From: Konateibacter massiliensis
GTDB lineage: Bacteria; Bacillota; Clostridia; Lachnospirales; Lachnospiraceae
DNA length: 64,000 nt
NCBI RefSeq assembly: GCF_900184995.1
Contig: NZ_LT860099.1
Span: 434,001-498,000 of the forward strand
Direction of reading: 5' to 3'
Shown: one piece after another, positions 1 through 64,000 of the stretch
Position numbering within the stretch: the first letter of the stretch is position 1
How the letters are laid out: each line of letters starts with the position of its first letter
The notes under the pieces: model-generated
What the model was told of the DNA's origin: nothing
The model's input: only the letters and a program-made list of their open reading frames with translations
Database searches by the model: none
Position numbers and translations under genes: made by a program

Positions 1-2236
1 GGAACTGCAAAGAATATCCGGCATTATTTTAAAGCTCACCGAGGAAGGCAGAGCCAATGAAGAGAATGTCAAGAATATTCAGGAGGAGCTTGCTGCCCTG
101 AATGAGAAGAAGGCACAGGCACAGTCTGATTACCACAGAGAGAAGTCAAGGCTGGATTCCCTTATCAACATCACGGAGAAATATGACGGTTATGGAAACA
201 GTATTCGCCGCATTATGGAGCGAAAGGACACAGCCAAGGGAATCATCGGTGTAGTAGCCGACATCATCAAGGTGGAAAAAGAATATGAGATTGCTCTGGA
301 GACAGCACTTGGCGGTAATATTCAAAATATTGTAACCGAGGACGAAAATACGGCAAAGCAGATGATTGAATATCTAAAAGCCAACAAATTCGGAAGAGCC
401 ACATTTTTACCGCTCACGAGTATCGGCAACAAGAACTCCTTCAATCAGGACAGTGCTTTGGCGGAAAAGGGCGTTATCGGGCTTGCCAGTAATCTGGTCA
501 CAACCGATGCAAAATACGAGGGCTTATCCAAGTATCTGCTTGGAAGAACCATCGTTGTAGACGGTATTGACAATGCGCTTGCGCTTGCCAGAAAGTATCA
601 TTACTCACTTCGTATCGTTACACTGGAAGGTGAATCTTTAAATCCGGGTGGCTCTTTGTCCGGTGGTGCTTTCAAGAATACGAGCAATCTGCTTGGACGA
701 AGACGTGAGATTGATGAATTAAAAGAAGAAACAATTCGATTAAATAAAGAAACAGAAACAATTCAGACAGAGATTGATGCAAAGAAAGAGGCAAGGTCAA
801 AATCCTATGAAGAGATTGACCGCTTGAAAAAGGAGCTTCAGGATCAATTCCTGCTTCAAAATACTGCTAAGATGAATGTGAATCAGGCAGAGGAGAAGAA
901 AAATGAGAGCAGTCAGCTCTTTGAGCGCCTAAAGGCAGAAAGTCATGAGATTGAACAGCAGGTAAAGAGCATTACCGAAGGAAAAACTCAGATTCAGGAA
1001 GAACTTTCGGCGTCGGAAGAAAAAGAGAAGGAATTTGAGGCTCTCATTGCAAAGACAGGCGGGCTCTTGGAGACAGAAAGAGCAAAAGAGATTGAATTCT
1101 CCAAGAAATCAACCGATATTAACCTAGAGTTTGCAAATCTGAACCAGAAGAACGAATTTATTTTAGAAAACATAAGACGTATCAACCAGGAATTAAACAA
1201 GTTAAACGCAGAACTTGAACAATTAGGCGGCAGTTCGAAACGTTCAAAGGAAGAGATTGCCGAGAAGGAAACGGAGATTGTGGCACTTCAGGCAGAAGCT
1301 TCCAAGGCGGAAGCGGTTTATGCGGACTGTCAGGAGAATTTAAAACAGTTTACCGCGAAAAAGGAAGAGCTTTCCCAGAACCACAAGGGATTTTTTGCCA
1401 GAAGAGAGGAATTATCCAATCGAATCAGTCTGCTTGATAAGGAAGTATTCCGTTTGACGAACCAGAGAGAGAAGCAGGAGGAAGCAAGTGAGAACCAGAT
1501 TAACTATATGTGGGAGGAATATGAGCTTACTTATAGTGGAGCAATCACAATGCAAAACGAGGAGCTTGACAATCCTTCTGAGCTGAAAAAGAGTATTGCA
1601 GGGCTGAAGGAAGAAATCAGGAGGCTTGGAGATGTAAACGTAAATGCCATCGAGGATTATAAAACCTTGTCTGAGCGATATGAATTCTTGAGGACACAAA
1701 GAGATGATTTGGTGGAATCAGAGGAGACGCTGCTTAAAATTATTGATGAGCTTGATATCGGTATGAGAAATCAGTTCAAGGAAAAATTTGAGCTGATTCG
1801 CGTTGAATTTGACAAGGCATTTAAGGATCTTTTCGGAGGTGGTAAGGGTACGCTTGAGCTGATGGAGGATGAGGATATCCTGGAAGCGGGAATTCGAATT
1901 GTCTCCCAGCCGCCGGGCAAGAAGCTGCAAAATATGATGCAGCTATCCGGTGGAGAAAAAGCACTTACAGCGATTGCGCTTCTCTTTGCTATTCAGAACC
2001 TAAAGCCATCACCGTTTTGTCTGCTTGATGAAATTGAAGCGGCACTGGATGATTCCAATGTTTCCCGCTTTGCAAAATACCTACATAAATTGACAAAAAA
2101 CACCCAGTTTATTATTATAACCCATAGAAGGGGAACGATGGCGGCAGCGGACAGACTTTACGGAATTACCATGCAGGAAAAGGGTGTGTCAACTTTGGTA
2201 TCCGTAAACCTGATAGAAGATGATTTAGATAGCTAA
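1..2236 (+). CDS. smc: Chromosome segregation ATPase SMC, 5'-truncated by window edge
   Basis: The SMC subunit of condensin organises and segregates the chromosome. The reading frame is open from base 2, so the gene starts before the window. About 744 C-terminal residues are present of the roughly 1,190 usual for the family. Visible parts are the end of the first coiled coil, a hinge (the GVVADIIKVE stretch up to the glycine-rich LNPGGSLSGG motif), a long Glu/Lys-rich second coiled coil, and the C-terminal ATPase lobe. That lobe has the ABC signature LSGGEKALTAIALLFA and a Walker B ending in CLLDEIEAALDD. The N-terminal Walker A lies outside the window. ftsY follows after 11 bases, the usual Firmicutes smc-ftsY order. 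Confidence 0.97.
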   Translation, partial: ELQRISGIILKLTEEGRANEENVKNIQEELAALNEKKAQAQSDYHREKSRLDSLINITEKYDGYGNSIRRIMERKDTAKGIIGVVADIIKVEKEYEIALETALGGNIQNIVTEDENTAKQMIEYLKANKFGRATFLPLTSIGNKNSFNQDSALAEKGVIGLASNLVTTDAKYEGLSKYLLGRTIVVDGIDNALALARKYHYSLRIVTLEGESLNPGGSLSGGAFKNTSNLLGRRREIDELKEETIRLNKETETIQTEIDAKKEARSKSYEEIDRLKKELQDQFLLQNTAKMNVNQAEEKKNESSQLFERLKAESHEIEQQVKSITEGKTQIQEELSASEEKEKEFEALIAKTGGLLETERAKEIEFSKKSTDINLEFANLNQKNEFILENIRRINQELNKLNAELEQLGGSSKRSKEEIAEKETEIVALQAEASKAEAVYADCQENLKQFTAKKEELSQNHKGFFARREELSNRISLLDKEVFRLTNQREKQEEASENQINYMWEEYELTYSGAITMQNEELDNPSELKKSIAGLKEEIRRLGDVNVNAIEDYKTLSERYEFLRTQRDDLVESEETLLKIIDELDIGMRNQFKEKFELIRVEFDKAFKDLFGGGKGTLELMEDEDILEAGIRIVSQPPGKKLQNMMQLSGGEKALTAIALLFAIQNLKPSPFCLLDEIEAALDDSNVSRFAKYLHKLTKNTQFIIITHRRGTMAAADRLYGITMQEKGVSTLVSVNLIEDDLDS

Positions 2237-2247
2237 GGGAGGAGAAC

Positions 2248-3198
2248 ATGGCTGAAAAAAAAGGATTTTTTGGCAGGCTGGTAGAAGGCCTGACAAAGAC
2301 AAGAGATAATATTGTATCTGGAATTGATTCCATCTTCAGTGGTTTTTCCAGTATTGACGATGAGTTTTACGAGGAAATTGAAGAGATACTTATAATGGGA
2401 GATTTGGGCATCAATGCCACAACCTCCATTATTGAGGATTTAAAGGCGAAGGTGAAGGAAAATAAAATCAAGGAGCCTTCCGCGTGCAAGGAGCTTTTGA
2501 TTGAGAGCATCAAGGAAGAGATGAATGTCGGAGAAACCGCCTATGAATTTGAAAACCGTAAATCTGTTATTTTAATAATCGGTGTAAACGGGGTAGGAAA
2601 GACAACAAGCGTAGGAAAGCTTGCAGGCAAGCTGAAGGATCAGGGCAAAAAGGTGGTTTTGGCAGCGGCAGATACGTTTCGTGCTGCGGCGGGAGAGCAG
2701 CTCACCACATGGGCAAACAGAGCCGGTGTGGACATTATCGGTGGACAGGAGGGCGCTGACCCTGCAGCCGTCGTATATGATGCGGTTGCGGCGGCAAAGG
2801 CGAGGAATGCTGATGTTTTGCTGTGTGATACAGCGGGAAGACTGCACAATAAGAAAAATCTTATGGAAGAGCTCAAAAAGATTGACCGTGTGCTTGACAG
2901 AGAATATCCTGATGCATACCGTGAAACCCTTGTCGTGCTCGATGGTACAACCGGACAAAATGCTCTTGCGCAGGCAAAGCAGTTTAGAGAGGTTGCCGAC
3001 ATTACGGGTATTATTCTGACCAAACTGGATGGAACAGCAAAAGGAGGAATTGCAATTGCCATTCATTCTGAGCTTGGTATTCCGGTAAAATATATTGGAG
3101 TTGGAGAAACAATTGATGACTTACAGAAATTTGATGCAAATGATTTTGTAAATGCACTATTTGATGTGAAACAAGACGAGAAAGAAGATGAAGAATAA
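2248..3198 (+). CDS. ftsY: Signal recognition particle receptor FtsY
   Basis: FtsY is the membrane-associated SRP-receptor GTPase; it docks SRP-ribosome complexes at the translocon. At 316 residues it is a short form without the long acidic A domain of enterobacteria. The N domain (about 1-100) precedes a G domain with G1 GVNGVGKTTSVGKLAGKL, the DTFRAAAGEQL insertion-box segment, G3 DTAGRLHNKKNLMEEL and G4 TKLDGTAKGG. A GGAGG ribosome site lies just before the ATG. The stop codon overlaps the next gene's start in TAATG, suggesting translational coupling with the threonine ammonia-lyase. Confidence 0.97.
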   Translation: MAEKKGFFGRLVEGLTKTRDNIVSGIDSIFSGFSSIDDEFYEEIEEILIMGDLGINATTSIIEDLKAKVKENKIKEPSACKELLIESIKEEMNVGETAYEFENRKSVILIIGVNGVGKTTSVGKLAGKLKDQGKKVVLAAADTFRAAAGEQLTTWANRAGVDIIGGQEGADPAAVVYDAVAAAKARNADVLLCDTAGRLHNKKNLMEELKKIDRVLDREYPDAYRETLVVLDGTTGQNALAQAKQFREVADITGIILTKLDGTAKGGIAIAIHSELGIPVKYIGVGETIDDLQKFDANDFVNALFDVKQDEKEDEE

Positions 3199-4409
3199 TG
3201 TTGACATTAGAAAAATTTGAGGAAGCTACAGAGAGGGTCAATCAGGTTATATTGGAGACAAAGCTGGTATACAGCGATTATTTCAGTGACCAGACAGGAA
3301 ATAAAGTATATTTAAAGCCGGAAAATATGCAGTTTACCGGTGCCTATAAGGTGCGCGGTGCGTATTATAAAATCAGCACGCTATCAGAGGAAGAGAGAGC
3401 AAAGGGACTGATTACCGCCTCAGCCGGAAATCATGCCCAGGGTGTTGCCTATGCAGCAAAATTATTTGGCGTGAAAGCGACTATCGTTATGCCTACGACG
3501 ACTCCTCTGATGAAGGTAAACCGTACGAAGAGCTATGGGGCAGATGTCGTATTATACGGTAATGTATTTGATGATGCCAGCAGCTATGCATTCCAGCTTG
3601 CAGAGGAAAACGGCTATACTTTTATCCACCCTTTTGATGATTTGGACGTTGTGGCAGGTCAGGGAACCATCGCAATGGAAATTATCAAGGAGCTTCCGAC
3701 TGTCGACTATATTCTTGTTCCAATCGGAGGAGGCGGGCTTGCAACCGGTGTGTCTACCCTTGCAAAGCTTCTGAACCCGAAAATCAAGGTGATTGGCGTG
3801 GAGCCTGCCAATGCAAACTGTATGCAGGCATCCCTCAAGAATAAAAAGGTGACAACGCTTTCGACTGTCAACACGATTGCCGATGGCACAGCGGTAAAAA
3901 CACCGGGCACCACTATCTTCCCATATATCCAGGATAATTTGGACGACATTATTACAATAGAAGACGAGGAACTCATTGTAGCATTCCTTGATATGGTAGA
4001 AAACCATAAGATGGTTGTTGAAAACTCAGGACTGTTAAGTGTTGCGGCGCTCAAGCACTTGGATGTAACGGGCAAGAAAATTGTCTCCATTTTAAGCGGT
4101 GGAAATATGGACGTGATTACGATGTCCTCCATCGTGCAGCACGGACTGATTCAGAGAGGCAGAATCTTCACAGTTTCCGTTCTTTTGCCGGATAAGCCGG
4201 GTGAGCTTGTTCGTGTAGCAGACGTGATTGCAAAAGAGCAGGGAAATATCATCAAGCTGGAGCATAACCAGTTTGTTAGTATCAACCGCAATGCGGCGGT
4301 GGAACTGCAGATTACAATGGAAGCATTTGGCCATGAACACAAGGAGCAGATTGTGGACGCCCTGAAGAAAAACGGCTATACACCGAAATTTTTACAGCCG
4401 AATTTATAG
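3198..4409 (+). CDS. ilvA: Threonine ammonia-lyase with ACT domain
   Basis: This PLP enzyme deaminates threonine to 2-oxobutanoate. It has 403 residues. The fold-type II catalytic core includes ENMQFTGAYKVRGA, which carries the PLP lysine, and the glycine-rich phosphate loop PIGGGGLATGV. A single C-terminal ACT domain (about 325-403, starting FTVSVLLPDKPGELVRVADV) suggests allosteric control. Length and a single ACT domain fit the short threonine dehydratase subfamily, so biosynthetic (ilvA) versus catabolic (tdcB) roles cannot be separated from sequence alone. The start overlaps the ftsY stop by one base. A strong terminator follows at 4468. Confidence 0.93.
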   Translation: MLTLEKFEEATERVNQVILETKLVYSDYFSDQTGNKVYLKPENMQFTGAYKVRGAYYKISTLSEEERAKGLITASAGNHAQGVAYAAKLFGVKATIVMPTTTPLMKVNRTKSYGADVVLYGNVFDDASSYAFQLAEENGYTFIHPFDDLDVVAGQGTIAMEIIKELPTVDYILVPIGGGGLATGVSTLAKLLNPKIKVIGVEPANANCMQASLKNKKVTTLSTVNTIADGTAVKTPGTTIFPYIQDNLDDIITIEDEELIVAFLDMVENHKMVVENSGLLSVAALKHLDVTGKKIVSILSGGNMDVITMSSIVQHGLIQRGRIFTVSVLLPDKPGELVRVADVIAKEQGNIIKLEHNQFVSINRNAAVELQITMEAFGHEHKEQIVDALKKNGYTPKFLQPNL

Positions 4410-4467
4410 AAAAGCGAACAAAATTATAAAATTTTGAGATAATAATGAAATATAGTGTTAGAAAAAT

Positions 4468-4519
4468 TAGAACCGAAAATAGCGTATGAAAGCTGTTTTT
4501 GGTTCTAAAATTTTTTTTC
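4468..4519 (+). terminator. Rho-independent terminator of the smc-ftsY-ilvA run
   Basis: Arms TTAGAACC (4468-4475) and GGTTCTAA (4501-4508) pair. The stem continues inward through AAAA/TTTT and AGC/GCT. A run of eight T follows at 4511-4518. Confidence 0.85.
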
Positions 4520-4561
4520 GATTTCTATTTGTAAAAAAAGTGTGAAATCATAAAAAGTAGG

Positions 4562-4590
4562 TTGCAATATAAAAAGAATAGGCATATAAT
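4562..4590 (+). promoter_or_regulatory. Sigma-A promoter of the marR-ABC operon
   Basis: The -35 is TTGCAA (4562-4567). After a 17-base spacer comes a perfect -10 TATAAT (4585-4590). Confidence 0.8.
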
Positions 4591-4593
4591 ATC

Positions 4594-4609
4594 GATTAGT
4601 CGACTAATC
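4594..4609 (+). promoter_or_regulatory. 16-bp perfect palindrome, probable MarR operator
   Basis: GATTAGTCGACTAATC is a perfect palindrome starting four bases after the -10, so it covers the expected transcription start. It lies 20 bases before the MarR-family start codon. Autorepression by the MarR protein is inferred from position and symmetry, as is usual in this family. Confidence 0.75.
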
Positions 4610-4629
4610 AATATAGGGAGGTGAGAAGA

Positions 4630-5163
4630 ATGGACCAGGCGGCATACAAGGATAAGTCAATCAAAGAGCTGTTTATGGAGTTAGCAAGAACATATTTTGC
4701 AAAAAAGTATAAGGTGATGTCGGACGGGGGAATCTATCCGGGTCAGGACACTTTGCTCCAGTTGGTGAACACAGAACCGGGGCTCAGCCAGAAGGATCTT
4801 GCAAAGAAGCTAAACATTCAACCACCGACTGTGGCAGTCTCCATAAAGAGAATGGAAAAAGCGGGTTGGCTTAAAAAAGAAATGGATGCTGGGGACAAAC
4901 GGATATCGAGAATTTATATAACGGATAAAGGGCAAAATGCATTAAAAAAGGTTAAAGATAAAACCAAGGAATTAAATGAGGTTTTGTTTAACGGAATATC
5001 CGAGGAAGAAAAATGTTTGTTGCGTCGTATTTTAATCCAGTTGATTGAGAATGTGAAATCAACGATGGCTCAAAATGAGATGGATGAAGTGATGGAGCAA
5101 TTCAGCAAGCACCATGAACATCCCCATTCACATCCGCACCCGATGCATCATAAAAAGGATTAG
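4630..5163 (+). CDS. MarR-family regulator with His-rich tail
   Basis: This is a winged-helix repressor of 177 residues. The core has the MarR recognition region (EPGLSQKDLAKKLNIQPPTV, then a wing with DKRISRIYITDKG). The last 21 residues carry eight histidines (HHEHPHSHPHPMHH), which is unusual for MarR and could bind metal. I chose ATG 4630 because GGAGG at 4617-4621 is correctly spaced from it; the GTG at 4621 is part of that ribosome site. The gene heads an operon with two exporter subunits starting 13 bases downstream, a classic MarR-multidrug-ABC arrangement. Confidence 0.9.
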   Translation: MDQAAYKDKSIKELFMELARTYFAKKYKVMSDGGIYPGQDTLLQLVNTEPGLSQKDLAKKLNIQPPTVAVSIKRMEKAGWLKKEMDAGDKRISRIYITDKGQNALKKVKDKTKELNEVLFNGISEEEKCLLRRILIQLIENVKSTMAQNEMDEVMEQFSKHHEHPHSHPHPMHHKKD

Positions 5164-5176
5164 AAAGGAAAATGCA

Positions 5177-7339
5177 ATGTTAAAACTAGTTAAATATTTA
5201 AAAAATTCAACATTATCAATCATTGCGATTATAGTTTTGCTTTTTATACAGGCATACTGTGATTTGTCATTGCCAGGCTATACATCAGACATTATTAATG
5301 TCGGAATACAGCAAGGTGGTATTGAAGATGCGGTATTAGACCAAATCAGAGTAAGTGAGATGGATAAACTTTATTTATTCATGGATGAGGAAGACAAAAG
5401 TTTCGTGGAGGCCAATTATGAGCTGGATGGAGACTTATACAATTTAAAGAAGATTGACAGTGAGACAAGAGAAGAATTAAACACTGTTTTCGGAAAACCC
5501 ATGCTGATTACACTGACGCTCTCGGGAGATGGTGAGGAGAGCAAAGCAATTAAGCAGCAAATGGGTATTCAAGAGGGAACTGATGTATTTGAAGTGTTAA
5601 AAATGCTTCCGGCTGAACAGTTAAGTGCCATTGTGGATGCTATGTCTGAGAAAATTGATGCGATGTCATCCTCCATCATCACTCAGTCCTCCATTGCCTA
5701 TGCAAAGGCAGAGTATGAGGCGCAGGGTGTTGATATTGAACATTTGCAGCAGATGTACATTTTGAAAGCAGGATTGAAAATGCTTTCCTTTGCACTTCTT
5801 GCCATGGTGGTAGCCGTGACGGTAACCTACCTTTCCTGTCGTGTTGCAGCAAGCTTTAGCAGCAATTTGCGCGAGCGGGTTTACAAGAAGGTAATTTCTT
5901 TTTCCAGTATGGAGCTTGATAAATTTTCAACAGCTTCCCTGATTACAAGAAATACAAACGATATTCAGCAGGTACAGCTCCTTATGACGATGGTATTTCG
6001 TATTGTGCTCTATGCTCCGATACTTGGTATCGGTGGTGTATTAAAGGTGCTAAAGACCGATACCTCTATGTCATGGATTATCGCAGTGGCAGTCGGAGTT
6101 ATTTTGTTAGTTGTAATTATACTGATGCAGATTGCAATGCCTCGTTTCAAACAGCTTCAGGTATTGATTGACCGATTGAATCTTGTGACAAGAGAGATAT
6201 TGACCGGTATTCCGGTAATCCGAGCATTCAGTACACAAAAGCACGAGGAAGAGAGATTTGAGGACGCGAACGCAAGACTTGCAAAGACGAATTTATTTGT
6301 AAACCGTTGTATGACATTTATGATGCCGCTTATGATGCTTATCATGAATGGAATTACGGTATTGATTGTATATGAAGGTGCTTTCGGAATTGACGACGGA
6401 ACAATGCAGGTTGGTGATTTGATGGCATTTATTCAGTATACGATGCAGATTATCATGTCCTTTTTGATGATTACGATGGTATCCATTATGATACCAAGAG
6501 CCAGTGTATCGGCTATTCGTATTAACGAAGTGCTTGAGACAAAGGTATCCATCAATGATCCGGTAAATCCGAAGAAAAGTGATAGCAGAGACGGCATATT
6601 GGAATTTAGGAATGTCTCCTTTGCCTATCCGGACGCGAAGGAAAATGTATTGTCCCATGTCAATTTTATGACAAATAAGGGTGAGACGACGGCGATTATC
6701 GGAAGTACGGGAAGCGGTAAATCCACGCTGGTAAATCTGATACCAAGATTTTTTGACGTGACCGAAGGAGAAATCCTGATTAACGGAATCAACGTGAAGG
6801 ATTATACGCAGTATGATTTGCACGACAAAATCGGATATGTTCCGCAAAAGGGAGTACTTTTCTCAGGAACAATCGATTCTAACATACGCTACGGCTGTGA
6901 GGACTCCTCCAAGGAGAATATCGAGAAAGCGGCTGAAATAGCGCAGGCAATGGAATTCATAAGCGAGAAGCAGGAAAAATTCGACAGTGAGATTGCACAG
7001 GGCGGCACAAACGTGTCAGGAGGACAAAAGCAGCGTCTCTCCATAGCAAGAGCAATTGCAAAACAGCCGCAGATTTATATCTTTGATGATAGTTTTTCGG
7101 CACTGGATTATAAGACTGACGTAACCCTTCGTAAAGCATTAAAGGCGGAAACAGAAAATGCAATCACAATTATAGTGGCACAAAGAATCAGTACCATTCT
7201 TCATGCAGATAAAATTATTGTTCTGGATGAAGGCGAGGTAGTGGGAATCGGAACGCATAAGGAGCTTCTTAAGAATTGTGAAGTTTATCAGCAGATTGCG
7301 ATGTCTCAGCTCTCAAAGGAGGAATTAGAAAATGAGTAA
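5177..7339 (+). CDS. ABC exporter subunit, permease-ATPase fusion (degenerate-site NBD)
   Basis: One half of a probable heterodimeric multidrug-type exporter, 720 residues. A first membrane helix (about 12-32) is followed by an extracytoplasmic insertion of roughly 170 residues before the remaining membrane helices. The ATPase domain (about 480-720) has Walker A GSTGSGKST, signature VSGGQKQR and Walker B IYIFDDSFSALD. The usual catalytic Glu is Asp here. ATG 5177 is preceded by AAAGGAA; the frame extends further upstream but only inside marR. It overlaps the next subunit by 8 bases. Substrate is not predictable. Confidence 0.92.
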   Translation: MLKLVKYLKNSTLSIIAIIVLLFIQAYCDLSLPGYTSDIINVGIQQGGIEDAVLDQIRVSEMDKLYLFMDEEDKSFVEANYELDGDLYNLKKIDSETREELNTVFGKPMLITLTLSGDGEESKAIKQQMGIQEGTDVFEVLKMLPAEQLSAIVDAMSEKIDAMSSSIITQSSIAYAKAEYEAQGVDIEHLQQMYILKAGLKMLSFALLAMVVAVTVTYLSCRVAASFSSNLRERVYKKVISFSSMELDKFSTASLITRNTNDIQQVQLLMTMVFRIVLYAPILGIGGVLKVLKTDTSMSWIIAVAVGVILLVVIILMQIAMPRFKQLQVLIDRLNLVTREILTGIPVIRAFSTQKHEEERFEDANARLAKTNLFVNRCMTFMMPLMMLIMNGITVLIVYEGAFGIDDGTMQVGDLMAFIQYTMQIIMSFLMITMVSIMIPRASVSAIRINEVLETKVSINDPVNPKKSDSRDGILEFRNVSFAYPDAKENVLSHVNFMTNKGETTAIIGSTGSGKSTLVNLIPRFFDVTEGEILINGINVKDYTQYDLHDKIGYVPQKGVLFSGTIDSNIRYGCEDSSKENIEKAAEIAQAMEFISEKQEKFDSEIAQGGTNVSGGQKQRLSIARAIAKQPQIYIFDDSFSALDYKTDVTLRKALKAETENAITIIVAQRISTILHADKIIVLDEGEVVGIGTHKELLKNCEVYQQIAMSQLSKEELENE

Positions 7340-9176
7340 TGAAAGGCCGAGAGGACGAGGACCCATGGGAATGGGAGGAATGTCAGGAGAAAAGGCGAAA
7401 AATTTCAAAGGCTCCATGGGAAAAATAATAAAATATATGAGTACGCCCAAATATTTGTCCAGACTCTTTGTCATGTTTGTCTGTGCGATTGCCGGAACAA
7501 CCTTCAACATTGTAGGACCTACAATATTAGGTAACGCAACGACAGAAATTTTTGAGGGACTTGTGAGAAAAATCAGCGGTACAGGCGGAATTGATTTTGA
7601 TAAAATTACAAGTATTTTAGTTATGCTGTTGGGGCTTTATGTATTGAGCGCATGTTTTTCCTTTATACAGGGCTTTATTATGAGCGGGATTGCAAACAGC
7701 GTCACATACACCCTGCGAAAGGATATTTCAGCAAAAATTAACCGTATGCCGATGAAATATTTTGAGAGCCGCACCCACGGTGAAGTGCTTTCCAGAGTGA
7801 CAAATGATATTGATACGCTTGGACAGAGCCTGAATCAAAGTGTGACTCAGCTTATCACCTCCGTGACAACGATTATCGGTGTTCTGATTATGATGCTGAG
7901 AATCAATGGCTGGATGACATTGGCGGCACTTTGTATTCTTCCGATTTCAATGGGAATGATTGGAACCATCATGAAGCATTCTCAGAAGTTTTTCCAGAGA
8001 CAGCAGAAGTATCTTGGAGAAATTAACGGACAGGTGGAAGAGGTTTTTTCCGGACATAATATTGTAAAAGTATTTAATAAAGAAGAGTCAGTTGTCTCTG
8101 AATTTGAGGCAACCAACCAGAAGCTGTACGACTCTGCATGGAAATCACAGTTTTTCTCTGGTGTTATGATGCCGATTATGCAGTTTGTCGGAAACTTAGG
8201 CTATGTTATGGTTGCGCTGCTTGGAGGATATCTGACTATTAAGGGAAGTATTCAGGTTGGTCAGATTCAGTCCTTCTTCCAGTACATCAGAAGCTTTACC
8301 CAGCCAATCCAGCAGATTGCTCAGGTCGGAAACATGTTACAGCAGTCAGCAGCGGCAGGCGAGAGAGTATTTGAGTTCTTGGAAGAAGAGGAAGAGGATC
8401 AGACAGCAGAAAATGCTGTTTCTATCGAAAACCTGAAAGGAAATGTAGAGTTTGAGAATGTTTCCTTTGGCTACAACAAGGACCAGATTATTATCAATAA
8501 CTTCTCTGCAAAGGTAGCAGAGGGACAAAAGATTGCCATTGTAGGACCGACAGGTGCCGGTAAAACAACGATGATTAAGCTGCTGATGCGTTTCTACGAC
8601 GTAAACTCCGGCTCCATCAAGGTAGACGGACATGATTTAAGAAACTTTAACCGCAGTGACCTTCGTGAAATGTTTGGTATGGTTTTGCAGGATACATGGC
8701 TGTATAACGGAACAATTATGGAAAATATCCGATACGGACGTCTGGATGCCACTGACGAGGAGGTTATAGCCGCAGCGAAGGCAGCCCACGCTCATCATTT
8801 CATTATGACACAGCCTGACGGCTACCAGATGGTTTTGAATGAGGAAACGAGCAATATTTCTCAAGGACAGAAGCAGCTTCTGACAATCGCAAGAGCGATT
8901 CTGGCGGACCCTAGTATCCTTATCTTAGATGAGGCAACCAGCTCCGTTGATACGAGAACGGAAATTCGTATCCAAAAGGCAATGGATAACCTGATGAAGG
9001 GCAGAACAAGCTTTGTTATTGCTCATCGCCTTTCCACAATCAAGGATGCCGATTTGATTCTTGTTATGAAGGACGGAGATATTATCGAGCAGGGCAGCCA
9101 TGAAGAATTGTTGCAGGCAAACGGTTTCTATTCCAAGCTTTACAACTCACAGTTTGAGAGGGCGGAAGCGGTTTAA
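7332..9176 (+). CDS. ABC exporter subunit, permease-ATPase fusion (catalytic NBD)
   Basis: Second half of the exporter, 614 residues. An Arg/Gly/Met-rich N-terminal stretch of about 25 residues precedes six predicted membrane helices and an ATPase domain. That domain has Walker A GPTGAGKTT, Walker B SILILDEATSSVD with the catalytic Glu, and H-loop VIAHRLST. Its signature is ISQGQKQL rather than LSGGQ. Together with the Asp-for-Glu change in the partner, this predicts one consensus and one degenerate ATP site, as in known heterodimeric exporters. A weak AT-rich hairpin follows the stop near 9186-9206. Confidence 0.93.
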   Translation: MSNERPRGRGPMGMGGMSGEKAKNFKGSMGKIIKYMSTPKYLSRLFVMFVCAIAGTTFNIVGPTILGNATTEIFEGLVRKISGTGGIDFDKITSILVMLLGLYVLSACFSFIQGFIMSGIANSVTYTLRKDISAKINRMPMKYFESRTHGEVLSRVTNDIDTLGQSLNQSVTQLITSVTTIIGVLIMMLRINGWMTLAALCILPISMGMIGTIMKHSQKFFQRQQKYLGEINGQVEEVFSGHNIVKVFNKEESVVSEFEATNQKLYDSAWKSQFFSGVMMPIMQFVGNLGYVMVALLGGYLTIKGSIQVGQIQSFFQYIRSFTQPIQQIAQVGNMLQQSAAAGERVFEFLEEEEEDQTAENAVSIENLKGNVEFENVSFGYNKDQIIINNFSAKVAEGQKIAIVGPTGAGKTTMIKLLMRFYDVNSGSIKVDGHDLRNFNRSDLREMFGMVLQDTWLYNGTIMENIRYGRLDATDEEVIAAAKAAHAHHFIMTQPDGYQMVLNEETSNISQGQKQLLTIARAILADPSILILDEATSSVDTRTEIRIQKAMDNLMKGRTSFVIAHRLSTIKDADLILVMKDGDIIEQGSHEELLQANGFYSKLYNSQFERAEAV

Positions 9177-9220
9177 ATTATAAAATATGCATGATTTTTG
9201 CATTTTAATATTTTGGTTAA

Positions 9221-9250
9221 GTGAATGTTGGGTGAATGTTAGGTGAAGTT
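9221..9250 (+). repeat. 11-bp direct repeats upstream of the FlxA-like gene
   Basis: Three GTGAA-type units start at 9221, 9232 and 9243. The first two are GTGAATGTTGG and GTGAATGTTAG; the third, GTGAAGTTAC, is diverged. Helical-turn spacing of short direct repeats is typical of OmpR-family response-regulator sites. No regulator can be named. Confidence 0.55.
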
Positions 9251-9307
9251 ACTTGTTTTGATTTGAAAAACTCCGATAATAGTAATATAAAAGATTGGAG
9301 GAAGAAA

Positions 9308-9949
9308 ATGACAATAGGAACAAATACAGTAAGCAGTAATTTTTCTGCATCAAATCAAGCAAGTTTATCAACCGACACTACAAATACAAGCACAAGCACC
9401 AGCAGTACATCGGGTTCAAGCACGGGAAAGAGCGCCGTTACTGCGTTAAAAGCGCAGGTTAGCAAGGCACAGCAGGAATTGACAGAGCTTGCTTCAAATA
9501 CCCAGATGTCTGAAAGCGAGAAGACGGCTGCAAAAAAAGAATTGAACGAAAAGATTTCTGACTTAAATAAGCAAATAAGAGAAGCAGAAGCTCAAATCAG
9601 GCAGGAAGAGCAGCAAAAAGCGCAAAAACAGCAAGTGGAACAAAAAAATGAAGATCAGGATACTGTGACCATCTCTCAAAGTGCCATGAGTGCTTTTGCC
9701 TCTGCCTCCACGGCAATGAAGCAAGGAGATACCCAGTCTTTATCGGATGCAAGCGAGAAGATAGCGGAATCTAATGAAACAGACAGTACTGCGGAGGAAT
9801 TAAAGACCAAAAAGCAGGAAGAAAAAGAAGATTCAAAAGAGCAGGAAGATTCCGAACAGAATTCTGACGAACAGTCATTAAGCTATGAGAAGGCAAATCA
9901 TCTGAGAAACAGAAGTGGAGTTTATCAGCATGTAGATTTTGTTGTATAG
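9308..9949 (+). CDS. FlxA-like coiled-coil protein, function unknown
   Basis: 213 residues, with no clear signal peptide or membrane segment. A Ser/Thr/Asn-rich N-terminus (1-40) precedes a Lys/Gln/Glu coiled coil (about 45-115). A short Ser/Ala-rich stretch follows (DTVTISQSAMSAFASASTAM), then an acidic Glu/Gln/Ser-rich tail and the hydrophobic end VDFVV. The pattern resembles FlxA-like proteins, but this is composition-level evidence only. ATG 9308 follows GGAGG at 9297-9301; the upstream in-frame ATG at 9236 lies within the 11-bp repeats and lacks a ribosome site. A -10 resembling flagellar sigma-28 (CCGATAA, 9273-9279) lies upstream, without a convincing -35. Confidence 0.6.
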   Translation: MTIGTNTVSSNFSASNQASLSTDTTNTSTSTSSTSGSSTGKSAVTALKAQVSKAQQELTELASNTQMSESEKTAAKKELNEKISDLNKQIREAEAQIRQEEQQKAQKQQVEQKNEDQDTVTISQSAMSAFASASTAMKQGDTQSLSDASEKIAESNETDSTAEELKTKKQEEKEDSKEQEDSEQNSDEQSLSYEKANHLRNRSGVYQHVDFVV

Positions 9950-10002
9950 GGCTGGCGAAAAAGGTAAGAATATAGTTTTGTATCGTTACTCTTTAGAGAA
10001 AT

Positions 10003-10047
10003 AAAAGCAGTAAGAAATCTTATTATATAGATTTCTTACTGCTTTTT
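10003..10047. terminator. Bidirectional terminator between FlxA-like gene and aroC
   Basis: The 18-bp perfect arms AAAAGCAGTAAGAAATCT (10003-10020) and its complement (10029-10046) enclose an 8-base loop. There are T-runs on both strands, serving the two convergent genes. Confidence 0.9.
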
Positions 10048-10066
10048 AATAGAGCTGAATAAAATT

Positions 10067-11161
10067 CTAATTAAAAAATTTCTTAACCGAATCCATATTA
10101 GAAGTTATACTCATAAACAGCATATCCAGTATGGTAATCGCAACCATAGATTCCACTACCACAACGGCTCTCGGTACAATGACAGGGTCATGTCTTCCTT
10201 TGATATTGACATCGATATTCTCACCATCCTTGTTGATTGTGGACTGTGTTGCCAGTATGGAAGGGGTTGGCTTGATCGAAGCGCGGATTAAAATATCGCT
10301 TCCGTCACTGATACCGCCGAGTATGCCGCCGGAATGGTTAGTGAGTTTTACAACTTTTCCGGTCTCATCATATTCATACTGATCGTTATTCGTAAGTCCT
10401 GTCGCTTTCGCAACGTCGATTCCGTCGCCGATTTCAAATGCCTTAACCGCACCGATGGAGGTGACAGCCTTTGCAAGGTTGGCATTTAATTTTTCAAAAG
10501 CAGGTTCCCCGACTCCGGCAGGAAGGTGGGAGACGATGCATTCGATTTTACCGCCCGAAGAATTATGGTTTGCGATGCATTCCTCAAGGTAGTCAGAAGC
10601 CTTTTTGGCTGCGTTTGCATCAGGCATATAGAGCGGATTGTTCATGATTTCGCCCTTGTCAAAGCTTGTGATTTCACAATCGCCGATTGACTTTGTATAG
10701 GCAAGCACCGAAACTCCAAGCTGTGACAGTATTTTGGAAGCGATGGCGCCGGCAGCAACACGTCCAATGGTTTCCCTTCCGGAGGAGCGTCCGCCGCCTC
10801 GATAGTCACGAAAACCATATTTTGTATCATAGGTTAAATCTGCATGACCCGGCCGATAATAGTTTGCAATTTCACTGTAATCACCGGAACGCTGGGTTTT
10901 ATTGAAAACAATCATTGAAATCGGGGTTCCGGTGGTCTTTCCCTCAAACACACCGGAAAGTATTTCTACGGCATCGGCTTCCTTGCGGGGAGTAGAAAAT
11001 TTGGACTGTCCCGGCTTTCTCCGGTCTAAAAATAGTTGAATATCTTCCTCACACAGCTCGAGTCCGGCAGGACAGCCATCGACTACAACACCGATGCCCT
11101 TGCCGTGAGATTCGCCCCATGTGGAAATGCGAAATAAGTTACCATATATTGAACCTGACAT
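10067..11161 (-). CDS. aroC: Chorismate synthase
   Basis: Converts 5-enolpyruvylshikimate-3-phosphate to chorismate with reduced FMN, the last common step of aromatic amino acid synthesis. 364 residues, the usual length. Family signatures are GESHGKGIGVVVDGCPAGL near the N-terminus and YRPGHADLTYDTKYGFRDYR followed by GGGRSSGRET. I chose the ATG at 11161 because GGAGG lies five bases upstream of it; the frame extends 22 codons further without support. The gene stands alone, away from other shikimate genes, with its own promoter at 11236-11264. Confidence 0.97.
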   Translation of the reverse strand: MSGSIYGNLFRISTWGESHGKGIGVVVDGCPAGLELCEEDIQLFLDRRKPGQSKFSTPRKEADAVEILSGVFEGKTTGTPISMIVFNKTQRSGDYSEIANYYRPGHADLTYDTKYGFRDYRGGGRSSGRETIGRVAAGAIASKILSQLGVSVLAYTKSIGDCEITSFDKGEIMNNPLYMPDANAAKKASDYLEECIANHNSSGGKIECIVSHLPAGVGEPAFEKLNANLAKAVTSIGAVKAFEIGDGIDVAKATGLTNNDQYEYDETGKVVKLTNHSGGILGGISDGSDILIRASIKPTPSILATQSTINKDGENIDVNIKGRHDPVIVPRAVVVVESMVAITILDMLFMSITSNMDSVKKFFN

Positions 11162-11235
11162 ACTTTCCTCCGTCTGCCATCTAAGAAAGTGGCTTATTTT
11201 CTCATCGTGTATCAGTGATGCACACACTTTACTCT

Positions 11236-11264
11236 AGTATAGTGACAGGCTAACTAATTTGCAA
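11236..11264 (-). promoter_or_regulatory. Sigma-A promoter of aroC
   Basis: Reading the minus strand: -35 TTGCAA (11264-11259), 17-base spacer, -10 TATACT (11241-11236). It predicts an untranslated leader of about 70 bases. Confidence 0.7.
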
Positions 11265-11322
11265 TATTAAAATAAAAAAATAATAAAAATTCGGTAATAT
11301 TCTTATTATGTTCACATTTATA

Positions 11323-11331
11323 TGGTATAGT
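11323..11331 (+). promoter_or_regulatory. Extended -10 promoter of the alarmone synthetase gene
   Basis: TGG followed by TATAGT (11326-11331) forms an extended -10. The -35 is weak (TTATTA, 11303-11308, 17 bases upstream). Confidence 0.55.
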
Positions 11332-11378
11332 ATTTGTGGAAATTTGTTTAAGGATTACTTACTATAGGAGACAATTTT

Positions 11379-12134
11379 ATGGCGGATTTAGAAGAGAATG
11401 AAAGTATATTAGGCGGAGAGCTGAGAGTGATAGAACAGAATCAACTGCTTCGAAACTCAGAGATATTAATCAATCAAACGCTGAAATTTCAAGAACTGAT
11501 GATGATGTACAGCTGCGCAATCAAGGAGGTCAAGACAAAGCTTGAGGTGTTGAATGCTGAGTTATCCGTTCGGTACAAGCGAAACCCGATTGAATTTATC
11601 AGCTCCAGAATAAAAAAGCCTGCCAGCATTGCAAAAAAACTGCAGAAAAAAGGAAAAGACATCAACGTACACGAGATAGAAAGCACCTTATCTGACGTAG
11701 CAGGAGTGCGTGTGATTTGCTCCTTTGTGGACGATATTTATGAAATTGCATCCATGCTTGTAAGGCAGGATGATATCACACTGGTAGATCAAAAGGATTA
11801 TATCCATGAGCCAAAGGAAAACGGATATCGCAGTCTGCATCTGATTATCGAAATTCCGGTCTTTTTCTCTGACCAGAAAAAGATGATGCGGGTGGAGGTT
11901 CAGATTCGTACGATTGCGATGGATTTCTGGGCAAGCCTTGAGCATCAGCTGCGGTACAAAAGTGTGGTAAACAACGAGGAAGAGATTAACCGTGAGTTAA
12001 AGGAATGTGCTGATGTAATTGCTGCAACAGATGTTAAAATGCTGAATATCAGGAACAAAATTCAAGAAAACACGGATGATGAGGAAACCATATTGGACAA
12101 GATGGATAAAATGGACTTCTCTAGTTTTTATTAA
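11379..12134 (+). CDS. Small alarmone synthetase (GTP pyrophosphokinase, RelP/RelQ type)
   Basis: Single-domain (p)ppGpp synthetase that transfers pyrophosphate from ATP to GDP/GTP. 251 residues. The RelA/SpoT nucleotidyltransferase core (about 70-195) carries RIKKPASIAKKL, DVAGVRVICSF, ENGYRSLHLIIE and VEVQIRTIAMDFWASLEHQ. There is no HD hydrolase, TGS or ACT domain, so it is not the long Rel enzyme. A short N-terminal coil of about 50 residues and a Glu/Asp-rich C-terminus flank the core. The ribosome site TAGGAG lies 8 bases before ATG. A 149-bp palindromic element begins 24 bases after the stop. Confidence 0.92.
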   Translation: MADLEENESILGGELRVIEQNQLLRNSEILINQTLKFQELMMMYSCAIKEVKTKLEVLNAELSVRYKRNPIEFISSRIKKPASIAKKLQKKGKDINVHEIESTLSDVAGVRVICSFVDDIYEIASMLVRQDDITLVDQKDYIHEPKENGYRSLHLIIEIPVFFSDQKKMMRVEVQIRTIAMDFWASLEHQLRYKSVVNNEEEINRELKECADVIAATDVKMLNIRNKIQENTDDEETILDKMDKMDFSSFY

Positions 12135-12158
12135 GGGCTTGAAAATAGATAGAAATAA

Positions 12159-12307
12159 TTGTAACTGTTCAGAGCCAATCTCGAAAACACTGTGTATTTT
12201 CGAGATGTGGCGTATCCGCCAAATAAATTTAGATAAAGATATGTTTAAGAATGCTTGCATTCTTAAGTATATTTTCATCTAATTTGCTTGGCTCTGAACA
12301 GTTACAA
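12159..12307. repeat. 149-bp cloverleaf-like palindromic element (MITE-like or structured RNA)
   Basis: A 20-bp perfect inverted repeat (12159-12178 and 12288-12307, arm ending CTGTTCAGAGCCAA) encloses three hairpins with almost no linker. Hairpin A has arms ATCTCGAAAA/TTTTCGAGAT (12178-12187, 12197-12206). Hairpin B has TGGCG/CGCCA (12208-12221). Hairpin C is a long stem of about 29 pairs (12225-12254 with 12257-12285), with three G-U wobbles, one A-C mismatch and one bulge. Wobble pairing in stem C favours an RNA fold. It has no ORF. It lies between the alarmone synthetase and the ohrR promoter. No second copy is present in the window. Confidence 0.8.
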
Positions 12308-12326
12308 ATAATTTTAATAAAATAAA

Positions 12327-12355
12327 TTGATTACAATATAATTGTATGATATAAT
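12327..12355 (+). promoter_or_regulatory. Sigma-A promoter of the ohrR-like gene
   Basis: -35 TTGATT (12327-12332), 17-base spacer, -10 TATAAT (12350-12355). Confidence 0.8.
12332..12346 (+). promoter_or_regulatory. OhrR-type operator
   Basis: TACAATATAATTGTA is a near-perfect dyad lying between the -35 and -10. It differs at one position from the Bacillus subtilis OhrR half-site arrangement TACAATT-N-AATTGTA. Its location implies autorepression. Confidence 0.75.
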
Positions 12356-12398
12356 TATGGCGTAACATGATAAATGAAAAAGGTAAAGGTAGTCGTTT

Positions 12399-12830
12399 AT
12401 GAATGAAGATTTATTAAAATTAGAAAATCAATTGTGTTTTCCCTTATATGCATGCGCGAAAGAAGTGGTAAAACAGTATAAGCCATATTTAGATGAAATT
12501 GATATCACATATACCCAGTATATCACGATGATGGTTTTGTGGGATAAGAAGTCGTTAAACGTAAAAACTCTCGGAAAATGCCTGTATTTGGATTCCGGAA
12601 CGCTTACCCCGCTTTTAAAAAAGCTGGAGAAGCAGGGATATATAAAAAGGGAGCGTTCTGTTGAGGATGAGCGTAATCTTATCGTTACGATTACAGAGAA
12701 GGGCGAAGAACTGAAACAGAAAGCAGCAGATATCCCTCTCAAAATCGGAGGCTGCATCAATCTGCCGAAGGAAGAGGCAGAATTTTTATATAACGTACTG
12801 TATCGCGTTTTGAATCAGATTACGGAATAA
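12399..12830 (+). CDS. ohrR: OhrR-type organic peroxide-sensing MarR regulator
   Basis: A 143-residue winged-helix repressor of the 1-Cys OhrR branch. The redox-sensing cysteine sits in ENQLCFPLYACAKE (Cys13), matching the Cys15 region of Bacillus OhrR. It is followed by the conserved YTQYITMMVLWD and YLDSGTLTPLLKKLEKQGYI recognition segment, with the wing DERNLIVTITEKGE. A second Cys (Cys18) lies nearby and Cys82-type C-terminal cysteines are limited to one (in GGCINLPK). Family knowledge predicts derepression when Cys13 is oxidised by organic hydroperoxides. An OhrR-like operator is in its own promoter. No ohr peroxidase is adjacent, so the target gene must be elsewhere. Confidence 0.85.
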   Translation: MNEDLLKLENQLCFPLYACAKEVVKQYKPYLDEIDITYTQYITMMVLWDKKSLNVKTLGKCLYLDSGTLTPLLKKLEKQGYIKRERSVEDERNLIVTITEKGEELKQKAADIPLKIGGCINLPKEEAEFLYNVLYRVLNQITE

Positions 12831-12876
12831 TAGATCGGAATATAAGATGAAGCTGCAAACAAGCTTGTCAAAATAG

Positions 12877-12912
12877 AAAATCCTGTCAGAGCAATGCTCG
12901 GCAGGATTTTTG
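12877..12912 (+). terminator. Terminator of the ohrR-like gene
   Basis: Arms AATCCTG (12879-12885) and CAGGATT (12902-12908), with inner GAGC/GCTC, followed by TTTTTG. It may work in both directions. Confidence 0.8.
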
Positions 12913-12941
12913 TGTCACAGGAATTCCTTTGAATCCCTTAT

Positions 12942-13199
12942 TTAATCAAAGTTTATAAAGTATTTTTGCCCTTCGGTCGTTGTGATAGAGAGGGTAGCAA
13001 GATTAAAATCATCGTCATAGACAGTCAGTGTATATTCAAAAACATCATTGTTGTCATGTTTTGACATAAAGATGTAGCTGCCGTTTTCCTTTCCGTCTAC
13101 TTCATCACAAATTTCATTATAAATATCAAAACCGCTAACCTCGGCTGGATAGCCGGAAGCCTGAATTAGCTGTTCAATCATCTGGTATATTTCGTCCAT
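12942..13199 (-). CDS. Small acidic protein, function unknown
   Basis: 85 residues, acidic, with no signal peptide, membrane segment or cysteine pair. The C-terminal half has a beta-strand-like pattern (YIFMSKHDNNDVFEYTLTVYDDDF, alternating hydrophobic). I do not recognise the family. I prefer ATG 13199 because GGAGG lies directly upstream of it; that ribosome site overlaps an earlier in-frame ATG at 13211. It converges on the ohrR terminator and has no operon partner. Confidence 0.65.
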   Translation of the reverse strand: MDEIYQMIEQLIQASGYPAEVSGFDIYNEICDEVDGKENGSYIFMSKHDNNDVFEYTLTVYDDDFNLATLSITTTEGQKYFINFD

Positions 13200-13283
13200 A
13201 AAACCCTCCATTTATTAATCATACAACTTATTTTTGTTTATTGTATCAAATTACTTCGTAATTTATTGGTATCCCCATTCGGG

Positions 13284-13313
13284 ATGATATAATGTCTAAC
13301 GTCATTATATCAT
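13284..13313. repeat. 11-bp perfect inverted repeat in a gene-free stretch
   Basis: ATGATATAATG (13284-13294) and CATTATATCAT (13303-13313) flank an 8-base loop. There is no T-run, so it is not an obvious terminator. It could be a binding site for either flanking gene. The rest of 13212-13382 shows nothing I can name. Confidence 0.45.
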
Positions 13314-13382
13314 ACTGTGTGGTGAATAGAAAACGAAATATAGATTTTAAAGCAAAAAAATGAAAATAGATGGCAGTTGGTG

Positions 13383-13411
13383 TTGAATATCTTGCCCTGA
13401 CAAGGTATAAT
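13383..13411 (+). promoter_or_regulatory. Sigma-A promoter of the NlpC/P60 gene
   Basis: -35 TTGAAT (13383-13388), 17-base spacer, -10 TATAAT (13406-13411). A small hairpin TGCGG/CCGCA (13422-13438) lies in the leader. Confidence 0.75.
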
Positions 13412-13478
13412 AACAAGTAGGTGCGGGTTCTAGCCGCATGTAACAATGATACGGTAGAGGGAAAACTGAGGTAGACGA

Positions 13479-14729
13479 ATGAAAAAGTTTGTAAATACTA
13501 TAATTATATTATCACTGGTTACAGCCATGTTTGCGGAAACCGCATTTGCGGCAACCTCTTCGGAGATAAAAAAGCAAAAGGAACAGACAGAGAGTAGTCT
13601 GAATTCTATTAAGAATAATATTAACAGTCTGGAGAAGAAGAAGGCGAATATGTCTGCGCAGATTTCTGAGACAAACAGCAAGCTTGTAGATGTACTCGTT
13701 GTAATACAGGTTCTTGAGGAGGATATGGCAAACAAGGAGCTGGAAATTGAACAGGCTCAGGCAGACTATGATGAAGCCAAGGCAAAAGAAGAAGAACAGT
13801 ATGAAGCTATGAAAAAGCGAATCAAGTACATGTACGAACAAGGTAATACGATGTATTTAGAAGCTCTTTTGGAAGCGGATAGCCTATCCGATTTGTTGAA
13901 TAAAGCAGAATATGTAAATGATATATACAATTATGACAGACAACTGTTGACTGATTTTCAGGAGACAAAACAGCAGGTTGCGGATTATCAGGTAGAACTT
14001 GATAATCAAAAAGAAGAGATGGTTGCTTTGGAGGCTGATTATAAAGAACAGCAGGCAAACTTAGAGGATACCATCGCAACGATGCAGGCACAGGTAGAGG
14101 ATTTTGATACACAGCTTTCATCCGCGAAAGCGCAGGCGAAGTCATATCAGGATATGATAAATAAACAGTCAGAGCAGATTAAGCAATTGGCGGCGGCAGA
14201 GAAGAAGGCTGCGGAAGAGGCGGCAAAGAAAGCCGTAGCGCAGCAGGCAAAGAATAGTGAGAAGAGTGCAAATACAACCTCTAACACAAGTACATCTCCA
14301 GGTGGCTCTTCCTCTGATAGTAGCTCCTCAGACAGCGGCTCTTCCGGATCTGGTACAACGGGCGGTTCGTCCTCCTCATCGGGAAGCGGAACGGGATCAT
14401 CCATTGCTTCCTATGCAACCCAGTTTATCGGTAACCCATATGTTCTTGGCGGAACATCGCTGACAAACGGTGCGGATTGCTCCGGCTTTACACAGTCTGT
14501 CTATGCGCACTTTGGAATTTCCATTCCGAGAACGTCAGGTGAACAGGCTTCCAGCGGATCAGCGGTATCCTTCTCCGAAATACAGCCCGGAGATATTGTA
14601 TGCTATGCCGGACATGTGGCTATCTACATAGGAAACGGACAAATTGTTCATGCGAGTACACCGGCAACGGGTATTAAATATGGAAATGTTACATATCGTA
14701 CAATTTTAAGTATCAGAAGATATTATTAA
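13479..14729 (+). CDS. Secreted PcsB-like NlpC/P60 peptidoglycan endopeptidase
   Basis: A 416-residue exported cell-wall hydrolase. A signal peptide (1-25, ending AFA-AT) is followed by a long coiled coil (about 27-255) like that of PcsB/CwlO proteins. A Ser/Gly/Thr-rich linker (about 260-305) leads to a C-terminal NlpC/P60 domain. The catalytic Cys is in GADCSGF, with the two histidines in GHVAIYIG and IVHAS. Family enzymes cut the D-Glu to diamino-acid bond in stem peptides. The coiled coil likely holds the enzyme inactive until a membrane partner (FtsEX in related systems) acts; that is inference. ATG follows GAGG with proper spacing. Confidence 0.92.
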   Translation: MKKFVNTIIILSLVTAMFAETAFAATSSEIKKQKEQTESSLNSIKNNINSLEKKKANMSAQISETNSKLVDVLVVIQVLEEDMANKELEIEQAQADYDEAKAKEEEQYEAMKKRIKYMYEQGNTMYLEALLEADSLSDLLNKAEYVNDIYNYDRQLLTDFQETKQQVADYQVELDNQKEEMVALEADYKEQQANLEDTIATMQAQVEDFDTQLSSAKAQAKSYQDMINKQSEQIKQLAAAEKKAAEEAAKKAVAQQAKNSEKSANTTSNTSTSPGGSSSDSSSSDSGSSGSGTTGGSSSSSGSGTGSSIASYATQFIGNPYVLGGTSLTNGADCSGFTQSVYAHFGISIPRTSGEQASSGSAVSFSEIQPGDIVCYAGHVAIYIGNGQIVHASTPATGIKYGNVTYRTILSIRRYY

Positions 14730-14743
14730 AAGATTAGGAGAAT

Positions 14744-14790
14744 CAAAAGGTGCTTCGCACAAATTCGGTGCTTTTGACACCTTAACCTGA
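14744..14790. repeat. Small hairpin repeat, copy 1
   Basis: AAGGTG and CACCTT flank a loop containing TTCGGTGCTTTTGA. The same loop and right arm recur at 16236-16286. Confidence 0.5.
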
Positions 14791-14798
14791 ATAGGTGT

Positions 14799-14836
14799 AA
14801 AGTGCAAATTGTAAATTTACAGTTTGCACTTTTTAT
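14799..14836 (+). terminator. Terminator of the NlpC/P60 gene
   Basis: Perfect 10-bp arms AAAGTGCAAA (14799-14808) and TTTGCACTTT (14823-14832), followed by T-rich sequence. Confidence 0.85.
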
Positions 14837-14885
14837 ATCGTATGAGGCTTACAAAAAATTAAAATAATAGGAAAAGGAATAAATT

Positions 14886-15650
14886 ATGTTAAATCAGTTT
14901 TCAAGAACAGAGCTTTTATTAGGAAAAGAAGGAATGGACCGCCTGGAGAATGCGAGAGTAGCGGTGTTTGGAATAGGCGGAGTCGGCGGCTACACGGTTG
15001 AAGCACTGGCGCGCAGCGGAGTCGGAAAATTTGACCTTATTGATGATGATAAGGTGTGTTTGACAAATATAAACAGGCAGATTATTGCGACAAGAAAAAC
15101 AGTCGGAAAATATAAGGTTGATGTTATGGAGGAGCGAATTCTTGAAATCAATCCAAAGGCTGTCGTAAAGAAGCATCAATGCTTCTTTTTACCGGAAAAC
15201 GTAGAGCAGTTTGACTTTGATGAGTATGATTATATTGTGGATGCCGTGGATACGGTAACAGCCAAGATTGAACTGGTTCTTCAGGCGAAGGCTCACAATG
15301 TTCCGATTATCAGCGCGATGGGCGCAGGAAACAAAATGGACCCCACCAGATTCGAGGTAGCAGACATTTATAAAACTTCCGTTTGCCCGCTTGCAAAGGT
15401 TATGAGACGCGAACTGAAAAAGCGTGATATTAAGCGCCTAAAGGTAGTATATTCTAAGGAACAGCCGTTAAAGCCGATAGAAGATATGGCAATCAGTTGT
15501 CGAAGCAATTGCATCTGCCCTCCGGGAGCAGAACGAAAATGTACCGAGCGAAGAGCGATTCCAGGCAGCAATGCCTTTGTCCCTTCCGTGGTTGGGCTTA
15601 TTTTAGCTGGTGAAGTAATTAAAGATATGATTGGATATAATAAGAATTAA
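14886..15650 (+). CDS. tcdA: tRNA threonylcarbamoyladenosine dehydratase (ThiF/E1-like)
   Basis: 254 residues. This family cyclises the t6A37 threonylcarbamoyl side chain of tRNA to ct6A using ATP. The Rossmann nucleotide site is VAVFGIGGVGGYTVEALARS, followed by NINRQIIAT, typical of the ThiF/MoeB/HesA superfamily. The C-terminal part has CPLAKVMRRELKKRDI and PSVVGLILAGEVIKDMI, which match TcdA rather than ThiF or MoeB. No ubiquitin-like sulphur carrier gene is adjacent, supporting tcdA. A terminator at 15711 ends the transcript. Confidence 0.9.
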   Translation: MLNQFSRTELLLGKEGMDRLENARVAVFGIGGVGGYTVEALARSGVGKFDLIDDDKVCLTNINRQIIATRKTVGKYKVDVMEERILEINPKAVVKKHQCFFLPENVEQFDFDEYDYIVDAVDTVTAKIELVLQAKAHNVPIISAMGAGNKMDPTRFEVADIYKTSVCPLAKVMRRELKKRDIKRLKVVYSKEQPLKPIEDMAISCRSNCICPPGAERKCTERRAIPGSNAFVPSVVGLILAGEVIKDMIGYNKN

Positions 15651-15710
15651 AATGATAGGAATTTATGTTACAATTTAGCATATCATAAAGTGGAGTTATA
15701 TTTATGTAGA

Positions 15711-15740
15711 ATCAGGCGTCAGCAAAACGCCTGATTTTAT
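15711..15740 (+). terminator. Terminator of tcdA
   Basis: ATCAGGCG (15711-15718) and CGCCTGAT (15728-15735) form the stem, followed by TTTTAT. Confidence 0.85.
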
Positions 15741-15761
15741 AATAAAAGAAGGGAGAATACG

Positions 15762-16226
15762 ATAATCTCTATCAATCACTTTATTGTTAATTCAAATCAA
15801 AATAGTGTAATTTATCCGAAAAATGCAGAAAAAGATTTTTACTTTGATTTAAACGATATCATAACGGAGGCGCAGAGCAGGGATGGTATTGATTTATTAG
15901 ACCATACTAATTTTAAACTTACAGTGGGAGAAAATTATTATATCGGAAAACTGAGTTTAAAGTACGAAACAAACTATGTTCCCCTATTAATTACGGCAGG
16001 CACCTGCGCACAAGATAAACATATGTATGTTTGGAACGAGATTTTAAGAATAAGGGATATGATGTTTCCACTTAGCGATGAAAGAATTACACCTCCGGCA
16101 GCACCTTACATCGTAGATATGATAGCTCCCAGCCTATACAATAAACTGGAGGTATTTAGCTGGACGGAGGAGTTTACGAAGTGCGTCGGATGGCATGTAT
16201 TGTCGCCTGACAGCGTGAATGAATGA
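15762..16226 (+). CDS. Unknown protein with apparent ATA start
   Basis: The open frame runs from 15735 to the stop at 16226, but no ATG, GTG or TTG occurs before the GTG at 15924. A well placed GGGAG (15751-15755) sits six bases before ATA at 15762, giving a 154-residue product starting with SINHFIVNSNQ after the initiator. Starting at 15924 would discard 54 residues that look like normal protein (YPKNAEKDFYFDLNDIITEA). Either a rare ATA start is used, or an ATG was mutated. I do not recognise the family; it is acidic, soluble and has two Cys. It precedes the DUF2278 gene by 80 bases with a hairpin repeat between them. Confidence 0.55.
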   Translation: MISINHFIVNSNQNSVIYPKNAEKDFYFDLNDIITEAQSRDGIDLLDHTNFKLTVGENYYIGKLSLKYETNYVPLLITAGTCAQDKHMYVWNEILRIRDMMFPLSDERITPPAAPYIVDMIAPSLYNKLEVFSWTEEFTKCVGWHVLSPDSVNE

Positions 16227-16235
16227 TAGATAAGA

Positions 16236-16286
16236 TTGATTAAGGTGTCAGAATTCTACCTTCGGTGCTTTTGATACCTTAATCAA
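16236..16286. repeat. Small hairpin repeat, copy 2
   Basis: Arms TTGATTAAGGTGTCA (16236-16250) and TGATACCTTAATCAA (16272-16286) pair over 15 positions with one G-U. The 21-base loop holds TTCGGTGCTTT. It shares loop and right arm with 14744-14790. Confidence 0.65.
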
Positions 16287-16306
16287 CATTTAAGGAGCAC
16301 GAAATT

Positions 16307-16951
16307 ATGCCGATAGAAAATTATGGAGTTTTAAAGGGTAAAATCCTTACAGGTAGACAGGAACGCTATGATAATTCGCCCCATTATCAAATATTGGTGG
16401 AAGGGGAGAATAAAACATCATACAGGGTAGCGGTTAATGTAATGTCAAGAACACAGGAATCTGAAATATTATATCTGGCAGATGAACAATATCGGAATGC
16501 GGGAATAAAAAATATACAAAAACTCCCGAATGGATTTACCAGGATAAACCAAAATAACCGCGAGCTTGCCTTGGATTATACAAGAGGAAATATGATACAC
16601 AAGCATCATAAGCTGGTTTTGACACCTCATGATAAGCCGGGTCCTAGAAATGATTTGAATGATTTTATCCATGAATATATAAAAAACTCCAGACAAAGCA
16701 ATGACGTAATCTATGTATTCGGCTCAAAATTTGGGCCTGAAGATAAGGCCGATCCGGTATTTGGCTTTTATCCTATGCTTGGTATGCACAATGTCCATAT
16801 GAATCAGGGAAATGACGGAAAATGGAAGAAGGATAACGGGATATGGCAGGATGGAGGGATACTCATTCAAAAAGAAGGCAGGTGGATTGCGATTTTGCTT
16901 GCCTTTGTAACGCAGTCTTGGCATACGGATGAAAAGGGAAATCCCAAATAA
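16307..16951 (+). CDS. DUF2278 (YukJ-like) family protein
   Basis: 214 residues, cytoplasmic by appearance. Family features span the whole length: an N-terminal IENYGVLKGKILTGR, PHYQILVEG, YRVAVNVMS, then LALDYTRGNM, PGPRNDLNDFIHEYI, IYVFGSKFGPE and a C-terminal block with MHNVHMNQGN, DNGIWQDGGILIQ and AFVTQSWHTD. The many invariant Asp, His, Asn and Gln residues suggest an enzyme, but no reaction is established for this family and I propose none. It may be cotranscribed with the unknown gene ahead of it. The ribosome site AAGGAG is well placed. Confidence 0.85.
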   Translation: MPIENYGVLKGKILTGRQERYDNSPHYQILVEGENKTSYRVAVNVMSRTQESEILYLADEQYRNAGIKNIQKLPNGFTRINQNNRELALDYTRGNMIHKHHKLVLTPHDKPGPRNDLNDFIHEYIKNSRQSNDVIYVFGSKFGPEDKADPVFGFYPMLGMHNVHMNQGNDGKWKKDNGIWQDGGILIQKEGRWIAILLAFVTQSWHTDEKGNPK

Positions 16952-17023
16952 ATACAGAAAATATAATACTTTTTTATTTAAGAAAATATGATATTTATAT
17001 ATGAAAAATAAAAGGGTGTTAAA

Positions 17024-17776
17024 ATGAATGATTTTATAAAAACAATGCTTATAATCGGGCTGTCTGGTTTGTTCACGGAATGGCTGGGACTGTTTTTGGG
17101 AGGAACCGCCTCCTTATTTATAAAAGACAAAGGTATAAGGATGAAGGGCTCTGTTTTGGGCTTTTTGGGTGGGCTGACACTTGGAATAGTCTTTTTTGAT
17201 TTATTGCCCGAAGCGGTAGATTTCGGAAACATTTATATCTCTATAACAGGTGCCTTCTTGGGTCTTGTTTTAGCCGTAATATTGGATGGGAAATTAGAAA
17301 ACCATGAGGACCCCAGCACATCTGATAAAAGTGGGAATTTATTAAAAGCAGCTATTTTTATGGCGATAGGAATCAGCATACATAATCTGCCCAGTGGTTT
17401 GGCATTGGGCTCACTGTTATATCATTCACCCCAGAATGGCATTTACCTTGCAATCGCTTTGATTTTGCACGGAATACCGGAGGGGCTTACCTTGGGAATA
17501 CTTTTTAGGGAAGGCAAAAAAAGTAAATTAACATTATTATTGATTTCAATTCTTATTTCGCTTCCGACGGGGCTTGGCTCCTCTTTGGGCTGTATATTAA
17601 GCTCTCCGTTTCTTATATGCATAAGCCTTTCTTTTGCGGCAGCAATGATGCTTTATGTTACTTTGCGGGAAACACTTCCTACGGCTAATGATTTATGGAA
17701 AGGAAGGCTGACTACAATCGGTAACGTACTTGGGATTATTTTAGGAATGTTGTTTGTATATGTATTAGAGGGATAA
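17024..17776 (+). CDS. ZIP-family divalent metal transporter
   Basis: A 250-residue integral membrane protein with about eight hydrophobic segments. The metal-site motifs of ZIP transporters are present in helices 4 and 5: SIHNLPSGLALG and LHGIPEGLTLG. A cytoplasmic Asp/Glu/Ser loop lies around residues 88-105 (GKLENHEDPSTSDK). Family members import zinc, iron or manganese into the cytosol; metal choice cannot be read from the sequence. It is monocistronic, with a terminator at 17787-17834. Confidence 0.9.
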   Translation: MNDFIKTMLIIGLSGLFTEWLGLFLGGTASLFIKDKGIRMKGSVLGFLGGLTLGIVFFDLLPEAVDFGNIYISITGAFLGLVLAVILDGKLENHEDPSTSDKSGNLLKAAIFMAIGISIHNLPSGLALGSLLYHSPQNGIYLAIALILHGIPEGLTLGILFREGKKSKLTLLLISILISLPTGLGSSLGCILSSPFLICISLSFAAAMMLYVTLRETLPTANDLWKGRLTTIGNVLGIILGMLFVYVLEG

Positions 17777-17786
17777 TGAAAAAATG

Positions 17787-17834
17787 ACTGTCTGCTGTTA
17801 AGATTTCTTAACAATTCACGCAAGGCAGTTTTTT
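17787..17834 (+). terminator. Terminator of the ZIP transporter gene
   Basis: Outer arms ACTGTC/GGCAGT and an inner hairpin GTTAAG/CTTAAC, then six T (17829-17834). Confidence 0.7.
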
Positions 17835-17836
17835 CT

Positions 17837-17845
17837 TGCTATGAT
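17837..17845 (+). promoter_or_regulatory. Extended -10 promoter of the Tyr/Asp-rich lipoprotein gene
   Basis: TGC plus TATGAT (17840-17845). No clear -35 is seen. Confidence 0.45.
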
Positions 17846-17904
17846 TTAAGAGAAACATACTTTTGAAAGAAAGCATTTTATTGAAAATAAAGAGGAGATA
17901 TGAA

Positions 17905-19032
17905 ATGAGATATGAAAAAAAGTTGATTCTTATGATTGCTGTCATGGGAGTATTTTTCCTGACAGGCGGATGCAAGGAAAGTGCACAGACAACAGCCGTT
18001 AAAGAAAGTACGGCACAGGTTATTTCTGAACAGCCGCAGACGCAAGAAGTCCAGCCGGAAGCTGTGCAGGTGTCGACAGAAGTCAGTGAGTTGTATCAGA
18101 GCCAGACGCTTATGCTGGAGATGCTTGTAAATGAAACATGCGTGATTGAGGATACAGGAGATATGTTAACCATAGCAACGCCGGATGGAATGGCATATAT
18201 CAGTGTTGGCTTTGTACCGGGAATTCAAAATCTGGGGGCAACTGCTTCTTTGCTTCCGGCTCTGTTGCAAGAAAGCTATAATGCTACTGTGGGAGAAGTA
18301 TCGGATGGCAGTTTATTCGGGGCACGGGCGAAACGCTGCAATTACAGCGTTGCACAGGAAGATGGAAGTCAGGTTGAAGGCGTTTTTGCGGCGGCGGTTG
18401 TGAACCAGTCCTTGTATATGATGGACGCGGCTTTTTTAACAGGGTGTACCGACGAGGATGCAGAGCTTATTATAAATATTTTTTCATCTATGAATGTTCT
18501 TATGCCGACTTCTGTAAATACGGAAACAAAAACAGCAACCTACGAATCAAAATATCCAAATGCTGCACCTTCCAAGGCAGCGCAGACAACATATGTACCT
18601 GTTACAGAATGGGTTTATCTTCCGTACTATTATTATGGTTGGGATTTAGACTATGATTATACTATTTATGATGCCAGCTTTTATGAGCCGGACTGGAATT
18701 ATTATTCTGATGGCAATTGGTGGAGTTGGGCTTGGGATGACAACGGTGATTGGGGATTTTATGATGAATATGGTGACTGGTATTCCGAAGATTACTATAG
18801 TTATTATGCAGACTATTATGATGGTTATGACCCTTACAGTGATCCTGGGGATTATTATGATTATTACTATGATGATTATGATTACTACAGCGATCCAGGG
18901 GATACCTATGATGATTATGACTACTATAGTGATCCGGGAGACACCTATGATGATTACGACTATTACAGCGACCCAGGAGATACTTACGATTACGATGATT
19001 CATATATTGATTATGATTATGGTGATTATTAG
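17905..19032 (+). CDS. Lipoprotein with Tyr/Asp-rich repetitive tail
   Basis: 375 residues. A type II signal with lipobox FLTGGC puts the mature protein on the outer face of the membrane. A Thr/Gln-rich linker is followed by a globular region (about 55-205) with alternating strands. From about residue 230 the protein is dominated by Tyr, Asp and Trp (SDGNWWSWAWDDNGDWG) and ends in tandem 13-residue units (YYSDPGDTYDDYD). The family of the globular part is unknown to me. I chose ATG 17905 because GAGGAG sits upstream and the signal peptide then has normal length. A wall- or metal-binding role for the acidic tail is speculation. Confidence 0.75.
   Translation: MRYEKKLILMIAVMGVFFLTGGCKESAQTTAVKESTAQVISEQPQTQEVQPEAVQVSTEVSELYQSQTLMLEMLVNETCVIEDTGDMLTIATPDGMAYISVGFVPGIQNLGATASLLPALLQESYNATVGEVSDGSLFGARAKRCNYSVAQEDGSQVEGVFAAAVVNQSLYMMDAAFLTGCTDEDAELIINIFSSMNVLMPTSVNTETKTATYESKYPNAAPSKAAQTTYVPVTEWVYLPYYYYGWDLDYDYTIYDASFYEPDWNYYSDGNWWSWAWDDNGDWGFYDEYGDWYSEDYYSYYADYYDGYDPYSDPGDYYDYYYDDYDYYSDPGDTYDDYDYYSDPGDTYDDYDYYSDPGDTYDYDDSYIDYDYGDY
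18883..18999 (+). repeat. 39-bp in-frame tandem repeat in the lipoprotein gene
   Basis: Units start at 18883, 18922 and 18961. Each encodes YYSDPGDTYDDYD or a close variant. Synonymous differences between units show they are not a recent duplication. A diverged unit precedes at about 18835. Confidence 0.8.
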
Positions 19033-19130
19033 GAATAGGTTTAGGAATACGTTTTACAAATACGCAACAGTTCAGCTATGTCATTCATAATGTGCCAGGT
19101 ATACAAATGCTCATAGCTATAAAAAAGTAC
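19033..19130. other. Gene-free stretch before the tyrS promoter
   Basis: No ORF, hairpin with a T-run or repeat that I can support; no terminator for the lipoprotein gene is evident. Confidence 0.5.
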
Positions 19131-19159
19131 TTGACAAGAATTTTGAAAGCTTATATAAT
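19131..19159 (+). promoter_or_regulatory. Consensus sigma-A promoter of tyrS
   Basis: Perfect TTGACA (19131-19136), 17-base spacer, perfect TATAAT (19154-19159). Confidence 0.9.
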
Positions 19160-19194
19160 AAACGCAATTAAGCGAGATTAATAAAATTAATATT

Positions 19195-19487
19195 TAAGAT
19201 AAGAAAAGCGATGATAAGAAGAAGTAATAGTAAAAAAGCCAGACAGAAAGTTACCGGTTGATGAGAGGTGCACGGCAGATTGCTATGAATACATCTTTGA
19301 GCTTCACACCAAAAGACGAAAGTCGAGTAGGCTGTTGACGGTTCCCGCACACGTTATAGTGCTAGAGTATAACCCATATGTTAAGATGGAGTACTTGAAA
19401 AGGTAAACAGTGTGAGCTGTTTATGAACTTAAGGTGGTAACACGAGATATACTCTCGTCCTTTTGATTAAGGACGGGAGTTTTTTGT
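19195..19487 (+). promoter_or_regulatory. T-box leader (tyrosine) with terminator
   Basis: Stem I starts at GCGATGATAAGAAGAAGTA and carries a GGTTGATGAGAGGTG segment. The specifier loop is GAATACA, giving the Tyr codon UAC at 19290-19292. The T-box proper is AAGGTGGTAACACG (19431-19444), whose TGGT can pair with a tRNA ending ACCA. The competing terminator is ACTCTCGTCC (19451-19460) with GGACGGGAGT (19471-19480), followed by six T. Uncharged tRNA-Tyr should promote readthrough into tyrS. Confidence 0.93.
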
Positions 19488-19490
19488 ATT

Positions 19491-19556
19491 GCAGGAAATT
19501 GCTTTGCAACCCGCTCGGGCACGAAGTGTGAGCAAAGCACATACTTTCTTGCGCAT
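19491..19556 (+). repeat. Dispersed intergenic repeat, copy 1
   Basis: Contains TTGCTTTGCAACCCGCTCGG and an imperfect AGTGTGAGC-type hairpin. The core matches copy 2 at 53273-53350. The remaining 19557-19640 shows nothing recognisable. Confidence 0.7.
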
Positions 19557-19658
19557 ATAGGGTATATATCAAATTCGCCACCGCCAATCTTCACGAACGC
19601 AAATTCATTCTATGCTTTTTCAAAATCTTACCGCTTATGAAAAAAGGAGAGATGAAAA

Positions 19659-20864
19659 ATGAAGTCAGTAGAAGAACAATTTAAAATCATGGCAAAGGGA
19701 GTGGATACACTCGTAAACGAGGAGGAGCTAAAAGAAAAGCTGAGGGCTTCCATCGAGCAGAATAAGCCTTTAACCATCAAGCTGGGTCTGGACCCAAGTG
19801 CGCCGGATATTCATCTGGGTCATGCAGTTGTGCTTAGAAAAATCAAGCAGATGCAGGACTTGGGACACGAGGCTGTTATCATCATTGGTGATTTTACCGG
19901 AAGAATCGGCGATCCTACCGGAAAGGCGAAGGGAAGAAGCGAGCTGTCTGCCGAACAGGTGGAGGAAAATGCAAGAACATACTGTGAGCAGATTTTTAAG
20001 GTACTCGACAAGGATAAGACAAAGGTATGTTTTAACAGTGAATGGTTGGCAAAACTAACCTTTGAGGAGATAATCAAGCTTGCCGCTACGACTACGGTTG
20101 CGCGAATGATGGAAAGAGACGATTTCCAGAAAAGATACAACAACAACGTGCCGATTGGAATACACGAATTTTTCTACCCGCTTATGCAGGCATATGACTC
20201 CATTGCAATCAATGCTGATATCGAGCTTGGAGGAACGGATCAGACCTTTAATATTCTGATGGGACGTACTCTTCAAAAAAGCAGAGGAGAAAAAGCACAG
20301 ATTGCGATGTTCATGCCAATACTCGAAGGGCTTGACGGAAAAGAAAAGATGAGTAAAAGTCTCGGAAACTACATCGGTGTGCACGAGGATGCAAAGATTA
20401 TGTTTAAAAAGGTTATGGAAGTGCCGGACGACCTCATTATCAAATACTTTGAGCTTGCCACGGACGAGCACCCGGACACAATAAACAAGATAAAGGAAAA
20501 ACTTTTAGCGGGCGCCAATCCAAAGGATATCAAGCTTCAGCTTGCGCTTGTCATCACCGGCTTGTACAACAGCGTGGAGGACACGCAGAAGGCATTTGAA
20601 TTTTACCAGACAGCGTTTGAGCGAAAGGCAATACCGGATGATATTCCAAAGCTCGTAATTGATACCCAGAAGGATATGCTGCTTGACATCATTGGTTTGC
20701 TGGCAGAAAACAATTATATCAGCAGCAACAGTGATTTTAGGAGGATGGTACAGCAAGGCGGTGTGAGCATCAATAACGAAAAAGTACAGGACTTATCGGT
20801 GGTACTTGCATGTGGAGATGTAATAAAAATCGGAAAAAAGAAATTTGTAGAGATTGTAAAATAA
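19659..20864 (+). CDS. tyrS: Tyrosyl-tRNA synthetase
   Basis: Class I aminoacyl-tRNA synthetase that charges tRNA-Tyr. 401 residues. The HIGH-type motif is PDIHLGHAVV, the tyrosine-pocket region includes GGTDQTFNILMGR, the class I KMSKS is exact (KMSKSLGN), and the C-terminal S4 RNA-binding domain ends the protein (RRMVQQGGVSINNEKVQDL). The length and KMSKS form fit the TyrZ-like subgroup. AGGAG sits just ahead of the ATG. Regulation by the upstream Tyr T-box is explicit. Confidence 0.97.
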   Translation: MKSVEEQFKIMAKGVDTLVNEEELKEKLRASIEQNKPLTIKLGLDPSAPDIHLGHAVVLRKIKQMQDLGHEAVIIIGDFTGRIGDPTGKAKGRSELSAEQVEENARTYCEQIFKVLDKDKTKVCFNSEWLAKLTFEEIIKLAATTTVARMMERDDFQKRYNNNVPIGIHEFFYPLMQAYDSIAINADIELGGTDQTFNILMGRTLQKSRGEKAQIAMFMPILEGLDGKEKMSKSLGNYIGVHEDAKIMFKKVMEVPDDLIIKYFELATDEHPDTINKIKEKLLAGANPKDIKLQLALVITGLYNSVEDTQKAFEFYQTAFERKAIPDDIPKLVIDTQKDMLLDIIGLLAENNYISSNSDFRRMVQQGGVSINNEKVQDLSVVLACGDVIKIGKKKFVEIVK

Positions 20865-20875
20865 AGGGAGTTTAT

Positions 20876-20921
20876 GCGCCGAATGCAGTCATGTAGTGAT
20901 ATCTTCCACTTGCGTTGCAAC
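20876..20921 (-). repeat. Dispersed intergenic repeat, copy 4 (diverged, inverted)
   Basis: GCGCCGAATGCAG followed by ATCTTCC and CTTGC. It matches copy 5 (57391-57437) at most of the first 38 positions and is related in reverse complement to copies 1-3. Confidence 0.6.
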
Positions 20922-20938
20922 GTCCTTTTCGTTATAAT
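20910..20938 (+). promoter_or_regulatory. Sigma-A promoter of the carbonic anhydrase gene
   Basis: -35 TTGCGT (20910-20915), 17-base spacer, -10 TATAAT (20933-20938). The -35 lies inside the dispersed repeat. Confidence 0.65.
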
Positions 20939-21011
20939 AGAAAAAAATCCGTAACTGTAGGTGTACTGGATCGTTGTAAGCATCCAGACAAAACGAGAAG
21001 GAGACTTTAGA

Positions 21012-21554
21012 GTGATTAAAAATATTTTAGCATATAACGAAGAATTTGTGGCGCAGCAAAAATATAAGGAATACCAGACAGGAAGTAAATATCCAAACAA
21101 AAAGCTTGCAATTGTATCCTGCATGGACACGAGGTTGACAGAGCTTCTTCCGGCAGCACTCGGAGTAAAAAACGGAGACTGTAAGATTATCAAAAATGCC
21201 GGTGGAGTTATTTCGCATCCTTACGGCAGTGTGGTGCGAAGCTTACTGATTGCTATATTTGAATTGGGAGTGGAGGAAATTATGATTATAGGCCATACAG
21301 ACTGCGGTGTCGGCTATATCGATGTGGAGACGCTTTTGGGTAAAATGAAGGCAAGAAACATATCCGAGGACAGCATCGATATGATACAGTTTGGTGGTAT
21401 CGATTTTAACAGGTGGCTTGGCGGCTTTGAGTGCGTGGAGCAGTCGGTGAAGGAATCAAAAGAGCTGCTTTGCAAGCATCCTCTTATTCCAAAGGACGTT
21501 GCAATAAGAGGTTTTGTCATGGATGTTGAGACCGGTAAACTGACTGAGGTATAA
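21012..21554 (+). CDS. Beta-class carbonic anhydrase
   Basis: Interconverts CO2 and bicarbonate. 180 residues, cytoplasmic. The zinc ligands are in SCMDTR and GHTDCG, both diagnostic of the beta class; NAGG and the PYGSVVRSL segment follow the first. I chose GTG 21012 because AAGGAG lies upstream of it; the frame runs further upstream through the promoter region. It is monocistronic, with a terminator at 21578. Confidence 0.93.
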   Translation: MIKNILAYNEEFVAQQKYKEYQTGSKYPNKKLAIVSCMDTRLTELLPAALGVKNGDCKIIKNAGGVISHPYGSVVRSLLIAIFELGVEEIMIIGHTDCGVGYIDVETLLGKMKARNISEDSIDMIQFGGIDFNRWLGGFECVEQSVKESKELLCKHPLIPKDVAIRGFVMDVETGKLTEV

Positions 21555-21577
21555 AAAGTGTGAGTTGTGAATATAAG

Positions 21578-21615
21578 ATATTATTGGGAAAGCTTGCTTT
21601 CCCAGCAATATTTTG
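21578..21615 (+). terminator. Terminator of the carbonic anhydrase gene
   Basis: GGGAAAGC (21586-21593) and GCTTTCCC (21596-21603), with flanking ATATT/AATAT pairing and TTTTG. Confidence 0.8.
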
Positions 21616-21630
21616 TATCATAATTTCACC

Positions 21631-21658
21631 GTCGGTATTTTTGGCATCTTAATCCACA
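21631..21658. repeat. Small hairpin repeat, copy 3 (diverged right half)
   Basis: GTCGGTATTTTTGGCATCTT resembles the loop and right arm of copies 1 and 2, with several substitutions. Confidence 0.35.
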
Positions 21659-21675
21659 TAATAAAATCCCCCTAA

Positions 21676-21705
21676 GCATAATCTATACGTTTTCGTGCAT
21701 ATACT
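21676..21705 (+). promoter_or_regulatory. Sigma-E (mother-cell) promoter of spoIVA
   Basis: -35 GCATAAT (21676-21682) matches KMATATT at 6 of 7 positions. The spacer is 15 bases. The -10 CATATACT (21698-21705) matches CATACAMT at 7 of 8. spoIVA is a known sigma-E gene in Bacillus and Clostridia. Confidence 0.75.
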
Positions 21706-21751
21706 ATATCAGCACATTCCGTTAGATTATGGCAAGGGGGTATTTTGATAC

Positions 21752-23233
21752 ATGGAGTTAAATAAAGAGTTCAATCTATACAAAGATATACAAATGCGGA
21801 CGGGTGGAGAAATCTACATAGGAGTGGTAGGTCCGGTGAGAACCGGAAAATCGACCTTTATCAAGCGGTTTATGGACTTGATGGTTCTCCCGAATATGGA
21901 CAACGAGCATAGCAGACAGAGAACACAGGATGAATTGCCTCAGTCGGCGGCAGGAAAAACAATTATGACCACGGAGCCTAAATTTATCCCGAAGGAAGCG
22001 GCAAACATCAAGCTGGCTGATGATGTCAATGTGGACGTGAGACTTATCGACTGCGTCGGCTATATGGTGGATGGCGCAACGGGACATATTGAGGATAACG
22101 AAGAACGGATGGTAAAAACTCCTTGGTTTGACTATGAAATCCCCTTTACGCAAGCGGCAGAGCTTGGAACGAAGAAGGTAATCAACGACCATTCCACAAT
22201 CGGCATCGTGATTACATGCGATGGCTCCTTTGGCGAGCTACCACGAGAAAATTATGGTAAACCGGAAGAAAAAACAATTATGGAGCTGAAAAAGCTCGGA
22301 AAGCCGTTTATCGTGCTTGTAAATAGCCAGAAACCTTACAGTGAGGATACAATCAATCTCACCAAAAACATCAGCGAGAAATACAAGGTAACGACGATGG
22401 CGGTGAATTGCGAACAGCTTAGAAGAGAAGATATCAATAAAATTTTAGAGAGCATTCTCTATGAATTTCCTGTCTCAGAAATAGAATTTTATATTCCGAA
22501 GTGGGCCGAAATGCTTCCGGCAGACCATAAAATCAAAGCTGACCTGATTTCCAAAATCAAGGATACAATCAGACCGATCAGGATGATTCGGGATGCAAAT
22601 AATGAGAGCTTGCAGATGGACAGTGAATACATAAAACGCCTGAAGGTAGATGCTATTTCAATGGCTACCGGCGTAATCAAAGTTATCATTGAGATTTTTG
22701 ATAAATTTTATTATGAAATCATAAGCGATATGACAGGAACCCAGATAGACGGGGAGTATCAGATGATTGCTATGCTAAAAGAGCTTGCCAAGATGAAAAA
22801 AGAGTATGTGAAGGTGCTCGGTGCAATTGACTCGGTGCGGCAGAGAGGCTATGGCGTAGTAACACCGGATCAGAGCGAGATTGTGCTGGAAGAGCCTGTA
22901 CTTATCAAGCACGGCAATAAATTTGGAGTGAAAATCAAGGCGGAGAGTCCGTCCATTCATATGATTCGTGCCAATATCGAGACGGAGATTGCTCCGATTG
23001 TCGGAAGCGAGGCACAGGCGGAAGATTTGATTAAATTTATCAAAAATACAAACAATAGTGAGGAAGGCATCTGGAAGGCAAATATTTTTGGAAAATCGGT
23101 GGAACAGCTTGTCGAGGACGGAATCAACAGCAAGATTGCACAAATGTCCGATGAGAGCCAGCTTAAGCTCCAGGAAACCATGCAAAAAATTGTCAACGAC
23201 AGCAACGGCGGACTTGTCTGCATTATCATCTAA
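21752..23233 (+). CDS. spoIVA: Stage IV sporulation protein A, coat morphogenetic ATPase
   Basis: SpoIVA polymerises on the forespore surface and anchors the spore coat. 493 residues, the family's usual length. The N-terminal ATPase has Walker A GPVRTGKSTFI and a Walker-B-like VRLIDCVGYMVDGA. The middle and C-terminal parts are alpha/beta with the conserved hydrophobic end (SNGGLVCIII) expected for membrane or SpoVM contact. AAGGGGGT precedes the ATG. This gene is among the best indicators that the organism forms endospores. Confidence 0.97.
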   Translation: MELNKEFNLYKDIQMRTGGEIYIGVVGPVRTGKSTFIKRFMDLMVLPNMDNEHSRQRTQDELPQSAAGKTIMTTEPKFIPKEAANIKLADDVNVDVRLIDCVGYMVDGATGHIEDNEERMVKTPWFDYEIPFTQAAELGTKKVINDHSTIGIVITCDGSFGELPRENYGKPEEKTIMELKKLGKPFIVLVNSQKPYSEDTINLTKNISEKYKVTTMAVNCEQLRREDINKILESILYEFPVSEIEFYIPKWAEMLPADHKIKADLISKIKDTIRPIRMIRDANNESLQMDSEYIKRLKVDAISMATGVIKVIIEIFDKFYYEIISDMTGTQIDGEYQMIAMLKELAKMKKEYVKVLGAIDSVRQRGYGVVTPDQSEIVLEEPVLIKHGNKFGVKIKAESPSIHMIRANIETEIAPIVGSEAQAEDLIKFIKNTNNSEEGIWKANIFGKSVEQLVEDGINSKIAQMSDESQLKLQETMQKIVNDSNGGLVCIII

Positions 23234-23290
23234 ACCGTTACTTTGAATGTCCTTTGCACATTCTTTGTTCTAGAAAAGAATAAGGCTATA

Positions 23291-23299
23291 TGCTATAAT
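23291..23299 (+). promoter_or_regulatory. Extended -10 promoter ahead of pnp
   Basis: TGC plus TATAAT (23294-23299); -35 poor. It predicts a leader of about 98 bases. Confidence 0.6.
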
Positions 23300-23323
23300 A
23301 AGATTGTCACGCTGTGGCAGTCT
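23300..23323 (+). other. Leader hairpin of the pnp-cdd-cbi run
   Basis: AAGATTGTCA (23300-23309) pairs with TGGCAGTCTT (23314-23323), using two G-U pairs. It does not fit a purine or cobalamin riboswitch that I can recognise. Confidence 0.4.
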
Positions 23324-23403
23324 TATTTGCGTCTAATGGGCAGATAAGATGTTTCTTCATATTATAAAATGTATCAATACAATAAAATTTGCGGAGGTAG
23401 AAT

Positions 23404-24237
23404 ATGAGTGAAGAATATGTAAAATTACAAAAATGTTTTGAAAGTGTAAAAGCAAAGATAGATTTTAAACCGAAGGTAGCCTTAATCTTGGGCTCCGGCT
23501 TGGGTGATTATGCAGAGACGATAAAAGTAGAGGCAACGCTTGACTATCATGAGATTGAGGGCTTTCCGATTTCAACCGTTCCGGGACACAAGGGCAGATT
23601 TATTTTCGGCTATGTGGAAGAGGTTCCGGTTGTTATTATGCAGGGAAGAGTTCACTATTATGAGGGATATCCGATTTCCGACGTAGTGCTTCCGGTCAGA
23701 TTGATGAAGCTGATGGGTGCCGAGGTGCTTTTCCTTACGAATGCAGCAGGCGGTGTGAATTATGATTTCAGCGCCGGAGATTTCATGCTGATTAATGATC
23801 ATATTTCCAGCTTTGTACCGTCTCCATTGATTGGCAGAAATATGGACGAGCTTGGAACACGTTTTCCGGATATGAGCGATGTCTATGACAAGCAATTGAG
23901 AGACATTATCAAAGATACTGCAAAAGGACTTGATATTGCATTGCAGGAAGGTGTCTATGTACAGCTTACCGGACCGGCATACGAATCCCCTGCGGAGGTT
24001 AGAATGTGCCGTATTCTCGGCGGCGATGCTGTCGGTATGAGCACGGCATGTGAGGCTGTTGCAGCAAACCATATGAAAATGAAAATCTGCGGTATCTCCT
24101 GTATCTCTAATTTGGCATGCGGAATGAGCGATGCACCGCTTAACCATAAGGAAGTACAAGAGGTGGCAGACAAAGTAGCGCCGTTGTTTAAAAAGCTTGT
24201 TACGGCTTCCATCATCAATATTAGCAAAAGCCTGTAG
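23404..24237 (+). CDS. Purine nucleoside phosphorylase
   Basis: Cleaves purine nucleosides with phosphate to base and ribose-1-phosphate. 277 residues, trimeric PNP-I/MTAP-type. Motifs: LILGSGLGDYAE, the phosphate site PGHKGRF, GRVHYYEGYP, LTNAAGGV, and the C-terminal base site MSTACEAVAANHM. GGAGG precedes the ATG. cdd follows after 13 bases, and the cobalamin genes follow on without a visible terminator. Confidence 0.94.
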   Translation: MSEEYVKLQKCFESVKAKIDFKPKVALILGSGLGDYAETIKVEATLDYHEIEGFPISTVPGHKGRFIFGYVEEVPVVIMQGRVHYYEGYPISDVVLPVRLMKLMGAEVLFLTNAAGGVNYDFSAGDFMLINDHISSFVPSPLIGRNMDELGTRFPDMSDVYDKQLRDIIKDTAKGLDIALQEGVYVQLTGPAYESPAEVRMCRILGGDAVGMSTACEAVAANHMKMKICGISCISNLACGMSDAPLNHKEVQEVADKVAPLFKKLVTASIINISKSL

Positions 24238-24250
24238 TGAGGAGCCGCCA

Positions 24251-24664
24251 ATGGATAAAAAAGAGTTAATCAAAGAGGCTTTTTTGGCAAGGAGCAAATC
24301 TTACTCCCCCTATTCTAATTTCAGTGTAGGGGCTGCACTGCTTGCGAAAAACGGAACAGTCTATCAGGGCTGCAACATCGAAAGTGCATCCTACACACCG
24401 ACCAACTGTGCAGAGAGAACGGCATTCTTTAAAGCCGTGAGCGAAGGTGTCACAGAATTTGAGGCAATTGCAGTTGTGGGAGGCAAAACAGGAGCAACGA
24501 CAGACTACTGCGCGCCTTGCGGCGTGTGCCGGCAGGTAATGATGGAATTTTGCAATCCGAAGGAATTTAAGGTGATTCTTGCTAAGAACGAGGACGAATA
24601 CAAGGAGTTTACGTTGGAGGAAATACTTCCGCTCGGATTTGGTCCCAAAAATATTTTTGGTTAA
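24251..24664 (+). CDS. cdd: Cytidine deaminase
   Basis: Zinc enzyme that deaminates cytidine and deoxycytidine; 137 residues, the tetrameric type. The catalytic Glu and first zinc ligand are in NCAERTAFF, the other two Cys ligands in PCGVCRQVM. The start region SYSPYSNFSVGAALL is typical. I chose ATG 24251 because GAGGAG precedes it; upstream codons in frame overlap pnp. Only 20 bases separate it from cbiD. Confidence 0.95.
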   Translation: MDKKELIKEAFLARSKSYSPYSNFSVGAALLAKNGTVYQGCNIESASYTPTNCAERTAFFKAVSEGVTEFEAIAVVGGKTGATTDYCAPCGVCRQVMMEFCNPKEFKVILAKNEDEYKEFTLEEILPLGFGPKNIFG

Positions 24665-24684
24665 AGAAAGCATGAAGTGATGAC

Positions 24685-25836
24685 ATGGAAAATATTTATA
24701 CCTTTAAAAATAATAAAAAGCTAAGATATGGTTACACCACAGGTTCTTGTGCGGCGGCTGCCTCTAAGGCAGCTGCCATCATGCTTTTTCGAAAATGTGA
24801 AATCAGAAAGATATCGATCATGACTCCCAAGGGGATACCACTGGATTTAGAGGTGCATGATATTAAAATAGAAGAGGATTATGTAAGCTGCGCCATTCAA
24901 AAAGACAGCGGAGATGATCCCGATGTGACGGATGGTGCTTTCGTCTATTCCAAGGTTTGCAAAATAAGTAAGCCTGAGATTGAAATCGATGGGGGTATCG
25001 GTGTCGGAAGAGTGACAAAGCCCGGACTGGAACAGCCAATCGGGAATGCTGCAATCAACCGTGTTCCGCGGGAAATGATTAAGCATGAGATCGAGGAGAT
25101 TTGCAGTGAGTTTGACTATTACGGCGGTATCCGGGTTGAGATAAGCATACCAAAGGGCGTAGAGCTTGCAAAACGAACCTTCAATCCAAGATTAGGAATT
25201 GAGGGTGGCATTTCGGTACTTGGAACGAGTGGAATCGTGGAGCCGATGAGTGAGGAGGCTTTGGTAGAAAGCATTAAAATCGAGATGAGAATGCTGAAAG
25301 CTTGGGGCTGTGAGCATATGCTCGTAACACTCGGCAACTACGGAGAAAATTTTACAAGCAAGGAACTAAGCGTTAATATCCAAAACGGTATCAAATGCAG
25401 TAATTTTATCGGCGAGACCATCGACTATGCGGTGGAGCTGGAGCTGAAAAGCCTTATGTTTATCGGGCATATCGGTAAACTTGTGAAGGTGGCAGGCGGT
25501 ATTATGAATACCCACTCCAGAAATGCTGATTCAAGAATGGAAATTATGGCGGCTTCGGCGCTTCGGGCAGGCATATCGGTCAAGGGAGCCGGGAAAATAC
25601 TGGACTGTATCACGACAGACGAAGCAATTGCTATTTTAATAGAAGAAAAAATACAAAGAGAAACGATGGATTTATTGGCAGAAAAAATACAGTTTTATAT
25701 GAAAAAACGTGCGTATGACAGGCTGGAAATTGAAGTGATTGTCTTTTCCAATGAATACGGATTATTGAGTAAAACGCGTAGAGCAGACGAGTTGCTTGCA
25801 AAGATAGATGCCGCTCAAATCAGAAAGGACAGATAA
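24685..25836 (+). CDS. cbiD: Cobalt-precorrin-5B (C1)-methyltransferase
   Basis: First gene of the anaerobic corrin pathway block, 383 residues. CbiD methylates C1 of cobalt-precorrin-5B with S-adenosylmethionine. The N-terminal LRYGYTTGSCAAAASKAA is the family signature, followed by GDDPDVTDGAFVYS, GVGRVTKPGL and VGEPAINR-type IGNAAINRVPREMI. The stop overlaps the next start (TAATG), implying coupled translation. Confidence 0.96.
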   Translation: MENIYTFKNNKKLRYGYTTGSCAAAASKAAAIMLFRKCEIRKISIMTPKGIPLDLEVHDIKIEEDYVSCAIQKDSGDDPDVTDGAFVYSKVCKISKPEIEIDGGIGVGRVTKPGLEQPIGNAAINRVPREMIKHEIEEICSEFDYYGGIRVEISIPKGVELAKRTFNPRLGIEGGISVLGTSGIVEPMSEEALVESIKIEMRMLKAWGCEHMLVTLGNYGENFTSKELSVNIQNGIKCSNFIGETIDYAVELELKSLMFIGHIGKLVKVAGGIMNTHSRNADSRMEIMAASALRAGISVKGAGKILDCITTDEAIAILIEEKIQRETMDLLAEKIQFYMKKRAYDRLEIEVIVFSNEYGLLSKTRRADELLAKIDAAQIRKDR

Positions 25837-26516
25837 TGGCAGGAATGTTATATGGAGTAGGAGTAGGACCGGGGGATCCCGAGCTTTTGACGATAAAGGC
25901 AGTGAGAATCATAAAGGAAAGCGATGTAATCATCGTTCCGGGAGAGATGCCGCAAAGCAGTGTCGCATACAAAATAGCGGTTCAGGCGGTGGATTTATCA
26001 GACAAGGAGATTGTGGGTGTGTCCATGCCGATGACGAAGGACGAGGCTGTGCTAGAGCAATCTCATCAGGCAGCGGCCGATATCATTTTGCAGTATTTAA
26101 AGGAAGGAAAGCAGGTAGCCTTTTTGACGCTTGGAGACCCTTGTGTCTATTCTACCTATATTTATGTGCATAAAAAAATTCAAAATGCAGGAGGGCAGGC
26201 GGGTATCGTGAGCGGTATTACATCCTTTTGTGCGGCGGCAGCACTTGTAAACGACAGTCTGGTAGAAAAGTCAGAGCCTCTTCACATTTTGCCTGCATCC
26301 TATGATATCGAGGGCGCTTTGAAGCTTAGTGGGACAAAGGTGCTGATGAAATCGGGAAAGAAGATGACTGCGGTAAAAGAGGCACTTCTGACACATGACC
26401 TGCAAACCGTTATGGTGGAAAATTGCGGGATGGAGAATGAAAAGGTATTCTATGGCGCAGAAAACATTGACGAAAATGCAGGATATTATTCATTAATTAT
26501 CGCAAAAGAGAAGTAG
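25836..26516 (+). CDS. cbiL: Precorrin-2/cobalt-factor II C20-methyltransferase
   Basis: Tetrapyrrole methylase of 226 residues acting at C20. The SAM-binding N-terminus LYGVGVGPGDPELLTIKA and the GDPCVYSTYIYVH loop are characteristic; the tyrosine-rich loop and the length suit CbiL rather than CbiF or CbiH. In this anaerobic pathway the substrate should be cobalt-factor II produced by CbiK from the sirohydrochlorin route. Confidence 0.94.
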   Translation: MAGMLYGVGVGPGDPELLTIKAVRIIKESDVIIVPGEMPQSSVAYKIAVQAVDLSDKEIVGVSMPMTKDEAVLEQSHQAAADIILQYLKEGKQVAFLTLGDPCVYSTYIYVHKKIQNAGGQAGIVSGITSFCAAAALVNDSLVEKSEPLHILPASYDIEGALKLSGTKVLMKSGKKMTAVKEALLTHDLQTVMVENCGMENEKVFYGAENIDENAGYYSLIIAKEK

Positions 26517-26526
26517 GAGGGAAAGC

Positions 26527-27288
26527 ATGGTACATTTTGTAGGAGCCGGATCGGGCGCTGTGGACTTGATTACAGTGCGTGGACAAAGGCTGATTCAGGA
26601 GGCAGACGTCATCATTTATGCCGGATCTCTTGTCAATAAAGAACTGCTGGAATACAAAAAAGAGGATTGCCAGACCCACAACAGCGCAACTATGACATTG
26701 GAACAAGTCATAGAGGTAATGAAGGAAGCGGACGAAAAAGGCAGGACGACCGTGCGTCTTCATACGGGGGACCCGTCCATTTATGGAGCGATTCGGGAGC
26801 AGATGGATGCCTTGGACGAGCTTCATATCGAGTATGATTACTGTCCGGGCGTCAGCTCCTTTTGCGGTGCGGCTTCGGCTTTAAATTTAGAATACACCCT
26901 GCCGGATGTTTCTCAGACAGTTATTTTGACGAGGATGGGAGGCAGAACGCCGGTGCCGGAGAAGGAAAGCATTGAAAAACTGGCATCACATCAAGCTACT
27001 ATGGTGATTTTCTTAAGTACCGGAATGCTTAAGGAGCTTTCAAGGCGGCTTATTGAGGGCGGATATGCAAAAGATACCCCTGCCGCTATTGTATACAAAG
27101 CAACATGGCCGGATGAGAAAAAGTTCATATGTACGGTAGGAACGCTTGCTCAGACAGCCGAAGAAAACAAGATTACGAAAACGGCGTTAATTATCATTGG
27201 GGATGTGATTGACAGCGAATACAGACGCTCGGATTTATATCATCCCAATTTTGAAACAGAATTTCGAAAAGCAGAGGAGAAAGCATAA
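26527..27288 (+). CDS. cbiF: Cobalt-precorrin-4 C11-methyltransferase
   Basis: Tetrapyrrole methylase of 253 residues. Diagnostic stretches are VHFVGAGSGAVDLITVRGQ, YAGSLVNKELL, RLHTGDPSIYGAIREQ and VILTRMGGRTPVPE. It methylates C11 after ring contraction. GGAGGG lies just before the ATG, immediately after the cbiL stop. Confidence 0.95.
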   Translation: MVHFVGAGSGAVDLITVRGQRLIQEADVIIYAGSLVNKELLEYKKEDCQTHNSATMTLEQVIEVMKEADEKGRTTVRLHTGDPSIYGAIREQMDALDELHIEYDYCPGVSSFCGAASALNLEYTLPDVSQTVILTRMGGRTPVPEKESIEKLASHQATMVIFLSTGMLKELSRRLIEGGYAKDTPAAIVYKATWPDEKKFICTVGTLAQTAEENKITKTALIIIGDVIDSEYRRSDLYHPNFETEFRKAEEKA

Positions 27289-27291
27289 GTC

Positions 27292-28398
27292 ATGAAACTA
27301 GCGATTGTCTCTTTTACAAAGGCAGGAAGTATATTAAACGACAAGATGGTACGTTTGCTGGAGCCTGCTCACTCCTGTATGGGCTATTACAAGGGACGCT
27401 GTGAAGCCGGAGTGGAACTGACGAAAATAGAAGAGGATTTACAGGACTGGTGTGAAAGACAGTTTGCGGATATGGACGGCATTATCTTTATCGGCGCCTG
27501 TGGTATTGCAGTCAGAACTATTGCGCCGTTTGTCAAGGACAAGACGAAGGACCCGCTTGTACTTGTTATCGATGAGGGAGCGTCCTTTGTCATTTCACTG
27601 CTGTCAGGGCATATCGGGGGAGGCAATGAGCTTACCTTAGAGATCAGCAGATTGTTGCAGGCGACTCCGGTGATTACGACCGCAACGGATATAAATGGGC
27701 GTTTTGCGGTGGATGTATTTGCAAAAAGGGAAGGGCTTTTTATTACTGATATGAAGATGGCAAAAGAGGTGTCTGCTGCTGTGCTAGAGGGGCAGAGGAT
27801 AGGTTTGTCAACCCGCCTTCAGATTGAGGGAGAAATTCCGAAAGAACTTGTATTACCACCTGTCTCTGACGTGGTGATGCCTTTTGACGTATTCGAGCTT
27901 AATTTGGCAAACGACGATGAAAATACGATTGATACAGGGATTTGCATATCTTATGACGAGGAAAAACCTTTTACCAATACACTAAACCTGATTCCGAAGC
28001 GATTTATACTTGGAATTGGTTGTAAGAAAAATATTGAAAGCAAAAAGCTTGAAGAATTTTTGTTGAATCTATTGCAGGAAGTACAGATTTCGGTTCATGC
28101 AATCAAAACGATAGCCAGCATCGACTTAAAGGTAGATGAGGCATGTATTCGGGCTTTTTCAGATAAATATGAAATACCCTTTGTCACTTATACAGCGGAA
28201 GAATTAAAGGCTGTGGAAGGTGACTTTCAAGAATCAGACTTTGTGAAACAGGTAACCGGTGTCGGAAGTGTATGCGAACGATCCGCCATAAAAGCATGTA
28301 GGAAGCCTGCAACGCTTTTTATGAGAAAAAGGGCTTATGAGGGAATGACAGCCGCACTTGCAATAGAAGAAGAAACGAGAGGAATTCGATTTGAATAA
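27292..28398 (+). CDS. cbiG: Cobalt-precorrin-5A hydrolase
   Basis: 368 residues. CbiG opens the lactone ring of cobalt-precorrin-5A and releases acetaldehyde. The N-terminal domain has IGACGIAVRTIAPFVKDK and SLLSGHIGGGNELT; the C-terminal domain starts around residue 235 (ILGIGCKKNIESKKLEEFL). The 3' end overlaps the TTG start of cbiH by 8 bases. Confidence 0.94.
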   Translation: MKLAIVSFTKAGSILNDKMVRLLEPAHSCMGYYKGRCEAGVELTKIEEDLQDWCERQFADMDGIIFIGACGIAVRTIAPFVKDKTKDPLVLVIDEGASFVISLLSGHIGGGNELTLEISRLLQATPVITTATDINGRFAVDVFAKREGLFITDMKMAKEVSAAVLEGQRIGLSTRLQIEGEIPKELVLPPVSDVVMPFDVFELNLANDDENTIDTGICISYDEEKPFTNTLNLIPKRFILGIGCKKNIESKKLEEFLLNLLQEVQISVHAIKTIASIDLKVDEACIRAFSDKYEIPFVTYTAEELKAVEGDFQESDFVKQVTGVGSVCERSAIKACRKPATLFMRKRAYEGMTAALAIEEETRGIRFE

Positions 28399-29122
28399 AT
28401 TATATGTAGTAGGAATTGGACCGGGAAATTATGAACAGATGACGATTGAGGCAGCACAGGTGCTAAAGGACTGTGATGTTATCGTGGGCTATACCGTATA
28501 TGTAGACCTTGTAAAGGAGCATTTTTCGGATAAGGAGTTTTTGACAACGCCGATGACAAAAGAGACGGAGAGATGTGAGCTTGCCTTTGAGCAGGCTTCT
28601 TCAGGAAAAACGACAGCTATGATATGCAGCGGCGATGCAGGGGTTTACGGAATGTCAGGGCTTATTTTGGAAATCGGACAGCGCTATCCAAACGTGGAGG
28701 TTTCCATTGTAGGCGGAGTGACGGCGGCACTTTCCGGTGCCTGCGTGCTTGGTGCTCCGCTTATCCATGATTTTGCGGTTATCAGCTTAAGCGATTTGCT
28801 GACCCCGATGGAAAAAATAGAAAAAAGGCTGGAATGTGCGGCACAGGCGGACTTTGTTATCTGCCTATACAATCCGTCCAGCAAAAAACGCCACGACTAT
28901 TTAAAGCGTGCTTGTGATATCGTATTGAAGCATGCCGATTCAAATACCGTTTGCGGCTATGTCAAAAATATAGGGCGTGAAGGAGAAGCTTCTGTTATCC
29001 TTACGCTAGGAGAATTGCGGGAATGTGAGGTAGATATGTTCACAACCGTCTTTATCGGAAACTCTCAGACAAAGGAAGTTGGCGGCAAGATGGTAACACC
29101 GAGAGGATACAAGAATGTGTAA
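28391..29122 (+). CDS. cbiH: Cobalt-factor III / precorrin-3B C17-methyltransferase
   Basis: 243 residues, methylates C17 with ring contraction. Motifs: LYVVGIGPGNYEQMTIEA, VGYTVYVDLVKEHF, CSGDAGVYGMSGLI and YNPSSKKRHDYL. The start is TTG at 28391, inside the end of cbiG; there is no ATG in a suitable position and GAGAGGA lies upstream. The last 8 bases overlap the next gene. Confidence 0.94.
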   Translation: MNKLYVVGIGPGNYEQMTIEAAQVLKDCDVIVGYTVYVDLVKEHFSDKEFLTTPMTKETERCELAFEQASSGKTTAMICSGDAGVYGMSGLILEIGQRYPNVEVSIVGGVTAALSGACVLGAPLIHDFAVISLSDLLTPMEKIEKRLECAAQADFVICLYNPSSKKRHDYLKRACDIVLKHADSNTVCGYVKNIGREGEASVILTLGELRECEVDMFTTVFIGNSQTKEVGGKMVTPRGYKNV

Positions 29123-31079
29123 AGTAATTATTTTTGCAGGAACAACAGAGGGGAGAGAGCTTTCTGAATATCTAGACAGGCAGAAGGTGAGCACGATGGT
29201 ATGCGTTGCCACAGAATATGGGGAAAGTCTGCTCAAAAAATCGGATTATCTCTCGGTATCAGGAAAAAGACTGACCGAAGAGGAGATGGAACAGCTTTTT
29301 GAGACAGAAAAGCCTGTTGTGGTGGTGGATGCAACTCACCCCTATGCGACGGTAGTGTCTGCTCATATCAAGGAGGCGTGTAAGGCAAAAAATACTGCGT
29401 ATATCAGGCTTCTTCGAGAGGAAACGAAGCAAAGCGAGACAAAGTCTGATCTTGTCTATGTCGATTCTGTTGCGGAGGCTTGCGCATATCTGGAGGATAA
29501 GGCAGGCAATGTATTTATCACAACAGGAAGCAAGGAATTAAAGGAATATATGAAGCTGTCCGATTACAAGGAACGGACCTATGCCCGTGTTTTGTCAAGT
29601 AAGGAGGCAATGCAACAGGTTATGGAGCTTGGTTTTGAGGGAAAGAACCTAATCTGCATGCAGGGACCTTTTAGCGAAGAAATGAATTATATCATGCTGA
29701 AGGAGATAAATGCCAAATATTTAGTGACAAAGGAAGCGGGAAGAGCGGGGGGCTTTTTGGAAAAGATAAATGCGGCAAAGCGCCTGAATATCACGTCGAT
29801 TGTGATCGGACGCCCAAAGGAGGAAGAGGGATTTTCCTATTTTCAGGTTGTGAAACATTTGAATGAAATGTTTTCTCTAAAATCAGAACCGAGGGAAATA
29901 TCTGTGGTCGGAATCGGGATGGGAAGCTTGGCGCAGATGACAAGAGAGGCGGAACATGCTGTTCGGGAAGCCGACGTAGTGTTTGGTGCGAGCCGTATGC
30001 TTGAGACGGTGGAGGAGTTTGGAAAGCCTGCCGTGCCACTTTATAAAAAAGAGGAAATTGATGCGTTTTTAAAGGAGCATTTGGAATATAGAAAAATAGT
30101 CGTACTTGTATCAGGTGATGTGGGCTTTTACAGCGCAGCAAGCGGGCTTTCTGACTATTTTGCAGAATATAAAACCTCGTATGTTTGCGGTATCTCTTCC
30201 CTTTCCTATTTTTGCGGGAAAATCGCAAAACCGTGGGAGGCAGCGAAGCTAATCAGCGCTCATGGCAGACAGGTAAACACGGTCGATATCGTGCGCAGAA
30301 ATGACAAGGTATTTTCGTTGATGGGCGGAGACAGAAGTGTTGTTCGTTTGATGCAGGAGCTTTTAGATTATGGCTTTGAGGAGCTTCTGGTATGGGTTGG
30401 TGAGAACTTAGGCTATGAAACCGAGAAAATCACCTATGGAAGTCCAAGGGAGCTTGCAGCACTTGAATTTGACAAGCTTTGCGTTGTTTATATCGAGAAT
30501 CCGAATGCAAGGGCAGATGGAGAGAGAATCAAAGACGAGGCTTTTTTGCGCGGCGACGTACCGATGACCAAGGAAGAGATAAGAACGGTAGCGTTGTCAA
30601 AACTGGAATTAGAAAAAGGCTCCATCCTCTATGATATTGGGGCGGGAACAGGCTCCGTTTCTATTCAGGCGGCGCAGAAGGCATATGAGGGTGTTGTCTA
30701 TGCCGTTGAGAAAAATGCAGAGGGAATTTTACTGATTGAAGAGAATAAAAAGAGATTTCAGGTATCCAATGTCTGGGCAGTCGAAGGAGTGGCACCGGAG
30801 GCACTTTGGGATTTACCTGCACCGACCCATGCCTTTATCGGGGGAAGCGGCGGTAAATTGGGTGAAATGATACGTCTGTTGCAGGAGAAAAATCCTCAGA
30901 TTAAAATTGTTATCACGGCAATTACACTGGAAACGGTTTCGGAGGCAATGCAGGGGATAAAAGAACTTGCAATCAAGGATTATGAAGTGATTCAACTGCA
31001 ATGTGCGAGGGCGAAAAAGGCAGGTCCTTATCATATGATGATGGGTCAGAATCCTGTGACCGTCATCACGATAGGATAG
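29115..31079 (+). CDS. cbiJET: CbiJ-CbiE-CbiT trifunctional fusion
   Basis: 654 residues carrying three corrin enzymes. Residues 1-250: precorrin-6A reductase CbiJ (FAGTTEGRELSEYLD at the start, VDATHPYA). Residues 260-455: CbiE C5-methyltransferase (ISVVGIGMGSLAQMTREAE, VFGASRMLE, SGDVGFYSAASGL). Residues 475-654: CbiT C15-methyltransferase/decarboxylase with a class I SAM site (LRGDVPMTKEEIR, ILYDIGAGTGSVSIQ, FIGGSGG). E-T fusions (CobL) are common; a reductase joined ahead of them is less so. There is no stop or frame slip between the parts. It supplies reduction and the last two methylations in one chain. Confidence 0.95.
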   Translation: MCKVIIFAGTTEGRELSEYLDRQKVSTMVCVATEYGESLLKKSDYLSVSGKRLTEEEMEQLFETEKPVVVVDATHPYATVVSAHIKEACKAKNTAYIRLLREETKQSETKSDLVYVDSVAEACAYLEDKAGNVFITTGSKELKEYMKLSDYKERTYARVLSSKEAMQQVMELGFEGKNLICMQGPFSEEMNYIMLKEINAKYLVTKEAGRAGGFLEKINAAKRLNITSIVIGRPKEEEGFSYFQVVKHLNEMFSLKSEPREISVVGIGMGSLAQMTREAEHAVREADVVFGASRMLETVEEFGKPAVPLYKKEEIDAFLKEHLEYRKIVVLVSGDVGFYSAASGLSDYFAEYKTSYVCGISSLSYFCGKIAKPWEAAKLISAHGRQVNTVDIVRRNDKVFSLMGGDRSVVRLMQELLDYGFEELLVWVGENLGYETEKITYGSPRELAALEFDKLCVVYIENPNARADGERIKDEAFLRGDVPMTKEEIRTVALSKLELEKGSILYDIGAGTGSVSIQAAQKAYEGVVYAVEKNAEGILLIEENKKRFQVSNVWAVEGVAPEALWDLPAPTHAFIGGSGGKLGEMIRLLQEKNPQIKIVITAITLETVSEAMQGIKELAIKDYEVIQLQCARAKKAGPYHMMMGQNPVTVITIG

Positions 31080-31088
31080 GAGGACAGC

Positions 31089-32435
31089 ATGCGTATTCCA
31101 AGAGTTATGATTGCGGCAGCTTCAAGCGGAAGCGGAAAGACGCTCATTACCTGCGGACTTTTGCAGGCATTAAAAAATAGAGAAAAAAGAGTGACAGCAT
31201 TTAAATGCGGACCGGACTATATAGACCCCATGTTTCATAAAACCGTATTGGAGCTTCCGTCCAGAAATCTGGACACCTTTTTTACAGATGATAGGACAAC
31301 GAACTATCTGTTTCAAAACGGGGCGAAAAATAGTGACATATCTGTGATAGAAGGAGTGATGGGATATTACGACGGTGTCGGAGGAACATCTGACCAGGCA
31401 AGCAGCTATGAGGTTTCCAAGGTGTTAGATGCCCCTGTTATTTTAATCATCAATGCAAAGGGGATGAGCTTGTCTGCGGCGGCAATGATAAAGGGATTTC
31501 TTACTTTTCGGGAGGACAGCAATATAAGAGGCGTGATATTGAATCAGGTATCGCAGATGTTTTATCCGGAACTGAAAAGGGCGATTGAGGCGGAAACCTC
31601 CATTCCGGTTCTTGGCTATGTGCCGCGTGTATCAGAGCTTGTACTCGAGAGTAGGCATTTGGGCTTAGTTATGCCGAAGGAAATCAGTCAGATACGAGAA
31701 AAGCTGGAAGGACTTTCTCATATCTTGGAGGAGACGCTTGATATAGACAAAATATTTGGCATTGCAGAGCAGGCACCGGAGCTGGAAAAGGTTGAGTATC
31801 CGGGTACAAAGCTTGAACATACACCTAGAATAGCGGTTGCCCGTGATGAGGCATTTTGCTTTTATTATGAAGATAATTTGGAACTGATGCAGAAGATGGG
31901 AGCTGAGCTTGTTTTCTTTTCTCCGATTCATGACAAGAAGCTTCCTGAATCCATTCAGGGGCTTATGCTCGGGGGCGGTTATCCGGAGCTTTATGCGGCA
32001 CAGTTAAGCAAGAACCATGAGATGCTAACAAGCATCAAAACATATATGGATAAGGCGAAGCCTGTTTTGGCGGAATGCGGGGGCTTTATGTATCTGCATA
32101 ATACCATGGAGGATAATGAAAAAAACGCTTATCCGATGGTTGGCGCGATAGAAGGGCAAGCTTACAAAACAGATAAGCTGGGGCGGTTTGGCTATATTGA
32201 ACTGAGCACAAATAAGAAAGATGCCCTTCTGCCTTTGGAAAAGCAAATAAAAGGGCATGAATTCCACTATTTTGACAGTACAAGCTGCGGAGAAGACTAT
32301 CAGGCAAAAAAGCCTTTGCGAAACAGGGAATGGAGCTGTATTCACGGCTCAATAAACCAATGTATGGGATTTCCGCATATTTATTATTATTCAAATCCGG
32401 AATTTATCTATAGATTTTTAAGTAATTGCAAGTAA
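31089..32435 (+). CDS. cbiA: Cobyrinate a,c-diamide synthase
   Basis: ATP- and glutamine-dependent amidase, 448 residues. The dethiobiotin-synthetase-like P-loop is AAASSGSGKTLITCGLLQAL; the C-terminal class I glutamine amidotransferase domain has GGGYPELYA and the nucleophile Cys in LAECGGFMYL, with the His in KGHEFHYF. It amidates side chains a and c of cobyrinic acid. Confidence 0.96.
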   Translation: MRIPRVMIAAASSGSGKTLITCGLLQALKNREKRVTAFKCGPDYIDPMFHKTVLELPSRNLDTFFTDDRTTNYLFQNGAKNSDISVIEGVMGYYDGVGGTSDQASSYEVSKVLDAPVILIINAKGMSLSAAAMIKGFLTFREDSNIRGVILNQVSQMFYPELKRAIEAETSIPVLGYVPRVSELVLESRHLGLVMPKEISQIREKLEGLSHILEETLDIDKIFGIAEQAPELEKVEYPGTKLEHTPRIAVARDEAFCFYYEDNLELMQKMGAELVFFSPIHDKKLPESIQGLMLGGGYPELYAAQLSKNHEMLTSIKTYMDKAKPVLAECGGFMYLHNTMEDNEKNAYPMVGAIEGQAYKTDKLGRFGYIELSTNKKDALLPLEKQIKGHEFHYFDSTSCGEDYQAKKPLRNREWSCIHGSINQCMGFPHIYYYSNPEFIYRFLSNCK

Positions 32436-32446
32436 TGGAGACAAAC

Positions 32447-33529
32447 ATGAGTGAACTGATAGAATATGAAAATAAGAAAATAACGCTGGAGGAAGCCTTA
32501 ACACAAATAAAGCCTCCCTCCCTAAAATCCATGCAGGAGAGCAGAATTCGCTGGGACAGCATTGCAAAGCCGCTTAGAAGCCTTGGAAAGCTGGAGGATG
32601 CGGTTGTAAAAATTGCAGGTGTCACGGGAAGCAATGAGGTTGTGCTAAAGAAAAAAGCACTTGTGATTATGTGTGCAGACAATGGCATCGTTGCGGAGGG
32701 TGTGACGCAGACCGGGCAGGAGGTCACGGCGATTGTTGCGGAAAATTTTCTGCAAAGGAAAGCCAGTGTAAGTATCATGGCAAGCTGTGCGGGCGCAGAC
32801 ATTTATCCAGTTGATATCGGTATGGTGAAGGACACAAGCATTATCGATAAAAAAGTGGCATACGGCACGAAAAATTTTGCAAAAGAGCCAGCTATGACTG
32901 CTGAAGAGGCAAGAAGTGCCGTGATAAACGGTATCCAAATGGTTTATGAGCTGAAGGAAAAAGGATATCATATGATTGCGACCGGAGAGATGGGAATTGG
33001 AAATACAACAACAAGCAGTGCCATTGCCTCCGTTCTTCTTGGAAAAAGCGTTGAGGAAGTGACGGGAAAAGGTGCCGGTCTGTCAACGGAAGGTTTAAAC
33101 CGTAAAATTCAGGTAATCAAGGATGCCCTACTTTTTCACCAACCGGACAAAACGGATATGATTGACCTTCTTAGCAAGGTAGGCGGTCTTGATATCGCCG
33201 GCTTGGCAGGAGTATTTCTTGGCGGTGCCTTATATCGGGTTCCCATCGTGATAGACGGGTTTATATCAGCCGTGGCAGCTCTTATAGCGGTGAAGATGAA
33301 TAGCTTTTCAAAGGAATATATGCTTGCCTCTCACGTATCCAAGGAGCCTGCCGCACATTTTGTGCTTGAAGAGCTTGGACTTGATCCATTTCTCACATGC
33401 GATATGTGTCTTGGCGAGGGGACCGGTGCGATAGCTCTGATTCCCATTTTAGATATGGCAGTGGCGGTATACAGCGAGATGAGTACCTTTGAGCAGATAG
33501 ATGTGGAGGCATATCAGCCTCTTAGTTAA
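32447..33529 (+). CDS. cobT: Nicotinate-nucleotide-dimethylbenzimidazole phosphoribosyltransferase
   Basis: Activates the lower-ligand base to its alpha-ribotide using nicotinate mononucleotide. About 360 residues. Landmarks: KPLRSLGKLE, VIMCADNGIVAEGVTQTGQE, TGEMGIGNTTTSSAIASVL, GKGAGLS and the catalytic Glu in CLGEGTGAI. I prefer ATG 32447, since GGAG precedes it; an earlier in-frame ATG at 32435 is the alternative. No DMB synthesis genes are nearby, so the native lower ligand is unknown. Confidence 0.95.
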   Translation: MSELIEYENKKITLEEALTQIKPPSLKSMQESRIRWDSIAKPLRSLGKLEDAVVKIAGVTGSNEVVLKKKALVIMCADNGIVAEGVTQTGQEVTAIVAENFLQRKASVSIMASCAGADIYPVDIGMVKDTSIIDKKVAYGTKNFAKEPAMTAEEARSAVINGIQMVYELKEKGYHMIATGEMGIGNTTTSSAIASVLLGKSVEEVTGKGAGLSTEGLNRKIQVIKDALLFHQPDKTDMIDLLSKVGGLDIAGLAGVFLGGALYRVPIVIDGFISAVAALIAVKMNSFSKEYMLASHVSKEPAAHFVLEELGLDPFLTCDMCLGEGTGAIALIPILDMAVAVYSEMSTFEQIDVEAYQPLS

Positions 33530-33561
33530 TATCATAGGAAATAGAAATGGAGGTGTTTCAC

Positions 33562-34083
33562 ATGGTGGCTCTCATAACGGGAGGAAGCGGAAGCGGCAAA
33601 TCGGAGTTTGCAGAAAATCTGGCGGTAAAATTAAAGGGAAGCTATGAAGCTGTCTATATTGCAACCATGTATCCTTATGGAGAAGAAACCCTGCAAAAGA
33701 TACAAAGACATAAGGAAATGAGAGCGGGAAAGGGCTTTGAAACGTTGGAATGCTTTTATGGTCTGCAAGATATTGCAGTCCCTCTTCAATCAACCGTCTT
33801 GCTTGAATGTATGTCGAATCTGTTGGCAAACGAGCTTTACATGGAGGAGGGAGCCAAGGAAAATGCTGTAACATACATAATGGATGGTATCTTACGCCTT
33901 GCGCAGCAGGCAGAAAATCTGATTATTGTATCCAATGAGGTGTTTGGCGATATTGCAAATCCTGATCCGGAAATGGTAAACTATATACAGCAGCTTGGTG
34001 TGATTAATCAGGAAATCGGAAAAATGGCGGATGTGATATGTGAGGTTGTTTATTCCATACCAATCTATCATAAGAAAGTGTGA
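33562..34083 (+). CDS. cobU: Adenosylcobinamide kinase / guanylyltransferase
   Basis: 173 residues. Phosphorylates adenosylcobinamide and transfers GMP to it. The P-loop LITGGSGSGKSEFAENLA and the guanylylated-His region QRHKEMRAGKGFETLE are present. The C-terminal part (VSNEVFGDIANPDPEMVNYI) departs from the usual EVGxGIVP pattern. A second CobU-like domain lies two genes downstream. ATG 33562 follows GGAGGTG. Confidence 0.9.
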   Translation: MVALITGGSGSGKSEFAENLAVKLKGSYEAVYIATMYPYGEETLQKIQRHKEMRAGKGFETLECFYGLQDIAVPLQSTVLLECMSNLLANELYMEEGAKENAVTYIMDGILRLAQQAENLIIVSNEVFGDIANPDPEMVNYIQQLGVINQEIGKMADVICEVVYSIPIYHKKV

Positions 34084-34089
34084 GATAAT

Positions 34090-34860
34090 ATGAAAATGAT
34101 TTGGAGCGGATTTAAAATTTCTTTTTCCATGTATTCAAAAATACCAATGCCAAAAACAGAGTGGAATGAGGCAAACATGAAATATTCCATGTGCTTTTTT
34201 CCGCTGATAGGAGCCGTAATCGGTGTCCTTTTGTTTGGCTGGTACTGTCTTTGCGATTATCTGGGCTTTGGCACTATTTTGCGGCTTGCGGGAACTTTGG
34301 TGCTTCCCATCCTTATTACGGGAGGAATTCACTTGGACGGCTTTATCGATACGCAGGATGCGCTTAGCTCTTATCAGCCAAAGGAGAGAAAGCTTGAGAT
34401 ATTAAAGGATTCTCATATTGGTGCATTTGCCTTGATCAGCAGCATCGTATATTTTATTGTGCTTGGCGGAGTTTGGAGTGAGCTTGCGAAGGAAGCAGTT
34501 TTTGTGCTTTGCTTTGGCTTTATCCTGTCAAGGGCACTGAGCGGCTTTGCGGTTGTCACTTTTGAGCTTGCAAAAGACAGCGGACTGGCACATGCGTTTT
34601 CTGATTCGGCGCAAAAAAGGGCGGTTCGGATTGTGATGCTTCTGTTTGCAATCAGCTCCGGCGCCGCGATGGTGGCGATAGGAGGAGCAATCGGAGTGAG
34701 TGCTTTGATGTTTGCCATTCTTTCCTTTCATTTTTACCGAGTAAAGGCGTATAAGGAGTTTGGCGGCATCACGGGAGATTTGGCAGGCTGGTTTTTACAG
34801 CTGTGTGAGCTTGCGATGGCAGTAGGCACCTTGGTTGGACAAAGCTTTATCGGTAGATAG
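34090..34860 (+). CDS. cobS: Adenosylcobinamide-GDP ribazoletransferase
   Basis: Polytopic membrane protein of 256 residues that joins GDP-cobinamide to alpha-ribazole, completing the nucleotide loop. The polar motif GGIHLDGFIDTQDALSS and HIGAFALI are the family's active-site segments; about six to seven hydrophobic helices follow. Located between the two CobU-like genes. Confidence 0.94.
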   Translation: MKMIWSGFKISFSMYSKIPMPKTEWNEANMKYSMCFFPLIGAVIGVLLFGWYCLCDYLGFGTILRLAGTLVLPILITGGIHLDGFIDTQDALSSYQPKERKLEILKDSHIGAFALISSIVYFIVLGGVWSELAKEAVFVLCFGFILSRALSGFAVVTFELAKDSGLAHAFSDSAQKRAVRIVMLLFAISSGAAMVAIGGAIGVSALMFAILSFHFYRVKAYKEFGGITGDLAGWFLQLCELAMAVGTLVGQSFIGR

Positions 34861-34869
34861 GAGGCAGCG

Positions 34870-35847
34870 ATGATATTTGTAATAGGCAGTGCATATCAGG
34901 GAAAAACAGCGTTTGTAAAAGAGCGCTTTTCAATAAAGGAAGAAGAGATAGCAGACGGTGAGAGCTGCAGCTATGGGGAACTTTATAAGGCTAAGGCGGT
35001 CAATCATTTTGAGTGGCTTATTTACCGGCTTATGAAGGAAGAACGCCCAGTTGAAGCGTTTGTGGAAGAGCTTCTTATGAAAAATAAAGAGCTGATTATT
35101 ATTTTGGCAGAAATCGGAAGCGGTCTTGTGCCTGTGGATGCTTTTGACCGCATTTATCGGGAAAAGGTCGGAAGGACAGGCTGCCTTATCGTGAAATACG
35201 CGGATGAAGTATACCGGATTCATTGCGGCATCGGAACGAAGATTTATGAAAAAAAATCAGGACAGGATGAGTCTGAGAGTCCAAGCAAGATTCAGGTATA
35301 TTTAATCAGACATTCCACGACTAAAGGGAATTTGGAAAAACGCTATGTCGGCAGTACGGACGAGCCTTTGTGTGATGAAGGAATTGAGCTTGCAATGGAA
35401 AAGAAGCTGCCGCAGGTTGACAAGGTGTATACAAGTCCGCTGTGCCGCTGTATACAGACAACAGAAATTTTGTATCCGCATCTAAAAAAAGCGATTATTC
35501 CGGGGCTTCGAGAGACAGATTTCGGAGTGTTTGAGTATAAAAACCATGTGGAATTGGACGGCAGTGAAGATTATCAAAGCTGGATTGACAGTGGCGGAAA
35601 AAGCGGGTTTCCGCAGGGTGAGAGCTTTGAGGAGGCAAATGAAAGAGCGGGTGCAGTATTTCGCTTCATTATAAAAGATGCGTTTGAACATAAGCATGAG
35701 AGTATTGCCATTGTGACGCACGGCGGGACGATTATGGCAATCATGTCTCAATTTTCCGGAGAAAAAAGAGACTATTTTGACTGGAAAGCAGGAAACTGCG
35801 AGGGATATTTATTGGAGATTGATGGAGGCAGCAAATGTTATCGGTAA
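34870..35847 (+). CDS. cobC: CobU-like domain fused to alpha-ribazole phosphatase (CobC)
   Basis: 325 residues. The N-terminal 125 residues form a short CobU-like domain: Walker A GSAYQGKTAFVK, then EIGSGLVPVDAFDRIYREKV and ADEVYRIHCGI, which are close to the canonical CobU C-terminal half. The usual guanylylation-His stretch is absent or degenerate. From about residue 140 a histidine phosphatase domain follows (VYLIRHSTTKGN, catalytic His; IVTHGGTIM, second His), as in CobC, which removes the phosphate of alpha-ribazole-P. It overlaps cbiB by 13 bases. Confidence 0.85.
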   Translation: MIFVIGSAYQGKTAFVKERFSIKEEEIADGESCSYGELYKAKAVNHFEWLIYRLMKEERPVEAFVEELLMKNKELIIILAEIGSGLVPVDAFDRIYREKVGRTGCLIVKYADEVYRIHCGIGTKIYEKKSGQDESESPSKIQVYLIRHSTTKGNLEKRYVGSTDEPLCDEGIELAMEKKLPQVDKVYTSPLCRCIQTTEILYPHLKKAIIPGLRETDFGVFEYKNHVELDGSEDYQSWIDSGGKSGFPQGESFEEANERAGAVFRFIIKDAFEHKHESIAIVTHGGTIMAIMSQFSGEKRDYFDWKAGNCEGYLLEIDGGSKCYR

Positions 35848-36785
35848 TACTTGGATTTGTGATTGATATGTTAATCGGAGACCCTTTTGGCAAATGGCAT
35901 CCCATATGTGCAATCGGAAACCTAATCAGCTTTCTGAAAAAAGGGATTAGAAAAAGGCTGCCAAAAAGCAAGAGCTGGGAGCTTGCAGGAGGAGCGCTTC
36001 TTGTCATCGTGACGGTTTCTTTGTCTGCAGCCGTTCCGTTTCTTATTCTCTATCTATGTTTTAGCATCAACCGCTATCTGGGCTTTTTCGTTGAAACAAT
36101 TATGTGTTACCAGATACTTGCGACAAAATCTCTGAAAACAGAGAGTATGAAGGTGTATCATGCCTTTTTGACAGGAGATACCGAGCAGGCAAGAACAGCG
36201 GTATCCATGATTGTCGGAAGGGACACCTCCGTGCTTGATAGGAAGGGAATTGTAAAGGCAACCGTCGAAACTGTGGCAGAGAATACAACGGACGGGGTCA
36301 TAGCGCCTCTTTTCTATCTTATGCTCGGAGGCCCGGTGCTTGGTTTTGCTTACAAAGCTGTGAATACATTGGATTCTATGGTAGGCTATAAAAATGAAGA
36401 GAATTTATATTTTGGAAGAATAAGTGCAAAGCTTGATGATATACTCAATTATATACCGGCTCGCATGTCAGGTCTTCTTATGGTGGCGGCAGCCTTTCTA
36501 GGCGGCTTTGACGGAAAACAATCATGGAAAATCTTTGTGAGGGACCGCTATAACCATGCAAGCCCTAACTCTGCACAGACAGAGGCGGCATGTGCAGGTG
36601 CATTAAATATCATGCTTGCAGGAAATGCATATTATTTTGGAAAATTATATGAAAAAAAGACAATTGGTGATGATAATCGAGAGATTGAGCCCGAGGACAT
36701 TAAAAAGGTAAACAAACTAATGTATACAACGGCTCTGTTAGGGCTTATAATAGTTTTTAGTGTCAGATTTTTATTTGCATTGTAA
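35835..36785 (+). CDS. cbiB: Adenosylcobinamide-phosphate synthase
   Basis: Membrane enzyme of 316 residues that attaches aminopropanol phosphate to cobyric acid. Family stretches: DPFGKWHPICAIGNLI, TVAENTTDGVIAPLFY, YKAVNTLDSMVGYKNE, and RDRYNHASPNSAQTEAACAG. GGAGG precedes the ATG inside the upstream gene. It works with the threonine-phosphate decarboxylase that follows. Confidence 0.95.
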   Translation: MLSVILGFVIDMLIGDPFGKWHPICAIGNLISFLKKGIRKRLPKSKSWELAGGALLVIVTVSLSAAVPFLILYLCFSINRYLGFFVETIMCYQILATKSLKTESMKVYHAFLTGDTEQARTAVSMIVGRDTSVLDRKGIVKATVETVAENTTDGVIAPLFYLMLGGPVLGFAYKAVNTLDSMVGYKNEENLYFGRISAKLDDILNYIPARMSGLLMVAAAFLGGFDGKQSWKIFVRDRYNHASPNSAQTEAACAGALNIMLAGNAYYFGKLYEKKTIGDDNREIEPEDIKKVNKLMYTTALLGLIIVFSVRFLFAL

Positions 36786-36796
36786 AAGGAGTTATT

Positions 36797-37825
36797 ATGG
36801 AAAACGTACACGGCGGAGATATTTATCAATACGAGAATGTAACAGATTTTTCGGCAAACATAAATCCACTTGGGCTGCCAAGGGGAGTGAAGATGGCATT
36901 GATGGATAGCATTGACAAAACCGTTCATTATCCGGATATTCACTGCCGAAAGCTCCGAAAAAAACTTGCTTTGGAATATGGGGTGAAGGAGGAATATATC
37001 CTCTTTGGAAATGGCGCGGCGGATATTATTTTTACCGTGACTACGGCGTTAAAGCCAAGAAAATCTTTAATTCTTGCCCCTACCTTTGTTGAATATAAGC
37101 AGGCATTGCTTGCAGTCGGCTCTAAAGTCGTAAGCTATGAATTGAAAAAGGAATACGGCTTTCAGGTCAGAGAGGATTTTCTCAACTATATCAGCGCAGA
37201 CTTGGATATGTTGTTTTTGTGCAATCCGAATAATCCCACCGGCGAGGTGATTCCGAAGCCATTTTTAATGCGGATTATTGAAAAATGCCATAGAAATAAT
37301 GTGCTTCTTGTTATAGATGAGTGCTTCAACAGCTTTTTGGATGACGGAGAGATGCAAAGTGCGATAAAGGAAGTTGCACAGTATGGCAATCTGATTATCG
37401 TCAATGCATTTACAAAGCTCTATGCTATGCCGGGTGTCCGCTTAGGCTTTGGCATTGTCAGCAATAAACGTATTCATGAGTTCATTACCCGCTGCTCTCA
37501 GCCTTGGAATGTGTCGATATTGGCACAGGAAGCCGGGCTTGCTGCGTTGGAGGAGCGAGGCTATGTGCAAAAATCCAAGGAATTGATAGCAAAGGAGCGT
37601 AGCTATCTCATCGAGGAAATAGAGAAGGCGGGCTGTCAAGTATATGGCTCGCGCGCAAACTATATCTTTTTCAAGGCAAAGGCAGGATTGTTTGAGCACT
37701 GTCTGAAAAGACAGATTCTCATTCGGGACTGCAGCAATTATGAAGGCTTGGAGGAAGGCTATTACAGGGTTGCGGTGAGGACACACGAGGAAAATGTAAG
37801 ACTGATAGAGGCTTTGCAGCGTTAG
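36797..37825 (+). CDS. cobD: Threonine-phosphate decarboxylase
   Basis: PLP aminotransferase-fold enzyme, 342 residues, making aminopropanol phosphate for the corrin side arm. N-terminal FSANINPLGLP is typical; CNPNNPTGEVI and the Schiff-base lysine in VNAFTKLYAMPGVRLG are seen. Context between cbiB and cbiP makes CobD much more likely than the related histidinol-phosphate aminotransferase. Confidence 0.94.
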   Translation: MENVHGGDIYQYENVTDFSANINPLGLPRGVKMALMDSIDKTVHYPDIHCRKLRKKLALEYGVKEEYILFGNGAADIIFTVTTALKPRKSLILAPTFVEYKQALLAVGSKVVSYELKKEYGFQVREDFLNYISADLDMLFLCNPNNPTGEVIPKPFLMRIIEKCHRNNVLLVIDECFNSFLDDGEMQSAIKEVAQYGNLIIVNAFTKLYAMPGVRLGFGIVSNKRIHEFITRCSQPWNVSILAQEAGLAALEERGYVQKSKELIAKERSYLIEEIEKAGCQVYGSRANYIFFKAKAGLFEHCLKRQILIRDCSNYEGLEEGYYRVAVRTHEENVRLIEALQR

Positions 37826-37834
37826 GAGAGGAAA

Positions 37835-39367
37835 ATGGCAAAATCGATTATGATACAAGGCACAATGTCGAATGCGGGGAAAAGCCTTCTCGTAGCCGGC
37901 TTGTGCAGAATATTTAAGCAGGACGGCTATAAGGTAGCGCCGTTTAAATCCCAGAACATGGCACTCAATTCCTACATCACAAGTGACGGTCTGGAGATGG
38001 GACGGGCACAGGTCATGCAGGCGGAGGCAGCAAAAATCGCACCGCGTGTACAGATGAATCCGATTTTACTAAAACCTACCAATGACGTAGGTTCACAGGT
38101 TATTGTAAATGGTGAAGTAATCGGGAACATGAAGGCTGTGGACTATTTTAAATATAAGAAAAAGCTGATTCCGGACATTATGAAGGCGTACCGTGCCTTG
38201 GAGGAAGAATACGATATCATTGTGATTGAAGGAGCGGGGAGTCCGGCGGAAATTAATTTAAAGAGCGAGGATATCGTAAATATGGGAATGGCAAAAATGG
38301 CGAAAGCTCCTGTGCTTTTGGTTGGTGATATCGATAGGGGCGGTGTATTTGCACAGCTTGTCGGGACGTCAATTCTTCTGGAGGAAGAAGAGCAAGCCAT
38401 GATAAAAGGTACCATTATCAATAAATTTCGTGGAGATAAAACGATTTTGGAGCCGGGACTTCGTATGCTGGAGGATAAGACAAATATTCCGGTTATCGGT
38501 GTGGTGCCTTATATGTATGTCGATATCGAAGATGAGGACAGCTTGAGCGAGCGGTTTGACAAGACAAAACAGGCGGCAAGCATTGACATTGCAGTAATTA
38601 AGCTTCCAAGAATTTCGAATTTTACGGATTTTAATACACTGGAACGAATCGATGGCGTGTCACTTCGCTTTGTGAATCGTGTTTCGGAACTTCAAAATCC
38701 TGATATGATTATTCTGCCGGGAACCAAAAATACGATGGGTGACCTTTTGTGGATGCGCCAAAATGGGCTCGAAGCGGCTGTTTTAAAAGAGGCGGCAAAA
38801 GGAACCGTTATTTTTGGTGTATGCGGCGGCTATCAGATGCTTGGCGAGGAGCTGAGTGACCCTTATGCGGTTGAGGCAGGAGGAGATTTAAAGGGGATGG
38901 GACTTTTGCCGATGAAAACAATTTTCAAGGAGCAAAAGACAAGAACACAGGTTGAAGGCAGTTTTGAAGAAATTCAGGGAACACTTGACTTGTTATCCGG
39001 TATTTCTCTGAAGGGATATGAGATTCATATGGGTGCCACAACGGCACTAAACGATAAGGTGAAGCCTTTGACCAAGATAAAAGAAGTGAACACGAACCGT
39101 CATGAGCATTTTGAAAGATATAAGTGGGAGGGAGCATACCAAAATAACATTTATGGTTCCTATCTCCATGGGATTTTTGATGAGGAGGATGTGACGAGAA
39201 AGCTTATTCTGTCGCTTGGAGCCAAGCTTGGCTTGAAGGAGGAGGATATCAAGGCTGTCAATTTTTCCGAATATAAAGAAAAGCAGTATGACAGACTGGC
39301 GGATTATGTGAGGGAGAGCCTGGACATGAAACAGGTATACGAAATACTCGAAAAGGGACTGGATTAA
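37835..39367 (+). CDS. cbiP: Cobyric acid synthase
   Basis: 510 residues, amidates side chains b, d, e and g of adenosylcobyrinate a,c-diamide. P-loop [19 protein letters not shown], then NMALNSYIT and [11 protein letters not shown]; the glutaminase domain has the nucleophile in [11 protein letters not shown] and the His in YLHGIFDEE. Distinct from cbiA by its longer length and the QNMALNS motif. Confidence 0.96.
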
Positions 39368-39389
39368 AAAAGAAAAAGGAAATGATAAG

Positions 39390-40028
39390 ATGAAAATAGA
39401 ATTAGAAAACGTACTTCCAAGAGATATTGAGAAAAGAAGCTTTGAGATTATTACCGAGGAATTAAACGGCAGAATACCGGAGGATGAGAAAGCTCCTATC
39501 ATAAAAAGAGCGATACATACGGCGGCAGATTTTGACTATGCAGATACGCTTATGTTTTCAGAGGATGTAGTAAAAAACACGCTGGAGGCGATCAAGAGAG
39601 GTGCCTGCATCGTGACGGACACCCAGATGGGAAAGTCCGGCATCAACAAAAAGTCTCTTGCTAAATTCGGCGGGGAGGTTTACTGTTTTATGTCTGATGA
39701 GGATGTTGCCGAGACTGCAAAACAAAATGGAACGACAAGGGCAACCGCGAGCATGGATAAGGCAGCACTCCTTGATAAGGAATTAATTTTTGCAATCGGA
39801 AATGCCCCGACTGCTTTGGTCCGCCTCTACGAGCTGATTGAAGAAAAAAAGATAAATCCGGCTCTTATTATCGGTGTTCCGGTCGGCTTTGTGAATGTGG
39901 TACAGTCCAAGGAGCTGATTATGAGTCTGGATGTACCATACATTGTTGCACGAGGGCGAAAAGGAGGAAGCAATATAGCAGCGGCTATTTGTAATGCCCT
40001 GATTTATATGCTGGATGAGGAGAGATAG
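39390..40028 (+). CDS. cbiC: Cobalt-precorrin-8 methylmutase
   Basis: 212 residues. Moves the C11 methyl to C12, giving cobyrinic acid. The catalytic His is in [23 protein letters not shown] and the glycine-rich [11 protein letters not shown] and GVPVGFVNV segments are typical. It is the last cobalamin gene of this run; the amidase start is two bases after its stop. Confidence 0.95.
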
Positions 40029-40029
40029 A

Positions 40030-41178
40030 ATGAGAAAGTATTGGGGTATAGTAGCGGTTATGTGCATGATTTTGGCGTTTGCCGGGTGTTCTGCTGCTCA
40101 GACAAAGGGCGAGGCGGGGACACAGGCTGATGTGACAGAACAGGCAAGTGCTGCCAATGCGGATACTGATGAACAGAAAACAAATGATGCGGCAGGCACC
40201 GATGCAGATTTGACAGAGGGGGCCGGAGAAGAGTCTGCGGAAGCTGAGAATGCAGAGGAAGAGTCTGCACGGGAAGAGGAAGCATCAGACGACACGAATG
40301 AGCAGGAAGCAGATATTTTGTCTCAGATGGAATTTACAAGCACAGAGGAGGTTGTTTATGTTGCCTCCAATGTAAATCTCAGAACACTTCCAAGCACAGA
40401 GAGTGAAATACTCACTGTTTTAAGCAGGGGTACCGAGCTTGTGAGAACAGGTATCTCAAATGAGTGGAGCAAAGTCACATATGGGGATTTGGAGGGATAT
40501 GTTGCAAGCGAATATCTCGCAACGGAAGAACCAACTTTAAACGGTTCCGGGCATATCATTGCCATCGATGCAGGACATCAGGCGAAGGGAAACAGCGAGC
40601 TGGAGCCAATCGGTCCGGGAGCCTCTGAAAAAAAGGCGAAGGTAGCATCGGGAACAAGCGGTGTTGCCAGTGGATTGGCAGAATATGAGCTTACGTTAGC
40701 GGTCTCTCTTAAATTAAAGGAAGAGCTTATAAGCCGCGGTTATCAGGTTGTAATGATCCGCGAGACAAATGACGTAAATTTAAGCAACGCTGAGCGTGCA
40801 CAGATTGCCAATGAGTCAGGTGCAGAGGCGTTTGTCAGAATTCACGCAAATGGCTCGGAAAACAGCAGTGTGAACGGAATTTTGACGATGTGTCAGACAT
40901 CCTCAAATCCTTATGTAAGTGCCTATTACAAGCAGAGTAAAAATCTGTCTGATGTGGTTTTAAGTGAAATGGTAGCGGCGACAGGTGCTAACAGCAAAGG
41001 AATTATAGAGACGGATAGTATGAGCGGCATTAATTGGTGCAATCTGCCGGTAACAATCGTGGAGATGGGATTTATGACAAATCCCACAGAGGACGCCTTA
41101 ATGGAAACAGATGATTACCAGAATAAGCTTTCTGTGGGAATTGCAAATGGATTGGACCGCTATTTTAGCGGACAATAA
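40030..41178 (+). CDS. SH3b-amidase_3 lipoprotein (N-acetylmuramoyl-L-alanine amidase)
   Basis: 382 residues. Type II signal with lipobox AFAGC, then an Ala/Glu/Thr-rich linker (about 25-95), a bacterial SH3 domain (about 105-165, [20 protein letters not shown]) and a zinc amidase_3 domain (about 175-382). In the latter [10 protein letters not shown] has the first ligand His, Glu in LAEYELTLA the second, FVRIHANGS the third, and [12 protein letters not shown] the catalytic Glu. It cleaves the amide bond between MurNAc and stem peptides. ATG 40030 follows GAGGAGA. Placed at the end of the cobalamin run without a visible promoter; the link is probably positional, not functional. Confidence 0.92.
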
Positions 41179-41185
41179 GTCGTTA

Positions 41186-41968
41186 TTATAAGGATACCGC
41201 TTCCTTCAAGTGATCTAAATATAGCTGACGGAATTCTTTTATCTCACCAAGACCTTTTACGATGGTCTGAACGGAGAAGCCTTCCTGGATAAAACGAGAT
41301 TTCCAAGAATCTTTCTCGCTTCCGTCCATATCATTTTTGGCATGGTCTCCGGCGACGAGCATAAGGGGAAGGAGCTTGACATTGGTGACATTTTGCTCTT
41401 TTACAAGGGAAATAACGTCCTCAAGCTCAGGATAGCCCTCCACAGTGCCCACATAGACATTGGAGTAGCCCTGCTGCCGAAACGTGTAGTCAAGTGCCGG
41501 ATAGGAGGCATTCGCATAGTGGATGGAGCCGTGGCCCATCAAAACAAGCGCTTCGTCGTCTTTTGGCTTATATTTTTCCATAAGGATAGCAACCGCTTTT
41601 TTGTAATCCTCAAAGGAGGAAAGAAGAGGTGTTCCAAGCTTTATGGAAGTAAAATCATCTTTAAAACGACTGATATCGTTTATCATATTATCATTTTCAA
41701 TGCCGTGAATGATATGAGTAGGCTGGACGAGAAGTTCTGTGATGCCGTCTTTTTTCATTCGCTCCATCGCCTCGGTTACCGTATCGATGGAGATTTGACA
41801 GACTGATTGCAGCTTTTTAATAATCATCTGGCTTGTAAATGCGCGATAGATGTGATAATCTGGATAATTCTCCTGGATTTCATCCTCAATCTGTTTTATA
41901 TTTTTTTCTAACGTATCTAAATAGCTTGTACCAAAGCTTACGACTAAAATTGCTTTCTTGCTTAACAT
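41186..41968 (-). CDS. cbiK: Sirohydrochlorin cobaltochelatase
   Basis: 260 residues. Inserts cobalt into sirohydrochlorin, the entry of the anaerobic route. The N-terminus AILVVSFGTSYLDTLEKNI and the metal-site histidines in PTHIIHGIEND and LMGHGSIHYANASY fit CbiK. ATG 41968 follows AAGGAG. It is the only cobalamin gene on the minus strand here; its 3' end is seven bases from the amidase end, with no terminator between beyond a 5-bp hairpin. Confidence 0.95.
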   Translation of the reverse strand: MLSKKAILVVSFGTSYLDTLEKNIKQIEDEIQENYPDYHIYRAFTSQMIIKKLQSVCQISIDTVTEAMERMKKDGITELLVQPTHIIHGIENDNMINDISRFKDDFTSIKLGTPLLSSFEDYKKAVAILMEKYKPKDDEALVLMGHGSIHYANASYPALDYTFRQQGYSNVYVGTVEGYPELEDVISLVKEQNVTNVKLLPLMLVAGDHAKNDMDGSEKDSWKSRFIQEGFSVQTIVKGLGEIKEFRQLYLDHLKEAVSL

Positions 41969-42001
41969 AAAAATCTCCTTAATTTCACTCATTCTCATTC
42001 G

Positions 42002-42030
42002 AGTCTAACATTGTAGAAATATAATGTCAA
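42002..42030 (-). promoter_or_regulatory. Sigma-A promoter of cbiK
   Basis: On the minus strand: TTGACA (42030-42025), 17-base spacer, TAGACT (42007-42002). Just downstream, GAATGAGAATGAG forms a short direct repeat that could be a regulator site. Confidence 0.7.
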
Positions 42031-42070
42031 TGCCAAGGAGATAAGAAAGATTGTTTTCCTATTATAGAAT

Positions 42071-42112
42071 AAACGGACGGGTGTCTGCCAATTTTGCAGA
42101 AACCGTCCGTTT
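42071..42112 (-). terminator. Hairpin after the GH18-like gene
   Basis: 10-bp perfect arms AAACGGACGG and CCGTCCGTTT with an inner hairpin TCTGC/GCAGA. The T-rich tail is short. Confidence 0.6.
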
Positions 42113-42114
42113 GC

Positions 42115-43410
42115 TTAAACATCAAATTTACTGGGAAGTAATTTCTCAATATCAAACTGAGAATTGATTACAAGCCAGATAGGAGAGGAATAAAACATCA
42201 AATTCCAAAGTCTGACTCCGTTCAAATTATAGGTTCGTACCAACTCCACCAAAGCATTGATAGTTCTGGCGTCCGTTGTCCAGACAATATGTTCCTCTCC
42301 ATTTGCAATTGTATAGTTAAAATAAGGGGACTGTGATATTTCATCAAACTGAATGACAGCTCCTGTATCGGAGGCAAGCCTGAGTGCAGAGCTTAAGCTT
42401 AAGGAATTGGCATAGGAAAGTCCGGGCGTGTAGGGAAGCCGCCAGTCATAGCTGATTAGGGAGGCACCGGCTGAAAGTTTTTCAGGCTGCATCGTTTGCG
42501 TCACATATTCCACTAATGACTTTAATAGTGCAATGGAATTGGCGGGCATGGGGGGACCGTAGTTGACACCCCAGACGAACTGGATAAAAGTAATTCCGTC
42601 AATCAATGGGGATAAAGGGCTATAGTCAATTTTTTCAAAGCTCAGTTCGTTACTGACATATTGAGAGTTTGAATTAACAGTTACAAAAAGTAAAAGGTTT
42701 TCTTTGTCTAAATCAGTCTTTAAATTGTAGAGAAGAGCTATGTACAAATCAATATTAAGGAGAGTTAAATAATTGAAAATAATATTTAATCCCATATATC
42801 CTTTTTGTTTTATAAGAGCAATTGAATTATCAATAAATGATTGTTGGTAGACTTCATTTGAAAGTATGCTGGAAACGGCTTCATAATCCGGTTCACCTTG
42901 TGCAGACATGGTAGTAGCCATAAAAAGGGGAATTACACCGTATTCTTTGGAGCGTTGTATGACAATCTCATCATCATAGTAGGTGATGATTTCTCCGCTT
43001 ACAGTTATTTTATAATTATAGATAGAATTATAGGTTAAATTTGGAAGAGTCTTAAGCAATGTATTGTTGTCAATATAGGGATACATATAGCCTCCTGTAG
43101 ATATTTTTCCTGAGGTATCGTAACGAATCGTCAATATTCTGTCCGGAGCAATGGGGGTGGTAGCAAGAATGGGGTTGTTTTGAAGCAGCTTCATCTGTGA
43201 AACATTGTTTTTTTGGGCAATTGTTTCCAATGTATCACCTGCCACCGTAACATATGTCTGCGCAGGAGGAGCGATGACAATCGCCTGGCCCGGAACAAGA
43301 GAGTTTGGGGCGTCTAAATCGTTGTCTTGCATCAGTCTCCTTGACGAAATATTAAATTTACTGGCGATACCGTAGACCGTATCATTGGGCTGAACAACAT
43401 ATATTTCCAT
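42115..43410 (-). CDS. LysM2-GH18-like spore protein, catalytic motif lost
   Basis: 431 residues. Two LysM repeats (about 1-47 and 50-96) precede a GH18-type barrel as in SleL/YaaH spore cortex enzymes. The canonical catalytic strand, of the form G-Y/F-x-G-V-N-I-D-F-E, reads GYMGLNIIFNYL at residues 204-215, so both the Asp (Ile211) and the catalytic Glu (Asn213) are gone. Other barrel segments (IPLFMATTMS, WGVNYGPPMP, GASLISYDWRLPY, GVRLWNLMF) are kept. No signal peptide, which suits a spore coat or cortex protein made in the mother cell. A sigma-E-like promoter lies upstream. Likely a peptidoglycan-binding, non-hydrolytic relative. Confidence 0.85.
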   Translation of the reverse strand: MEIYVVQPNDTVYGIASKFNISSRRLMQDNDLDAPNSLVPGQAIVIAPPAQTYVTVAGDTLETIAQKNNVSQMKLLQNNPILATTPIAPDRILTIRYDTSGKISTGGYMYPYIDNNTLLKTLPNLTYNSIYNYKITVSGEIITYYDDEIVIQRSKEYGVIPLFMATTMSAQGEPDYEAVSSILSNEVYQQSFIDNSIALIKQKGYMGLNIIFNYLTLLNIDLYIALLYNLKTDLDKENLLLFVTVNSNSQYVSNELSFEKIDYSPLSPLIDGITFIQFVWGVNYGPPMPANSIALLKSLVEYVTQTMQPEKLSAGASLISYDWRLPYTPGLSYANSLSLSSALRLASDTGAVIQFDEISQSPYFNYTIANGEEHIVWTTDARTINALVELVRTYNLNGVRLWNLMFYSSPIWLVINSQFDIEKLLPSKFDV

Positions 43411-43436
43411 AGAAGTATCCTTGTCGTTTTAGTCTT

Positions 43437-43465
43437 ATTATATGCATAATAAATGGGGAATACGA
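43437..43465 (-). promoter_or_regulatory. Sigma-E-like promoter of the GH18-like gene
   Basis: On the minus strand: -35 TCGTATT (43465-43459; 6 of 7 to KMATATT), 14-base spacer, -10 CATATAAT (43444-43437; 7 of 8 to CATACAMT). Confidence 0.6.
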
Positions 43466-43535
43466 TTGATTTCAAGAAAAGAAAGTTATATCTTGTTTGT
43501 GGAAGATATCTCTTTTATAATAAGAGGAAAGAACA

Positions 43536-43562
43536 AAATAGGGTGCCGGTTAACGGCACCCC
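43536..43562 (-). terminator. Terminator downstream of the 22-codon ORF
   Basis: On the minus strand GGGTGCCG and CGGCACCC form a strong stem with a 5-base loop, followed by TATTTTG. Confidence 0.8.
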
Positions 43563-43598
43563 TTGAATTCATTTAAAAACGAACCATATATCATTTGT

Positions 43599-43667
43599 CT
43601 ATTTGCAGTACTGAGAAATCAGATTTAAAAGGTCGCTTAAGTTACATGAACTGAAAGTAAAACACAT
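43599..43667 (-). CDS. Candidate 22-residue peptide
   Basis: An ATG at 43667 opens 22 codons ending at TAG 43601-43599. It is preceded by an exact AAGGAGG (43683-43677) with nine-base spacing. The peptide has three Cys (positions 2, 8, 21) and a short amphipathic middle (NLSDLLNLISQY). A strong terminator lies 36 bases after the stop, so a transcript of roughly 150-200 bases is expected. Upstream, 11-base-spaced TGTTACA direct repeats occur (about 43717-43738). I do not recognise the peptide; a small RNA with a chance ORF is the alternative. It sits between the GH18-like gene and hemA. Confidence 0.5.
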   Translation of the reverse strand: MCFTFSSCNLSDLLNLISQYCK

Positions 43668-43814
43668 AACACATTTCCTCCTTTATATTTTTTTTGTGTT
43701 TCTTAAGAACAAAATAATTGTAACATATTTGTAACAAGTATGTAATATTTAAAGAATGGAAACAACGGTACAATATGGAAAATAGATACCATGCTGGGCA
43801 CAACACCTTAACCA

Positions 43815-43843
43815 TAGACATTCTCACACAAAAAGAGTATAAT
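43815..43843 (+). promoter_or_regulatory. Sigma-A promoter of the hem operon
   Basis: -35 TAGACA (43815-43820), 17-base spacer, -10 TATAAT (43838-43843). The leader to the hemA start is only about 32 bases. Confidence 0.8.
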
Positions 43844-43881
43844 TGACAGGAAATATCAAAAGCAATAAGAGGAGCAATACA

Positions 43882-45111
43882 GTGAACATAAGAATGGTAG
43901 GTATCGACCATGACAAAGCGTCGGTAGAATATAGAGAACAATTTGCTTTGACGAAAACCAATTGTATCAAAGCGATGATGAAATTAAAAGAGACAAATGG
44001 CATCAACGGATGTGTAATTTTGTCCACTTGCAACAGAACAGAGATATGGATTAGCCATGAGGAGCATTTGGATCTTCCGCTAAAGGAATATTTCTGCAAG
44101 CTGAAGGGGCTTGACTATGCCTCTTATGAAAAATTTTTGACGGAGCGCCGCGAACTGGAGGCAGTAAACCATTTATTCAATCTGGCGTGCGGAATCAAAT
44201 CAAAGGTATTCGGTGAGGATCAGATTATCTCGCAGGTAAAAGAGGCTTTAGCGCTTGCAAGGGATAATTATTGTACAGATAATGTGCTAGAGGTGCTGTT
44301 TCGAATGGCGGTTACCGCGGCAAAAAAAGTAAAGACAAACGTGAAGCTTTCACATGTAAATTACTCGGTGATAGACGAAGCGGTTTCCTGTTTGAAAAGG
44401 GAGCAGATAGAGCTAAGGAATAAAACATGTATGGTAATCGGAAACGGGGAGATGGGAAAGCTTTCCGCTATGGCGTTAAAAAAAGAGGGTGCGGATGTAA
44501 CCGTGACGGTCAGACAATACAAGAGCGGTGTAGTTGAAATTCCGGAAGGCTGCAGACGTATCCATTACGGAGAACGAATGAGCTATATCAACAATTGTGA
44601 CATTGTAATCAGTGCGACGGCAAGCCCGAATTGTACGATAAGCATGGAGGATTTAGGGCTGGTTGAACTGCGAAAGCCGCTTTTATTACTTGATTTGGCA
44701 GTGCCAAGAGACATTGATCCAAGGGTGACAGAGCTAAACCGGGTGAAGCTCTATGATATAGATGATTTTAAGCTTGACATTTCGGATGAAAAGCTGGAAG
44801 AAAATTTAAGACAGATAGAAGCAATTTTACAAGCACAGATAGATGAATTTGTGGAGTGGTACGAATGCAGAGATCTGATTTTGGTTGTCCAGCAGATTGC
44901 AGATTTGGCGGCAAAGGACATCGGAAACAGAGTATGGGGTGTGTCAGGAAAATTAAATATTGAAGAAGACAGCCGGGAAAGCCTTGAGAATACGATACAG
45001 GAAGCATCCAAAAAGGTAGTGGATAAGTTGATATTTGGCTTGCGTGATAATCTAAACGTCGATACATGGAGAGAATGCGTCGAAGGAATGAATAAAATTT
45101 ATACGGAATAG
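43882..45111 (+). CDS. hemA: Glutamyl-tRNA reductase
   Basis: First enzyme of the C5 route; reduces glutamyl-tRNA to glutamate-1-semialdehyde with NADPH. 409 residues. The catalytic Cys is in LSTCNRTEIW; VFGEDQIISQVKEAL and the NADPH-site VIGNGEMGKLSAMAL follow, then a C-terminal helical dimer domain. I chose GTG 43882 since GAGGAG precedes it; the earlier in-frame ATG at 43843 overlaps the promoter. Confidence 0.95.
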   Translation: MNIRMVGIDHDKASVEYREQFALTKTNCIKAMMKLKETNGINGCVILSTCNRTEIWISHEEHLDLPLKEYFCKLKGLDYASYEKFLTERRELEAVNHLFNLACGIKSKVFGEDQIISQVKEALALARDNYCTDNVLEVLFRMAVTAAKKVKTNVKLSHVNYSVIDEAVSCLKREQIELRNKTCMVIGNGEMGKLSAMALKKEGADVTVTVRQYKSGVVEIPEGCRRIHYGERMSYINNCDIVISATASPNCTISMEDLGLVELRKPLLLLDLAVPRDIDPRVTELNRVKLYDIDDFKLDISDEKLEENLRQIEAILQAQIDEFVEWYECRDLILVVQQIADLAAKDIGNRVWGVSGKLNIEEDSRESLENTIQEASKKVVDKLIFGLRDNLNVDTWRECVEGMNKIYTE

Positions 45112-45132
45112 ACCGTTTTTTAGGAGGCAAGG

Positions 45133-45597
45133 ATGAGTGAACTAAAATTTCCCTTGTTTATACCCTTGGAGCAAAAAAAAATAATGATATTTGGTGCAGG
45201 CAAGGTAGCTTATCGAAGAATAAACACCTTGCTTTTGTTTCATGCGGATATTACTGTGGTTGCACCAAAGGTATACAGGGAGTTAGAAAGCCTGATAGCA
45301 GACAATAAAATTCAGTGGATACCGAACAGCTATCCTGCTCATGGCATAGAAGAGGATGCCTTTCTTGTGCTTGCAGCCACAGATGACGAGGCGATAAATG
45401 AGAAAATTTATAAGGAATGTAAAAGACTTCATATATTAGGAAACAATGCAGGGAACCAGAAGCAATGTGATTTCTTTTTTCCGGCGGTTGTAACGACCGA
45501 GGATGTCTCAATCGGTATAGCAGGAGACGGAACCAATCACAAAAAGGTAAGAGAAATTGCAGAGAAAATAAGAAAAGAGAGGGAAAGCAATGCGTAA
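45133..45597 (+). CDS. Precorrin-2 dehydrogenase (siroheme synthase N-domain type)
   Basis: 154 residues. NAD-dependent oxidation of precorrin-2 to sirohydrochlorin, feeding CbiK and siroheme. The Rossmann start is IMIFGAGKVAYRRINTLL; AATDDEAINEKIY holds the conserved Asp, and NNAGNQKQCDFFFPAV is the typical pocket segment. It is shorter than CysG/Met8-type proteins of about 200 residues because the C-terminal helical part is reduced. It overlaps the next gene by 8 bases. Confidence 0.9.
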   Translation: MSELKFPLFIPLEQKKIMIFGAGKVAYRRINTLLLFHADITVVAPKVYRELESLIADNKIQWIPNSYPAHGIEEDAFLVLAATDDEAINEKIYKECKRLHILGNNAGNQKQCDFFFPAVVTTEDVSIGIAGDGTNHKKVREIAEKIRKERESNA

Positions 45598-47962
45598 AAT
45601 CAGGGTGGGAAGCCGGGAGAGTAAGCTGGCTGTCGTGCAGTCACAGCTCATTATAGACGGAATTAAAAAGCATCATCCCGAGCTGGAGATTGAGTTAATC
45701 ACGATGAAGACGACAGGGGATAAAATTCTTGACAGAACGCTTGACAAGGTTGGCGGCAAAGGACTTTTTGTCAAGGAGCTTGATAAGGCTTTGTTAAACA
45801 ATGAGATAGATTTGGCGGTTCACTCTTTAAAGGATATGCCGATGGAAACCGATGAGAGACTTCCGATTCTTGCCTATTCAAAGAGAGAGGATGCAAGAGA
45901 TGTGCTTATATTGCCAAAGGGAGTGAGCGAATTAAATAAGGAGCTTCCGATTGGCTGCTCGAGTCTTAGGAGAACCTTACAGTTAAGAGCGCTGTTTCCG
46001 GATATGGAGGTAAAGCCTGTTCGAGGAAATGTGCTGACGCGTCTGGAAAAATTAGACTCAGGTGAATTTTCTGCCTTGATTCTGGCGGCAGCAGGAATGA
46101 AAAGGCTGAAGTTGGAAAAACGGATATCAAGAGAATTTACAGTGGAAGAGATGCTTCCGGCAGCAGGGCAGGGTATCTTGGCAATGCAAGGAAGGGCGGG
46201 AGAGGATTATTCCTTTCTTGAATGCGTAAATAACAGGGAAAGTGAGCTTGCGGCAACAAGTGAGCGAGCTTTTATCAAAGCCTTAAATGGAGGCTGTACA
46301 TCACCCGTTGCGGCATATGCGACGGTGCAGGGGGAAACCATCACCTTAAACTGTATGTTTGAGGACGGGAAAAAGGGGCAGTGGAAGGATAATGCTGAGC
46401 ATGCTAAGGAGCTTGGTGAATATGCGGCAGGTAAAAAAGAAAAGAAGATTGGAAAGGTATGGCTTGTGGGTGCAGGACCATCGGACCCGGAGCTTCTTAC
46501 GCTAAAGGCAAAGCGGATATTAGAGCAGGCAGATACCATCGTATATGACAGACTTGTAGGGGACGGTATCCTTAGTATGCTTTCTGATACAGCACAAAAG
46601 TTCTATGTCGGAAAACAGGCGGGAAATCATGCTGTATCGCAGGATAAAATCAATGAGCTTCTTTTGGAGGAGGCACAAAAAGGGAAAAAGGTCGTAAGGC
46701 TAAAGGGCGGCGATCCGTTTGTTTTTGGAAGAGGCGGTGAGGAGCTGGAGCTATTGGTGGAGAATAAGGTTCCGTTTGAAATTATTCCGGGCATCACAAG
46801 TGCGGTTTCTGTGCCTGCCTATCAAGGGATCCCTGTAACCTATCGGGATTACTGTTCCTCTCTTCATATTATCACAGGGCATAAAAAACAAGATGAGCCG
46901 CTTGATATTGATTTTGAGGCATTGGTCAGAACGAAGGGAACACTTGTCTTTTTGATGAGTGTCTCTTCGCTGGAGGAAATCTGTGAGGGTCTGATAGCCG
47001 GAGGAATGGAGGCGGATATACCTGCGGCTGTGCTTGAAAACGGAACAAAGGCACATCAAAGAAAGGTTGTCTCTACTCTTTCTCATCTGCACGAGGAGGC
47101 AGAAAAAGCGAAAATCCAGTCTCCGTCCATTATCGTAGTCGGAAAGGTGTGTGCCCTATCTGAAAAATTTGCATGGTATGATAAAAATACCTTATCAGGC
47201 CAAAAAATAGTGATTACAAGACCAAGAGAGCTTACCTCAAAACTATCCTTGATGCTGCGGGAAAGAGGGGCAGAGGTATTGGAGCTTCCAAGCATCAAAA
47301 CAGTTCAAATTCCGAACAATGAGGAATTATACAGCTGTATAACGAAACTTACAGACATTCACTGGATTGCATTGACAAGTCCGACAGGAGCAAAAATATT
47401 TTTTGAGGAGCTGCAAGCCTGCAAGGTTGATATCAGAAGCCTAAACCATATTAAATTTGCGGTGATTGGCAGGGCGACCGGCAAAATTTTAGAGGAAAAA
47501 GGTATTTTTCCGGAGCTTATGCCAGAGATTTATACGGGAGAGGAGCTTGGAAAGCTGCTTGCAGCCACAATAAGGGAGAAGGAAGTACTTCTGATTCCGA
47601 GGGCAAAAGCAGGCGCAAAGGAAATCATAGAGGAGCTTTCTGATACAGGAGCGGTTATCTATGATGTGCCAACCTATGAGACGGTATATGAAACACCGCT
47701 GGTTGATGTGGAAGAGGGCTTTTTAAAAGGAGAGATTGACTGTGCTGTTTTTACAAGTGCGTCGACTGTGGAAGGCTTTATAAACGCCAACCCAAATATC
47801 GATTATGCGAAGATTAAGGCATTTTGCATCGGACATAAGACCGAAGAAGCGGCAAAAAGATATCAAATGCAGACCTTTGTTTCCAAGGAGGCTACGATGG
47901 AAAGTCTTGTGGAATGCTTGGAAAAGGTTGTCAATAATAAGACGGAGGCAAAAATATGTTAA
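45590..47962 (+). CDS. hemC: HemC-CobA-HemD trifunctional fusion
   Basis: 790 residues with three consecutive enzymes. Residues 1-285: hydroxymethylbilane synthase (VGSRESKLAVVQSQ, LKDMP, GCSSLRRTLQLR, cofactor Cys in NGGCTSPVAAYA near 235); domain 3 is shortened. Residues 289-520: uroporphyrinogen-III C-methyltransferase (VWLVGAGPSDPELLTLKA, RLKGGDPFVFGRGGEE, GIPVTYRDYCSS). Residues 535-790: uroporphyrinogen-III synthase (VITRPRELTSKLSLMLRERG, FTSASTVEGF). Together they turn porphobilinogen into precorrin-2 in one polypeptide. Two-part CobA-HemD fusions are common in Firmicutes; the added HemC is unusual. Confidence 0.95.
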   Translation: MRKIRVGSRESKLAVVQSQLIIDGIKKHHPELEIELITMKTTGDKILDRTLDKVGGKGLFVKELDKALLNNEIDLAVHSLKDMPMETDERLPILAYSKREDARDVLILPKGVSELNKELPIGCSSLRRTLQLRALFPDMEVKPVRGNVLTRLEKLDSGEFSALILAAAGMKRLKLEKRISREFTVEEMLPAAGQGILAMQGRAGEDYSFLECVNNRESELAATSERAFIKALNGGCTSPVAAYATVQGETITLNCMFEDGKKGQWKDNAEHAKELGEYAAGKKEKKIGKVWLVGAGPSDPELLTLKAKRILEQADTIVYDRLVGDGILSMLSDTAQKFYVGKQAGNHAVSQDKINELLLEEAQKGKKVVRLKGGDPFVFGRGGEELELLVENKVPFEIIPGITSAVSVPAYQGIPVTYRDYCSSLHIITGHKKQDEPLDIDFEALVRTKGTLVFLMSVSSLEEICEGLIAGGMEADIPAAVLENGTKAHQRKVVSTLSHLHEEAEKAKIQSPSIIVVGKVCALSEKFAWYDKNTLSGQKIVITRPRELTSKLSLMLRERGAEVLELPSIKTVQIPNNEELYSCITKLTDIHWIALTSPTGAKIFFEELQACKVDIRSLNHIKFAVIGRATGKILEEKGIFPELMPEIYTGEELGKLLAATIREKEVLLIPRAKAGAKEIIEELSDTGAVIYDVPTYETVYETPLVDVEEGFLKGEIDCAVFTSASTVEGFINANPNIDYAKIKAFCIGHKTEEAAKRYQMQTFVSKEATMESLVECLEKVVNNKTEAKIC

Positions 47963-48933
47963 ACAGACCGAGAAGAAACAGAAGCAGTGAAATCTTAAGA
48001 AAAATGGTGCGGGAGACGAGAATGGATAAGGCTTCCCTGATGTACCCAATTTTTGTGCAGGAGGGTACGAATATCGAGGAGGAGATTGCCTCGATGAGAG
48101 GACAGTACCGTTACAGTGTGGACCGCTTAAAATATGAGCTGGAGAGAGTGTCGGATGCAGGGATATCAAGCGTTATGCTGTTTGGAATTCCTGACCATAA
48201 AGATGCATGCGGAAGTGAAGCTTATGCGGAGGATGGTATCATTCAAAGGGCGCTTCGCGAGGCGAAAAAAGAATTTCCGAATCTCTACTATGTGACCGAT
48301 GTTTGCCTGTGTGAATATACCTCCCACGGACATTGCGGAATCTTAAAGGGGAATACGGTAGACAATGACGAGACACTAAAAATTCTTGCGAAAACCGCGC
48401 TTTCCCATGTGCAGGCAGGTGCCGATATGGTGGCGCCGTCCGACATGATGGATGCGAGAGTTGCCGCAATTCGAAACGAGCTGGAGACAAGCGGTTATAC
48501 CGATATTCCGATTATGAGCTATACGGTAAAATATGCTTCCTCCTTTTATGGGCCGTTTCGTGAGGCTGCAGGTTCTACACCGTCTTTTGGAGACAGAAAG
48601 AGCTACCAGATGGATTACCACAATAAAAAAGAGGCAATCCGTGAAGCACTCCTTGACGTCGACGAAGGTGCAGATATTATTATGGTAAAGCCCGCACTTT
48701 CCTATTTGGACGTAATCAGGGATGTGGCGGAGACGGTAAATCTTCCGGTTGCGGCATACAGCGTGAGCGGGGAATATGCAATGGTGAAGGCGGCTGCTGA
48801 GATGGGCTATATTGACGAGGCATCGATTGTGTGCGAGATGGCAACAAGCGCTTATCGCGCGGGAACAGATATTTACATTACTTATTTTGCCAAGGAGCTT
48901 GCAAGATATATGAAGGAAGGAAGAATAGGCTAA
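47956..48933 (+). CDS. hemB: Delta-aminolevulinic acid dehydratase (porphobilinogen synthase)
   Basis: 325 residues. Condenses two 5-aminolevulinates. The two Schiff-base lysines lie in YTVKYASSFYGPFR and IIMVKPALSYLD. DVCLCEYTSHGHCG carries the three zinc-site cysteines, so the zinc-dependent form. Overlaps the fusion gene by 7 bases and hemL by one (TAATG). Confidence 0.96.
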   Translation: MLNRPRRNRSSEILRKMVRETRMDKASLMYPIFVQEGTNIEEEIASMRGQYRYSVDRLKYELERVSDAGISSVMLFGIPDHKDACGSEAYAEDGIIQRALREAKKEFPNLYYVTDVCLCEYTSHGHCGILKGNTVDNDETLKILAKTALSHVQAGADMVAPSDMMDARVAAIRNELETSGYTDIPIMSYTVKYASSFYGPFREAAGSTPSFGDRKSYQMDYHNKKEAIREALLDVDEGADIIMVKPALSYLDVIRDVAETVNLPVAAYSVSGEYAMVKAAAEMGYIDEASIVCEMATSAYRAGTDIYITYFAKELARYMKEGRIG

Positions 48934-50219
48934 TGACGAAATCAGAGCAGTTATATGAGGAAGCACGAAACTATATTCCGGGCGGCGTGAACAGCCCGGT
49001 ACGAGCATATGGTTCGGTTGGACTAACCCCTCGTTTTATTGCGAAGGCAGATGGGGCATATATCACAGACGTGGACGGGAAAGAATACATTGATTTTATC
49101 GGCTCATGGGGACCGATGATACTTGGAAGCAACCATAAAGCTGTATATGAAAAGGTAGTAGAGGCGTGCAAAAACGGTCTGAGCTTTGGGGCTGCCACCG
49201 AATACGAGGTGAAAATGGCAAAGCTTATCTGCGAGCTTGTTCCGTCCATTGAGATGATTCGAATGGTAAACTCAGGAACAGAGGCTGTTATGAGTGCCAT
49301 CCGTGTCGCAAGAGGCTTTACCGGACGAAACAAGATTGTAAAGTTTGAGGGCTGCTATCACGGGCATAGCGATTCCATGCTTGTAAAGGCAGGATCCGGC
49401 GTTATGACGGCAGGTGTACCAGACAGTGCAGGTGTTCCAAAGGGCTGTGCTACCGATACGCTCACCGCCGGCTATAACGACCTTGCAAGTGTTGAAGAAC
49501 TGTTTGAGCAGTGGGGAGAGGATATTGCTGCAATTATCATTGAGCCGGTTGCAGCCAATATGGGAGTGGTATTGCCGGAAAAAGGATTTTTGGAGGGGCT
49601 TCGAAAAATATGTGACGAGAATCAGACACTTCTTATTTTTGATGAGGTCATTACAGGCTTTCGTCTCGGAATTGATGGGGCCCAGGGGTATTTTGGCATA
49701 AAGCCTGATTTGACTACATTCGGTAAAATTATAGGCGGCGGTATGCCTGTGGGTGCCTACGGCGGCAGAAGAGATATCATGGAAATGGTTGCTCCTCTCG
49801 GTACAGTTTATCAGGCGGGAACACTGAGTGGAAATCCGGTTGCGATGGCAGCAGGCTATGCACAGCTTACCATGTTAAAGGATAATTCATCTTTTTATGA
49901 GGAATTAAATAAAAAGGCCCAAAAGCTGTTTGAGGGGATGAAGGAAATTTTAAAAGAGAAAAAGGTAGATGCGACGCTTAATTACACAGGCTCCCTCGGC
50001 TGTATCTTTTTTACAAAGGAGCCTGTACGCGACTACACAACGGCTAAGACCGCTGACACAAAGAAATTCGGTGAATATTTCAAACATATGCTGGAAAACG
50101 GAATCTATATTGCACCATCCCAGTTTGAAGCAATGTTTGTCTCGGGCGCAATGACAGATAAGGAAGTGGAAGAGACACTCCGGGTGTTTGAACAAACTAT
50201 AACAAAAATTTCTCGATAA
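48933..50219 (+). CDS. hemL: Glutamate-1-semialdehyde 2,1-aminomutase
   Basis: 428 residues, PLP-dependent; makes 5-aminolevulinate from glutamate-1-semialdehyde, completing the C5 route with HemA. Start YIPGGVNSPVRAYGSVG, the Schiff-base lysine in TFGKIIGGGMPVGAYGG. I chose ATG 48933, which overlaps the hemB stop; the frame is open further into hemB. Its 3' end overlaps the converging HAD gene by 23 bases. Confidence 0.96.
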   Translation: MTKSEQLYEEARNYIPGGVNSPVRAYGSVGLTPRFIAKADGAYITDVDGKEYIDFIGSWGPMILGSNHKAVYEKVVEACKNGLSFGAATEYEVKMAKLICELVPSIEMIRMVNSGTEAVMSAIRVARGFTGRNKIVKFEGCYHGHSDSMLVKAGSGVMTAGVPDSAGVPKGCATDTLTAGYNDLASVEELFEQWGEDIAAIIIEPVAANMGVVLPEKGFLEGLRKICDENQTLLIFDEVITGFRLGIDGAQGYFGIKPDLTTFGKIIGGGMPVGAYGGRRDIMEMVAPLGTVYQAGTLSGNPVAMAAGYAQLTMLKDNSSFYEELNKKAQKLFEGMKEILKEKKVDATLNYTGSLGCIFFTKEPVRDYTTAKTADTKKFGEYFKHMLENGIYIAPSQFEAMFVSGAMTDKEVEETLRVFEQTITKISR

Positions 50220-51012
50220 TCTCTGCAATTCCGTGATTATTGTTATTGTTTTCGGTCACATAGTCGGCATATCTCTTGATTTCATCGGAGGCATTTGCCA
50301 TTACCGCACCGATTCCTGCCGCTTGCAGCATAGAAATATCATTTTCCTCATCGCCTGCCGCAATGGAATTTTCGACCGGAACACCTAAGTGATTACAGAG
50401 AAATTTGAGGGCATTTCCCTTTGAGGCATCAAGCGAGCCAAACTCAAGCAGATAAGGGCTTGAAAAATAGCAGTTTATTTTATCTTGACAAAAGGCTTCC
50501 AGCTCCTGCTTGATTTTTGATAAGCGGTCTCTGCCTTCAAAATTAATCATAATAGCCTTGATCGGATTCTCGGTCAGGGCTTCTTCTATTTTTTCCACAA
50601 CCTGATATGGTATTTTAATGTGATCGCAGTACCGTGTAAGCTCGTCCGTCAAATGCTCCGATACAACGTTTTTATCAGAATAACTGTGATAGTGCACTTG
50701 ATGCCTTCTTGCCGCATCAAAGAGTGTGCCGAGATATTCCTTTGAAAGGGTAGCTTTGGAAATAGCCTGCTTTGCGCCGCAGTCGTAAATAAGTCCGCCG
50801 TTGAATGTGATGGCATAGCAGCCGTCACCGTCAAGCCCTAACTCCTCTGTAAGCAGCAGCGTACTTGCAAGAGGACGTCCAGTCGTAATCACAATCTTAT
50901 GCCCCATATCCAGAGCTTTTTGGATTGCCTGTTTATTTTGATAGGAAATTTTTCTTTCATCATTTAATAAGGTACCGTCTAAATCTGTAAAAAGAATTTT
51001 AGTTGCATTCAT
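50197..51012 (-). CDS. Cof-type HAD-IIB phosphatase
   Basis: 271 residues. Motif I ILFTDLDGTLLND, motif II ITTGRPLAS, a large C2-type cap, lysine in SKGNALKFL and motif IV AAGDEENDISMLQAAG. Family members dephosphorylate sugar phosphates, FMN or PLP; substrate is not predictable. It is transcribed towards hemL and shares 23 bases with it, with no terminator between. A possible extended -10 on the minus strand is TGG-TATACT (51055-51047). Confidence 0.92.
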   Translation of the reverse strand: MNATKILFTDLDGTLLNDERKISYQNKQAIQKALDMGHKIVITTGRPLASTLLLTEELGLDGDGCYAITFNGGLIYDCGAKQAISKATLSKEYLGTLFDAARRHQVHYHSYSDKNVVSEHLTDELTRYCDHIKIPYQVVEKIEEALTENPIKAIMINFEGRDRLSKIKQELEAFCQDKINCYFSSPYLLEFGSLDASKGNALKFLCNHLGVPVENSIAAGDEENDISMLQAAGIGAVMANASDEIKRYADYVTENNNNNHGIAEIIEKFLL

Positions 51013-51140
51013 AAGTCATTCTCCTTTGCATACACGTTCTGATTTTAGTATACCATATAATTCCGGCAAAAACTCGTTCGAATATTGTAATGGAATTTTA
51101 ATGATTTCTAACAATAATTGTGATAATATTGTAATATAAT

Positions 51141-51397
51141 TTATCGGAAGAAAACCAAGCACGAACGGAGTGAGTATTTGGTTTTACCCGATAAATTAGC
51201 GACGAAACGAAGTTTTGGAGCATTATCAGAAGCGTTTTTCTTCTGATAATAAGTTTTATCGGAAGAAAACCAAGCACGAACGAAGTGAGTATTTGGTTTT
51301 ACCCGATAAATTAGCGAGAAAACGAAGTTTTGGAGCATTATCAGAAGCATTTTTCTTCTGATAATAGGTTTTATCGGAAGAAAACCAAGCACGAAAG
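51141..51397 (+). repeat. 115-bp tandem repeat, 2.2 copies, upstream of the two-component system
   Basis: Units begin at 51141, 51256 and 51371; the third is cut after about 25 bases, 12 bases before the response-regulator ATG. Each full unit has two hairpins. One pairs TTATCGG with CCGATAA and, inside it, AAAACCAA with TTGGTTTT. The other pairs ATTATCAGAAG with CTTCTGATAAT. The copies differ at only a few positions. The rest of 51013-51140 holds only AT-rich promoter-like sequence. Confidence 0.9.
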
Positions 51398-51407
51398 GTG
51401 GAAGAAA

Positions 51408-52109
51408 ATGTCAAACATTAATATTTTGGTAGTAGATGATGAAAAAGAAATTGCAGATTTAGTTGAAATATATTTAGTAAGTGACGGATACAAGGTATTT
51501 AAGGCATATAGTGCGGAAGAAGGATTGCATCTGTTGGAGGAGAATAAGATTGAGCTTGTTCTTTTAGACATTATGATGCCGGGAATGGACGGGCTTGAAA
51601 TGTGCCGCTTGATTAGAGAGAAGAATAATATTCCGATTATTATGTTGAGCGCCAAATCTACGGATTTGGATAAAATATTAGGACTCAGCACCGGAGCGGA
51701 CGATTATGTCGTAAAACCTTTTAATCCGCTTGAGCTGACAGCCAGAGTAAAATCCCAGCTAAGGCGTTACACTCAGTTAAATCCGAGCAAACCGGTTGAA
51801 ATACTGGAGAGTGATATCACAATCAACGGATTACAGATTAACAGGGATAATCATATGGTGTCAATATTTGGCGAGGAGATAAAGCTTACGCCGATTGAGT
51901 TTGATATCTTGTTTTTACTTGCTTCCAATCCGGGCAGGGTATTCAGCACGGATGAGATTTTTGAACGTGTGTGGAATGAAAAGGTATATGAGGCAAACAA
52001 CACTGTTATGGTGCACATCCGAAGATTGAGAGGAAAGCTTCACGAGGATACGAGAAATAAGAAGATTATTACAACCGTTTGGGGGGTAGGCTACAAAATT
52101 GAAAAGTAA
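51408..52109 (+). CDS. OmpR/PhoB-family response regulator
   Basis: 233 residues. Receiver domain with acidic pocket VVDDEKE, phospho-acceptor Asp in LVLLDIMMPGMDG and Lys in DDYVVKPFNP; a winged-helix DNA-binding domain follows (LTPIEFDILFLLASNPGRV, VHIRRLRGKL). VanR-like in length and order. I chose ATG 51408 because GGTGGAAG precedes it; the in-frame extension runs into the tandem repeat. Overlaps the kinase gene by 11 bases. Confidence 0.93.
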   Translation: MSNINILVVDDEKEIADLVEIYLVSDGYKVFKAYSAEEGLHLLEENKIELVLLDIMMPGMDGLEMCRLIREKNNIPIIMLSAKSTDLDKILGLSTGADDYVVKPFNPLELTARVKSQLRRYTQLNPSKPVEILESDITINGLQINRDNHMVSIFGEEIKLTPIEFDILFLLASNPGRVFSTDEIFERVWNEKVYEANNTVMVHIRRLRGKLHEDTRNKKIITTVWGVGYKIEK

Positions 52110-53259
52110 TTTTTTGAATTCCTTTCGTAAAAAAATAATTGGATATACTATCGTGAGTGGTACGATTACATTGGCGGTAGAGCTGTTTCTCATTATTGAC
52201 ATGAGAATGCTCGTTGATTTTTTGAGAACCCACGGCTATCGAAGCTATGCGGTCGGAAGAGATGGCATTGTGCCTGAAATCCGCATCGGTATTTTGATTG
52301 TCTGCGGTGTTGTCGTTTTTTTGATGAGCTTTTTTATTATGATGAGCGATATGTTTTCTTATATCAAGGAAATTTCGGATGCCGTGGAGGAAATTTCCGA
52401 CGGAAACCTCTATCTTACAATTGAAGAAAAGGGAAACGATGAATTCGAAAAACTGGCTGGAAATATCAACAAAATGACAAGGGAAGTGCTTGTCATCATG
52501 GATCGGGAGAGGGAGACGGAGAGAAGCAAAAATGAGCTTATCACAAGTGTGGCACATGACCTTAGAACTCCTCTTACTTCCATTACCGGTTATTTAGAGC
52601 TGCTTCGGCGCAATCAGCAGTTGGATGAGGAGACAAGAGAAAAATATATTGAAATTGTCTACAACAAATCAAAGCGTTTGGAAAATCTGATTTATGATCT
52701 GTTTGATTTCACAAAGCTAAATCACGGAAAGATTGCAATAAAGTTAGGTACAATTAATATTGTAAAACTGATAGAGCAATTGCTGGATGAGTTTTATCCA
52801 AGCTTTCAGGAAAATAATCTGGAATACGAATTTGAAACGGAGCAAAAAGACTTTTTTATTGAGGCGGACGGAGATTTGCTTGCCCGATTGTTTGATAATC
52901 TGATCAGCAATGCGATTAAATACGGCTCAGACGGAAAACTGATTAAGGTTCATGTCAAAGAGCGTGCAGATATGGTAAAAATCGAAGTGATAAATTACGG
53001 AAAAGTAATTCCGAGCAATGAGTTAGACAATGTGTTTAAGAAATTTTACCGGGTGGAGCAGTCACGTTCTGAAAATACAGGCGGAACAGGACTGGGGCTT
53101 GCTATTGCAAAGAATGTGGTCGAAATGCACAACGGAACCATTGAGGTGACAAGCAGTTTAAAAGGGACATCTTTTGCTGTCTGTCTTCCGTTTCACTTAA
53201 ATGGGCATGAAAGCTCACGATTTGCTTTATCACAGGAAAGTCCTTCGGATTTTCTGTGA
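52099..53259 (+). CDS. Sensor histidine kinase (VanS-like)
   Basis: 386 residues with a TTG start (52099) preceded by GGGGGTAGG. Membrane helix (about 14-34), a short outer loop of about 30 residues, second helix (about 65-85), HAMP, HisKA with the phospho-His in SVAHDLRTPLTSITGYLELL, and HATPase (NLISNAIKYG, TGGTGLGLAIAKN). The tiny sensor loop suggests sensing at the membrane or through a partner. The downstream ABC-2 system is a plausible target but has its own start region. Confidence 0.92.
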   Translation: MKSNFLNSFRKKIIGYTIVSGTITLAVELFLIIDMRMLVDFLRTHGYRSYAVGRDGIVPEIRIGILIVCGVVVFLMSFFIMMSDMFSYIKEISDAVEEISDGNLYLTIEEKGNDEFEKLAGNINKMTREVLVIMDRERETERSKNELITSVAHDLRTPLTSITGYLELLRRNQQLDEETREKYIEIVYNKSKRLENLIYDLFDFTKLNHGKIAIKLGTINIVKLIEQLLDEFYPSFQENNLEYEFETEQKDFFIEADGDLLARLFDNLISNAIKYGSDGKLIKVHVKERADMVKIEVINYGKVIPSNELDNVFKKFYRVEQSRSENTGGTGLGLAIAKNVVEMHNGTIEVTSSLKGTSFAVCLPFHLNGHESSRFALSQESPSDFL

Positions 53260-53272
53260 TAGAACAAATGGT

Positions 53273-53350
53273 ATGCGCACCTCGCGGAGTGGAAGTAGTT
53301 GCTTTGCAACCCGCTCGGGCGCAAAGTGTAAGCAGAGCTCACACTTTTTT
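53273..53350 (+). repeat. Dispersed intergenic repeat, copy 2, with terminator
   Basis: ATGCGCACCTCGCGGAGTGG, then TTGCTTTGCAACCCGCTCGG, ending in a hairpin AAAGTGTAAGC/GCTCACACTTT (53323-53347) with a T-run, so it can end the kinase transcript. Confidence 0.8.
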
Positions 53351-53380
53351 AAAATATGACATAAATGGAGAGGGTAGAGA

Positions 53381-55552
53381 ATGAAATACGCAAAGATAAA
53401 CAGGAACATAAACAGGGCAGTTTTTTCTGCTTTCATATGTATTTTTTTGGCGGCGTACCCGGCTTTGCCGGCAAAGGCTGCGGACAACGTATCCATTGAG
53501 CTTACCTACGGCTATAACAGTATTGCAAAATCAGATTCAAACACGCCGATTACTATTTCAGTGACAAATGAAGGAGAAGAAATCAAAGGAAGAGTGCAGG
53601 TTCTTCTTTATTCTCTCACCTCCTCCAATTCTCTTGTCGATACGGTGTTTTCCAACGGCTATAAGGAAAAAAATTATATGTATGAGGAGGAGGCAGATAT
53701 TGCCGCCGGTACAATTAAGGATATTTCTATGGTCGTTCCTTTTATGAATCAGGTCAACCGATTGAAAGTTCTGCTTTATGATGAGTATAACAATGTGATT
53801 GCTTCCAAAGATATTATGATTGAGGTAGATAATTATTACTATTATATATACACGGGTATTTTGACGGATGTAGAAGAGATAAGGAGCTATTTTGAAAACA
53901 CGGCACTTTATCAGTATAATGATTATACCCTGCGGGCAGTTCTCTTAGAGGATGAAGATATTCCATCTAAAACATACGGGCTAGACACCTTTAATGTGCT
54001 TATCACAGATGATGAGCATTTAGACATGCTTACTAAGGAACAGCGGGAGGTCATCTACAATTGGATTAAAAACGGCGGTTATCTCGTGAATTTAAGCAAA
54101 ACCGGCGTTCCTTCCGAGGTTTCATGGGAAAATCTGATACCGGATGCCCAGTTGAAAAAGATGAATTATTCCTATCCAAGCTATTCAAACTGGTCAATTA
54201 CCTATGCGCTGAGTAACGTGTTTATGGGAAAGCTGCCGAGTTTTGGCGTGTATGTAATTGTATTAATTTTATATCTTATTTTAATTGGACCTTTTCTTTA
54301 TATTGTTTTGAAAAAGCTGAACAAAAGGAAATATTTCTGGATGTGTGAGATTGCAGGCTCGCTTTTGTTTATGACGATTATTATCGCACTCGGAAGCAGT
54401 ACGAGATTAAAGGCGCCGTTTATCAACTATTTTAAAATTGTTACATACAACGATAACACGGTAGATAACAGCGTTTATTTTAATATCAGGGCACCTTATA
54501 ACAACGGTTACAAACTCTATGTAGACAAAGATTACTCCATAAAGCCGCTCTATGATTATACCTATTACAGTGATCCGAAAAAATCTGTGAAGGTCGAGAA
54601 CTATAATGTCGGCATTACAAAGGGTGAGAATGAGAGCACGATAACGGTTCAAAATGATGTGGCTTTTACAAAAGAGACCTTTTATGCAGAGAAAACAGAG
54701 CATATTGAAGGGGAAAGTCTTGTCAAAGTAGATATGAATGTGTTTGAGGATAAGGTGAGCGGAAGCGTTACAAACGGACTTGATTCTGTGATCGAAAATG
54801 CTGCGATCATTATATATAACAAGATTATTTTTCTGGATACGATTCCTGCTGGCTCGACAATCGACTTGGGAGAGATGAGTGTATATACCTACAATCCCAA
54901 ATTTAAATACGGATTGACAAATGAAATTACGGGAGTCGAAATGGATAAAAAAGGCTTTATCAAGGACGGCTATACGCTGCAAAACCAGAAGAAAGCAATC
55001 CTGGATTTTTATTTGGAAAAGAATTTTGGCGTATATACGAAATGTGCTTATTTAATCGGCTTTACAGCCGATCGAAATCAATTGGATATACAGCTTGATT
55101 CCTCCTATGATGCTTACGGCATGACGATGGTGGAGGTTCCGGTCAAGATAAATTATACAAGTGACGGATATCTTTATACGACCTATGTCCCGATTAAAAA
55201 CGAGGAATACAGCTCCTCCGGCGATATCATGTACACGGATGAAATGATATTGACCTACAATCTTGGAAGGGATTTATCCGATATCAGTCTTTATTTCCAT
55301 GATTTAAGCTATTATGATGAAGAGTATTACAAGAATTTTACGGGAAACGTATACTTTTATAATAGAAACAGCGGTCTGTATGACCCGTTTGAGCTATCGG
55401 AAAAAAAGCTTACGGAGAGTGAATTAAAGCCTTATTTAAATGAAGGAAATGAAATTATCATCAAATACGTGGAGCCGTTTGACAAAGAAGGAAAACAAGC
55501 ATTGCTGCCTTCCTTATCCACGACAGGGAGGGTAAATAATGCTAAAAATTGA
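53381..55552 (+). CDS. Large exported membrane protein of an ABC-2 system
   Basis: 723 residues. Signal peptide (1-34, ending AKAAD); an outer region with beta-sandwich character (about 35-280); two membrane helices (about 283-305, YVIVLILYLILIGPFLYIVL, and about 318-338); then a large second region (340-723) rich in Tyr and Asn without Cys. I cannot name a family, but this gene-order type (large exported protein, ATPase, ABC-2 permease) is seen in Gram-positive systems related to gliding/Gld-type transporters. It overlaps the ATPase gene by 14 bases, so they are made together. Confidence 0.75.
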   Translation: MKYAKINRNINRAVFSAFICIFLAAYPALPAKAADNVSIELTYGYNSIAKSDSNTPITISVTNEGEEIKGRVQVLLYSLTSSNSLVDTVFSNGYKEKNYMYEEEADIAAGTIKDISMVVPFMNQVNRLKVLLYDEYNNVIASKDIMIEVDNYYYYIYTGILTDVEEIRSYFENTALYQYNDYTLRAVLLEDEDIPSKTYGLDTFNVLITDDEHLDMLTKEQREVIYNWIKNGGYLVNLSKTGVPSEVSWENLIPDAQLKKMNYSYPSYSNWSITYALSNVFMGKLPSFGVYVIVLILYLILIGPFLYIVLKKLNKRKYFWMCEIAGSLLFMTIIIALGSSTRLKAPFINYFKIVTYNDNTVDNSVYFNIRAPYNNGYKLYVDKDYSIKPLYDYTYYSDPKKSVKVENYNVGITKGENESTITVQNDVAFTKETFYAEKTEHIEGESLVKVDMNVFEDKVSGSVTNGLDSVIENAAIIIYNKIIFLDTIPAGSTIDLGEMSVYTYNPKFKYGLTNEITGVEMDKKGFIKDGYTLQNQKKAILDFYLEKNFGVYTKCAYLIGFTADRNQLDIQLDSSYDAYGMTMVEVPVKINYTSDGYLYTTYVPIKNEEYSSSGDIMYTDEMILTYNLGRDLSDISLYFHDLSYYDEEYYKNFTGNVYFYNRNSGLYDPFELSEKKLTESELKPYLNEGNEIIIKYVEPFDKEGKQALLPSLSTTGRVNNAKN

Positions 55553-56471
55553 AAATCTCTCAAAATCCTACGGAAAATTTAAGGCGGTGGAAGACTTTAA
55601 CCTTTCCATAAACGAAGGGGAAATCTACGGTTTTGTAGGTCCAAACGGAGCCGGAAAGACAACGATTATGAAGATTATGTCAGGTCTTTTGGCGGCGGAC
55701 TCCGGTACGATTACCTTTGGAGAAGAAAACATTCTTAAAGATACGACAAAGCTGAAAAAGACAATCGGCTACATGCCGGATTTCTTTGGGGTCTATGACA
55801 ACTTGACCGTGATGGAATATCTTCAGTTTTACAGCTCTGCCTATGGAATAACGGATGATGTTGCGATTGCAAGGGCAAAAGAGCTTTTGGAACTCGTAGA
55901 TTTGCAGGAAAAGGCGGATGATTACGTGGACGGATTGTCAAGGGGAATGAAGCAGAGACTTTGCCTTGCCCGTACACTCGTGCATAATCCGGATATACTA
56001 ATCCTGGATGAGCCGGCTTCCGGACTGGACCCGCATACGAGACATCAGCTTAAATTTATACTGAAGCACTTGAGTGAGACCGGAAAAACAATTATTATCA
56101 GCTCCCATATTCTGACGGAGCTGTCAGAGATGTGCCAGAGCATCTGTATCATGGAGAAGGGCAAGGCGATCATGAGCGGGAATATTGAAGAAATTTTATT
56201 CCAGGTGGATTCCTCCAACCCGCTTTTGATACATGTGATAAGCGATATCAATGAGGCAGTTGCCATTTTAAAGAAAAACAAATATGTGCGAACTGTATCG
56301 GTTGACGGTAACAATATTATGTTAACTTTTATCGGAAGAAAAGAAGATGAAGCAAAGCTTTTGAAGGATTTGATTGAACACAATGTACTTGTCGTAGCAT
56401 TTCGAAGGGAACAGAGTAATCTGGAATCCTTGTTTTTGAAAATTATTGAAAAAGGAAGTGATTTTGAGTGA
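55539..56471 (+). CDS. ABC transporter ATP-binding protein
   Basis: 310 residues. Walker A GPNGAGKTT, signature LSRGMKQRLCLARTL, Walker B ILILDEPASGLDP, H-loop ISSHILTEL. C-terminal extension of about 85 residues after the ATPase core, as in NatA/CcmA-type exporters. It overlaps the permease start by four bases (GTGA). Confidence 0.94.
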   Translation: MLKIENLSKSYGKFKAVEDFNLSINEGEIYGFVGPNGAGKTTIMKIMSGLLAADSGTITFGEENILKDTTKLKKTIGYMPDFFGVYDNLTVMEYLQFYSSAYGITDDVAIARAKELLELVDLQEKADDYVDGLSRGMKQRLCLARTLVHNPDILILDEPASGLDPHTRHQLKFILKHLSETGKTIIISSHILTELSEMCQSICIMEKGKAIMSGNIEEILFQVDSSNPLLIHVISDINEAVAILKKNKYVRTVSVDGNNIMLTFIGRKEDEAKLLKDLIEHNVLVVAFRREQSNLESLFLKIIEKGSDFE

Positions 56472-57361
56472 AATTGAATCCGGTTTTTGAAAAAGAACTT
56501 CGCATGTTTGAGAGAACAATTAAATTATCTTGGGTTATACTGGTGTATAATTTAATTCTTGCGGTTGTCGCGATGATAATCTTTTATGAAATGCTATATA
56601 CATCCGGTTATACAGGTTCTGTCGAATACACAAATATGATTCAGATTTATATCATTATGGCATATATTCAGTTTGGAATGCTGCTACTTATTATTCCGGG
56701 GCTGACTGCCGGTGCAATTTCCGGTGAACGGGAGAGGCAGACACTTGATATTTTGCTCTCCACGCAGATGAAGCCCTGGCAGATTATTGTGGGAAAATTG
56801 CAAAGTTCCTTAAGTATTGTACTTTTGCTTGCATTTACAAGTCTGCCTGTTGTATCGATTGTGTTTGTGTTTGGCGGTATCAAGCTGGTGGATTTGGGGA
56901 TTTTGATTGTGCTTCTTTTGGTGGAGGCGATTTTTATAGGAACGGTAGGGCTGCTTTATTCAGCTTTGTTTAAAAAAACGACAACGGCGACCGTCATGAC
57001 CTACGGAACACTTATTTTTATGTTTATCGGAACATACCTTGCCGTGCAGGGTTATTATTCCATTGAGCAGGCGAGAAACTTAGGCGTGGAAGGTGCTGTA
57101 TCAGACATTCAGGGGTTCGTTTATATTTTACTGATCAATCCGGTTGTTACATTCTCCGGTTTAATCAGCGGACAGGCAGGCAATGCGGACGGAATTTTGT
57201 CCATCTGCAATAAGTTTGGAAATTATGATAATGATTTGATTGTAAAATACTGGATTGGAATCAGCATGGTAATTCAGCTTGTGCTATCCGGTCTGTTCAT
57301 CGCAATAGCGCAAGCCAAAATTAATCCGTTGAGAGAGCATAAGATTTTTAAAAAAATATAA
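56468..57361 (+). CDS. ABC-2 type permease
   Basis: 297 residues, six membrane helices, GTG start. Includes the cytosolic coupling segment GAISGERERQTLDILLSTQMKPWQ between helices 2 and 3, typical of ABC-2 permeases. Forms the transporter with the preceding ATPase and the large exported protein. Substrate unknown. Confidence 0.9.
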   Translation: MKLNPVFEKELRMFERTIKLSWVILVYNLILAVVAMIIFYEMLYTSGYTGSVEYTNMIQIYIIMAYIQFGMLLLIIPGLTAGAISGERERQTLDILLSTQMKPWQIIVGKLQSSLSIVLLLAFTSLPVVSIVFVFGGIKLVDLGILIVLLLVEAIFIGTVGLLYSALFKKTTTATVMTYGTLIFMFIGTYLAVQGYYSIEQARNLGVEGAVSDIQGFVYILLINPVVTFSGLISGQAGNADGILSICNKFGNYDNDLIVKYWIGISMVIQLVLSGLFIAIAQAKINPLREHKIFKKI

Positions 57362-57440
57362 GGTGAGCATCTTGGCACAAAGTGCCTTTTGCGCCGAATG
57401 CAGCCACGCAGTGACATCTTCCGCTTGCATTCGTGCGCAT
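57361..57440 (-). repeat. Dispersed intergenic repeat, copy 5 (inverted)
   Basis: Contains GGCACAAAGTGCC hairpin sequence and GCGCCGAATGCAG-CATCTTCC-CTTGC, matching copy 4. Lies right after the permease stop. Confidence 0.6.
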
Positions 57441-57445
57441 GATAT

Positions 57446-57489
57446 TCTACTATGATAGGAAATTACTTCGAATTTCCTATCATAGTAGA
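57446..57489. terminator. 19-bp perfect hairpin between converging genes
   Basis: TCTACTATGATAGGAAATT (57446-57464) and its exact complement (57471-57489), six-base loop. It overlaps the stop of the PHP gene. T-runs are absent, so termination is inferred from position. Confidence 0.6.
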
Positions 57490-58316
57490 GAAAAGGGAAA
57501 TAAAAGGGAAGATGGAATGCGCAGATTTCCCTTTCCGACGCCAAGGTCTATGTCAGGCTTGTTGCTGCCGTGAAAATCAGAGCCTCCCGTGACCTTTAAA
57601 TTATATTTTTTTGCAAGGGAGAGCATGTTTTTTTCATCGTCGTCTTTGTTTAAGGAATAGATGGCCTCTATTCCTACAAGTCCTGCCTTTTTGAGAAAAA
57701 TAATCAATTCCTCCAGCTCCTCCATTGAAAAACGGTACAGAAGAGGATGGGCAAGAACAGAAATACCCTTAGCGTTTGATATAATTTCAAGCGCTTTTTC
57801 CGGCGGAATTTTTACCTTCGGAATATAACAGCAGCAGCCCTTGTTTAAATATTTTTCGAACCCCTCACTCAAGGAAGAAATATAGCCCTTATCAAATAAA
57901 TATCGGGCAAAATGTGCTCTTGTGATTACCGTATCGCCGAATTTTTCCTCCATTCTTTTTAGAGAAATGTCAAAACCTTGCAGAAAAAGCAGCTCACACA
58001 TCTTTTCATTTCGCTGTTTTCTCAGATTGTTTAGCTCATTTAGTTGATTTATAAGAGCTTCGCTAGTATAATCAATAAATAGTCCTAAAATATGAACATC
58101 GCGTCCCTTGTAGGAGGTTGACAGCTCTACGCCGGGAATTACCTGAAGTTTTGAGCCTGCCGCGGCATCAATGGCTTCTTTGACACCGGCAACGGTATCG
58201 TGGTCTGTCAGCGCGAAGGCGGATAATTGTTTTTTTGTGGCATAGTCCACCAGCTCTTTTGGCGTATAGGTGCCGTCAGAAGCGTTAGAATGGACATGCA
58301 AATCAATATATGACAT
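57480..58316 (-). CDS. PHP-domain phosphoesterase (TrpH/RNase AM-like)
   Basis: 278 residues. The four metal-binding PHP motifs are visible: DLHVHSNASDG at the N-terminus, ALTDHDTVAG, PGVELS, and GGSDFHG near the C-terminus. Family members include 5'-3' exonucleases on small RNAs (RNase AM) and 3',5'-bisphosphate nucleotidases. I prefer ATG 58316 because GAAAGGAA lies upstream; an in-frame ATG six codons earlier is the alternative. Monocistronic. Confidence 0.9.
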   Translation of the reverse strand: MSYIDLHVHSNASDGTYTPKELVDYATKKQLSAFALTDHDTVAGVKEAIDAAAGSKLQVIPGVELSTSYKGRDVHILGLFIDYTSEALINQLNELNNLRKQRNEKMCELLFLQGFDISLKRMEEKFGDTVITRAHFARYLFDKGYISSLSEGFEKYLNKGCCCYIPKVKIPPEKALEIISNAKGISVLAHPLLYRFSMEELEELIIFLKKAGLVGIEAIYSLNKDDDEKNMLSLAKKYNLKVTGGSDFHGSNKPDIDLGVGKGNLRIPSSLLFPFSLL

Positions 58317-58350
58317 AAAAATGATTCCTTTCATTATGGATTATATTTTT

Positions 58351-58428
58351 ATGCGTACCTCGCAGAGTGGAAGTTGTTGCTTCCGGGCTCGCTCGGGCGC
58401 AAAAAGTGAGCAACGCTCACATTTTTTA
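58351..58428 (+). repeat. Dispersed intergenic repeat, copy 3, with hairpin
   Basis: ATGCGTACCTCGCAGAGTGG, then a GCTCGGGCGC core and a hairpin GTGAGC/GCTCAC (58405-58420) with T-runs on both sides, so it can stop transcription both ways. It sits between the divergent PHP and rex genes. Confidence 0.75.
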
Positions 58429-58475
58429 CTACAATTAGATTATAACACGATAAAATACAAAAAACTTTATGGAAA

Positions 58476-58493
58476 TTGTTAGAATAATAACAA
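58476..58493 (+). promoter_or_regulatory. Rex operator
   Basis: TTGTTA-N6-TAACAA, a perfect dyad that matches the clostridial Rex consensus TTGTTAANNNNTTAACAA in its outer bases. It lies five bases before the -35 of rex, implying autoregulation. Confidence 0.8.
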
Positions 58494-58497
58494 AAGA

Positions 58498-58526
58498 TTG
58501 ACATCTTTTTATCACTTCTATATAAT
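58498..58526 (+). promoter_or_regulatory. Consensus sigma-A promoter of rex
   Basis: Perfect TTGACA (58498-58503), 17-base spacer, perfect TATAAT (58521-58526). Confidence 0.9.
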
Positions 58527-58565
58527 AAAAGTATGTTTGTATATGTTAGATAGGAGGAAGAACCC

Positions 58566-59216
58566 GTGGAAGAAAAAGAGATTTCAAAAGCGGTCATTAA
58601 AAGATTGCCTAGATATTACAGATATTTGGGTGAACTATTAGAAAGCGGAGTGGAGAGAATATCTTCGAATGAATTAAGTTCAAAGATGAAGGTTACGGCT
58701 TCACAGATAAGACAGGATTTAAATAATTTTGGTGGCTTTGGCCAGCAAGGCTATGGATATAATGTAAAGCACCTTCATACGGAGATTGGTAAAATCTTAG
58801 GCGTGGATAAAAACCACAATGTCATCATCATCGGTGCAGGTAATTTAGGACAGGCGATTGCCAATTACGGCGCATTCGAGAAGAGAGGTTTTATCATCAA
58901 GGGCATCTTTGATGTAAATCCAAGACTTCAGGGCGTTACGGTGAGAGGCATTGAAATACGTATGGTTGATGAGCTGGAGCAGTTTGTCAAGGAAAATGAT
59001 ATTCAGATAGCTGCCCTCACTATCCCGAAGATGAAGGCTCCGGAGATGGCTGAACTGTTAGTAAAATGCGGAGTGAAGGCTATTTGGAATTTTGCACATA
59101 CCGACTTAAATCTTCCTGAAGATGTGCTGATTGAGAATGTACATTTGTCAGAGAGTTTGATGAGACTGTCTTATAACATCACCCGTTATGAGAAGGAGCA
59201 TCCAAACGGTAAATAG
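58566..59216 (+). CDS. rex: Redox-sensing transcriptional repressor Rex
   Basis: 216 residues, GTG start after AGGAGG. N-terminal winged helix (about 1-80; PRYYRYLGELLESGVERISS, TASQIRQDLNNFGGFGQQG) and a Rossmann NADH-binding domain with IIIGAGNLGQAIANY. Rex leaves its operators when the NADH/NAD ratio rises; in clostridia it controls fermentation genes. It may be cotranscribed with the coiled-coil gene, acpS, nnr and alr downstream. Confidence 0.96.
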   Translation: MEEKEISKAVIKRLPRYYRYLGELLESGVERISSNELSSKMKVTASQIRQDLNNFGGFGQQGYGYNVKHLHTEIGKILGVDKNHNVIIIGAGNLGQAIANYGAFEKRGFIIKGIFDVNPRLQGVTVRGIEIRMVDELEQFVKENDIQIAALTIPKMKAPEMAELLVKCGVKAIWNFAHTDLNLPEDVLIENVHLSESLMRLSYNITRYEKEHPNGK

Positions 59217-59252
59217 GCAAGAAAACCGTTTTGTTTAACATCAGATAAAGAA

Positions 59253-59897
59253 GTGAGGATATTTGGAGTGAAGGATAGGGAGAGAAACTTAGAGAAATTT
59301 GAGGAGGCCTTGAAGGGTAAAAAAGTACCTCTTGTCACATTGGATAATAAATGGTACGAGCTATTCGACAAGGAGTTGAGAACCTTCACAATGACAAGCT
59401 TGGAGAAAAAGTTAAATAAACTGATTCGGCGTCAGGGACAGCTTTATAATGAGCTCAAGGAAATGGAAAGCGCCAAAAAAACCTTGATGGATAAAATATT
59501 GGAAAATATGGATCCGAATGAGGACGAGAGTATCAGTGATTTAAAAAACAAAAAGCTAGATGCAAGCCAGAAGCTGATTAAAGATTTAAATAACAAAATA
59601 ACAAGCGGTGAACAAGAACTGGAACAACTGCCCATTGAAATTGATATGGTGAACCGGACACTTTTAATAGAAGGAATGAGAGTTTGCTACAATGCGATGA
59701 AGGAAGATAAAAAGCACATTGAAGCAATTGATGCATGGATAGAGGATGTTCGGGAAAAGCTAAAAGAAAATGTGGGAATGAAGCAGGATATCAAGGATGA
59801 AATAAATCGAATCTATTCTTATATGCATGACATTTTAGGCTTTGAGGTTTTGAATGTTTTTGATTTATATCACGAAGAGGCTCCGACAGAAGAATGA
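59253..59897 (+). CDS. Coiled-coil protein, function unknown
   Basis: 214 residues, highly charged. A short globular start (FGVKDRERNLEKFEEAL, VPLVTLDNKWYELF) leads to long helical heptads (about 50-185). No signal or membrane segment. The start is uncertain: GTG 59253 or GTG 59268, the latter having GAGG nine bases ahead. It overlaps acpS by four bases, so the two are probably coexpressed. I do not recognise the family. Confidence 0.75.
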   Translation: MRIFGVKDRERNLEKFEEALKGKKVPLVTLDNKWYELFDKELRTFTMTSLEKKLNKLIRRQGQLYNELKEMESAKKTLMDKILENMDPNEDESISDLKNKKLDASQKLIKDLNNKITSGEQELEQLPIEIDMVNRTLLIEGMRVCYNAMKEDKKHIEAIDAWIEDVREKLKENVGMKQDIKDEINRIYSYMHDILGFEVLNVFDLYHEEAPTEE

Positions 59898-60256
59898 TAA
59901 TAGGAATCGGAACAGATATAATAGAAGTGCAACGCATAAAGAAAGCCTGTGAAAAAGAGGCTTTCTTTATGCGTTGTTTTACAGAGAGGGAAAGAGAGTT
60001 AATCGGAGACAATGGCGTGCGTGCCGCCGGTAATTTTGCGGTAAAGGAAGCAGTAGCAAAGGTGTTTGGTACAGGCTTTCGCGGCTTTAAGCTGACAGAT
60101 ATTGAGGTTTTGCGCGACGAGCTTGGAAAACCTTATGTAAACCTTTACGGCAATGCGTCAAAGCTTGCAAAAAAGCAGGGGATTAACAAACTTCATATCA
60201 GTATTTCCAACACAAAGGATTATGCAATTGCATATGTCATTGGGGAAGCGCTATAA
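59894..60256 (+). CDS. acpS: Holo-[acyl-carrier-protein] synthase
   Basis: 120 residues. Transfers phosphopantetheine from CoA to ACP. The signature IGIGTDIIEVQRIKKAC, then FTERERELI and NFAVKEAVAKVFGTG with the metal-site Glu are clear. It overlaps the coiled-coil gene and precedes nnrE/nnrD, the usual acpS-nnr-alr order of Firmicutes. Confidence 0.96.
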   Translation: MIIGIGTDIIEVQRIKKACEKEAFFMRCFTERERELIGDNGVRAAGNFAVKEAVAKVFGTGFRGFKLTDIEVLRDELGKPYVNLYGNASKLAKKQGINKLHISISNTKDYAIAYVIGEAL

Positions 60257-60301
60257 CTGCAAAGGCTGAACAATGCCGGAGAATCAGAAGGAGGTATTTG
60301 A

Positions 60302-61780
60302 ATGGAATATTTACTCACCAGTAATGAAATGAAAAAACTTGATTCTGATACGATAGAGAAAATCGGAATTCCCTCGGCTGTTTTGATGGAAAAAGCGGCT
60401 CTCGGGGTAATTGCTGAGATGAAAAAGAATTGTGGTGATTTTGAGAGTGTGCTTGTCGTCTGCGGAAGCGGAAATAACGGCGGTGATGGGATTGCTATAG
60501 GAAGAATTCTTGCGTTGCAGGGAAAAACGGTTCGAATTGTCTTTGTAGGAGAGGAAGAAAAGGCAAGTGTTGAGACAAAAAGGCAGCTTCAAATTGCAAG
60601 AAAATATAATTTTAAAATATATAACACCTTTGGAAATTCTGAATATAATGTGATAATAGACGCTGTATTTGGAATTGGGCTGACAAGAGAAATAACAGGT
60701 GTCTACCGAGACGCCATTGAAAATATAAACAAGGCAGACGGATATAAGGTTGCGGTTGATATTCCGTCAGGTATATCAGCCGATACAGGTAAGGCTATGG
60801 GCTGTGCTGTGAAAGCGGATTTGACTGTTGCCATCGCCTTTAAAAAGATAGGGCATGTTCTCTATCCAGGTGCAGGATATTGCGGCGAAACAGCAGTGTG
60901 TGACATCGGTATCTATCCGCCTCTAAACTCTGACTTTGCTTTTTCCTATGATAAGACAGATTCATGCAGGCTGCCGGCAAGAACGCCGTATTCCAACAAG
61001 GGAACCTATGGAAAGGCACTGATTATCGCCGGAGGCATCAATATGGCGGGGGCGGCATATTTGGCGGCAATTTCAGCTTATAAAACGGGATGCGGGCTGG
61101 TTAGACTTCTGATACCCGAGGAAAACAGGGAAATATTGCAGACGCTTATTCCGGAGGCAATTTTGACTACCTATGATTCGAAAAATCTGGATTTGGTAGA
61201 GATTGAAAAGGCAGTGTCATGGGCAAACGTCATTGATATCGGGCCCGGGCTCGGAACAGGTGAGCCATCAAGGAAGCTGATGGAAACAGTGCTAAAAAGA
61301 AAGAAATGTCCTCTTATCATAGATGCTGACGGAATCAATCTTTTGGCTTTAGATAGTAAATTATGGGAAGAAAATTTAAAGGATATTGTGATAACACCGC
61401 ATTTAAAAGAGATGTCGGTCATCTGTAAAAGCGAAATAGAAGAGATAAAAGAGGATTTAATCGGTACTGCAGTTTCCTTTGCCAAGAAGCATAAATTGGT
61501 ATGTGTTTTAAAAGATGCAAGAACAGTGGTTGCAGATTATGAGAAAAAGGTATATATTAATCAAAACGGTAACAATGGCATGGCAAAGGCAGGCTCCGGC
61601 GATATTTTATCAGGAATCATCGCAGGGCTTTTGGCACAGGGGATGGCACCTTTTGACGGAGCGACTCTCGGTGTTTATATTCATGCAGCGGCAGGGGATG
61701 AAGCGGCAAAAAGGCTGGGAACATACAGTATGCTTGCAAGGGATATTGCAGAGATGATAAGCAATGTTACGTCGGAATAA
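60302..61780 (+). CDS. nnr: Bifunctional NAD(P)HX epimerase / dehydratase
   Basis: 492 residues. Repairs hydrated NAD(P)H. N-terminal YjeF_N epimerase (about 1-210; CGSGNNGGDGIAIGRIL, VDIPSGISADTG) and C-terminal ribokinase-like dehydratase (about 225-492; IIAGGINMAGAAYLAA, ADGINLLA, GMAKAGSGDILSGIIAGLL). GGAGG precedes the ATG. Confidence 0.95.
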   Translation: MEYLLTSNEMKKLDSDTIEKIGIPSAVLMEKAALGVIAEMKKNCGDFESVLVVCGSGNNGGDGIAIGRILALQGKTVRIVFVGEEEKASVETKRQLQIARKYNFKIYNTFGNSEYNVIIDAVFGIGLTREITGVYRDAIENINKADGYKVAVDIPSGISADTGKAMGCAVKADLTVAIAFKKIGHVLYPGAGYCGETAVCDIGIYPPLNSDFAFSYDKTDSCRLPARTPYSNKGTYGKALIIAGGINMAGAAYLAAISAYKTGCGLVRLLIPEENREILQTLIPEAILTTYDSKNLDLVEIEKAVSWANVIDIGPGLGTGEPSRKLMETVLKRKKCPLIIDADGINLLALDSKLWEENLKDIVITPHLKEMSVICKSEIEEIKEDLIGTAVSFAKKHKLVCVLKDARTVVADYEKKVYINQNGNNGMAKAGSGDILSGIIAGLLAQGMAPFDGATLGVYIHAAAGDEAAKRLGTYSMLARDIAEMISNVTSE

Positions 61781-61812
61781 AAGCGAAGCTTAACGCACGG
61801 ACGGAGGGAAAC

Positions 61813-62982
61813 ATGGATCAGTATAAAAGAGTGTATGCGGCGATAAATTTAGATGCCGTGGCACACAATATAAAACAAATGAAAGCGAATATTGCAGAAG
61901 AGACACAGATTATTGCAGTGATTAAGGCGGATGGCTACGGACACGGTGCCGTGCAGATTGCGCATTTGATAGAGGATTATGATTATATATGGGGCTTTGC
62001 CGTAGCAACGGCGGAAGAGGCACTTGTATTGAGAAATAACAAGATAAAAAAGCCTGTTCTGATACTGGGGTTTGTATTCTGTGAGCATTACCCAAAATTG
62101 ATTGAGCAGGATGTTGAGTTTACTGTATTTACGCTTGAGATGGCAAAGGAGCTTTCTAAGGCTGCACAAAAGCTGAATAAAAACGCAAAAATTCATATTA
62201 AGCTGGATACCGGTATGCGCCGGATTGGCTTTCAGTGCGAAGAAGAAAGTTTGTCAATTATAAAGGAAATCAGCCAGCTTCCGAATATAGAAATAAGAGC
62301 GGCTTTCACTCATTTTGCCAAGGCAGATGAGCGAGATAAGACAGCGGCAAACATGCAGCTTTCCTTATATAAAAGCTTTGTCGAAGAAATCGAGAAGGCG
62401 GGTGTTAAAATTCCGTTAAAGCACTGCTCAAACAGCGCCGGCATTGTCGACATAAAGGAGGCAAATATGGACGCGGTGAGAGCGGGTATTATTATTTACG
62501 GCCTGTATCCTTCCGACGAGGTTATAAAGGAAAATGTGAAGCTGCAGCCGGTTATGGAGATAAAGAGCCATATCGTTCATATCAAGGAGATACCGGAAGG
62601 CAGCGGAGTAAGCTATGGTTGGATTTGCAAGACCGATAGGATTACAAAGGTGGCAACGATACCGGTCGGCTATGCAGATGGCTATCCGCGAAGTCTGTCC
62701 AACAAAGGATGGGTTTTAATCAAGGGACAGAGAGCACCAGTGCTTGGAAGAGTCTGTATGGATCAGTTTATGGTGGATGTGACGGATATCGAAGATGTGC
62801 AGCCGGGGGATGAGGCTGTCTTAATTGGAAGAAGCGGGGACGATTTTATTGCCGTGGAGGACATGAGCAGTCTGTCGGGGCGTTTTAACTATGAATTTGT
62901 ATGTGATATAGGAAAGAGAGTGCCGAGAGTATTTTGGAAGGATAACAAAATAGTGGCGACGAAGGATTATTTTCACGAATAA
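61813..62982 (+). CDS. alr: Alanine racemase
   Basis: 389 residues; makes D-alanine for peptidoglycan. The PLP lysine is in IAVIKADGYGHGAVQ, the second catalytic residue Tyr in GVSYGWICKT, plus CMDQFMVDVTD. GGAGGG precedes the ATG. mazF follows after about 100 bases, as in the Bacillus alr-ndoAI-ndoA order but without the antitoxin. Confidence 0.96.
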   Translation: MDQYKRVYAAINLDAVAHNIKQMKANIAEETQIIAVIKADGYGHGAVQIAHLIEDYDYIWGFAVATAEEALVLRNNKIKKPVLILGFVFCEHYPKLIEQDVEFTVFTLEMAKELSKAAQKLNKNAKIHIKLDTGMRRIGFQCEEESLSIIKEISQLPNIEIRAAFTHFAKADERDKTAANMQLSLYKSFVEEIEKAGVKIPLKHCSNSAGIVDIKEANMDAVRAGIIIYGLYPSDEVIKENVKLQPVMEIKSHIVHIKEIPEGSGVSYGWICKTDRITKVATIPVGYADGYPRSLSNKGWVLIKGQRAPVLGRVCMDQFMVDVTDIEDVQPGDEAVLIGRSGDDFIAVEDMSSLSGRFNYEFVCDIGKRVPRVFWKDNKIVATKDYFHE

Positions 62983-63081
62983 GGTCGACAAAAAATAATT
63001 ACGTTTTGGAATACGTCTGATGAAACAGTCAATAATAAAAGTAGCGGTACATAAACTACAATCATCGGAGTGTGAAGAAAA

Positions 63082-63429
63082 GTGATTATTAAAAGAGGAG
63101 ATATTTTTTATGCGGATTTAAGACCCGTAATAGGCTCGGAGCAGGGCGGAATAAGACCTGTTTTGATTATTCAGAATGATGTGGGCAACAAGCACAGTCC
63201 AACTGTAATCTGTGCAGCGATAACTTCTAAAATGAATAAAGCAAAGCTGCCGACTCATGTTGAAATAGATTCCAAGAGATATGCTATTGTAAAGGATTCC
63301 GTTATCCTGCTGGAACAGCTTCGGACAATAGACAAAAAAAGGCTGAAAGATAAGGTTTGTCATCTGGACAGCGAGATACTTGAAAAAGTAGATAAAGCAT
63401 TACTGGTAAGTCTTGAACTGAGTACATAA
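63082..63429 (+). CDS. mazF: MazF/NdoA-family mRNA interferase
   Basis: 115 residues, GTG start. Sequence landmarks are [42 protein letters not shown] and [18 protein letters not shown], typical of EndoA-type toxins that cut single-stranded RNA. Only about 100 bases separate it from alr, which is too short for an NdoAI antitoxin, and none is visible downstream. It is close to the housekeeping chromosomal EndoA rather than an accessory copy. Confidence 0.93.
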
Positions 63430-63473
63430 GGAAGTTAGTGAGATACGGATTACCATAGTTTGTAATATTCTTC

Positions 63474-63502
63474 TTGAAATCATGTTAATTCAGTGTTAAA
63501 AT
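63474..63502 (+). promoter_or_regulatory. Sigma-A promoter of yebC
   Basis: -35 TTGAAA (63474-63479), 17-base spacer, -10 TAAAAT (63497-63502) with an extended TGT. The leader contains a small hairpin TGTCAAC/GTTGGCA (63512-63529). Confidence 0.75.
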
Positions 63503-63587
63503 AAAGCAGAGTGTCAACCTTTGTTGGCATTTCTGTGCTTAAAAAGAATTACAATTATGAATTATACATTGAAAAGGAGTTATGTTC

Positions 63588-64000
63588 ATGTCAGGACATT
63601 CAAAGTTTGCGAATATTAAACATAAAAAAGAGAAGAATGATGCGGCAAAGGGAAAAATATTTACCATTATAGGAAGAGAGATTGCGGTAGCCGTTAAAGA
63701 GGGCGGAGCGGATATCAATAATAACAGCAGACTTCGCGACATTGTGGCAAAGGCAAAAGCCAATAACATGCCAAATGACACGATTGACAGAGGAATTAAG
63801 AAGGCGGCAGGCGATATCAATTCCGTTAATTATGAGGTTGTAACCTATGAAGGCTACGGTCCAAACGGAACTGCTGTTATCGTAGATGCGCTGACGGACA
63901 ATAAAAACAGAACTGCAGCAAACGTGAGAAGTGCTTTTACAAAAGGAAAAGGAAGCATCGGAACACAGGGCTGCGTATCCTTTATGTTTGATAAAAAGGG
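63588..64000 (+). CDS. yebC: YebC/PmpR-family protein, 3' end outside window
   Basis: 138 residues are present of about 240. Start [26 protein letters not shown] is diagnostic, followed by [15 protein letters not shown] and [24 protein letters not shown]. The family acts as a translation factor easing ribosome stalling and in some bacteria as a transcription regulator. AAGGAG sits nine bases before the ATG; an ATG two codons earlier is possible. Confidence 0.95.

Follow-up and report, generated by a model that had tools for sequence, protein, structure and literature searches.

The palindrome between a RelA/SpoT-domain gene and a MarR-family regulator gene of Konateibacter massiliensis is a MITE, a short mobile element without a gene of its own; this identification rests on its dispersed copies, a target duplication of fixed length (8 bp) and the gap without the element at the same locus of a sister genome (G002). 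Its ends mark it as, very probably, a non-autonomous element moved in trans by an IS66-family transposase of the ISBst12 type, and its interior fold has, unusually for a MITE, been kept across genera by compensatory change.

Position and limits of the element

Within the window (the whole 64,000-nucleotide stretch of DNA analysed), a preliminary description had reported a perfect 20-bp outer stem enclosing three hairpins at 12159-12307, and both features were confirmed: the stem (12159-12178 with 12288-12307) is a perfect inverted repeat, and the three inner hairpins are separated by little linker. When 12150-12315 was folded, the plus strand reached a minimum free energy of -69.8 kcal/mol (z -11.4) and the minus strand one of -72.6 kcal/mol (z -12.8), a depth that 0 of 200 shuffles reached for either strand; the minus-strand pairing is thus no less stable than that of the plus strand. 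The palindrome is real, and its bounds had to be narrowed by two pairs, as the outermost TT/AA pairs of the stem belong to the duplicated target and the element proper, with its perfect 18-bp ends, measures 145 bp (Table 1).

Table 1. Features of the element in the window
Feature	Position	Strand	Basis
MITE, 145 bp, one of 11 near-full-length genome copies	12161..12305		genome copies, alignment
Target duplication AAATAATT, left copy, 8 bp	12153..12160		sequence
Target duplication AAATAATT, right copy, 8 bp	12306..12313		sequence
Left terminal inverted repeat GTAACTGTTCAGAGCCAA, 18 bp	12161..12178	+	sequence
Right terminal inverted repeat, 18 bp, perfect	12288..12305	-	sequence
Hairpin 1; ordinary pairs in the window copy	~12178..12206		fold
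Hairpin 2, TGGCG-TATC-CGCCA; least variable part of the interior	~12208..12221		fold, alignment
Hairpin 3, long; letters most variable, pairing kept	~12229..12282		fold, alignment

The upstream neighbour (11379-12134), described as an alarmone synthetase gene, indeed contains a RelA/SpoT domain (PF04607). The downstream neighbour (12399-12830), described as ohrR, belongs to the MarR family and has the OhrR model as its best NCBIfam match, but its score of 169.1 bits lies below the cut-off of 200. The -35-like TTGATT of this second gene begins at 12327, 20 bases past 12307 as had been described, and is followed by TATAAT at 12350. Two mechanical open reading frames, of 93 aa on the minus strand and 68 aa on the plus strand, span most of the element; both also overlap the last part of the upstream gene, in frames other than its own, and were not taken as genes. 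At gathering score, Rfam returned only a T-box leader (RF00230, 103.7 bits) elsewhere in the window, at 19202-19465 on the plus strand, and no match for the element.

Dispersed copies and target duplications

The preliminary description had left the choice between a MITE and a structured RNA to further searches, many copies with target-site duplications speaking for the former, and that is what the search of the same genome yielded. The genome (G000, 4.26 Mb in 7 contigs) holds 11 near-full-length copies of about 145 bp at 85-100% identity, none with a transposase inside, along with partial matches. When copies were aligned, their ends were sharp, at GTAAC and GTTAC. A script collected 66 candidates of 125-155 bp from this and other genomes, of which 54 were kept at a score cut of 140 and 12 weaker ones, some belonging to other families, were dropped. 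The 54 comprise 10 copies from the own genome, 26 from G027 and Coprococcus catus and 18 others; the eleventh own copy (L018) is left out of this set because its decayed left end caused the script to miss it.

A perfect 8-bp duplication flanks 31 of the 54 copies, compared with 17 of 2862 mismatched flank pairs, and perfect repeats of 5, 6, 7, 9, 10, 11 or 12 bp were found in 0 of 54 each (4 bp: 3 of 54). Duplications occur in all three groups (own genome 6/10, G027 and C. catus 17/26, others 8/18); a perfect one is missing in 23 copies, and two copies of the own genome have no trace of any. The target sites are AT-rich, with AAATTATT as the majority. The sister genome G002 has both flanking genes, and the gap between them lacks the element and keeps the promoter-like sequence of the second gene; this gap is too diverged for the empty 8 bp to be pinpointed. 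At the orthologous locus of G001, the upstream sequence did not align.

A DNA search matched only the own genome among three of the genus, with no match in the two other species, and 25 of 200 genomes of the family, the own one included; long matches in the other family genomes are 69-79% identical to the element. Contigs with both ends were, among the matches listed, from Coprococcus catus and from Lachnospiraceae, Clostridia or Eubacteriales MAGs, the search pattern being one that also matches unrelated phyla by chance. In G027 alone, the 16-base end occurs 93 times when up to 2 mismatches are allowed, and the reversed pattern 3 times. The plasmid collection gave no match with the element and the phage collection a single record, MT837934.1, an unverified scaffold from human faeces that holds a full-length copy (L349, 3285-3429, minus strand; 72.3% identity, 145.9 bits with the covariance model R1 described below); phage DNA, or bacterial DNA mislabelled as such, can therefore carry the element.

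Shortened versions were also seen. G027 and C. catus contain forms of about 33 bp (L344, G027:C64:20860-20892) and about 80-105 bp (L337-L343) with paired ends, and the short derivatives L021 (54 bp) and L022 (51 bp) retain their ends and perfect 8-bp duplications; in a third, L020 (72 bp), the duplication has 3 mismatches. Two 28-bp palindromes with GTAACTGTTCA ends and perfect 8-bp duplications (L110:7449-7476 and L181:3226-3253) consist of a motif that forms one end of longer elements at other loci. In the own genome, a short derivative of the window element is adjoined by a 100-bp element (L022:1842-1941) whose interior is different; it has GTAACAGTTCAG ends and is flanked by a perfect 8-bp duplication.

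The ends match those of ISBst12-group IS66 elements

As a rule, elements of the IS66 family start with GTAA and generate an 8-bp target duplication. Matches to the IS66 transposase profile PF03050 were found in 12 of 26 chosen relatives, and one of these, G016, provided a 1824-bp single-gene IS66 element (L228/L267) with ends GTATCTGTTCAGAACCCCC and GTAACTGTTCAGAACCCCC, whose protein matches the NF033517 IS66 transposase model at 222.6 bits (cut-off 180). A matching target duplication was not found at L228. With this transposase as query, 28 of 299 genomes matched in a search of the family, and an end within 2 mismatches of GTAACNGTTCAG lies near the gene at 7 of the 8 other fetched loci whose proteins are at least 44% identical to it (L268, L271, L277, L278, L282, L284, L288 and L289), the one without being L282, where the match stops at the contig end. 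Five more distant IS66 loci have GTTACTGTTCA or GTTACAGTTCA at both ends; of these, L274 and L280 show a perfect 8-bp duplication, L270 and L296 show none, and L275 begins at a contig end. In two of three single-gene IS66 transposases (L228:1390-2853 and L270:1339-2988), a DUF6444 domain (PF20042) precedes the DDE domain; the third, L296, is without it. That all IS66 elements share such ends was ruled out by L214 (G002), which has GTAACCGTCAAATAA ends and a perfect 8-bp duplication.

The same ends are found on an element of the ISBst12 group that has transposed. According to the accessible portion of its report (PMC12898284), ISDge4 has ends GTGACTACTCAGCA and GTAACTGCTCAGCA and produced the duplication CCTCGATG, the second end agreeing with 11 of the first 12 bases of the element. 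The ISBst12 group, as represented by ISDge4 in that portion and by L228/L267, and the element thus have in common the ends GTAACTG(C/T)TCAG, and ISDge4 and the element an 8-bp duplication. The IS elements differ in carrying a transposase gene, of 449 aa in ISDge4 (same source) or 487 aa in L228, whereas the element has none; as far as seen only the ends are common, and no likeness of the MITE interior to the IS was seen beyond them. From the matching ends and the 8-bp duplications of ISDge4, L274 and L280 we infer an ISBst12-type transposase as the mover of the element.

A profile search of the own genome returned 0 PF03050 matches, as did that of G027 despite its 93 end-like sites; donor enzyme and copies therefore do not co-occur in these two genomes, and the copies of the own genome are probably immobile relics for now. 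The absent transposase lowers the present activity of the element, not its past IS66/ISBst12 origin. In the course of events that we propose, an IS66-family transposase of the ISBst12 type, acting in trans, would have recognised the GTAACTGTTCAG ends and inserted the element into the AT-rich gap between the two genes, leaving the 8-bp duplication, after which copies would have diverged and, in some, parts of the interior would have been lost. The three-hairpin interior may come into play in a transcript of the element or when one of its strands lies exposed, and folding might make the element tolerable between genes or easier to move.

The interior fold is conserved across genera

Pairing was evaluated in an alignment (A2) of 25 minus-strand copies picked for diversity, using a majority structure of 58 pairs. 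As this structure was taken from single-sequence folds of the same, related sequences, which favours the structure somewhat, the values are to be read with that in mind: 94.3% of cells pair, and 28 of the 58 pairs have changed on both sides, in 167 cells. None of 500 shuffles reached the observed pairing, both-side changes or number of changed cells, and sliding the partners by 1-3 columns lowered pairing to 31-45%. In the long hairpin 3 nearly every pair varies among relatives with pairing maintained, and hairpin 2 hardly varies at all across A2. The pairing is accordingly kept in relatives, the absence of which the preliminary description had named as grounds for giving up its proposal. A simple MITE has no need of a conserved interior fold, and two further explanations of the conservation have to be weighed.

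Templated repair could yield the same compensatory changes, and it is possible, if on the unlikely side, that these changes are unselected, the arms of the palindrome rewriting each other by template switching in replication or repair. Hairpin 1 fits such an account: most own copies, along with L073, L080 and L101, have it fully paired, L004, L005 and many relatives retain mismatches in it, and its paired and mismatched forms differ by several neighbouring letters in one arm. The tandem T.C/C.T of this hairpin (G.A/A.G on the minus strand), however, persists in 16-17 of the 25 diverse rows, so that arm rewriting is not steady, and the kept sequence of hairpin 2 also argues against it.

Alternatively, the element could be a structured RNA first and foremost, whose minus-strand transcript folds into a multi-branched form with a function in the cell and which transposition merely spreads; we consider this unlikely. 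Both-side changes that no shuffle reproduced would agree with it, as would the wobble pairs and the model matches in 84 of the 392 genomes searched across the order. The preliminary description had read the wobbles of the longest stem as favouring selection at the RNA level, but the argument leans the other way, to the minus strand: in a strand-neutral fold of the 54 copies, A.C on the plus strand (G-U on the minus strand) occurs 47 times and G.T 10 times, a bias that is weak when reduced to distinct contexts (12 against 5), these being few because the copies are related. The plus strand is the more stable one in just 5 of the 54 copies, the minus strand of A2 has 49 G-U against 21 A.C cells (23 against 14 distinct types), and tandem G.A/A.G pairs occur on the minus strand of hairpin 1 in 17 and 16 of the 25 rows. 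Against an RNA of this strand stand the relatedness of the copies, the derivation of the A2 structure from minus-strand folds, and the orientation of the own copies: by a simple ORF caller, 10 of the full-length copies lie between genes of the same direction, with the window orientation sense in 7 and antisense in 3, and the eleventh lies between convergent genes. Read-through RNA would therefore more often be of the plus strand. Wobble and tandem G.A pairs thus lean to the minus strand and copy orientation gives no support, for which reason a minus-strand RNA is retained as a rival only.

Of the two readings offered by the preliminary description, the MITE is established by copies, terminal repeats, 8-bp duplications and the empty orthologous gap; the RNA is compatible with it, and neither reading excludes the other.

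Spread of the folded core and Rfam Clostridiales-1

A covariance model (R1) built from A2, the kind of search that the preliminary description had proposed for relatives, matched 84 genomes out of 392 searched in the order, the own one among them; the matches span five families and 46 of 174 genera. We read 63 distant R1 matches and found IS66-type ends on both sides in 20, on one side in 14 and on neither in 29, compared with 3 of 1158 random flank pieces. Among 40 fetched distant copies, 2 (L431 and L436) have a clear 8-bp duplication together with paired ends. Where a distant match lacks an IS66-type end, its outer stem is often still paired, in another sequence, a feature for which the model search itself selects; such matches could be copies that are old and decayed, different elements sharing the core or, among the lowest scores, chance likenesses.

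Because 29 of the 63 distant matches lack an IS66-type end, we also considered that the three-hairpin core is a mobile RNA module that predates any one transposon and has spread through the order on differently ended elements. We think it improbable that this is so, and that a GCUUGC-type loop on the long arm, the small GGCG hairpin and the arm with the minus-strand tandem G.A form such a module. At L444 (G320) and L447 (G353), both from a different family within the order, units of related hairpins are arrayed head to tail, the first beginning a few bases past a TATAAT; neither an IS66-type end nor a clear duplication was found for these units.

Another multi-hairpin repeat of the same bacteria is Rfam RF01699, Clostridiales-1, many members of which have, like the element family, a GCUUGC loop on a long hairpin; a 2010 table gives it as a probable RNA found in Clostridiales and the human gut (PMC2864571, accessible portion). 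In a scan of 20 loci with RF01699, two family members matched in minus orientation, L076 at 44.1 bits (26.5 bits when searched alone) and L314 at 35.4 bits, and the window copy scored 21.4 bits, on the plus strand only, against a cut-off of 48 bits. A match of 46 bits at L074 (bases 1-75) lies outside the element (990-1131) and was not counted. RF01699 itself matches 112 of 200 genomes of the family, many with at least 13 matches, and the own genome with 10, among them L379 (G000:C7:2697714-2697867). Its members have TGAT..GGGTCAAAAG ends and 5-bp duplications, unlike the other ends and 8 bp of the window element: of 30 loci read (L350-L379), 25 have a paired end, and among these a perfect 5-bp duplication was found in 14 and a 6-bp one in 3, against 16 and 0, respectively, of 600 mismatched pairs. 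Conversely, R1 gave scores of 19-28 bits at 11 of these 30 loci, at 10 of them within the long hairpin only. RF01699 was consequently rejected as the identity of the element, on its score below 48 bits, its other ends and its other duplication length. The Clostridiales-1 'RNA' looks MITE-like too, yet a different element; the long hairpin may be common to the element and to Clostridiales-1, itself mobile with another duplication length.

Least probable by far is that the element arose as a local cis-acting terminator or leader of the alarmone synthetase and MarR gene pair, since its place between two same-strand genes and its strong hairpin are outweighed by ten further copies beside other genes, most with target duplications, and by its absence from the orthologous gap in G002; such an origin is refuted, and an accidental effect on transcription at this locus may remain.

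Comparison with known elements

Families of bacterial MITEs are usually defined by their ends and are commonly confined to a single genus or species. The ends described here connect a large MITE family with the ISBst12 group of IS66, on which little work has been done, and the interior fold of this family is kept across genera. What keeps a folded MITE folded can therefore be tested on this family, be it an RNA function, tolerance between genes or templated repair; RF01699 also suggests that, in these bacteria, a covariation-based prediction of a 'structured RNA' can point to a mobile element.

The kind of element is known, and its family seems to be undescribed in the openly licensed PMC papers searched, in which no description of it was found. 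The accessible portion of a MITE review (PMC10969869) makes no mention of IS66, Lachnospir- or Clostrid-, and that of a Paracoccus survey names IS66 elements and no IS66 MITE. The closest known kinds, as far as the same portion of the review describes them, are the Correia elements, ERIC and the QMITE of Coxiella, some of which give rise to small RNAs or RNase III sites. Like the element, they are short and intergenic, with inverted ends, target duplications and strong folds; they inhabit other hosts, and the likeness is one of description. What distinguishes the present element from the folded MITEs described there (PMC10969869) is that the pairing of its interior is conserved across genera by compensation.
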